32,378 nucleotides of DNA from Oceanivirga salmonicida (GTDB taxonomy: Bacteria > Fusobacteriota > Fusobacteriia > Fusobacteriales > Leptotrichiaceae), in contig NZ_LOQI01000014.1 of NCBI RefSeq assembly GCF_001517915.1, positions 1-32,378 on the forward strand. Direction: 5' to 3'. The notes beneath the pieces were generated by a model that saw only the letters and a list, made by a program, of their open reading frames with translations, was not told the DNA's origin and ran no database searches. Every line of letters starts with the position of its first letter. Position 1 is the stretch's first letter. The position numbers were made by a program, and so were the translations under genes. Positions 1 to 32,378 of the stretch are shown piece by piece.

Positions 1-179
1 TTATGTTTTTAGAAGATGAAGTATTTGATTTAGAAGAAATATCAGAAGTAGAAGTAGCTTCAATTAATTTTAACGAAAAGAAAGCAAAAGAAAAGAAAGA
101 AAAATATATTCCACCGAAAGACCACCCTTGGAGAAAGATTTTTTACAAAATATTTTTAGAATTAAGAAAGCAAAAATAA
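1..179 (+). CDS. 3' end of a truncated gene, possible transposase C-terminus
   Basis: An open frame enters from the left edge and stops at TAA 177-179, so only about the last 59 codons are visible. They are rich in Glu and Lys and end in a basic segment with the motif PPKDHPWR about 20 residues before the stop. From memory, a PPxxHPWR tail is typical of transposases of the ISNCY/IS1202 type. The repeats that follow (188-252) look like an element end, which supports that reading. No catalytic residues are in view, so the assignment is tentative; it could also be an ordinary charged cytosolic protein. Confidence 0.45.
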   Translation, partial: MFLEDEVFDLEEISEVEVASINFNEKKAKEKKEKYIPPKDHPWRKIFYKIFLELRKQK

Positions 180-187
180 CTAGAAAT

Positions 188-252
188 GAGCCACAAAAAG
201 TGGCTCAAAGCTGTGATTTTAAAAAATGGCTCAAATGATATGGAGTTTTACA
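188..252. mobile_element. Candidate right end of an insertion sequence
   Basis: A perfect 7-bp hairpin, GAGCCAC-AAAAA-GTGGCTC (188-206), lies 8 bp after the stop of the truncated gene. A third copy of TGGCTC sits at 227-232, and the block ends in GGAGTTTTACA at 252. Read on the other strand this terminus begins TGTAAAACTCC, which has the look of an IS terminal inverted repeat. The left end and any target duplication lie outside the window, so the boundary at 252 is inferred. The hairpin may also stop transcription leaving the element. Confidence 0.4.
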
Positions 253-283
253 ATTAATTAAGCAAAAAAAGATACAAAGCTTA

Positions 284-311
284 TAGACAATTTTCATGAT
301 CATGGTATAAT
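284..311 (+). promoter_or_regulatory. Promoter of the citrate operon
   Basis: TAGACA (284-289) and TATAAT (306-311) are separated by 16 bp. The -10 is preceded by TGG, giving an extended -10. The box lies 24 bp before the ribosome-binding site of citC (AGGAGA, 327-332) and only about 30 bp after the candidate IS end. It is the only good promoter seen before the citC-birA gene string. Confidence 0.7.
295..304. promoter_or_regulatory. Palindrome inside the citrate promoter spacer
   Basis: CATGATCATG is a perfect 10-bp palindrome lying wholly between the -35 and the -10 of the citC promoter. A repressor bound here would block the promoter. No regulator gene is adjacent, so the cognate protein is unknown. 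Confidence 0.35.
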
Positions 312-335
312 ATAGAAAAGTTTTTTAGGAGAAAT

Positions 336-1328
336 ATGTATATTCAAGAATTAGATAAAAATAATAAATATGAATTGGAACAGTTAAAATCATTTTTAAA
401 TACTTTAGATTTAGATTATGATATTTTTTGCGATTACACAATTTCATTACTTAATGATGATTATAAAATTATAGCTACAGTTTCGAAAGAGAAAAATATT
501 ATAAAATGTTTTGGTGTTGCTAAAGAATATCAAGGAGAAGGCTATGCCAATAAATTATTGACTATAATACATAATAAAATATTAGATGAAAATTATGATT
601 ATAAAATGGTTTTTACAAAATATGATAATAAACTTATATTTGAATCTATGGGATATACAAAAGTAGCTTTTACTGATGAAGTAATACTTTTAGAAAATGG
701 AAAAGAAAATATAGAACAATTTTTAGATAATGTTATAATAGAAAATAAAATTGATATTAGTAAAGATAGTGCTATGATAGTAATGAATTGCAATCCTTTT
801 ACTAATGGACATAGATATTTAATAGAAAATGCTAGTAAAGAATATAAGCAAGTTATAGTATTTGTATTAGAAGAAGATAAGTCTGAATTTCCATTTGAAA
901 TAAGGATTAAATTAGTTAAAGAAGGTGTTAAGGATTTAAAAAATGTTATAGTTATTCCTTCAGGAAGATATATAATATCATCTGCAACATTTCCTAGTTA
1001 TTTCATAAAAGAAAAAACTAAATTATTAAAAGAATATATTAAATTAGATTCAGAAATTATTATATCTAAATTTTGTAAAAAACTAAATATAATTTGTAGA
1101 TATTTAGGAAGTGAAGAATTATGTTCCGTTACGTCTAAATATAATGAGTATATAAAAGAGATTTTTCCTAAAAATGGGATTGAAGTAAAAATAATTCCAA
1201 GGAAAAAAATCAATGAAACGATTATTTCTGCTTCTTTAGTAAGAAAATTAATAAATGAAAATAAGATAGAAGAGTTAAGAGAATTAGTTCCTAAGACAAC
1301 ATTTGACTATATAAAAAAGGAGAGTTAA
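336..1328 (+). CDS. citC: [Citrate (pro-3S)-lyase] ligase (acetate:SH-citrate lyase ligase)
   Basis: CitC activates citrate lyase in the cytosol by acetylating the thiol of the prosthetic group on CitD, using acetate and ATP. The 330-residue length fits the family. The N-terminal third is a GNAT-like domain with the acetyl-CoA-loop-like motif QGEGYA at residues 66-71. The rest is a nucleotidyltransferase domain with the (S/T)xGH signature TNGH at 156-159 after MNCNPF. The ATG start follows AGGAGA at good spacing. It is the first gene of the citrate operon, and its TAA overlaps the next ATG by one base (TAATG), implying translational coupling. The assignment is firm from the motifs and the neighbouring citDEF. 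Confidence 0.93.
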   Translation: MYIQELDKNNKYELEQLKSFLNTLDLDYDIFCDYTISLLNDDYKIIATVSKEKNIIKCFGVAKEYQGEGYANKLLTIIHNKILDENYDYKMVFTKYDNKLIFESMGYTKVAFTDEVILLENGKENIEQFLDNVIIENKIDISKDSAMIVMNCNPFTNGHRYLIENASKEYKQVIVFVLEEDKSEFPFEIRIKLVKEGVKDLKNVIVIPSGRYIISSATFPSYFIKEKTKLLKEYIKLDSEIIISKFCKKLNIICRYLGSEELCSVTSKYNEYIKEIFPKNGIEVKIIPRKKINETIISASLVRKLINENKIEELRELVPKTTFDYIKKES

Positions 1329-2617
1329 TGACTTTAGAAAAATTTTTACAAGATAAGGAAAATAGAATTATATATCAATCTAAACTTATGAAAAAATATA
1401 ATAAAACTCTTTTTACTTTAAAATGTAATTTTCCTGGTGAAGAAAAAAATACTATTTTATCAAATAATATAGTTTTATTTTTTCATAAAGAAATAATGGA
1501 AACTTTAGGAAAAGAAATAATATATAGTGAAAAATATGTGAATTTAGAAGGAATAACCTATATTTATATATCTAATTTAGAAAAAAAAGAATTAAAAAAT
1601 ATAGCTGTTAGTTTAGAATCTGAGCATGAAATAGGTAGATTGGTAGATATTGATGTCTATGAAACTAGTATTAAGTCTATATCTAGAAAAGATTTAAATT
1701 TAGAAGCAAGAAAATGTTATGTTTGTTCAGAAATAGCAAAATATTGTTCCCGAAGTAAAAAACATAAATTAGAAGAATTAATTGAGCATATTGAGAATAA
1801 ATTTACTAATTTTTTTGCAAGATATGTGAGTAAAAAAGCATTAAAGGCAACTATATATGAATTAGTAACTTACCCCTCTTATGGGCTAGTGTCGCATGTA
1901 AATCAAGGCTCTCACAAAGATATGAATGTATATACTTTTATAGAAAGTAGTTTTGTTATAGAAGAAGCATTTTATCAAGTTGCAAAATTATCGTATTCAA
2001 GTTTAGATATTGATAAATGTTTTTTTAGAGCAAGGCAGATAGGTAAAAACATAGAGAGAAAAATGTTTTCTGTTACTAAAGGTATTAATACTCATAAAGG
2101 TTTAATTTTTCTTATGTTAATAGTTATAATAGCAATATCAAAAAGTTATTATTATTCTAAAGGAATAGATAGTTTAGAAGAGTATATAAAGATAATTTCT
2201 AAAGATATTTTAAATGATTTTAGAAATTTAGAAAAAAAAGAAAAATTAACAAATGGAGAAAAAATATATTTAAAACATGGCATAACAGGAGTTAGAGGAG
2301 AAGTATATAAGGGTTTATCTAGTTTATTTAGAATATTTATACCATATTATAAAAAACAGTTAAAAAAATATGATAAAAATAAAGCCAATTATTTAACCTT
2401 AATATACTTAATGTCAATAATTGATGACACTACTATAATAAACAGGCACAGTATGGAAATGTTGAATTTAGTAAAGAAAAAATCAAAAAATCTCCTAGAA
2501 ACAGAAGATTATTTTTTATTACATGAATTTGAAAAAGAGTGTATAAATAAAAATATTAGTCCGGGAGGCTCTGCAGACTTATTAGCAATAATTATTTTTA
2601 TAGAATCAATGTATTAA
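1328..2617 (+). CDS. citXG: CitX-CitG fusion: holo-citrate lyase synthase / triphosphoribosyl-dephospho-CoA synthase
   Basis: This 429-residue protein joins the two enzymes that make and attach the citrate lyase prosthetic group. Residues 1 to about 165 match CitX, which transfers phosphoribosyl-dephospho-CoA to a serine of CitD, with the motif GRLVDIDV near residue 103. From about 170 on it matches CitG, which makes the triphosphoribosyl-dephospho-CoA precursor from dephospho-CoA and ATP: YGLVSHVNQGSHKDM near 185-200, HGITGVRGE near 318 and SPGGSADLLA near the C-terminus. The combined length equals the sum of the separate proteins. CitXG fusions are known in some bacteria, so the fusion itself is not new. 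Both domains look complete. Confidence 0.87.
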   Translation: MTLEKFLQDKENRIIYQSKLMKKYNKTLFTLKCNFPGEEKNTILSNNIVLFFHKEIMETLGKEIIYSEKYVNLEGITYIYISNLEKKELKNIAVSLESEHEIGRLVDIDVYETSIKSISRKDLNLEARKCYVCSEIAKYCSRSKKHKLEELIEHIENKFTNFFARYVSKKALKATIYELVTYPSYGLVSHVNQGSHKDMNVYTFIESSFVIEEAFYQVAKLSYSSLDIDKCFFRARQIGKNIERKMFSVTKGINTHKGLIFLMLIVIIAISKSYYYSKGIDSLEEYIKIISKDILNDFRNLEKKEKLTNGEKIYLKHGITGVRGEVYKGLSSLFRIFIPYYKKQLKKYDKNKANYLTLIYLMSIIDDTTIINRHSMEMLNLVKKKSKNLLETEDYFLLHEFEKECINKNISPGGSADLLAIIIFIESMY

Positions 2618-2657
2618 TTAATAAATTAAATAAATAGAAAGAAAGGAGCTAAATAAT

Positions 2658-3998
2658 ATGAAAAAATTTTCAGATTTAGTAGACAGTCAAAAACGTAGTT
2701 GGGGAGGACTTAATTATAAAATATTTTTAGCTATGCTTGCAATAGTATTAATTATAGTTTATGTTCCATTTGGTGGAGAAAAATTAGGATTATTAAGACC
2801 TAACTTTATTAGTATATTTGTAATATTAGCAGTATTTGGTATATTCTTTGGTGAAATAGGAGATAGAATACCTATTTTCAAAGAATATGTAGGTGGGGGT
2901 ACTATTTTAGTATTCTTAGCAGCAGCAGTAGTTGGAACATATAAATTGGTACCAGAAGAATTATTAAAACATATAAAAGTTTTTTATAATAAACAACCTG
3001 TTAATTTTTTAGAAATATTTATACCAGTATTAATTTTTGGTTCAATATTATCAGTAAAAAGAAATACATTAATTAAATCAATAGTTGGTTATATACCTTT
3101 AATTTTAATTGGAGTATTAGGAGCTTCTTTAGGTGGAATAATAGTAGGATTATTGTTTGGAAAACAACCGATAGATATATTATTAAATTATGTATTACCT
3201 ATAATGGGTGGTGGAACTGGAGCTGGAGCTATTCCTATGTCTGAAATGTGGGCAGCAAAAACGGGGAGACCAGCTGGAGATTGGTTTGCATTTGCAATTT
3301 CTATACTTACCATAGCTAATATTATAGCAATAATATTAGGAGCATTACTAAAAAAATTAGGAGATATTAGAAGTGATTTAACTGGTAATGGTCAATTAGT
3401 AATTGAAGAAAAAAATCAAGAAGTTAAATCTGATGTTGAAGTTAAAGGAGAAATAGTTGACGTAGCAGTATCTTTATTTTTAACTGGAATATTAGCAATG
3501 GCAGGGCATGCATTAGCTGAATTATGGTCAACTCTTAATATAGGGTTTGATATACATAGATTGGCATTTTTAGTAATATTAGTAATATTATTAAATGTAT
3601 TTAATTTAGTTCCACCAAAATTAAAATCAGGAGCTAAAATATTACAAACATTTTTCTCAAAACATACTATATGGATACTTATGGCAGCGGTTGGTTTCGG
3701 GACAGACGTTCAAGAAATAATAAAAGCACTTACATTGTCTAATTTATTAATATCAATAGGTATAGTGTTTGGAGCTGTTTTAGCAATAATGTTATTAGCT
3801 AGAAAAATGAAGTTCTATCCTGTAGAAGCGGCTATAACAGCAGGATTATGTATGGCAAATAGAGGAGGTTCAGGAGATATAGCGGTATTAGGAGCTGCTG
3901 ATAGAATGGAATTAATTTCATTTGCACAAATTTCATCAAGAATTGGTGGAGCAATGATGTTAATTTTAGGATCAGTTTTATTTGGTATATTTGCATAA
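2658..3998 (+). CDS. citS: Citrate transporter of the 2-hydroxycarboxylate transporter family (CitS-type)
   Basis: A polytopic inner-membrane protein of 446 residues, the same length as Klebsiella CitS. It carries both glycine-rich re-entrant-loop signatures of the 2HCT family: GGGTGAGA at about 183-190 and NRGGSGD at 401-407. Arg402 and Arg428 (in SSRIGG) fall at the same positions as the two arginines reported to bind citrate in CitS. Several hydrophobic segments alternate with a charged cytoplasmic loop around residues 245-265. It follows AAAGGAG at 2641-2647. Given its neighbours it most likely imports citrate, probably with sodium. Malate transporters of the MaeN or CimH type are close relatives and cannot be fully excluded. 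Confidence 0.88.
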   Translation: MKKFSDLVDSQKRSWGGLNYKIFLAMLAIVLIIVYVPFGGEKLGLLRPNFISIFVILAVFGIFFGEIGDRIPIFKEYVGGGTILVFLAAAVVGTYKLVPEELLKHIKVFYNKQPVNFLEIFIPVLIFGSILSVKRNTLIKSIVGYIPLILIGVLGASLGGIIVGLLFGKQPIDILLNYVLPIMGGGTGAGAIPMSEMWAAKTGRPAGDWFAFAISILTIANIIAIILGALLKKLGDIRSDLTGNGQLVIEEKNQEVKSDVEVKGEIVDVAVSLFLTGILAMAGHALAELWSTLNIGFDIHRLAFLVILVILLNVFNLVPPKLKSGAKILQTFFSKHTIWILMAAVGFGTDVQEIIKALTLSNLLISIGIVFGAVLAIMLLARKMKFYPVEAAITAGLCMANRGGSGDIAVLGAADRMELISFAQISSRIGGAMMLILGSVLFGIFA

Positions 3999-4017
3999 TA
4001 ATTAGAAAGGGAATTAA

Positions 4018-5397
4018 TTGAAAGTTAAAATAACGGAAACTGTATTAAGAGATGGACAACAGTCATTAATAGCAACTAGATTAACAACGTCAGATATGTT
4101 AGAAATATTAGAATCTATGGATAAAATAGGCTACCATGCTTTAGAAGTTTGGGGAGGGGCTACATACGATTCTTGCATTAGATATTTAGGTGAAGATCCT
4201 TGGGAACGTCTAAGAGAAATAAAAAAAAGAGTTAAGAATACTAAATTACAAATGCTTTTAAGAGGCCAAAATTTATTGGGGTATAGACATTATTCTGATG
4301 ATATAGTTGATAAATTTATAAAAAAAGCAGTAGAAAATGGAATTGATATTATAAGAATTTTTGATGCTTTAAATGATGTTAGAAATATAAAAAAAGCATG
4401 TGAAAGTACAAAGAAGTACGGTGCACATGCTCAGTTAGCAATTTGTTATACAATAAGTCCTGTTCATACTATAGAATATTATAAAAATTTAGCTAAAGAA
4501 ATGCAGGATATGGGGGCTGATTCTATAGTTATAAAAGATATGTCTGGAATATTATTACCATATGTAGCATTTGAATTAGTTACAGAATTGAAAAAAGTAT
4601 TAAATATACCTTTAGAAATTCATGCTCATTCAACTGCAGGTATGGCATATATGACTAACTTAAAATGTATAGAAGCAGGAATAGATATAGTTGACACAGC
4701 TATATCTCCATTTTCTGGTGGAACATCTCAAATAGCTACAGAATCATTAATTATGACCTTAAAAGGAACAGAGTATGATACAAATTTAGATTTAGATAAA
4801 TTAAAAGAGATATCAGAATATTTTAAAGCTGTAAGAAAAACTTATATAGAGACAAATGTTTTAAATTTACAGGCTTTATTTACAGAACCTAATATAGTTA
4901 AATATCAATTACCTGGTGGTATGTTATCAAATATGCTATCACAATTGAAAGCACAAAATGCTGAACATAGATATGAAGATGTATTAAAAGAAATAGAAAG
5001 AGTTAGAAAAGATTTAGGATACCCACCTTTGGTTACTCCACTTAGTCAAATGGTAGGAACTCAGGCAGTATTCAATGTTTTAACAGGAATAAGATATAAG
5101 GTAATACCAAAAGAAATTAAAGATTATGTAAGAGGTCTTTATGGAAAAACTCCTGTGAAAATATCAGAAGATATTCAAAAACTTATAATAGGTGATGAAG
5201 AAGTTTATGATGGAAGACCGGCAGATTTAATAACTGAAAAATTTGAAGATATAAAAGAGGAAATATCTATTTTAGCTAAAAGTGATGAAGATGTATTAAC
5301 TTATGCTTTATTTCCACAAATTGCTAAAGATTTTTTGAAAAAGAAATATGAAAAAAAAGAAGATAAAATAATTAAAAATATAAATGTAATATTTTAG
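4018..5397 (+). CDS. oadA: Oxaloacetate decarboxylase alpha subunit, carboxyltransferase only
   Basis: Transfers the carboxyl group of oxaloacetate, the product of citrate lyase, to biotin. The TIM-barrel motifs are intact: RDGQQS with Asp12, KDMSG with Lys173, and HAHSTAG with His202 and His204. These four residues sit at a constant offset of five from the reported metal ligands of the Vibrio OAD alpha subunit (D17, K178, H207, H209). The protein ends at 459 residues and lacks the C-terminal biotinyl domain of classical OadA; that domain is a separate gene at 5746. The start is TTG at 4018, chosen because it follows AAAGGG closely and gives the family N-terminus (M)KVKITETVLRD. Cytosolic, bound to the membrane subunits. 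Confidence 0.92.
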   Translation: MKVKITETVLRDGQQSLIATRLTTSDMLEILESMDKIGYHALEVWGGATYDSCIRYLGEDPWERLREIKKRVKNTKLQMLLRGQNLLGYRHYSDDIVDKFIKKAVENGIDIIRIFDALNDVRNIKKACESTKKYGAHAQLAICYTISPVHTIEYYKNLAKEMQDMGADSIVIKDMSGILLPYVAFELVTELKKVLNIPLEIHAHSTAGMAYMTNLKCIEAGIDIVDTAISPFSGGTSQIATESLIMTLKGTEYDTNLDLDKLKEISEYFKAVRKTYIETNVLNLQALFTEPNIVKYQLPGGMLSNMLSQLKAQNAEHRYEDVLKEIERVRKDLGYPPLVTPLSQMVGTQAVFNVLTGIRYKVIPKEIKDYVRGLYGKTPVKISEDIQKLIIGDEEVYDGRPADLITEKFEDIKEEISILAKSDEDVLTYALFPQIAKDFLKKKYEKKEDKIIKNINVIF

Positions 5398-5409
5398 AAA
5401 GGGAGTTAT

Positions 5410-5730
5410 ATGAAAAGTATAATATATGGATCAAATCATGTAGGAATTATAGATTCAATATATGTAACTATAGTGAGTATAATTTTAGTTTTTTCAATAT
5501 TAATATTAATTTCATTGATACTTTATCTTTTTAAATATATACCAAAGGAAAAAGTAGAAAATAAAGTTATAAAAAATGTAAAAAAAGATTTTGAAAGTGA
5601 TAAAAAATTTTCTATAGAGGATATAAAAAGTGAAATTGAATTAGTAGCATTACTTGTTGCAGTTATAGAACAATCTAATGATATGGATAATTCTAATATT
5701 AAAATACGATCAATAAGAGAAATCAACTAG
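5410..5730 (+). CDS. oadG: Small membrane subunit of the decarboxylase pump (gamma-like)
   Basis: A 106-residue protein with one long hydrophobic helix at about residues 17-41 followed by KYIPKEK and a charged cytoplasmic tail. Size, topology and its place between oadA and the biotin carrier fit the OadG/gamma subunit, which anchors and assembles the decarboxylase on the membrane. OadG proteins diverge strongly, so the call rests mainly on context and topology. It starts 12 bp after oadA with AAAGGGAG upstream. Confidence 0.7.
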   Translation: MKSIIYGSNHVGIIDSIYVTIVSIILVFSILILISLILYLFKYIPKEKVENKVIKNVKKDFESDKKFSIEDIKSEIELVALLVAVIEQSNDMDNSNIKIRSIREIN

Positions 5731-5745
5731 ATAAAGGAGGCCTAG

Positions 5746-6090
5746 ATGATAAAAGTATATAAAATAAAAATAGCGGATAAAACCTATGAAGTTGAAGTTG
5801 AGTCTATAACTGAAAAAGAAGGAAATATAGAAACTTCTAAAAAAGATATGAAAAAATCATTAGATACAAGCGATGCAAAAATAATGGTTGAAGCTCCTAT
5901 GCAAGGGGTGGTTTTAGATATATTAGTTAATAATGGAACTAAAGTAAATAAAGGCGATACTTTAATAATTTTAGAGGCTATGAAAATGGAAAATCAAATA
6001 GTTGCACCTGAAGATGGAGTTGTAAGCAATATAGTAATTTCTAAAGGTGATACAGTAGATTTAGGAAAAGTAATGTTAACTTTATCTTAA
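5746..6090 (+). CDS. Biotin carboxyl carrier subunit of oxaloacetate decarboxylase
   Basis: A 114-residue biotinyl-domain protein. Residues about 45-114 form the lipoyl/biotinyl fold, with the canonical site EAMKMEN and biotin-accepting Lys80. The usual flanking motifs are present: EAPMQGVV at the start and a hydrophobic beta strand at the end. The N-terminal part is a short charged segment, without the long Ala/Pro-rich linker often seen in related carriers. It carries CO2 from OadA to OadB. Having the carrier as its own gene resembles glutaconyl-CoA and methylmalonyl-CoA decarboxylases. A biotin ligase at the end of the same operon would modify it. Confidence 0.92.
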
Positions 6091-6104
6091 AGAGAGGAGA
6101 AATT

Positions 6105-7223
6105 ATGGAATTATTAACGACTCTTTACTTGACTACGGGATTAGCAATTATTAGTTATGGACAAATCATAATGATTTTTATAGCTTTATTCTTAATGTAT
6201 TTAGCCATAAAAAAACAATATGAGCCATATTTATTATTACCAATTTCTTTTGGTATGTTACTGGCTAATTTACCAGGTATACCTAATGAAGGTTTAATGG
6301 ATAAAGGAGGATTACTATATTATCTTTACCAAGGGGTTAAATTAGGAATATATCCACCTATGATATTTTTAGCAATAGGATCTATAACAGATTTTGGACC
6401 ATTAATAGCCAATCCAAAAAGTTTATTATTAGGTGCAGCGGCACAATTTGGAATATTTGCTTCATTTATAGGATCAATATTATTAAGTTTATCTGGAAGA
6501 GAAGCAGCGGCTATAGGAATAATAGGGGGTGCTGATGGGCCAACAGCTATATATTTAACTTCAAAATTAGCACCACATTTATTAGGGCCAATAGCAGTAG
6601 CAGCATATTCATATATGGCTTTAGTACCTGTTATACAGCCTCCAATAATTAGATTCTTAACAACAGAAGAAGAAAGAAAAATAAAAATGGTACAATTAAG
6701 GGAAGTAAGCAAAAAAGAAAAAATTTTATTTCCTATAGTTGTTTCAATAATAACAATATTATTAATTCCTTCATCAGCACCATTATTAGGAATGCTTATG
6801 TTAGGTAATTTATTAAAAGAATCAGGTGTAGTTCCTAATTTAGTGGAACATGCTAAAGGAGCAATGTTATATATTATAACAATATGTTTAGGAGTAACTG
6901 TAGGAGCAACAACTAATGCAGAAACCTTTTTAAATATTTCAACTATAAAGATAATAGCACTAGGATTATTTGCTTTTTCTTTTGGAACAGCAAGTGGAGT
7001 TTTATTTGGAAAATTAATGTGTAAATTAAGTAAAGGTAAAATAAATCCTATGATAGGAGCTGCTGGAGTTTCTGCTGTACCAATGGCAGCAAGAGTAGTT
7101 CAAAAAATTGGACAAGAAGAAAATCCAAGTAATTTTTTACTTATGCATGCTATGGGACCAAATGTTGCAGGTGTTATAGGATCTGCGGTTGCAGCTGGAA
7201 TATTACTAATAATATTTAAATAA
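6105..7223 (+). CDS. oadB: Sodium-pumping decarboxylase beta subunit
   Basis: An integral membrane protein of 372 residues that decarboxylates carboxybiotin and exports sodium ions. It has about nine hydrophobic segments, the conserved [10 protein letters not shown] stretch with Asp144 (counterpart of the essential aspartate of Klebsiella OadB), the segment [14 protein letters not shown], and the near-invariant C-terminal block [20 protein letters not shown] with the functional serine. It is slightly shorter than enteric OadB (about 430) and close to the GcdB/MmdB type. The gene partners and the citrate lyase genes make oxaloacetate the likely substrate. Confidence 0.92.
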
Positions 7224-7241
7224 TTTAGGAAAGAGGAAAAC

Positions 7242-7529
7242 ATGGAATTGAAAATAAAAGCATATGCAGGAACTTTAGAATCAAGTGATATCTATATTAT
7301 TGCTGAACCTAATAATGTTAAAGAAATAGAAATAGATTTAAAAAGTTCAGTATTTGATCAATTTAGCGAAAAAATAAAAGAAGTTGTTTTAGACGTATTA
7401 AAAGAAATGGAAGTAGATTCAGCTAAATTAACTATAGATGATAGAGGGGCTTTAGATGCAGTAATAAAAGCTAGAATGCAAGCTGTTATTATGAGATCAG
7501 CACAATGTAAAAAATTCAAATGGAACTAA
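7242..7529 (+). CDS. citD: Citrate lyase gamma subunit (acyl carrier protein)
   Basis: A 95-residue acyl carrier. Ser14 in AGTLESSD is the expected attachment site for the phosphoribosyl-dephospho-CoA group made by the CitXG protein. Length and the motif DDRGALDAVIKARM near residues 66-79 are characteristic. It starts 18 bp after oadB and precedes citE by 13 bp. It presents acetyl and citryl thioesters to CitF and CitE in the cytosol. Confidence 0.95.
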   Translation: MELKIKAYAGTLESSDIYIIAEPNNVKEIEIDLKSSVFDQFSEKIKEVVLDVLKEMEVDSAKLTIDDRGALDAVIKARMQAVIMRSAQCKKFKWN

Positions 7530-7542
7530 TAAGGAGAAAAAT

Positions 7543-8445
7543 ATGAAATTAAGAAGATCAATGTTATTTGTTCCAGGAGATAAACCAGGAACTATAAGAG
7601 ATGCGTATATATATAGACCAGATTCAGTAATGTTTGATTTAGAGGATGCAATAGCAATTACTGAAAAAGATTCTGCGAGATTTTTATTATATAATATGGT
7701 AAAAGAATTAAAACCTTTATATGAAGAATATGGAGTGGAAACAGTAGTAAGAATAAATAGTTTAGATACTGAATTTGGTGTAGAAGATTTAGAAGCAATG
7801 GTAAGAGCAGGTATAGATGCAATTAGAATACCTAAAACAGATACAGCACAAGATGTAATAGAAGTTGAAAAACACATTGAAAGAATAGAAAAAGAAGCAG
7901 GTATAGAAGTAGGAAAAACTAAGATAGTTGTAGCAATTGAAAGTCCACTAGGGGCTTTAAATGCACTTGAAATAGCAAGATCATCAAAAAGATTAATAGG
8001 TTTAGCCATAGGTGGAGAGGATTATGTAACTAATCTAAAAACTACTAAGTCAGAAGATGGTGTTGAATTATTCATGGGAAGAGCAATGGTAGTTATGGCA
8101 GCAAGATCTGCTGGTATAGATGCTTTTGATTCTGTTTATTCAAATATAAAAAATGATGAAGGATTTATAAAAGAAGCAACTATGATTAAACAAATGGGAT
8201 TCTCAGGAAAATCATTAATACATCCAAAACAAATAGAATTGTTACATAAAGTATATACACCAAATGAAAAAGATTTACAAAAATCTATAAGAATAATAAA
8301 AGCGACTAAAAAAGCGTTAGCTGAAGGTAAAGGTGTAATTACAGTAGATGGAAGAATGGTTGATAAACCTATAATAGAAAGAGCCCAAAATGTTATAGCT
8401 CTTGCTAAGACTGCAGGAATTTATAAGGAGGATGATGAGAAATGA
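7543..8445 (+). CDS. citE: Citrate lyase beta subunit (citryl-ACP lyase)
   Basis: CitE cleaves citryl-ACP to acetyl-ACP and oxaloacetate. The 300-residue sequence shows the family blocks MLFVPGDKPG at the N-terminus, DLEDA at 32-36, RIPKTD near 94, and the Mg-binding IGGEDYVTNL region with Glu159 and Asp160. KSLIHPKQIE near the C-terminus is also diagnostic. RBS AAGGAG lies just upstream. Its stop overlaps the citF start by four bases (ATGA). Confidence 0.96.
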   Translation: MKLRRSMLFVPGDKPGTIRDAYIYRPDSVMFDLEDAIAITEKDSARFLLYNMVKELKPLYEEYGVETVVRINSLDTEFGVEDLEAMVRAGIDAIRIPKTDTAQDVIEVEKHIERIEKEAGIEVGKTKIVVAIESPLGALNALEIARSSKRLIGLAIGGEDYVTNLKTTKSEDGVELFMGRAMVVMAARSAGIDAFDSVYSNIKNDEGFIKEATMIKQMGFSGKSLIHPKQIELLHKVYTPNEKDLQKSIRIIKATKKALAEGKGVITVDGRMVDKPIIERAQNVIALAKTAGIYKEDDEK

Positions 8446-9992
8446 AGTTTAATAAAAATGCTGTCGGAAGAGAAATTCCTGAATATTTAGAAGGTATAGG
8501 AGAGTTAGTTCCATTTAAGGGTATAAATAGTATAAAGCCATCAACAAGAAAAGCTGGTGCAAAACTTAGAATGAAAGAAAATTCAGAAAATAAACTAGTT
8601 AATAGTCTTGAAGAAGCAATAAAAAAATCAGGTTTAAAAGATGGTATGACTATATCTTTTCATCATCATATGAGAAATGGAGACACTTTAGTTAATAGAG
8701 TTTTAGATATAATATCTGATATGGGTATAAAAGACTTAACATTAGCTCCAAGTTCTTTGGGAACTCCTCATGGTGAAGTAATAAAACATATAAAAAGTGG
8801 TGTAGTAACAGGAATACAATCAAGTGGTTTGCGTGCTCCATTAGGTGATGAAATTAGTAAAGGTATATTGAAAAAACCTGTAATTATTAGAAGCCATGGT
8901 GGAAGAGCTAGAGCAATAGAAGATGGTGAATTACATATAGACGTTACTTTTATCGCTTCACCTAGTTGTGATGAATTCGGAAATATTAATGGTAAAACTG
9001 GTGATAGTGCTTGTGGGTCTATGGGTTATTCTATAGTAGATGCACAACATGCAGATTATGTTATAGCAGTTACAAATAACCTTGTTAAATTTCCAAATTT
9101 ACCAGCAAGCATAGATCAAACTTTAGTTGACTGTGTTTGTGTAATAGATGAAATAGGAGATCCTAAAAAAATAGTTTCAGGGGCTATAAGATTTTCTGAT
9201 AATCCAAGAGATTTATTAATAGCTAAAAATGCTGTTAAAGCAATAGTTAATTCAGGTTATTTTAAAGATGGCTTTGTATATCAAACTGGAGCAGCAGGAG
9301 CAAGTTTAGCAGTAACTAAACTATTAAAAGAAGAAATGATAAAGAAAAATATAAAAGCTTCTTTAGGTTTAGGTGGTATAACATCTCAATTAGTTGAATT
9401 ACATGAAGAAGGATTAATGGATGCATTATTTGATACTCAATGTTTTGATTTAGAAGCTGTAAGATCAATAAGAGAAAATCCTAAACATTATGAAATAAGT
9501 GCTTCGTTTTATGCAAATCCTAATACACCAGGACCTGCAGTAAATAATTTGGATTTTGTAATGTTAGGTGCTTTAGAAATAGATACAGATTTTAATGTAA
9601 ATGTTATGACAAAATCTGATGGAACAATAAATCAAGCTGTAGGTGGTCATCAAGATACAGCCGTTGGAGCTAAAATGAGTGTTATATTAGCCCCATTAAT
9701 TAGATCAAGAATACCTATAATAGTTGATAAGGTAACAACTGTATGTACTCCAGGGGAAGCAGTAGATGTAATATGTACTGACTATGGAATTATAGTTAAC
9801 CCTAATAGAAAAGACTTAATAGAAAGATTTACTAAAGCAGGTATAGAATTAAAAACAATAAAAGAATTAAAAGAATTAGCAGAAAGATTAACTGGGAAAC
9901 CTAAAGCAGTTGAATTTACAGAAGATATTGTTGGAATAGTTGAATATAGAGATGGAAGCATAATAGATATTATAAGAAAGAAGAAGGTATAA
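8442..9992 (+). CDS. citF: Citrate lyase alpha subunit (citrate:acetyl-ACP transferase)
   Basis: CitF swaps the acetyl group on CitD for citrate, the first step of citrate cleavage. The 516-residue length matches the family. Recognisable blocks are SFHHHMRNGD, APSSLGTPHG, GKTGDSACGSMGYS and GGHQDTAVGAKMS (from residue 401). The start overlaps citE by four bases, and RBS AAGGAGGATG lies inside the end of citE. Its TAA overlaps the ATG of bioY, which couples biotin uptake to citrate lyase translation. Confidence 0.96.
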   Translation: MKFNKNAVGREIPEYLEGIGELVPFKGINSIKPSTRKAGAKLRMKENSENKLVNSLEEAIKKSGLKDGMTISFHHHMRNGDTLVNRVLDIISDMGIKDLTLAPSSLGTPHGEVIKHIKSGVVTGIQSSGLRAPLGDEISKGILKKPVIIRSHGGRARAIEDGELHIDVTFIASPSCDEFGNINGKTGDSACGSMGYSIVDAQHADYVIAVTNNLVKFPNLPASIDQTLVDCVCVIDEIGDPKKIVSGAIRFSDNPRDLLIAKNAVKAIVNSGYFKDGFVYQTGAAGASLAVTKLLKEEMIKKNIKASLGLGGITSQLVELHEEGLMDALFDTQCFDLEAVRSIRENPKHYEISASFYANPNTPGPAVNNLDFVMLGALEIDTDFNVNVMTKSDGTINQAVGGHQDTAVGAKMSVILAPLIRSRIPIIVDKVTTVCTPGEAVDVICTDYGIIVNPNRKDLIERFTKAGIELKTIKELKELAERLTGKPKAVEFTEDIVGIVEYRDGSIIDIIRKKKV

Positions 9993-10552
9993 TGAATAAA
10001 AATATATTAATGAATAATATTTGGATAAGTGAAGAAAATTTAATAAAAAGAAATACAGTATTAGTGTTTGGTGCATTTTTATTTTTATCGTTAATGTCGC
10101 AAATAAAAATATTTTTACCATTTACTCCAGTTCCTATAACTGGACAAACTTTAGCAGTAATATTAATAGGTTTAAGTTTTAATAGATATCAAAGTGCTAT
10201 TATAATAATTACTTATATATTAGCAGGAGAACTTGGCTTGCCAGTATTTGCCGGATTTAAAACTGGTTTATTGTTTTCTCCATCAGGAGGGTACATAATA
10301 GGATTTTTATTTTCTACTCAAGTGGCAGCATATTTATCAGAAAAGGGTTGGACAAAATCTACAATAAAATTAATATTATCATTCATAATAGCTAATGCAG
10401 TTATATATATAGCAGGATTAGCACAGTTATCAGCATATGTTCCTGAAGGGAAATTATTGGCTACAGGATTATATCCATTTATATTAGGTGATATATTAAA
10501 ATTATTTATAGCATTTGGTCTTATAAAACAAGTTTGGAGAATAGTTAAATAA
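9992..10552 (+). CDS. bioY: Biotin transporter substrate-binding component BioY
   Basis: A 186-residue membrane protein with about six hydrophobic segments. It has the BioY signatures FTPVPITGQTLAV near residues 42-54, GELGLPVFAG, and SPSGGYIIGF. BioY is the S-component for high-affinity biotin uptake, alone or with an ECF module; no ECF ATPase or transmembrane gene is in this window. It overlaps citF by one base and precedes the biotin ligase by three bases. The placement makes sense because the decarboxylase in this operon needs biotin. Confidence 0.93.
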   Translation: MNKNILMNNIWISEENLIKRNTVLVFGAFLFLSLMSQIKIFLPFTPVPITGQTLAVILIGLSFNRYQSAIIIITYILAGELGLPVFAGFKTGLLFSPSGGYIIGFLFSTQVAAYLSEKGWTKSTIKLILSFIIANAVIYIAGLAQLSAYVPEGKLLATGLYPFILGDILKLFIAFGLIKQVWRIVK

Positions 10553-10555
10553 GGT

Positions 10556-11470
10556 ATGAATATATTTAAATTTGACGTTTTAGAATCAACGAATGAATAT
10601 TTGAAAGCCAATAATTCAAAATATGATGAATTTGATATAATTATTGCAGAAAATCAGTCTAAAGGAAAAGCAAGAAATGGAAATAATTGGGTATCAGATA
10701 TAGGTATGGGACTTTTCACTTTTTATATTAATAAAAATTTTAAGTCTGATATTTTGATGAAAATTCCTATTATTTCTGGTTTAGCAGTAATAAAAGCATT
10801 AAATAAAATTGAAAAAAGTGAATACATGTTTAAGTGGACTAATGATATTTATTTGAAAAATAAAAAACTTTGTGGGATTCTTATAGAAAATGTAGATAAT
10901 AAGACTTATATAGGAATAGGAATAAATATAAATAATACTATACCTAATGAGATAGAAAATATAGCAATATCTATGAATGGAGCATTTGGCAAAAAATATA
11001 ATATTGATGAAATTATAAAAACAATAGTGTGTTCTTTTAAAGAATTATTAAATATGTTATTAGATAATAAATTTGATGAAATAATAAAGGAAGTTAATAA
11101 GGTAAATTATCTAAAAAATAAGAAAATAGTTTTTAAAATATCTGAAAAATTAATTAAGGCCAAAATATTAGACATAAATAAAGATGGTTTTATAGAAGCT
11201 ATCGTTAATAATGAAAAAAAAGTTTTCTCTATTGGTGAAATAATACGAGAAAAAAGGATTTTAAATTTAGATTTAGATAATTCATTTGAAATAGTAAAAA
11301 AACTTCAAGAAGATTATGTTGATATAATAGCATATAGTGTTAATAATTATGAAAGAGCAAAAATAATAGCCAAAAAAGCTAAAATTAAACTATATAAAAT
11401 AGAAAACAAAGAAGATTTAGAAAATTTAAAAAGACAATATAATTGTAATGAATATGATTTAGAAAAATAA
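10556..11470 (+). CDS. birA: Biotin-[carboxyl-carrier] protein ligase without HTH, with a C-terminal extension
   Basis: Attaches biotin to the carrier protein through biotinyl-AMP. It begins directly with the catalytic domain (DVLESTNEYLK), so it lacks the DNA-binding domain of enteric BirA. The nucleotide loop GRGRxG is degenerate here (KGKARNG, residues 36-42), but the key arginine (Arg40) and Trp45 remain. WTNDIY near 94-99 and KKLCGIL with the expected active-site Lys104 are intact. The usual C-terminal domain ends at SIGEI near 225-229. Residues from about 231 to 304 form an additional, mostly charged segment I do not recognise. Only three bases separate it from bioY. It is the last gene of the citrate operon. 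Confidence 0.87.
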   Translation: MNIFKFDVLESTNEYLKANNSKYDEFDIIIAENQSKGKARNGNNWVSDIGMGLFTFYINKNFKSDILMKIPIISGLAVIKALNKIEKSEYMFKWTNDIYLKNKKLCGILIENVDNKTYIGIGININNTIPNEIENIAISMNGAFGKKYNIDEIIKTIVCSFKELLNMLLDNKFDEIIKEVNKVNYLKNKKIVFKISEKLIKAKILDINKDGFIEAIVNNEKKVFSIGEIIREKRILNLDLDNSFEIVKKLQEDYVDIIAYSVNNYERAKIIAKKAKIKLYKIENKEDLENLKRQYNCNEYDLEK

Positions 11471-11500
11471 CCCACGGGAGAAAAACTGTGGGTATTTTTA
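11471..11500 (+). terminator. Terminator of the citrate operon
   Basis: CCCACGG (11471-11477) pairs with CTGTGGG (11486-11492), seven pairs including one G-U, and is followed by TATTTTTA. It begins immediately after the birA stop and closes the operon. Confidence 0.85.
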
Positions 11501-11709
11501 TATTATAAATCTCTTATACTAAAGTATTTTAATTAAAAATAATTTGATCAAAAAAATATAAGTAATATTCAAATTAAATTTAGAGAAGTTTCATAATGTG
11601 AAAAAAGTATCGGAATGATATTTTTTTTGGATTTTATGTATTATAGTTAGAATATATATAAATAAAGCCATTAAACCCATTATTTTTTTCTAAATAACAT
11701 TAAAAATAC
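11501..11709. other. AT-rich intergenic region before the surface-protein locus
   Basis: No open frame of interest is seen. The only structure noted is an 8-bp inverted repeat, TAATTTGA (11540-11547) and TCAAATTA (11569-11576), plus short T tracts. It may hold regulatory sites for the downstream promoter, but nothing diagnostic is visible. Confidence 0.4.
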
Positions 11710-11739
11710 TTGACATTTAGGGGGGGGGGGGCTTATAAT
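11710..11739 (+). promoter_or_regulatory. Promoter of the surface locus with a poly-G spacer
   Basis: A consensus -35 TTGACA (11710-11715) and a consensus -10 TATAAT (11734-11739) are separated by 18 bp, of which 12 are an uninterrupted G run. Loss of one G would give the optimal 17-bp spacing, and further changes would weaken the promoter. The RBS AAGGAG and ATG at 11783 follow at normal distance. Confidence 0.85.
11720..11731 (+). repeat. Homopolymer tract G12
   Basis: Twelve consecutive G residues in a genome region of roughly 25% G+C, lying exactly between the -35 and -10 boxes. The longest other G run noticed in the window is six. Such tracts slip during replication and are classic phase-variation sites. 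Confidence 0.95.
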
Positions 11740-11782
11740 ATACTTCACGATAATATTATTTTATAAATAAAGGAGAAAAATA

Positions 11783-12853
11783 ATGAGAAAAATAAAATTG
11801 ATATTTGCTTTACTTATTTTTGCAAATTTCGGATTTGCGGATTACAATGATAATCTACACACAATAGAAAATAGGCAATATTTTATCAATATAGAAAATG
11901 CATATGCAAGTATAGGGACACTTCATTCTAGAAAGGGTGAAAATCAGGTGTTAGCATGGGACCATTGCAGAGCTGGAAAATATAAGGGAATGGTTTATGC
12001 AAAAGCTATAGGAAATTTAAAAATTCAAAAATTTTTTCCAGAAAAAGATGAGGAAATTAACAATCTTTCTGGATTAGGTGGAGTACAATTAGGAGTAGAC
12101 TGGGTAAAAAAAACAAAAACAGATGTTCATAACTTATTTGGAGTATATGGATCATATGTAGGCTCAGGAGCTAAAACTATAAGACGTAATGACTATTATA
12201 ATGAGAAATTTAAAGGACATAATGCAATTATAGGTATAAATAATACAACTTATTCTAAATATGGAACATATTTAGATATATTAGCACAATATAGTTTAAA
12301 TATAAATTATAGAGCATCTTTAGGAAGAGATGGGAAAATTAGATATTCTCCTAGATCAAAATTTGATATGCATTCATTTTTTATTTCTGCAGAAGTTGGT
12401 AGACCATTTAATATAAGTAGAAAATGTTGTGAGTTTCAAAAAGGGTGGTTAATCGAACCACAAGCTCAAATTATATATAATTTTACAGTCGGTAAAAAAC
12501 CTGAACAACTTTTAAGATCATTTTCGTATGGAGACAACTATGAAACATATTATATGCATAATTTAAGAGCTAGAGCAGGTTTAAGATTAGCACATAATTC
12601 TGGGACTGATACATTAAATACATATACAATTTATGGCTATACTAATTTATGGGGAGATTATACATATATTCCATCAGAAGATGAATATTATATTCACCAT
12701 GAATTTAAATTATGGACTGAATTAGGTGCAGGTGGACAAATTCCAATAAAAAAAGATATATATGTATATGGAGATGCAGGTATTCAAATTCCTTTACATG
12801 GACAAGGACACACTGGTTTTAAAACTAATTTAGGAATAAAACATAATTTTTAG
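11783..12853 (+). CDS. Outer-membrane beta-barrel protein, autotransporter-domain type, first of a tandem pair
   Basis: A 356-residue exported protein: signal peptide at residues 1-19 ending FGFA, then alternating amphipathic segments of a beta-barrel, ending in Phe (GIKHNF), the usual outer-membrane insertion signal. The pattern GLGGVQLG, NNTTYSKYGTYLDI, EVGRPFNI, IEPQAQIIY, AGLRL and GAGGQIPI resembles autotransporter barrel domains, but there is no passenger; the barrel starts about 20 residues after the signal peptide. It shares the segment IGTLHSRKGENQ near residue 40 and the overall layout with the next gene, so the two are paralogues. Cysteines occur at WDHC and near KCCEF. It is the first gene under the poly-G promoter. 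The specific function (adhesin, porin or other) is not evident. Confidence 0.8.
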   Translation: MRKIKLIFALLIFANFGFADYNDNLHTIENRQYFINIENAYASIGTLHSRKGENQVLAWDHCRAGKYKGMVYAKAIGNLKIQKFFPEKDEEINNLSGLGGVQLGVDWVKKTKTDVHNLFGVYGSYVGSGAKTIRRNDYYNEKFKGHNAIIGINNTTYSKYGTYLDILAQYSLNINYRASLGRDGKIRYSPRSKFDMHSFFISAEVGRPFNISRKCCEFQKGWLIEPQAQIIYNFTVGKKPEQLLRSFSYGDNYETYYMHNLRARAGLRLAHNSGTDTLNTYTIYGYTNLWGDYTYIPSEDEYYIHHEFKLWTELGAGGQIPIKKDIYVYGDAGIQIPLHGQGHTGFKTNLGIKHNF

Positions 12854-12865
12854 AAAGGAGCAAAA

Positions 12866-13924
12866 ATGAAAAAAATAGCATTAGGATTATTAATAATAAC
12901 TAATATTACATTTGCCCTTGAAGTAGATATTATAAAAAATAATGTTAACTTTGATCATGTTTATGCTAATATAGGAACTCTTCATTCAAGAAAGGGTGAA
13001 AATCAAACATTAGCATGGGATGATTGTGGTAAAGCAAAAACAGACAAAATAGTTTGGGGAAAAGCAATTGGAAATTACAATTCTTTAGAAATAAATAACA
13101 AACTTAATAATATAGAAGAATTTGGAACTGGTTTAGGTGGAGTACAATTAGGGTTTGACTATAGATTAAAAACAAAAAGCGAAATTAATAATTTATTTGG
13201 AGTATATGCAACATATACTGGATCTAGAAGTGATTTAAGCACTAAAAAAGCAATAAATAAATATGATAGTAATAATATTAGTATAGCCTTAAATAATACA
13301 ACATATTCTAAATATGGTTCATACATAGATATAGTAGGTCAGTATACTTATACTAATCAAAAATTTAAACATGTTTACACTGCTGATGATATAGCTAATA
13401 TTCCAAAGAGTATTAGAAAATATAAAGAACTGTATTATGGACATAATTTTTCAATGTCAGTTGAAGTTGGAAGACCGTTTAATATAAATCAATCTGGTTG
13501 GTTATTAGAACCGCAAGGACAAATCATATATACATTGTCTGTATCTAAAACTACAAAGTTAGAAGCGGGAGGCTATATGAAAAAATTAGAACCTGCTTTA
13601 TTACATAGTTTAAGGGGGAGAGTAGGATTAAGATTATCAAATAATTCAGGTAGTCATACATTAAACACTAATACAGGGTATGTATATACTAATTTATGGG
13701 TAGATCCACTTAAACATAATTTTTTAAAAGCATTGAACAATTCTAGTTATGTATATAATAATGAAACAAATAATTTTAAATTATTTGGAGAAATTGGTGT
13801 AGGTGGACAAATACCTGTTTTAAAAAATGTGTACTTGTATGGAGATACAAGTTTTAGATTTGGATTTGTAGGTAAAAAATATTATGAATTTAAATCAAAT
13901 TTAGGAATGAAATATAATTTTTAG
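12866..13924 (+). CDS. Outer-membrane beta-barrel protein, autotransporter-domain type, second of a tandem pair
   Basis: A 352-residue paralogue of the preceding gene, with a signal peptide at about 1-17 (ITFALE) and a terminal Phe (GMKYNF). Shared blocks in the same order include IGTLHSRKGENQ, GLGGVQLGFD, NNTTYSKYGSYIDI, VEVGRPFNI, LEPQGQIIYT, GLRLSNNSGSHTLNT and GVGGQIPV. They differ mainly in the segments between strands, which would be the loops. The ribosome-binding region TTTTTAGAAAGGA is almost identical before this gene and the next, as expected after gene duplication. It lies 12 bp downstream of its partner, in the same transcription unit. The whole protein is barrel; no passenger domain is seen. 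Confidence 0.8.
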   Translation: MKKIALGLLIITNITFALEVDIIKNNVNFDHVYANIGTLHSRKGENQTLAWDDCGKAKTDKIVWGKAIGNYNSLEINNKLNNIEEFGTGLGGVQLGFDYRLKTKSEINNLFGVYATYTGSRSDLSTKKAINKYDSNNISIALNNTTYSKYGSYIDIVGQYTYTNQKFKHVYTADDIANIPKSIRKYKELYYGHNFSMSVEVGRPFNINQSGWLLEPQGQIIYTLSVSKTTKLEAGGYMKKLEPALLHSLRGRVGLRLSNNSGSHTLNTNTGYVYTNLWVDPLKHNFLKALNNSSYVYNNETNNFKLFGEIGVGGQIPVLKNVYLYGDTSFRFGFVGKKYYEFKSNLGMKYNF

Positions 13925-13937
13925 AAAGGACTAAAAA

Positions 13938-14522
13938 ATGAAAAAGATAATACTATCAATAAGTTTAATCACTCTTTTATTTTCGTGTACAGGTGTTGGT
14001 AACTATGACATGAATGTAAAACATAGTTGGTGTAATAATAGTTGTGGAGCAGAAAAGGTTGAACAACCAGAAAAAATTAACGTAGTTAAGGAAGAAACAC
14101 CGAAACCAGAAAAAAAAGTACAAAAGAAAAAGGTTGTAATAGCAATAGCAGCAGATGCATTATTTAAATTTGATAAATATCAATTAAAAGATATGTTACC
14201 AGAAGGAAAAGCAAGTATAGAAGAAGCAGCAAGAGTAATAAATGATGAATATACAAGTGTAGATGAAATAAACTTAATAGGACATACAGATAGATTAGGT
14301 AGCGAAAAATATAATCAAATATTAGGATTAAATAGAGCAAAAACAGTTAGAGAATATTTTAAAGTGTTGGGTGTAACAACAAAGATTACAGTAGATAGTA
14401 AGGGTGAAAGTGAACCTGTGGTATTTTGTGAAGGAAGAAAATCTACACCTAAATTAAGAGAATGTTTACAACCAAATAGAAGAGTTATAATAGAATTTAA
14501 CGGAGTAAAAATAGAAAAATAG
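13938..14522 (+). CDS. OmpA-family lipoprotein
   Basis: A 194-residue lipoprotein with lipobox LLFSC (Cys17), a Lys/Glu/Pro-rich linker to about residue 65, then an OmpA-like peptidoglycan-binding domain. The domain shows LFKFDKYQL, LIGHTDRLGSEKYN with Asp118, LNRAKTVREYF, and NRRVIIEF with Arg181/182; these Asp and Arg positions are the ones that bind diaminopimelate in the family. Two cysteines, VFCEGR and LRECLQ, probably form the disulfide seen in many OmpA domains, and two more (WCNNSC) lie near the N-terminus. It likely tethers the outer membrane, and possibly the two barrel proteins encoded before it, to the cell wall. Confidence 0.88.
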   Translation: MKKIILSISLITLLFSCTGVGNYDMNVKHSWCNNSCGAEKVEQPEKINVVKEETPKPEKKVQKKKVVIAIAADALFKFDKYQLKDMLPEGKASIEEAARVINDEYTSVDEINLIGHTDRLGSEKYNQILGLNRAKTVREYFKVLGVTTKITVDSKGESEPVVFCEGRKSTPKLRECLQPNRRVIIEFNGVKIEK

Positions 14523-14569
14523 TAAAAAACTATATTTTCTATCATATTAATTTATAAAGAGGTAAAAAA

Positions 14570-15235
14570 ATGAAAAAAATCTTAGTAATATTATTGCCTT
14601 TAATAAGTATGTTTAGTTTTTCAGAAATATATGATTATGGAAATAATGAAAAAGAAATAGTTGATATTGTTAAAGGTAAAAGACAAGGGAAATCTATTTA
14701 TTATTTTCCTGATGGAACAAAAGAAGAAGCATTTTATATAGATGGAGTGTTACAAGGACAGTCTGTTACATATTACACAAATGGTGATAGAGAAAGAAAT
14801 ACATATGTAGATGGTATAAAAGATGGAGAAGCTACTTATTATTTCTCAGATGGCTCAAGAAAAGAAATGATATATAGTAATGGTGTATTACAGGGTCAAT
14901 CTACTGTATATTATATAAATGGTAATAGAGAAGTTTTCAATTATATAAACGATAAAATAAACGGTAACTATGTTTATTATTTTAATAATGGAAGCAGAGA
15001 AGAATCTACTTATGTAAATAATGTATTACAAGGAGATTATGTTATTTATTATCAAAATGGCGATAAAGAAAAAGGAACTTACATAAACGGTAAAAAACAA
15101 GATAAAAGGGTTTATTATTATGCTTCGGGAGATAGGGAAGAATATAATTATGATGAAAATAAAAAGCAAATATATGGAACTTCTATAATTTATCATATTA
15201 ATGGAGAAAAAGAAGAGATTAGATACGAAAATTAA
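14570..15235 (+). CDS. Secreted MORN-like repeat protein (YwqK-type)
   Basis: A 221-residue protein with a signal peptide at 1-18 (MFSFSE) followed almost entirely by about eight repeats of about 23 residues built on the pattern YY-x-(D/N)G-x-(K/R)E-x-x-Y-x-NG-x-x-x-G. This resembles MORN-type repeats found in proteins annotated as YwqK-family antitoxins; that label carries no clear function here, and no toxin gene is adjacent. The repeats alternate in two flavours, so the true period is about 46 residues, with GVLQGQS recurring. It lies 47 bp after the OmpA-like gene with AGAGG before the ATG. Exported, probably periplasmic or surface-located. Confidence 0.75.
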   Translation: MKKILVILLPLISMFSFSEIYDYGNNEKEIVDIVKGKRQGKSIYYFPDGTKEEAFYIDGVLQGQSVTYYTNGDRERNTYVDGIKDGEATYYFSDGSRKEMIYSNGVLQGQSTVYYINGNREVFNYINDKINGNYVYYFNNGSREESTYVNNVLQGDYVIYYQNGDKEKGTYINGKKQDKRVYYYASGDREEYNYDENKKQIYGTSIIYHINGEKEEIRYEN

Positions 15236-15275
15236 AGTATCTTCTATATAGAGTTGATTTTTTAGTGTGAAAATA

Positions 15276-15607
15276 ATGGTGAAAATTAATAAAATAACAG
15301 TAAAATTCTTTTTCGTATTTTATTTAATTGGGGTTATAAGTTTTTCTGTAAAAGTCTTTAAATCAGCGCCAAAATATATGTGGAACCAAAATTAGCATTT
15401 GGGTATAATGACCAAAAGATAGTACAAACAAATCTAAAATCAAATGAACATAAGATAAAAAGATCATATGTAGATTATTCATTAAGATTAGGAGCAAAAT
15501 ATAAGTTTATAAATAATGTATCATTAGATGGAGATATAAATGTTAAGGGAGATATGAATAAAAATATCAAAGTTGGAACTCGTATAGGAGTAGCTTATAG
15601 TTGGTAA
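15276..15607 (+). pseudogene. Decayed outer-membrane barrel/autotransporter gene
   Basis: Two out-of-frame pieces of what was probably one gene. ATG 15276 opens a 39-codon frame with a basic start and a hydrophobic core (FFFVFYLIGVISFS) like a signal peptide, stopping at 15393-15395. In another frame, 15362-15607 reads SAKIYVEPKLAFGYN and then barrel-like strands ending in YSW; a GTG at 15380 could serve as a start. The second piece resembles the extreme C-terminus of an autotransporter barrel. A large internal deletion plus a frameshift would explain the arrangement. There is no good ribosome-binding site before GTG 15380, so expression of the 75-residue piece is doubtful. Confidence 0.6.
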
Positions 15608-15648
15608 AAAAACTTAAAATATAAAATTTATGTTTAATATAAAGGTAT

Positions 15649-15708
15649 AAAAAAATGAGATATAATAAGTAATTTTAAATTATTTATTTGTAATATTCTC
15701 ATTTTTTT
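15649..15708. terminator. AT-rich bidirectional terminator-like inverted repeat
   Basis: AAAAAAATGAGA (15649-15660) pairs with TCTCATTTTTTT (15697-15708) across a 36-nt loop. The T run follows on the + strand. It separates the surface locus from the oligopeptidase gene. Confidence 0.55.
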
Positions 15709-15722
15709 ATTTGTTTAAAATG

Positions 15723-15731
15723 TGCTATAAT
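15723..15731 (+). promoter_or_regulatory. Extended -10 promoter of the prolyl oligopeptidase gene
   Basis: TGC followed by TATAAT gives a perfect extended -10, 24 bp upstream of the ATG at 15755. The expected -35 position overlaps the T run of the preceding inverted repeat and matches consensus poorly, as is common with extended -10 promoters. Confidence 0.55.
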
Positions 15732-15754
15732 ACTATAAAAAAAGGAGAAAATAT

Positions 15755-17818
15755 ATGCAAAATAATATTGGTAAAATTAAGTATTTTAAAACAATGAAAA
15801 TACCAGTTGTAGACAAGTATTTTGGAAATGAAATTATAGATAATTATCGTTGGTTAGAAGATGATTTAAGTGATGATACGGCTAAATGGGTTAAAGCTCA
15901 AAATGAATTAACATTTAACTATTTAGATAAAATTAGTTATAGAGATGATATAAAAGAACAAATATCTAAATTGTGGAATTTTGAAGAAAGGAGCATTCCT
16001 TTTGTTGAAGGAGATTATACTTACTTTTTTAAAAATGATGGACTTCAAAATCAATCAATTTTATATAGAATTTCTAAAAATGGAAGTGAAGAAAACTTTT
16101 TAGATCCTAACAAATTTTCAGAAGACGGCACAGTATCATTAGGTGAAATTTCGTTTACTGAAGATGGGAGTTTAGTAGCTTATTCAATTTCTGAAGGTGG
16201 AAGTGATTGGAGAAAGATTATAGTTTTAAAAACAGAAGATAAATCAATAGTAGGTGAGACTTTGATTGATATTAAATTTTCTAATATTTCTTGGAAAGGT
16301 AATGATGGATTTTTCTATTCTAGTTATGATAAACCTAATGGAAGTGAACTTTCTGCTAAAACAGACCAACATAAATTATACTATCATAAATTAGGGACTT
16401 CTCAAAAAGATGATGAATTAATTTTTGGTGGAATAGATACACAAAAACATAGATATGTTAGTGGTATAGTTACAAAAAATTGTAAATATTTATTAATTTC
16501 TGCTTCAAAATCAACTTCTGGGAATAAACTATTTATTAAAGATTTAGAAAAAGAAAATAGTGATTTAATTGAAATTACAAAAGATTATGAAAATGATACA
16601 TATTTAATTGATAGTAATGAAGATAAACTATATTTATTAACTAATTTTAATGCTCCGAATAATAAGTTAGTTGTAGTTAGTGCGAAAAATCCGAGTTGTG
16701 AAAATTGGAAGGATTTAATATGTGAAACTGAAAATGTATTAGGAGTTTCTGTTGGATCAGGTTATATATTTGCTAATTATACGGTAGATGCTGTATCAAA
16801 AATTAAACAATATGATTATAACGGAAATTATATCTGTGAAATTATTCTTCCAGGCATTGGTTCTGTATATGGATTTAATGGTAAAATAGAAGCTGAAAAG
16901 TTGTATTATTATTTCCAAAACTATAATACGCCAACTAGTATATATGAGTATAACGTAAAAAATAAAGAATCAAAACTTTGTTGGAAACCAGAAATAGATT
17001 TTAATTCTAATGATTATGAGAGTAAGCAAGTATTTTATGAATCAAAAGATAAAACTAAAATTCCTATGATAATTACTTATAAAAAAGGGATTAAATTAGA
17101 TGGAAATAATCCAACTATACTTTATGGTTATGGTGGGTTTAATATTAGTTTGACACCAGTATTTAATATTATAAATGCAGTTTGGTTAAATAATGGTGGT
17201 ATATGTGCTGTCGCTAACCTTAGGGGTGGTGGAGAGTATGGTAAGAAGTGGCATGAAGCAGGAATTAAATTTAATAAGCAAAATGTTTTTGATGACTTCA
17301 TATCAGCAGCTGAATATTTAATTAATGAAAAATATACTTCAAAAGATTACCTAGCAATAAAAGGTGGTTCGAATGGTGGCTTATTAGTAGGAGCAACACT
17401 ACTTCAAAGACCTGATTTATTTAAAGTAGCACTTCCAGCAGTAGGAGTACTTGATATGTTGCGTTATCATAAATTTACAGCAGGTGCTGGCTGGGCTTAT
17501 GATTACGGGACATCAGAAGAAAGTATAGAAATGTTTAAATATTTAAAATCATATTCTCCTGTACATAATGTAGTAGATGGAGTTGAATATCCAGCAGTAT
17601 TAATAACTACTGGAGATCATGATGATAGAGTTGTACCAGCACATAGTTTTAAATTTGCAGCAGAATTACAAGAAAAACAAAAGGGAGAAAATCCAGTATT
17701 AATTAGAATAGAGACTAATGCAGGACATGGTGCAGGAACACCAGCTTCTAAAATAATACAAACAAATGCCGATATTTTTGCATTTACACTATGGAATATG
17801 GGAATTAAAGAACTATAA
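15755..17818 (+). CDS. Prolyl oligopeptidase (serine peptidase family S9A)
   Basis: A 687-residue cytosolic peptidase that cuts short peptides after proline. It begins with the S9A N-terminal pattern VDKYFGNEIIDNYRWLEDD, followed by a beta-propeller region (about 70-420) and a C-terminal alpha/beta-hydrolase domain. The catalytic triad is visible: Ser539 in GGSNGG, the Asp in GDHDDRV (621-625) and His658 in NAGHGAG. YGYGGFN and LRGGGEYGKKWHEAG are also diagnostic. No signal peptide is present. It stands alone with its own promoter and has the usual full family length, so it is probably intact. Confidence 0.95.
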   Translation: MQNNIGKIKYFKTMKIPVVDKYFGNEIIDNYRWLEDDLSDDTAKWVKAQNELTFNYLDKISYRDDIKEQISKLWNFEERSIPFVEGDYTYFFKNDGLQNQSILYRISKNGSEENFLDPNKFSEDGTVSLGEISFTEDGSLVAYSISEGGSDWRKIIVLKTEDKSIVGETLIDIKFSNISWKGNDGFFYSSYDKPNGSELSAKTDQHKLYYHKLGTSQKDDELIFGGIDTQKHRYVSGIVTKNCKYLLISASKSTSGNKLFIKDLEKENSDLIEITKDYENDTYLIDSNEDKLYLLTNFNAPNNKLVVVSAKNPSCENWKDLICETENVLGVSVGSGYIFANYTVDAVSKIKQYDYNGNYICEIILPGIGSVYGFNGKIEAEKLYYYFQNYNTPTSIYEYNVKNKESKLCWKPEIDFNSNDYESKQVFYESKDKTKIPMIITYKKGIKLDGNNPTILYGYGGFNISLTPVFNIINAVWLNNGGICAVANLRGGGEYGKKWHEAGIKFNKQNVFDDFISAAEYLINEKYTSKDYLAIKGGSNGGLLVGATLLQRPDLFKVALPAVGVLDMLRYHKFTAGAGWAYDYGTSEESIEMFKYLKSYSPVHNVVDGVEYPAVLITTGDHDDRVVPAHSFKFAAELQEKQKGENPVLIRIETNAGHGAGTPASKIIQTNADIFAFTLWNMGIKEL

Positions 17819-17840
17819 ATTATATAGAGTTTGTTGAAAA

Positions 17841-17857
17841 ATGAAAAGCAATTTCAT
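17841..17857. promoter_or_regulatory. Candidate nan-regulon operator, copy 1
   Basis: Perfect palindrome ATGAAA-N5-TTTCAT ending six bases before the -35 of the rpiR-type gene. The same palindrome with the same spacer length occurs at 18806-18822 before nanE. Confidence 0.65.
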
Positions 17858-17863
17858 CTTAAA

Positions 17864-17891
17864 TTGCATTTTTGAAAAAAAGAGTTATAAT
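17864..17891 (+). promoter_or_regulatory. Promoter of the RpiR-type regulator gene
   Basis: TTGCAT (17864-17869), a 16-bp spacer, and TATAAT (17886-17891). Almost the whole core, including TTGCATTTTTGAAAAA and TATAATTATA-N-TGTTA, is repeated in the nanE promoter at 18830. Confidence 0.8.
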
Positions 17892-17928
17892 TATAGTGTT
17901 AATAATTTTAATTTGAAGGTGATAAAGT

Positions 17929-18744
17929 ATGAAGTATATTTCAATAATAGATTCTTTTTATCCTGCTCTTAGTAAACAGGAGAAAAAAATTGCGGATTTT
18001 TTCAAGAAAAAAAAGCAAGAAATAGCAATAATGAATTTACAAGAGATTACCAAGAAAATCTCAGTATCAGAAGCAACTATAACAAGATTTGTTAGAAAAC
18101 TTGGTTTTAAAGGTTTTATAGATTTTAAACTAGAAGTGGCTAGAGAAAATCCAAATAGAAAAATTACTATTAAAGGAGATTATATAGAAAATATATCTAA
18201 AAATATATTTAATACTATAAATGATACCAAGTTGTTAATAAAGAAAACAAATATAAATAAAGCGATTAAGTATATAGAAAATTCTAAAAAAATGTATATA
18301 TTTGGATTAGGAGCATCAGGGGTGGCAGCAGAAGAAATGCAAAACAGATTTATGCGTTATGGTAAGATTGGAAATTGTGTTAATGTAGCACATTTTCAGG
18401 TAATGTATGCTTCAACTATAACTAATGAAGATTTAGTTATTGCTATTAGTTTATCAGGGGAAACTCCTGACTTACTATACCCTGTTAGTATAGCAAAGAA
18501 AAATGGTTGTAAAATTATAGCAATAACAAATTATATTTTATCTCCATTAGCCAAAATGGCAGATATAGTAATACTTACTTCTGGTAAAGAAACTCCTTTA
18601 GATGGGGGGTCATTAATATCAAAAATATCTCAGTTATATGTGATAGATATTTTGGCAACAGGTTATGCTCTAAAAAATGAGAAAAAAGCAGAACATGCAA
18701 AGCATAATATAGCAAAAGCAATAGCAGATAAGTATAAAGAATAG
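17929..18744 (+). CDS. RpiR/MurR-family transcriptional regulator, probable sialic-acid (nan) regulator
   Basis: A 271-residue protein with the two-domain layout of the family. The N-terminal part (1-75) is a helix-turn-helix domain containing ISVSEATITRFVRKLGFKGF, followed by FKLEVARE. The SIS sugar-phosphate-binding domain starts near residue 110: YIFGLGASGVAAEEMQNRF, then AISLSGETPDL and IIAITN. It lies just before nanEKA and shares a duplicated operator and promoter with them, so it probably regulates both itself and the operon. RpiR-type NanR proteins elsewhere respond to N-acetylmannosamine-6-phosphate; the same ligand here is inference. RBS GAAGGTG precedes the ATG. Confidence 0.88.
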   Translation: MKYISIIDSFYPALSKQEKKIADFFKKKKQEIAIMNLQEITKKISVSEATITRFVRKLGFKGFIDFKLEVARENPNRKITIKGDYIENISKNIFNTINDTKLLIKKTNINKAIKYIENSKKMYIFGLGASGVAAEEMQNRFMRYGKIGNCVNVAHFQVMYASTITNEDLVIAISLSGETPDLLYPVSIAKKNGCKIIAITNYILSPLAKMADIVILTSGKETPLDGGSLISKISQLYVIDILATGYALKNEKKAEHAKHNIAKAIADKYKE

Positions 18745-18758
18745 AAATAATTAGAAAT

Positions 18759-18796
18759 TGTACCTAAACTTTTAAAAGTCTTCGGTACATTTTTAA
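18759..18796 (+). terminator. Terminator of the regulator gene
   Basis: TGTACC (18759-18764) pairs with GGTACA (18784-18789), with an inner ACTTTTAAAAGT palindrome in the loop, and a T-rich tail follows. It separates the regulator transcript from the nan operon. Confidence 0.7.
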
Positions 18797-18805
18797 ATTT
18801 TTAAT

Positions 18806-18822
18806 ATGAAATTTTTTTTCAT
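18806..18822. promoter_or_regulatory. Candidate nan-regulon operator, copy 2
   Basis: Perfect palindrome ATGAAA-N5-TTTCAT (spacer TTTTT) seven bases before the -35 of the nanE promoter, matching copy 1 at 17841-17857 in arms, spacer length and position. Confidence 0.65.
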
Positions 18823-18829
18823 TTTAGGG

Positions 18830-18857
18830 TTGCATTTTTGAAAAAGAAAGGTATAAT
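18830..18857 (+). promoter_or_regulatory. Promoter of the nan operon
   Basis: TTGCAT (18830-18835), a 16-bp spacer, and TATAAT (18852-18857), with the same flanking bases as the regulator promoter. The RBS GAGGAG and the GTG start of nanE follow about 40 bases on. Confidence 0.8.
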
Positions 18858-18897
18858 TATACTGTTAGATATAATTTTTTAGAAGAGGAGAAATATA

Positions 18898-19593
18898 GTG
18901 AACAAAGAACAATTATTGCAAAAATTAAGAGGACAACTTATAGTTTCTTGTCAGGCTTTACCAGAGGAACCATTATACATGGAGGAAATGTCTGTAATGC
19001 CTTTAATGGCAAAAGCGGCTATGTTAGCAGGTGCTAAAGGTATAAGGGCTAATAGTGCAAGAGATATAATTGAGATAAAAAAAGTTGTTTCTTTACCAGT
19101 TATTGGTATAATAAAGAAAAAATATGATGGTGGGGAACAACATATAACAGTCGGGATGAGTGAAATAGATGCATTAGTTGCAGCAGGAGCGGATATAGTA
19201 GCGCTAGATTGCACTCTTCGTGAAAGATATGATGGCTTGCATATTAATGAATTTATTGCTAAAATTAAGGAGAAGTATCCTGACATATTATTAATGGCAG
19301 ATATTTCTAATTTTGAAGAAGGGTTAAATGCCCAAAATAATGGGGTTGATTTTGTAGGAACTACTCTTAGTGGTTATACTCCTTACACTCCTAAATTAGA
19401 TGGACCTGATTTTGAATTAATAGAAAAATTAGTTAAAGAATTACATGTTCCAATAATAGCAGAAGGTAGGGTACATACACCTGAACAAGCTCGTAAAATG
19501 TTAGAATTAGGAGCATTTGCAGTAGTGGTTGGAGGTGCTATAACAAGACCATTAGAGATAACTAAAAGATTTATAAACGAAATGGGGTTATAA
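18898..19593 (+). CDS. nanE: N-acetylmannosamine-6-phosphate 2-epimerase
   Basis: Converts ManNAc-6-phosphate to GlcNAc-6-phosphate in the sialic-acid pathway. The 231-residue TIM-barrel protein starts at GTG, chosen because GAGGAG lies at correct distance and it gives the family N-terminus ([27 protein letters not shown]). [13 protein letters not shown] (with the expected catalytic-lysine region), [36 protein letters not shown] and VVGGAITRP are hallmark blocks. Its TAA overlaps the ATG of nanK by one base. Confidence 0.96.
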
Positions 19594-20444
19594 TGAGAAC
19601 ACTTTGTTTTGATGTTGGTGGAACATATATAAAGTATGCAATTATAGAAAATGATAGAGATGAAATAGAGATAAAAAAAATAAAAACAAGAATAACTAAA
19701 CAAGATAACTACATTTTAGAAGATATAATTAATACTATAAAAGAATATGAAAATATAGATGCTATTGGAGTATCAACAGCAGGAGTTGTAGATAGTGAAA
19801 AAGGTGAAATAGCATTTTCTGGACCAACTATACCAAATTATACTGGTACAAAAATAAAAGAAAGTATAGAAAATATATTTAAAGTGCCTTGTTTTGTAGA
19901 AAATGATGTAAATGCAGCTGCTTATGGTGAATATACATATACTAAATCAAGTGGAACTACATTTATGATGACTATAGGTACTGGTGTTGGTGGAAGTATA
20001 ATACTAAATGATAATGTTTATAATGGAAATTCCATGACAGCAGGGGAAATAGGTTATATGCCATATAAAAATGGTTATTTTCAAGATTATGCATCTGCTA
20101 GATTTTTAACTAGTTATGCAAGTGAAAAATTAGGGTTTGAAGTAGATGGTAAATATATATTTGAAAATGCTAAAAAAGGAAATGAAGTATGCAATGAAGC
20201 AATAGATACTTTAATAGAGAATTTATGTTTTGGTATATTAAATATAATTTATTTATTAAATCCTAAAAAAATAATAATAGGTGGCGGAATTACTGCACAA
20301 GGAACTTATTTAGAAAATAAAATAAAAAAACAATTAAACAAAAAAATTATAAGCGAAAAATTTAAAACAGAAATATGTTTAGCGAAGTTAGAAAATTCAG
20401 CAGGACTATACGGTATGTTTTACATTACTCAGAAAGGAAAATAG
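19593..20444 (+). CDS. nanK: ROK-family N-acetylmannosamine kinase, probable
   Basis: A 283-residue ROK sugar kinase. The N-terminal phosphate-binding loop (CFDVGGTYIKYAI), ENDVNAAAYGEY (catalytic Asp region, about 110-121) and TIGTGVGG are clear. After GEIGYMPYK (from about 151) the cysteine cluster that binds zinc in typical ROK kinases (CxCGxxGC) is missing and replaced by a short loop running directly into QDYASAR. The substrate is inferred from its place between nanE and nanA. The start overlaps the nanE stop (TAATG), and nanA begins directly after its stop codon. Confidence 0.87.
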   Translation: MRTLCFDVGGTYIKYAIIENDRDEIEIKKIKTRITKQDNYILEDIINTIKEYENIDAIGVSTAGVVDSEKGEIAFSGPTIPNYTGTKIKESIENIFKVPCFVENDVNAAAYGEYTYTKSSGTTFMMTIGTGVGGSIILNDNVYNGNSMTAGEIGYMPYKNGYFQDYASARFLTSYASEKLGFEVDGKYIFENAKKGNEVCNEAIDTLIENLCFGILNIIYLLNPKKIIIGGGITAQGTYLENKIKKQLNKKIISEKFKTEICLAKLENSAGLYGMFYITQKGK

Positions 20445-21371
20445 ATGAAGTACGATTTAGAAAAATTTAAAGGAATTTTTGTGGCACTTTATTCAGCATA
20501 TGATGATAACGGCAATGTTTGTGAAGAAAGAGCAAAGGCTTTAACTCAATATTATATTGATAAAGGGGTTAAAGGATTATATGTAGGTGGTTCTTCTGGC
20601 GAAGGTGTATTACAAAACGAAGAAGAAAGAAAGAAAATGTTAGAAGCAGTTATGTCAGTTGCTAAGGGTAAATTGACTATTATAGTCCATATAGGAGCAA
20701 ATTCAACTCCTGAATCAGTAAGACTAGCAAAACATGCAGAGAAGTTAGGAGTAGATGCAATATCATCTATACCATGTGTGTATTATGGATTTAGTCCAAA
20801 AGCAATAAAAAGACACTGGGATGCTATGATAGATGCAACTGATTTACCATTTATAATTTATCATATACCACAAACAACAAGATTTAATTTACCATTATCA
20901 TTATTTATGGAAATGGCTGCAAATAAAAAAGTTATAGGTATTAAATGTTCTGCTGAAAGTACATTTGAACTTCAACAGTTTAAATATATAGGGGAACAAG
21001 TTAAATGTGGAGAGTTCATAGTATTTAATGGACCTGATGAACAGTTTATTGCTGGGCGTATGATAGGTGCTGATAGTGGAATAGGTGGAACTTATGGTGT
21101 AATGCCTGAACTATTTATGAAAATGGATGAACTTTTAAAAAATGGAAATTTTGCTAAAGCAAGAGAAATACAAAATGAAGTTAATGAAATAATAAAAGGC
21201 TTGATAACTGGACCATCACTATATGGAGTGGCAAAATATATACTACATTTAAGAGGTATAGAAACTGGTCAACCAAGAGGACCTATGTTACCTATTGAAA
21301 GTGAAGAAGAAATTTGCATATGTAAAGAATTAAATGAAAGAATAAATGATGCAATTAAAAAATATTGTTAA
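20445..21371 (+). CDS. nanA: N-acetylneuraminate lyase
   Basis: Cleaves sialic acid to ManNAc and pyruvate. This 308-residue DHDPS/NAL-family aldolase has GGSSGEG at 48-54, which binds the pyruvate carboxylate, Tyr139 in IIYHIPQTT, and the Schiff-base Lys167 in IGIKCSAEST. The length and SSGEG variant fit NAL rather than dihydrodipicolinate synthase, and the nanE-nanK context agrees. The ATG follows the nanK stop with no gap; GAAAGGA lies within the end of nanK. Confidence 0.94.
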   Translation: MKYDLEKFKGIFVALYSAYDDNGNVCEERAKALTQYYIDKGVKGLYVGGSSGEGVLQNEEERKKMLEAVMSVAKGKLTIIVHIGANSTPESVRLAKHAEKLGVDAISSIPCVYYGFSPKAIKRHWDAMIDATDLPFIIYHIPQTTRFNLPLSLFMEMAANKKVIGIKCSAESTFELQQFKYIGEQVKCGEFIVFNGPDEQFIAGRMIGADSGIGGTYGVMPELFMKMDELLKNGNFAKAREIQNEVNEIIKGLITGPSLYGVAKYILHLRGIETGQPRGPMLPIESEEEICICKELNERINDAIKKYC

Positions 21372-21393
21372 TAAATTATTGGAGGTAAATATA

Positions 21394-22704
21394 ATGAAAA
21401 GAAATTTTGTTAAATCATTAGTAGCTGTGGCTACACTAGGTTTATTTGCTTTATCTTGTGGGAAAAAAGAAGAAGCAAAAGTGGAAGGACCTGTTACAAT
21501 TAAATATTGGGCATTTCCTAATTTTAATGGAGATTCTGAATTTAAAACTTCAGAAGAATTTGATAAAGCTTTAATAAAAGCATTCGAAGAAAAAAATCCA
21601 AATATTAAAGTTGAATATCAAAAGATAGATTTTACAGATGGTCCAGCTAAATTACAAACAGCTCTACAATCAAACTCAGCACCAGATGTGGTTTTAGATG
21701 CACCAGGTCGTATAATTGATTGGGCTAAAAATGGTTTCTTAGTACCATTCGATAATGTAGATGCTAAACAATTTTCAGATAGTTTAGTTTCAGCATCAAG
21801 TCTTGATGGTAAATTATATTTAAGACCTTTAGGTTCTGCACCGTTCTTAATGGCATTTAATAAAAAAATAACTGATAAATTAGGTGTAACTGATTTATTA
21901 CCATTAGATAAACCAGGTAGAAACTGGACAGTAGCAGAATTTGAAAAATTATTAACTGCTATACATGAAAAAGATAAAAGTATAGATCCAATCTTATTCT
22001 ATACTAAATCACAAGCAGGAGATCAAGGACCAAGAGCATTTGTTTCAAACTTATTTGATTCTTGGATTACAGATAAAGATATAACTAAATATACTATAAA
22101 TGATGAAAATGGTGTTAAATCATTAGAATGGATTAAATCAGCATATGATAAAGGATTAATAGGTAAAGGTGTTTCAGCTGAAGCGAAAGATGCATTAGAA
22201 GCATTTAGAAGTGGTAAAGCAGCAGGAACTATACTTTATTCACCAGGTCTAAGAGCATTAGATGCTGAAGCTATGGCTAAAGGTATATCAGAACCAGTTT
22301 ATGTTGCTTTCCCTAATGATAGTGGACAAGCTAAATATGAATTCTTATTAATGGGTGCAGCAGTATTTGATAATAAAGATGAAGCAAGAATTAAAGCAGC
22401 TCAAAAATTTGTTGAATTTATAGCAACAGATGCTGATTGGGGAGAAAGAGCATTAAAAGCAACTAAAAACTTCTCACCAGTTAAAGGTGTAACAGGTATA
22501 TATGGAGATGACAAAGAAATTAATTTCTTAGAAGGTTTAAATGCATACTATGGACCTTACTATAATACTATAGATGGTTATGCTCAAATGAGACCATTAT
22601 GGTTTAACATGGTACAATCAGTATTAAATGGACAAGAAACAGCTAAAAATGCATTAGATAAATTTGTTGAAAATGCAAATAAAACTATTGAAGATGCAAA
22701 ATAA
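21394..22704 (+). CDS. Sugar ABC transporter substrate-binding lipoprotein, probable sialic-acid binding
   Basis: A family-1 extracellular solute-binding protein of 436 residues. The start is placed at ATG 21394, not at an in-frame ATG 48 bases upstream inside nanA, because GGAGG lies just before it and it gives a proper lipoprotein signal (MKRNFVKSLVAVATLGLFALSC). The mature part has the IKYWAFPNF and LQSNSAPDVVLDAPGR patterns of carbohydrate-binding proteins. By position between nanA and two permeases it most likely binds sialic acid, in a system like streptococcal SatABC with MsmK. The ligand is inference; another amino sugar is possible. Confidence 0.87.
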   Translation: MKRNFVKSLVAVATLGLFALSCGKKEEAKVEGPVTIKYWAFPNFNGDSEFKTSEEFDKALIKAFEEKNPNIKVEYQKIDFTDGPAKLQTALQSNSAPDVVLDAPGRIIDWAKNGFLVPFDNVDAKQFSDSLVSASSLDGKLYLRPLGSAPFLMAFNKKITDKLGVTDLLPLDKPGRNWTVAEFEKLLTAIHEKDKSIDPILFYTKSQAGDQGPRAFVSNLFDSWITDKDITKYTINDENGVKSLEWIKSAYDKGLIGKGVSAEAKDALEAFRSGKAAGTILYSPGLRALDAEAMAKGISEPVYVAFPNDSGQAKYEFLLMGAAVFDNKDEARIKAAQKFVEFIATDADWGERALKATKNFSPVKGVTGIYGDDKEINFLEGLNAYYGPYYNTIDGYAQMRPLWFNMVQSVLNGQETAKNALDKFVENANKTIEDAK

Positions 22705-22715
22705 AATAATAAAAT

Positions 22716-22736
22716 AGAAGGGCTATATGCCCTTCT
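22716..22736 (+). other. Intra-operon hairpin without a U tract
   Basis: AGAAGGGC-TATAT-GCCCTTCT is a perfect 8-bp stem with a 5-nt loop located 11 bp after the binding-protein gene. It is followed by ACCCTAATTAAAG rather than T residues, so it is unlikely to be a strong terminator. It could protect the 3' end of the upstream mRNA, giving more binding protein than permease. Confidence 0.7.
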
Positions 22737-22762
22737 ACCCTAATTAAAGAAAGGTGGAATAG

Positions 22763-23653
22763 ATGAAATCTATAAAAAAAATGAAATACAAAAAAATAGA
22801 TTATAGTGCATATATGTTTATTTTGCCAGCTTTAATGTTTTTTACAACTTTTGTACTTTACCCTATGATAAAAGGAATTTATTTATCTATGTATAGATTT
22901 AGAGGTCGTAATACATTATTTGTTGGTTTAAGACATTACATTAATTTATTTCAAGATGAAGTATTTATTAAGTCAACTGTAAATACAGTATTTATTACAG
23001 CTGTGGCAGTGCCAATAGTTGTAGCATTTTCTATTTTTGTTGCAATGAATATATACGAAAAAAATGCATTTATAAGATCTTTTTTTAGAGGTGTATTTTA
23101 TATTCCGGCTATTTCATCAGTAGTTTCAATAACTGTGGTATGGAACTGGATTTATCATCCAAAGTATGGAATATTAAATTATTTGTTGCAAAGCGCACAT
23201 ATAACAAATAGTAATATTGACTGGCTTGGTAATCCTAGAACAGCTATTTATGCAATTATAGCTATATTGATTACAACTAGTGTAGGTCAACCTATAATTC
23301 TATATGTAGCAGCTTTAGGTAATGTTCCTAAAGATCTAATAGAAGCATCAAAAATAGATGGTGCTAATGAAAAAAGTGTATTTACACAAATAATATGGCC
23401 TATGATTAAGCCAACAACTTTATATATAGTAGTAGTTACTACTATAAATAGTTTCCAAATATTTGCATTAATACAATTACTAACAGCAGGTGGACCAAAC
23501 TATGCAACTTCAACTATAATGTACCTTGTTTATCAAAAGGCAATAGTTGAGAGTAGATTTGGAGCTTCATCAGCTATGGGTGTATTATTAGCAGTAATAA
23601 TAGGAATAATATCAATAGTTCAATTTAAATTTTTCTCATATGATACAGATTAG
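22763..23653 (+). CDS. Carbohydrate ABC transporter permease (MalF/UgpA-like)
   Basis: A 296-residue inner-membrane permease with about six hydrophobic segments. The cytoplasmic EAA loop that contacts the ATPase is clear: EASKIDGANEKSVFTQIIWPMIKP near residues 193-216. FILPALMFFTTFVLYPMIKGIYLS at the N-terminus is typical of the MalF/UgpA side of the family. RBS AAAGGTGG precedes the ATG. It pairs with the next gene to form the membrane channel for the sugar bound by the upstream lipoprotein. Confidence 0.92.
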   Translation: MKSIKKMKYKKIDYSAYMFILPALMFFTTFVLYPMIKGIYLSMYRFRGRNTLFVGLRHYINLFQDEVFIKSTVNTVFITAVAVPIVVAFSIFVAMNIYEKNAFIRSFFRGVFYIPAISSVVSITVVWNWIYHPKYGILNYLLQSAHITNSNIDWLGNPRTAIYAIIAILITTSVGQPIILYVAALGNVPKDLIEASKIDGANEKSVFTQIIWPMIKPTTLYIVVVTTINSFQIFALIQLLTAGGPNYATSTIMYLVYQKAIVESRFGASSAMGVLLAVIIGIISIVQFKFFSYDTD

Positions 23654-23664
23654 AAAGGGGCAAT

Positions 23665-24498
23665 ATGGAAGTTAAAAAAAGATCAGTTCTTGGAACAATA
23701 GCATTGATAATATTAATATTTTTTGCAATATTCTTTATTTTCCCTTTTTATTGGATTTTAACAGGATCATTTAAATTGCAAGAAGTAGCAATAAGTATAC
23801 CACCTGAATGGTTTCCAAAAACACCAACATTAGAAAACTACAATGTTTTATTACAAGGTCATACATTAAGATGGTTTTTTAATTCAGTTTTTATTTCGAC
23901 TATGACAACAATATTAGTATGTATTACTGCTTCATTAGCAGGTTATGCATTAGCTAAAAAACAATTTCCAGGTGTAAAATTAATCTTTATAGTTTTTGTT
24001 GCAGCAATGGCATTACCTAAACAAGTAATATTAATACCATTACTTAAATTTATGACTGAATTAAATTGGATAGATACATATCAAGTTTTAATATTACCAG
24101 CAGTAGGTTGGCCATTTGGAGTATTTCTTATGAAGCAGTTTTCACACTCAGTTCCAAAAGAATTATTAGAATCAGCAAAAATAGATGGGTGTAGCGAACT
24201 TAGAACATTTACAAGTATAGTTTTACCTATAGTAAAACCAGGTATAGGAGCATTAGCTATATTTACATTTATAGCTAGCTGGAATGATTATTTCTCACAA
24301 TTGATATTTACAAATAGTGAAATAATGAAAACATTACCATTAGGGGTTGCAGCAATGGCACAACAGGCAGAATTTTCATTAAATTATGGATTATTAATGG
24401 CTGGAGCAGCACTAGCATCACTACCTATGATAATAATATTCTTATCATTCCAAAGTTACTTTACACAAGGTGTAACTATGGGAGCAGTTAAAGGTTAA
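23665..24498 (+). CDS. Carbohydrate ABC transporter permease (MalG/UgpE-like)
   Basis: A 277-residue inner-membrane permease with six hydrophobic segments. It has the EAA loop ESAKIDGCSELRTFTSIVLPIVKPG near residues 171-195 and the MalG-type ending (FLSFQSYFTQGVTMGAVKG). FPFYWILTGSFK near the N-terminus is also typical. It starts 11 bp after its partner with AAAGGGG upstream. Only two bases separate its stop from the next small gene. Confidence 0.93.
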   Translation: MEVKKRSVLGTIALIILIFFAIFFIFPFYWILTGSFKLQEVAISIPPEWFPKTPTLENYNVLLQGHTLRWFFNSVFISTMTTILVCITASLAGYALAKKQFPGVKLIFIVFVAAMALPKQVILIPLLKFMTELNWIDTYQVLILPAVGWPFGVFLMKQFSHSVPKELLESAKIDGCSELRTFTSIVLPIVKPGIGALAIFTFIASWNDYFSQLIFTNSEIMKTLPLGVAAMAQQAEFSLNYGLLMAGAALASLPMIIIFLSFQSYFTQGVTMGAVKG

Positions 24499-24500
24499 TT

Positions 24501-24758
24501 ATGTTAGTATTTTTATGGCTATATTATAGTAAATTTTATATTTTAGGCTCAATAGCAGTAACGTATATGCTAAATAAAACAACAGATAAACTATATTATC
24601 CACCATTAATAATAAATATGGTATCAGTATTAATGTTATTTATATTAAATAAAGAAGCAAGAATGTATGCAATATATTTTAACTATTTACCCATAGTCAT
24701 AACTAGCATTTTTATGAATTTTGTGGTATACATATATAGGAGAATAAAATATAGATAA
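24501..24758 (+). CDS. Unknown small membrane protein in the nan ABC operon
   Basis: An 85-residue protein with three hydrophobic stretches (about 3-24, 35-50 and 60-78) and a basic C-terminal tail (YRRIKYR). I do not recognise the family. It starts two bases after the permease gene, without a strong Shine-Dalgarno sequence of its own, so it is probably translated by coupling. It ends 24 bp before the ATPase gene. The position suggests an accessory to the transporter or a membrane protein tied to sialic-acid use, but this is inference. Codon use matches its neighbours, and the tight packing makes a chance frame unlikely. Confidence 0.7.
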   Translation: MLVFLWLYYSKFYILGSIAVTYMLNKTTDKLYYPPLIINMVSVLMLFILNKEARMYAIYFNYLPIVITSIFMNFVVYIYRRIKYR

Positions 24759-24782
24759 AATATTGGAAATTTAGGAGGAGAA

Positions 24783-25883
24783 ATGGCAAATGTAACATTA
24801 AAAGGAGTTGAAAAACAATACCCAAATGGCTTTAAAGCAGTACATGGAATAGATTTAGAAATAAAAGATGGAGAATTCATGGTATTTGTAGGACCAAGTG
24901 GATGTGCTAAATCAACAACTTTAAGAATGATAGCTGGATTAGAAGAAATAACAGGAGGAGAAGTTTACATAGGGGATAAACTAGTAAATGATGTACCACC
25001 AAAAGACAGAGAAATAGCAATGGTATTCCAAAGTTATGCCCTATATCCACATATGACAGTATATGAAAATATGGCATTTGGACTAAAATTAAGAAAGACA
25101 CCAAAAGAAGAAATAGATAAAAGAGTAAGAGAAGCAGCAGAGAAATTAGAAATAACAGAATTACTAGATAGAAAACCTAAAGAAATGTCAGGTGGTCAAA
25201 GACAAAGGGTAGCCTTAGGTAGAGCAATAGTAAGAAAACCAAAAGTATTCTTATTTGATGAACCATTATCTAACTTAGATGCAAAATTAAGAGTATCAAT
25301 GAGAGTAAGAATAACACAATTACATAAAGAATTAAAAAATACAATGATATATGTAACCCATGACCAAGTAGAAGCAATGACAATGGGGGACAGAATAACA
25401 GTATTAAAACTAGGTAAAATAATGCAAGTAGATACACCATTAAATCTATATCATAGACCAGCAAATAAGTTTGTGGCAGGATTTATAGGATCACCTACAA
25501 TGAACTTAATAGAAGCAGACTTAGTAGAAAAAGATAGTAAGGTATATGCTAAGATAGGAGATACATTCATAGAGATAGCCAAAGAGAAAGCAGACAAGGT
25601 AAAGACATATGTAGGTAAGAAAGTAATCTTTGGAATAAGACCAGAAGCAATAGAAGCAGTGGATGAAGCAACATCTGATAGTGTAGAAGGAGATATATCA
25701 GTAGTAGAACAAATGGGAAATGAAGAATATATATACTTCACATTAGGAAATGTGCAATGGACAAGTAGAATGAATGTAGAAGGCTTAGCAGATTTAAGAC
25801 AAACAGGAAAACATAACTTTAAGTTTGATACAGCAAAATGTCATATATTTGATATAGATACAGAAGAAAATGTAAGTTTATAG
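24783..25883 (+). CDS. ABC transporter ATP-binding protein, MsmK/UgpC type
   Basis: A 366-residue ATPase of the sugar-importer class. The nucleotide-binding domain covers about 1-235: Walker [10 protein letters not shown] (37-45), Q-loop [13 protein letters not shown], signature [17 protein letters not shown], Walker [17 protein letters not shown] and switch histidine [11 protein letters not shown]. The C-terminal third is the TOBE regulatory domain ([12 protein letters not shown]). The glycine before the Walker A lysine is replaced by Ala (codon GCT), which departs from the GxxxxGK(S/T) consensus. It should energise the permeases just upstream; MsmK-type ATPases often also serve other sugar importers. 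RBS AGGAGG precedes the ATG. It is the last gene of the nan operon. Confidence 0.93.
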
Positions 25884-25900
25884 AATAAAAATTGAATAGA

Positions 25901-25932
25901 AAAAGTTAACAAGAAATTGTTAGTCTTTTTTT
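25901..25932 (+). terminator. Terminator of the nan operon
   Basis: TAACAA-GAAA-TTGTTA (25907-25922), a stable GAAA tetraloop stem, flanked by A-rich sequence on the left and followed by GTCTTTTTTT. The outer A and T runs extend the stem. Confidence 0.8.
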
Positions 25933-25976
25933 AATATAGTTTTCTAATAAGATATCTTTAAAAATTATTTAAAATA

Positions 25977-25985
25977 TGATAGAAT
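25977..25985 (+). promoter_or_regulatory. Putative extended -10 for the nuclease operon
   Basis: TGA followed by TAGAAT, 28 bp before the ATG at 26014. No convincing -35 box is seen, so the call is weak. Confidence 0.35.
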
Positions 25986-26013
25986 TTACTAAATAAAAAG
26001 AAAGAGAACTAAT

Positions 26014-26808
26014 ATGAAAAAATATATAATAAGTATAATATTATTTCTATCAAGTTTATGTTTTTCTGAAAATATAAGGCTTGCTAGTTTTAATGTTAAA
26101 AATTTAGGGAAATCAACTAAAGATTATAATTCGTTGACTAAGATATTATCTAAGTTTGATATTATAGCATTAGAAGAAGTTATAAATGAAAAATCTTTAC
26201 TTTATTTAGTTGATAAATTAGGTAGTGAATATGATTATGTAATATCAAAGCCTGTAGGAACGAGAAAATATAAGGAATATTACGCTATTTTATATAAAAA
26301 GTCTAAGGTAGACAAGATATATAATGTTGGTAAATATCAAGAAAAAGATAATGAATTTATAAGAGAGCCATCGGCTTTTTATGTTAAGTCTAATAAGTTA
26401 GACATGCTTTTGATACCTGTTCATTCTATATATGGAGATAATGCAAAAGAAAGAGCATATGAAGCTAGTAAATATTTGCAAGTATATAAATATTTTAAGG
26501 AAAAAACTGGGCAAGATGATATAATAATATTAGGAGATTTTAATCTTCCAGCTAGTGATAAGGCTTTTGATGAATTAAAACAAAATGGATTTTCTAATAT
26601 ATTAAATCCCTTAGCTGATAAAACAACCTTATCAAAAACAGGCTTAGCAAATTCTTATGATAATATTTTTATCAATTTAAATAATACAAAAGCATTTACT
26701 AATAGATATGGAGTATATGATTTTACTAGAAATAATCATGAACTTATAAGAAAGTACATATCAGATCATTTGCTTATATTTATTGAACTTAACAACGAGG
26801 AGGACTAA
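26014..26808 (+). CDS. Secreted endonuclease/exonuclease/phosphatase-fold protein (DNase I-like)
   Basis: A 264-residue exported protein with a signal peptide at about 1-18 (LCFSE). The EEP superfamily motifs occur in order: ASFNVKNLG (Asn), IIALEEV (metal-binding Glu), LIPVHSIYGD, IILGDFNLP (Asp-Asn pair), YDNIFI, and SDHLLIFIEL (catalytic Asp-His at the C-terminus). Together these are a complete active site, so it is probably an extracellular or periplasmic nuclease; other EEP substrates such as phospholipids are possible. It is the first gene of an operon with a MATE transporter, a TrmB-like regulator and NrnA. Confidence 0.85.
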   Translation: MKKYIISIILFLSSLCFSENIRLASFNVKNLGKSTKDYNSLTKILSKFDIIALEEVINEKSLLYLVDKLGSEYDYVISKPVGTRKYKEYYAILYKKSKVDKIYNVGKYQEKDNEFIREPSAFYVKSNKLDMLLIPVHSIYGDNAKERAYEASKYLQVYKYFKEKTGQDDIIILGDFNLPASDKAFDELKQNGFSNILNPLADKTTLSKTGLANSYDNIFINLNNTKAFTNRYGVYDFTRNNHELIRKYISDHLLIFIELNNEED

Positions 26809-28145
26809 TGACAAATAAAAATATATATAAAAAAATATTATGGTTAGCAATACCCATAACTTTGGAAAATTTAATATATAGTTTTATAAATTTTGTAGAT
26901 ATATTTATGGTAGGTAGAGAAGATAAGGTAATAGGGCTTGGTGCTGATGCAGTAAGTGCATTAGGAGTATCTAATCAATTTTTCTTTTTATTTCTTACAT
27001 CTTTATTCGGCCTTTTAAGTGGAGCAAGTATATTATCATCACAATATTATGGAGCAAAAGATTTTAAGAATTTAAGAAAAATTACAGTTTTATTTGTATT
27101 ATTTTCATTAATATATGTAATACCATTTTTCGTATTGGGTAAATTTTTTCCTAATTTAGTATTAGGTTTTTACACGAATAATAAGCCTGTAATGGAACTT
27201 GGTTATAGATATTTAGGAATAACAATATGGACTTTTCCATTAACTGCATTAGGTATGGCTTTTGGTATATTACTAAGATCAGTTAATTTACCTAAATATT
27301 CGCTATATACTTCTATATTAGGCTTATGTATTAATATAGTTCTAAATACTACATTAATACCTGTATATGGTGTATCAGGGGCTGCGACAGCTACTTTAAT
27401 ATCAAGGTTAGTAACAGTAACTATACTACCTATGATATTAATAATTAAAAAAGTTCCAGTAATACCAAAACTAAAAGATATATTAGATATAGATTTTGGA
27501 TTTATTAAAAAAGTTTTATCATTATCATTTTTTACTTTTTTACATGAAATATTATGGTCAATGGCAGTATCAGTAAAAACTTCATTTTTTGGAAGAATGG
27601 GAACAACAGCATTTTCAAGTATACAAATAGCAGCAAGTATTAATAGTTTATTATTTACCGTATTTATTGGTCTTACAGCAGCAACAGCAGTTATAGTAGG
27701 AAATGAACTGGGTAATGATAACCCGGAAAGTGCTTATGAATATTCTAAAAAGATAGTAAAAATATATACAGTTGTCCTATTTTTAATAATAATAGTGTTA
27801 AATATCATAACACCATTTGTATTAAGATTTATGGGAGTTAGTCCAGAAGTATTTAAACTTACTAGAAGTATAATATACATGGTTTCTATAACTTCATCAT
27901 TAGTGGCATATACTATGTTATTTTTAGTAGGTATATTTAGAGCAGGTGGAGATGTTAAATTTTCTATATATATAGAAATAATACCTTTATGGTTTGTATC
28001 ATTACCATTAATGTATGTATTTACAGAAATATATACTGTACCAGTTATAATTCTATTTTTAATTTCATATACAGATGAATTTATTAAATTAATTCCTTGT
28101 TTGACTAGATATTTCAGTAAAAAATGGATTAACAAAATGATATAA
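26808..28145 (+). CDS. MATE-family efflux transporter
   Basis: A 445-residue inner-membrane protein with about twelve hydrophobic segments in two similar halves, as in MATE antiporters. The N-terminal block (LWLAIPITLENLIYSFINFVDIFMVG) and GLLSGASILSSQYYGAKDF are typical. The ATG overlaps the stop of the nuclease gene (TAATG), and a GAGGAGGA ribosome-binding site lies inside that gene. The substrate cannot be read from sequence; drugs or toxic metabolites exported against sodium or protons are usual for the family. Confidence 0.92.
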   Translation: MTNKNIYKKILWLAIPITLENLIYSFINFVDIFMVGREDKVIGLGADAVSALGVSNQFFFLFLTSLFGLLSGASILSSQYYGAKDFKNLRKITVLFVLFSLIYVIPFFVLGKFFPNLVLGFYTNNKPVMELGYRYLGITIWTFPLTALGMAFGILLRSVNLPKYSLYTSILGLCINIVLNTTLIPVYGVSGAATATLISRLVTVTILPMILIIKKVPVIPKLKDILDIDFGFIKKVLSLSFFTFLHEILWSMAVSVKTSFFGRMGTTAFSSIQIAASINSLLFTVFIGLTAATAVIVGNELGNDNPESAYEYSKKIVKIYTVVLFLIIIVLNIITPFVLRFMGVSPEVFKLTRSIIYMVSITSSLVAYTMLFLVGIFRAGGDVKFSIYIEIIPLWFVSLPLMYVFTEIYTVPVIILFLISYTDEFIKLIPCLTRYFSKKWINKMI

Positions 28146-28155
28146 AGGAGAAATT

Positions 28156-28749
28156 ATGGATATAGTTGAAAAATTAAAAAAAGTTGGTTTTACAGATGGA
28201 ATGGCACTAGTATATATAGAACTTTTAAAAAAACCAGGTTTAAACGGAACACAGATATTTAAAAACTTAAATTTACCTAGAACTAGTGTATATAATGCTT
28301 TGGAGCAATTAGAACAAGATGGTATTATAAGTTTAATTCCAACAGAGAGCGATAAAAAAAACTATAATCCAATACCACCACATGATATAGTAAAAAATAT
28401 AAAAAATATGTATAGTGATATTTTATCAAGTATAGGTGTGGAATTAGAAAGTATATATAAGCCTGAAAGTTTTAGTGAAGTGTATAATATAACAGGAATA
28501 GAAAATATCTATTATAAAATAAATGATATGATAGAAATAGCAAAAGAAAAAATTGTAATTTCTGGCGATATAGATGAAAATAGATTGATATTAAATACGA
28601 ATTTAAATATTGGAAGAAAAAATGAAACCAATGAAGAAGAAATGTATATAATAATAGATGATAAAGAAGTTTTAGTAGCAAGACTAAATGAAAATTATGC
28701 AGTGGGTATATATACTAAAAATAGTATAATAATATCAAGATATATTTAA
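28156..28749 (+). CDS. TrmB-family transcriptional regulator
   Basis: A 197-residue protein with an N-terminal winged helix of the TrmB type (VEKLKKVGFTDGMALVYIELLKKPGLNGTQIFKNLNLPRTSVYNALEQLEQDGII), about residues 4-60, followed by YNPIPPHDIVKNI and a linker helix. The C-terminal part (about 105-197) is shorter than in sugar-responsive TrmB proteins and resembles a minimal PLD-like effector domain. It lies 10 bp after the MATE gene with AAAGGAG, so it may control this operon. The ligand is unknown. Confidence 0.83.
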   Translation: MDIVEKLKKVGFTDGMALVYIELLKKPGLNGTQIFKNLNLPRTSVYNALEQLEQDGIISLIPTESDKKNYNPIPPHDIVKNIKNMYSDILSSIGVELESIYKPESFSEVYNITGIENIYYKINDMIEIAKEKIVISGDIDENRLILNTNLNIGRKNETNEEEMYIIIDDKEVLVARLNENYAVGIYTKNSIIISRYI

Positions 28750-28757
28750 GGAGTAAA

Positions 28758-29711
28758 ATGTTAAATCAAATAGTAGACAAAATTAAAGATAGTAAAAATA
28801 TAGTAATTGCAGGACATTTAATGCCTGATGGAGATGCATTAGGATCAGCTATTGCACTATACTATATTATAAAAAAATATGATAGTAATAAAAATGTTAA
28901 AGTGTGTTTTAACGATACTTTACCCGAATATATGAAAAAAGTTAATCCAGATATTAAAATATATAAAGAAGTTAAATCTGATATAGATTTATTAATATCA
29001 GTTGATACTGCTAATGTAGAAAGATTAGCAGTAACAGAAGATATGATAAAAAGAGCAAAAAATAAAGTTGTAATAGATCATCATATAAGTAATAAAAAAT
29101 ATTTTGATATAAACTATGTTAAGGAAATATCAAGTGCATCTGAGATGGTTTATGAATTTATAAAAAAATTAAATGTAGATTTAGATAAGGATATTGCAAA
29201 ATACATATATCTGGGTATAATAAATGACACAGGCTGTTTTAGACATCCTAATGTAACATATAAAACTATGTATATAGCATCTAAATTATTAGAAACTGGA
29301 ATAGATAGTAATAAAATATATCAGTACATATTTTCAAAGAGTAAAAATAAGGCAGAAATATTATCTAAATCAGTAATAGAAGGAAATTATGATGACAAAC
29401 TTAAATTTATGTACTATAATATAGATAAGTCTGAAATACAAAAAAATAATTATACAAGAGATGATATGGAAGGCATAGCAGAATATATGTTAAATATAGA
29501 TGAAGTTGAAATTGCAGTATTTATGCGAGAAGAAGACGATGGCAGTATAAAAGGAAGTTTTAGATCAAAAGGTAATATTGATGTTAACAGTATAGCGGCT
29601 AATTTTAATGGAGGTGGACACAAAAATGCCTCTGGTTTTAAAACTAATAAAAATGTAGAATATATAATAAATAAGACAAAGGAGATTTTAAGATATGAAA
29701 AAAGTAACTAA
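28758..29711 (+). CDS. nrnA: DHH-family phosphoesterase, NrnA-like nanoRNase/pAp phosphatase
   Basis: A 317-residue cytosolic enzyme with all DHH/DHHA1 motifs: GHLMPDGDALGS near 19-30, LLISVDTANVERL, VVIDHHIS near 105-112, GIINDTGCFRHPN, and the C-terminal GGGHKNASGF. NrnA proteins degrade 2-5-nt RNAs and dephosphorylate pAp. It begins eight bases after the regulator gene. Its 3' end overlaps the next gene by 17 bases. The family call is firm; the exact substrate preference is not visible. Confidence 0.9.
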   Translation: MLNQIVDKIKDSKNIVIAGHLMPDGDALGSAIALYYIIKKYDSNKNVKVCFNDTLPEYMKKVNPDIKIYKEVKSDIDLLISVDTANVERLAVTEDMIKRAKNKVVIDHHISNKKYFDINYVKEISSASEMVYEFIKKLNVDLDKDIAKYIYLGIINDTGCFRHPNVTYKTMYIASKLLETGIDSNKIYQYIFSKSKNKAEILSKSVIEGNYDDKLKFMYYNIDKSEIQKNNYTRDDMEGIAEYMLNIDEVEIAVFMREEDDGSIKGSFRSKGNIDVNSIAANFNGGGHKNASGFKTNKNVEYIINKTKEILRYEKSN

Positions 29712-29964
29712 GGCAATATTTATTTTATTATTAATCGCATCATGTACTACTATGAAAGTGAATATAAGTAGACAAGATGCTTATAAATTAAATGCGAAGT
29801 ATGTGCAAGAAAAATATAACCAAAAAGTGGACAATAAAAAAGTAGGATTTTATTTGGCCAAAAATAGGTATGAGTTATTTTCTTTAATAGGAGACACTAT
29901 TTATCATTTAACATTAGATAAAGATGGAAATTTAGTTTCTAGTGAATCTTACCCAGCATACTAA
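29695..29964 (+). CDS. Small lipoprotein of unknown function
   Basis: An 89-residue protein with a clear lipoprotein signal (KKVTKAIFILLLIASC, Cys17). The mature part is about 70 residues, polar, and ends YPAY. I do not recognise the family. It overlaps the end of nrnA by 17 bases, with AAGGAG inside nrnA serving as its ribosome-binding site, so expression is coupled. The overlap argues for a real gene. Confidence 0.75.
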   Translation: MKKVTKAIFILLLIASCTTMKVNISRQDAYKLNAKYVQEKYNQKVDNKKVGFYLAKNRYELFSLIGDTIYHLTLDKDGNLVSSESYPAY

Positions 29965-30050
29965 AAATAACTAAAAAAAATTATTTTGTGCAAGTAACCA
30001 TAACACAACATATAAACGTTGAAAATAAATTTGGAACTGAATCATAACTA

Positions 30051-30079
30051 TTGAAGTAGTCATAAAACTGTTATATAAT
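30051..30079 (+). promoter_or_regulatory. Promoter of the metal-binding gene cluster
   Basis: TTGAAG (30051-30056), a 17-bp spacer and TATAAT (30074-30079), 32 bp before the ATG at 30112. No obvious Zur- or Fur-like palindrome was seen around it. Confidence 0.7.
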
Positions 30080-30111
30080 ACATTAAACTTAAATAAATAA
30101 AGGAGAAAATT

Positions 30112-30783
30112 ATGAAAAAAATATTAACAGCATTATCACTATTTGTAGCAATGAATATATTTGCACATAAACATGAAGGAATGAAAATATTAAATCCTAC
30201 ATATTACCATTCAGAAACGGCTATTGTAGAAAATATAGAATTAGGTAAAACGAAAGATGGAGATTTAGGAATTAAATTTAATGATTTTGGAGTAGGGGTA
30301 GAACTTGAAAAAAATGGATCTACATATTACACAAAAGATTTTTGGGTAAGAATTAAAACAATAGGAGAAGATAAATTAGTTACAGATGTAGTTATACCGT
30401 TATTTGATATGTCATTATTTAATGAAAAACACAACAAAAATTTTGTAAAAGGTCATGCTTATCATTCATTTGGTGGGACATTACATTTACATGTACTTGT
30501 TTCAAATGATAAGAAAACAGTAGAAATAAATCATAAGAAATTTAATGTTGTGGCTAAAACTGAAAAAGATAAGACTATCTATACTGAAATTAATGGTAAG
30601 TTTGTATTTACAACATCTGTTGATAAAAGAGGAATGATTCAAGCTTTTGGGACTTTAATATTTAATAATGAATATAATAAAGTAGATAAAATGGAAAAAC
30701 ATGACCACATGGAAAAACATAACCATGAACACGGACATGAACATAAACATGACCATGAGCATGAACATCATGATCACAAGTAA
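30112..30783 (+). CDS. Exported histidine-rich protein, probable periplasmic metal binder
   Basis: A 223-residue protein with a signal peptide at about 1-18 (MNIFAHKHEG). The mature domain has scattered His residues, notably GHAYHSFGGTLHLHVLV near 124-140. The C-terminal tail (from about 194) carries 13 His residues in 28, alternating with Glu, Asp and Lys in (H-x)n order. Such tails store or pass on zinc, nickel or cobalt. I do not recognise the globular part. It has its own promoter and sits upstream of a ZnuA-like binding protein, so a role in zinc or manganese acquisition is plausible. Confidence 0.72.
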   Translation: MKKILTALSLFVAMNIFAHKHEGMKILNPTYYHSETAIVENIELGKTKDGDLGIKFNDFGVGVELEKNGSTYYTKDFWVRIKTIGEDKLVTDVVIPLFDMSLFNEKHNKNFVKGHAYHSFGGTLHLHVLVSNDKKTVEINHKKFNVVAKTEKDKTIYTEINGKFVFTTSVDKRGMIQAFGTLIFNNEYNKVDKMEKHDHMEKHNHEHGHEHKHDHEHEHHDHK

Positions 30784-30793
30784 TATAAATATT

Positions 30794-30815
30794 AACTCCC
30801 TATAAGGGAGTTTTT
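30794..30815 (+). terminator. Terminator after the His-rich gene
   Basis: AACTCCC-TATAA-GGGAGTT (30794-30812) followed by TTT-AT. It lies between the His-rich gene and the thioredoxin-like gene. No separate promoter is obvious before 30835, so it probably acts as a partial terminator within the cluster. Confidence 0.75.
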
Positions 30816-30834
30816 ATGTAAAAAAGGAGAAGAC

Positions 30835-31257
30835 ATGACTAATTATAATGAATATTTAGAATTTGATAATGGAGAATATAAAGAACAGCAAGAAAAAATA
30901 ATGGACAAAATAAAATTTAGTCCAGAAAATATAGAAAGTATAAAAAGCATAAATGGAAAAACACTTAAAATAATAGCACAACCTTATTGTCCAGATTGTA
31001 GAGCATTGGTAGCCGTGTTAGAAAATATGATAAAAATAAATGATAACATAGATATAACATATGTAGTTAGACAAGATGGAACTGATTATAGGTTGCCTAC
31101 TATAATAATAAATGATAAAATGGTATTTGTAGAATTTCCTAAAAAGGTAAAAGAAATTATGGAAATAGATTCAGATAAAGATTCAATTATATATAATTAT
31201 AGAACAGGTAAGTATAATAAAGAATTAATAGAAGAATTAATTGATATTTTAATCTAA
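30835..31257 (+). CDS. Thioredoxin-like protein with a CPDC motif
   Basis: A 140-residue protein without a signal peptide. A thioredoxin-like fold is suggested by the strand KTLKIIAQPY leading into Cys52-Pro53-Asp54-Cys55, the helix RALVAVLENM, and a cis-proline candidate in YRLPTIIIND. The N-terminal 40 residues are charged and helical. It is probably a cytosolic thiol oxidoreductase. RBS AAAGGAG precedes the ATG and the metal-binding protein gene follows after 12 bp. Whether it acts in metal homeostasis or oxidative stress is unknown. Confidence 0.8.
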   Translation: MTNYNEYLEFDNGEYKEQQEKIMDKIKFSPENIESIKSINGKTLKIIAQPYCPDCRALVAVLENMIKINDNIDITYVVRQDGTDYRLPTIIINDKMVFVEFPKKVKEIMEIDSDKDSIIYNYRTGKYNKELIEELIDILI

Positions 31258-31269
31258 GAAAGGGGTAAA

Positions 31270-32151
31270 ATGAAAAAGTTTTTAATATATATATTAATAA
31301 TTTTAGGAAATATAACATTTGCTAAAATGAAAGTAGGTATTACTATGTTACCATATTATAGTTATGTAAGTAATATAGTTGGAGATAAAATGGAAGTAGT
31401 ACCTTTAGTACCAGAAAATATAAATTCACATAATTATGATCCAACACCACAAGATATAAAAAGAATAAAAAGTATAGATATAGTTGTTTTAAATGGTATA
31501 GGACATGATTCATATGCAGAAAAAATGTTAGCTGCGGCTAATAATAGTAAAATAAAAAGAATATATGCTAATGAAAATGTATCAACTATGCAGGTTAATG
31601 GTCAAAGAAAAGGAAGAGAAGTAAATCCGCATACTTTTATATCAATAACACAAAGTATACAACAAATAAATCAAATTGCAAAAAAATTAGGGGAAATAGA
31701 TCCTGCTAATAGAAAATATTATAGTTTAAATGCAAGTAAATATAGTACTAAACTTAGAAAAAAATTAGCAATGGCTAAGCGTAAAGTTGCTAATGTAGAT
31801 ACTAATAATATAAAAATAGCAACAACACATGCAGGTTATGACTATTTATTAGGAGAATTTGGCTTGACTGTAAGTGTTGTAATAGAACCTTCATCAGTTC
31901 ATTCTCCAACAGCAGCAGATTTGAGATATGCTATAGAAAAAATAAAGAAAGAAAATATAAAAATACTTTTTGATGAAGAAAATTCTAATCATAAGAATGC
32001 ACAAACTATAAAAAATCAAACAGGAGTTTATGTTACAAGTTTAAACCATTTAACAAATGGTAAATATTCAAAAGAAGCATTTGAAAACTTTATTCAAAAG
32101 AATTTAGATCAAGTAGTTAATGCATTATTATCATCAGGAACTAAAAAATAA
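31270..32151 (+). CDS. Metal ABC transporter substrate-binding protein (ZnuA-like, cluster A-I)
   Basis: A 293-residue exported protein with a signal peptide at about 1-18 (NITFAK). The expected metal ligands can be placed: His54 in SHNYDPTPQD, His121 in NPHTFIS, His187 in TTHAGYDYLL and an acidic residue in FDEENSN (Asp235-Glu237). Three His plus one acidic ligand fits zinc or manganese binding proteins. The His/Asp-rich loop of classical ZnuA is absent; a separate His-rich protein is encoded two genes upstream. There is no lipobox, so it is likely periplasmic. No permease or ATPase genes follow within the window. Confidence 0.88.
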   Translation: MKKFLIYILIILGNITFAKMKVGITMLPYYSYVSNIVGDKMEVVPLVPENINSHNYDPTPQDIKRIKSIDIVVLNGIGHDSYAEKMLAAANNSKIKRIYANENVSTMQVNGQRKGREVNPHTFISITQSIQQINQIAKKLGEIDPANRKYYSLNASKYSTKLRKKLAMAKRKVANVDTNNIKIATTHAGYDYLLGEFGLTVSVVIEPSSVHSPTAADLRYAIEKIKKENIKILFDEENSNHKNAQTIKNQTGVYVTSLNHLTNGKYSKEAFENFIQKNLDQVVNALLSSGTKK

Positions 32152-32213
32152 CCAAAAAAATTTAGATTATTGTAAACTAATAATTGTTAGATTAAAAATA
32201 GTTTTTAAATTAT

Positions 32214-32235
32214 TAACTGATTTGTAACTGATTTG
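32214..32235 (+). repeat. Tandem repeat of TAACTGATTTG
   Basis: Two perfect, abutting copies of an 11-bp unit (32214-32224 and 32225-32235), one helical turn apart, immediately upstream of the predicted -35 at 32242. The position suits an activator or regulator site. Confidence 0.5.
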
Positions 32236-32241
32236 CAGCCC

Positions 32242-32270
32242 TTTTCATTTATAGGAAAAGAATGTATAAT
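32242..32270 (+). promoter_or_regulatory. Promoter of the last, partial gene
   Basis: TTTTCA (32242-32247), a 17-bp spacer and TATAAT (32265-32270). An inverted repeat CTTTTC-N8-GAAAAG (32241-32260) covers the -35 and part of the spacer and could be an operator. Transcription would start about 95 bases before the ATG at 32373. Confidence 0.6.
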
Positions 32271-32283
32271 ACTTTTATAAATA

Positions 32284-32352
32284 ATTAATAAAAAAATAAC
32301 TAATTATTAATCTTTCAATACAAGTGGAAACTGAACTTTGGTTCGGTTTTTT
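32284..32352 (+). promoter_or_regulatory. Structured leader, possible attenuator or cis-regulatory RNA
   Basis: The leader can form ATTAATAA/TTATTAAT (32284-32291 with 32304-32311) and then the terminator hairpin at 32331-32352. It lies wholly between the predicted start site and the ribosome-binding site AAGGAG. No known riboswitch consensus is recognised. Confidence 0.4.
32331..32352 (+). terminator. Terminator-like hairpin in the leader of the last gene
   Basis: CTGAAC-TTTG-GTTCGG (32331-32346) is a 6-bp stem with one G-U pair, followed by TTTTTT (32347-32352). It lies 20 bases before the ATG at 32373 and downstream of the promoter, so it fits an attenuator. It could instead end transcription arriving from the metal-binding cluster. 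Confidence 0.6.
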
Positions 32353-32372
32353 ACTTTTTAAGGAGACCAACT

Positions 32373-32378
32373 ATGATT
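32373..32378 (+). CDS. Start of a gene running off the right edge
   Basis: ATG-ATT preceded by AAGGAG (32360-32365) at correct spacing and by a complete promoter and leader. Only two codons are visible, so the product cannot be named. Confidence 0.55.

Follow-up and report, generated by a model that had tools for sequence, protein, structure and literature searches.

A tract of 12 G between two perfect promoter boxes, upstream of a surface-protein operon of Oceanivirga salmonicida, is very probably the variable element of a phase-variable sigma-70 promoter, where slippage would step the transcription of the operon. The promoter would be part of a set found across the family Leptotrichiaceae. 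These bacteria probably switch surface proteins randomly up or down by changing the number of G in such tracts. Below, "the window" is the whole stretch of DNA that was analysed (32,378 nucleotides), and coordinates without a contig name refer to it.

The promoter and its operon

The initial annotation reported a TTGACA box, a spacer of 18 nt containing G12, and a TATAAT box. This reading was exact and both hexamers are perfect: positions 11710-11739 read TTGACA TTTA GGGGGGGGGGGG CT TATAAT (Table 1). Since the assembly is a draft, the count of 12 G at this locus carries an uncertainty of one G either way. Illumina sequencing is reported to read G tracts poorly (PMC9187656). The promoter is the sole 12/12 sigma-70 match on both strands between 8 and 18 kb, and from the upstream terminator to the ATG at 11783 the remaining sites match at 9/12. 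Given this terminator and the lack of another good promoter before the ATG, the sequence indicates that the four closely spaced genes from 11783 to 15235 are most likely driven from this promoter. As in contingency loci of the porA / tp0126 type, a homopolymer of at least 8 lies between a sigma-70 -35 and -10, and the gene driven encodes a surface or outer-membrane protein (the barrel at 11783, then the OmpA lipoprotein). The arrangement is not that of the opc type, where the homopolymer lies over the -35; here, an intact TTGACA stands 4 nt ahead of the tract.

Table 1. Features of the promoter and operon in the window, and G-tract promoters elsewhere in the same genome (given by contig).
Feature	Position	Strand	Remarks
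Intrinsic terminator closing the biotin-ligase-like upstream gene	11470..11493	+	8-bp stem, 5 G-C pairs, T-rich tail
-35 box TTGACA	11710..11715	+	perfect
G12 tract, putative slippage element	11720..11731	+	within the 18-nt spacer 11716-11733
-10 box TATAAT	11734..11739	+	perfect
Predicted transcription start	11746..11747	+	about 7 nt past the -10; predicted from sequence
Ribosome-binding site AAGGAG	11770..11775	+	from sequence
Outer-membrane barrel, 12 strands, autotransporter-translocator type	11783..12853	+	356 aa, signal peptide, no long passenger
Second barrel	12866..13924	+	352 aa, paralogue 47-48% identical
OmpA-family lipoprotein	13938..14522	+	194 aa; Pfam OmpA
MORN-repeat exported protein	14570..15235	+	221 aa; Pfam MORN
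Tract promoter TTGACT-18-TATAAT, before CoA-transferase operon (L038)	G000 C58:6391-6402		
Tract promoter TTGACT-17-TATAAT, before DUF285/BspA-like surface protein	C72		
Tract promoter TTGACT-17-TAAAAT	C47		
Weaker tract promoter GTGACT, before gutM and sorbitol PTS (L036)	G000 C7:126-138		19-21 nt, depending on the -10 chosen

The gene set proposed for the locus (two outer-membrane barrels, an OmpA-like lipoprotein and a MORN-like protein) was matched by Pfam. The autotransporter beta-domain (PF03797) was found in the proteins encoded at 11783 and 12866, with E=2e-18 and 5e-25. The AlphaFold model of the barrel has twelve strands (mean pLDDT 66, pTM 0.71). Its best PDB matches by Foldseek were the translocators of EspP, BrkA and Hbp, with E-values down to 5e-16 (EspP); AIDA-I was matched as well. 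The window protein has the C-terminal 12-strand translocator barrel of type Va autotransporters and lacks their N-terminal passenger, with about 68 residues, including the signal peptide, before the first strand. The nearest relatives detected in the family are type Va autotransporters of about 820 aa, probably from Leptotrichia. Their C-terminal barrel is 30-36% identical to both window proteins over the full barrel, but they carry a passenger domain of roughly 480 residues that the window barrels do not have.

The protein search of the genome contigs returned no relatives of the first barrel. In the family search, relatives of the second were found solely as C-terminal barrels of larger autotransporters (in Leptotrichia, and weakly in a single case in genus g9); the sister genome, from the same genus as the window, had none. 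The same search found no orthologue of the locus for comparison, and synteny in the sister genome, sought via the biotin-ligase gene, gave no match. Directly after the MORN gene, at about 15276-15606, lies the remnant of a small outer-membrane protein, with a signal peptide in one frame and a barrel-like end in another, which looks frameshifted. Elsewhere in the genome, a tandem array holds many MORN-repeat genes related to that of the window (14570-15235; array at G000 C16:10960-18132).

Long G tracts in the genome and in the family

The genome of the window (G000) is a 1.77-Mb draft (1,768,580 bases in 247 contigs) from a genus with two species, and its tracts were counted by pattern searches. 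The claim that G12 is not expected by chance was borne out: under a first-order Markov model, the window should hold 1.7e-4 runs of at least 12 G, and the whole genome 0.04 runs of at least 11, compared with the 7 observed there. All seven of the G/C runs of at least 8 have lengths of 11-14, and there were no runs of 8-10, of which about 4.6 were expected. At least four of the seven tracts are in the position of a promoter spacer. The C47 promoter looks like a second or degraded copy and was not relied on.

Two of the switch-like promoters of this genome precede metabolic operons (CoA-transferase; sorbitol PTS) and not surface-protein genes, which counts against the main reading. The gutM/sorbitol PTS genes (L036) and the CoA-transferase/thiolase cluster (L038) are unusual targets for phase variation. 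Interrupted spacer tracts, G5AG7 and G5AG4, stand before YadA-like trimeric autotransporter adhesins (G000 C6:34990-35020, L250; C25:7290-7321, L251), and these promoters are possibly locked, formerly variable relatives. Several interrupted tracts elsewhere (e.g., G5AG7) are probably fixed, which counts against switching. A G11 tract of another kind is found on the minus strand (G000 C5:8959-8969, L035), where it precedes by 7 nt the ATG start codon for a 32-aa peptide, MGHRRTEISNSTTAPIILLEDEILELLLSINL. The peptide gene adjoins a YcaO gene and ABC transporter genes, in a RiPP-like cluster with poly-G in the ribosome-binding region, and the tract is perhaps a translational switch.

The strict promoter pattern was found in 10 of the 33 Leptotrichiaceae genomes, whereas the reversed control pattern gave 0 in every genome. 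We also collected tracts of at least nine G in the 33 genomes without reference to promoters. Of these 111 tracts, 89 were promoter-like, i.e., had at most 3 mismatches in 12 and a spacer of 15-21, against 19 +/- 4 with shuffled flanks. The census pattern has to begin and end with letters other than G, and some tracts escape it; its counts are therefore lower bounds. Most tracts of the family were in Streptobacillus, the genus of rat-bite fever. The richest genus includes Streptobacillus notomytis AHL 370-1 (L109 and G031:C165 share sequence). One Streptobacillus genome (G030) has 25 poly-G promoters in the census and at least five more, which makes at least 30.

These data bear on the idea that the long G tracts arose as artefacts of sequencing (dark-cycle poly-G) or of assembly, which we regard as highly improbable. 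The genome is indeed a draft of many contigs, in which the C47 and C72 promoters are near contig ends and the C7 tract is near a contig start. Yet the tract of the window lies well away from the ends of its contig, flanked on each side by intact genes, and the -35/-10 register is precise, also where the assembly has one contig the size of a chromosome (G030, G028). Read errors could not place 89 of 111 tracts in promoters.

In the other families of the order, just 2 of 63 genomes had a match; one precedes a chaperone-usher-like operon, the other lipoprotein and MORN genes. At locus L286 (G068 C11:28505), in another family of the same order, the poly-G spacer promoter stands before chaperone-like, subunit-like and 839-aa usher-like genes; with the genes judged by eye, this is possibly a phase-variable pilus. 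The pattern was also found in many genomes of Clostridia, Bacilli, Saccharibacteria and Candidatus Ancillula (L070-L189, among the matches listed). An exported or lipoprotein-like look was given to 64 of the 108 ORFs downstream of those promoters, among the matches listed and without a matched control. With so many matches in Clostridia, Bacilli and Saccharibacteria, poly-G switching of the spacer type may be more widespread than one would expect from the few examples in textbooks.

The genes behind these promoters in Leptotrichiaceae encode largely surface proteins. Among 72 downstream proteins, 23 matched the YadA head and 21 the YadA stalk, and there were further autotransporter matches. 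On clustering, 27 were adhesin-like, 16 belonged to a family of short exported proteins and 5 to one of about 850-870 aa, and there were others. In G030, Sec export was predicted for 25 of the 26 genes with poly-G promoters and for 7 of the 20 behind ordinary perfect promoters (Fisher p=9e-6), where export was called by a simple hydrophobicity rule of our own and not by SignalP. In this genome, most poly-G promoters serve genes for trimeric autotransporter adhesins or for a small outer-membrane family.

Variation of tract length and promoter spacing

Tracts matched by their flanks differ in length. With one genome per species, these differences are between species and between paralogues: G11/G10, G10/G11 and G11/G10 between Streptobacillus genomes, G14/G11 between two genomes of genus g6, and G9/G11 between paralogue copies within one genome. 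A few flank-matched pairs were equal in length (G10/G10). Such variation bears on another reading, that the promoter is constitutive or regulated and its G tract a fixed binding site or structural element, with a length that would matter but would not vary naturally. A fixed site would keep a constant length and register, whereas tracts range from 9 to 14 and spacers from 15 to 21, and they vary also between flank-matched copies. Moreover, the same gene families are served by interrupted and ordinary promoters as well. On the other hand, the poly-G adjoins a conserved TTGACAAAATA-type extension of the -35 in Streptobacillus, and the spacer SD is 1.50 compared to 1.86 for random tract length (p=0.001), although this arises between genera and not within Streptobacillus. 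We consider a fixed element unlikely, and retain the variable promoter as the preferred reading. That the remainder of the spacer compensates for tract length was rejected: the signal came only from pooled data, was absent within Streptobacillus and is not relied on.

The spacers of poly-G promoters range from 15 to 21 with a mode of 19, whereas ordinary promoters in these genomes have a mode of 17 (p=6e-6), and 90 of these 104 TTGACA/TATAAT promoters have a spacer of 16-18. Poly-G promoters being most often at 18-19 nt, either the sequenced tracts are mostly in a reduced state or the optimum is shifted for G spacers. The frequency of 18 and 19 nt would also fit a tract that slips with little effect, spacers of 17-19 nt all working, and a locus that is a neutral repeat. 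This is quite improbable: the tracts are strongly enriched before surface genes, not housekeeping genes, their number is far above chance, and the one-base effects measured in porA and tp0126 argue for selection on expression (PMC3639595, PMC7864442).

MutS was found in all of the 33 family genomes, so its loss is not what makes the tracts variable. Hypermutability via loss of mismatch repair was rejected with respect to MutS. Mononucleotide tracts of Neisseria have a 100- to 1,000-fold higher switching rate in mismatch-repair mutants, and they switch in repair-proficient strains as well (PMC3639595).

The proposed switch and known systems

We infer that slipped-strand mispairing during replication would add or remove one G within a strain, and thereby alter the -35/-10 distance, which is 18 nt now and would be 17 with 11 G and 19 with 13 G. 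The change in distance would then change stepwise the transcription of the operon of barrels, OmpA-type lipoprotein and MORN protein. This locus would be one of a family-wide promoter set, most numerous in Streptobacillus and mostly controlling surface adhesins and outer-membrane proteins. The outcome would be mixed surface phenotypes, with host or immune diversity as the presumed benefit.

How each length would affect transcription is suggested by two known systems. In porA, switching from 11G to 10G or 9G alters transcription (PMC3639595), and tp0126 is best transcribed at a spacing of 17 nt (PMC7864442). By analogy with tp0126, 11 G (17 nt) could plausibly give maximum expression in the window; by analogy with both, expression would peak at 11 G and be intermediate at 12 G (18 nt). 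A more tentative proposal, which we hold to be possible but rather doubtful, is a promoter-type phasome of tens of adhesin and outer-membrane genes with their own poly-G spacers, in Streptobacillus above all, with an optimum at about 18-19 nt and the mode-19 promoters ON. If true, the surface repertoire would be both combinatorial and graded, without any need for frameshifting.

The closest likeness is with porA of Neisseria meningitidis, which also has poly-G (G9-G11) between the -35 and -10 of an outer-membrane protein gene and whose expression is graded (PMC3639595). However, porA is a single Neisseria locus, compared to the at least 30 promoters of one Streptobacillus genome and at least four in that of the window, and the window operon is unrelated to porins. 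The product of tp0126 is an 8-strand OmpW-type protein, in contrast with the 12-strand autotransporter-type barrels of the window. This OmpW homologue of Treponema pallidum is likewise preceded by poly-G between the -35 and -10 (PMC7864442). In Neisseria opc, a homopolymer tract also alters the transcription of an outer-membrane protein, but its poly-C overlaps the -35 (PMC7864442), whereas the tract of the window lies in the spacer. Hence, of the two precedents named in the initial annotation, porA fits and opc is a poor one. The central proposal of that annotation, a phase-variable promoter of a surface locus, was otherwise supported in part, since the architecture recurs far above chance in the genome and the family and precedes exported or surface genes, and flank-matched tracts vary in length.

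The mechanism is already known, and the member is new. Judging by the open-access papers searched, a multi-gene promoter phasome is also new for Leptotrichiaceae: they gave no link between homopolymer phase variation and Streptobacillus, Sneathia, Leptotrichia, Leptotrichiaceae or Fusobacterium, and the genome paper of Sneathia amnii does not mention phase variation. Because most tracts are in promoters, not reading frames, and there are tens of spacer variants per genome, these bacteria offer a natural test of the -35/-10 distance; the tens of variants of a single genome would be well suited to relate this distance to promoter strength. If confirmed, the switch would be an unreported and easily scored way of changing surface antigens in a family with human, rodent and fish pathogens, and antigen-based diagnostics, typing and adhesion studies of Streptobacillus would have to record tract length.
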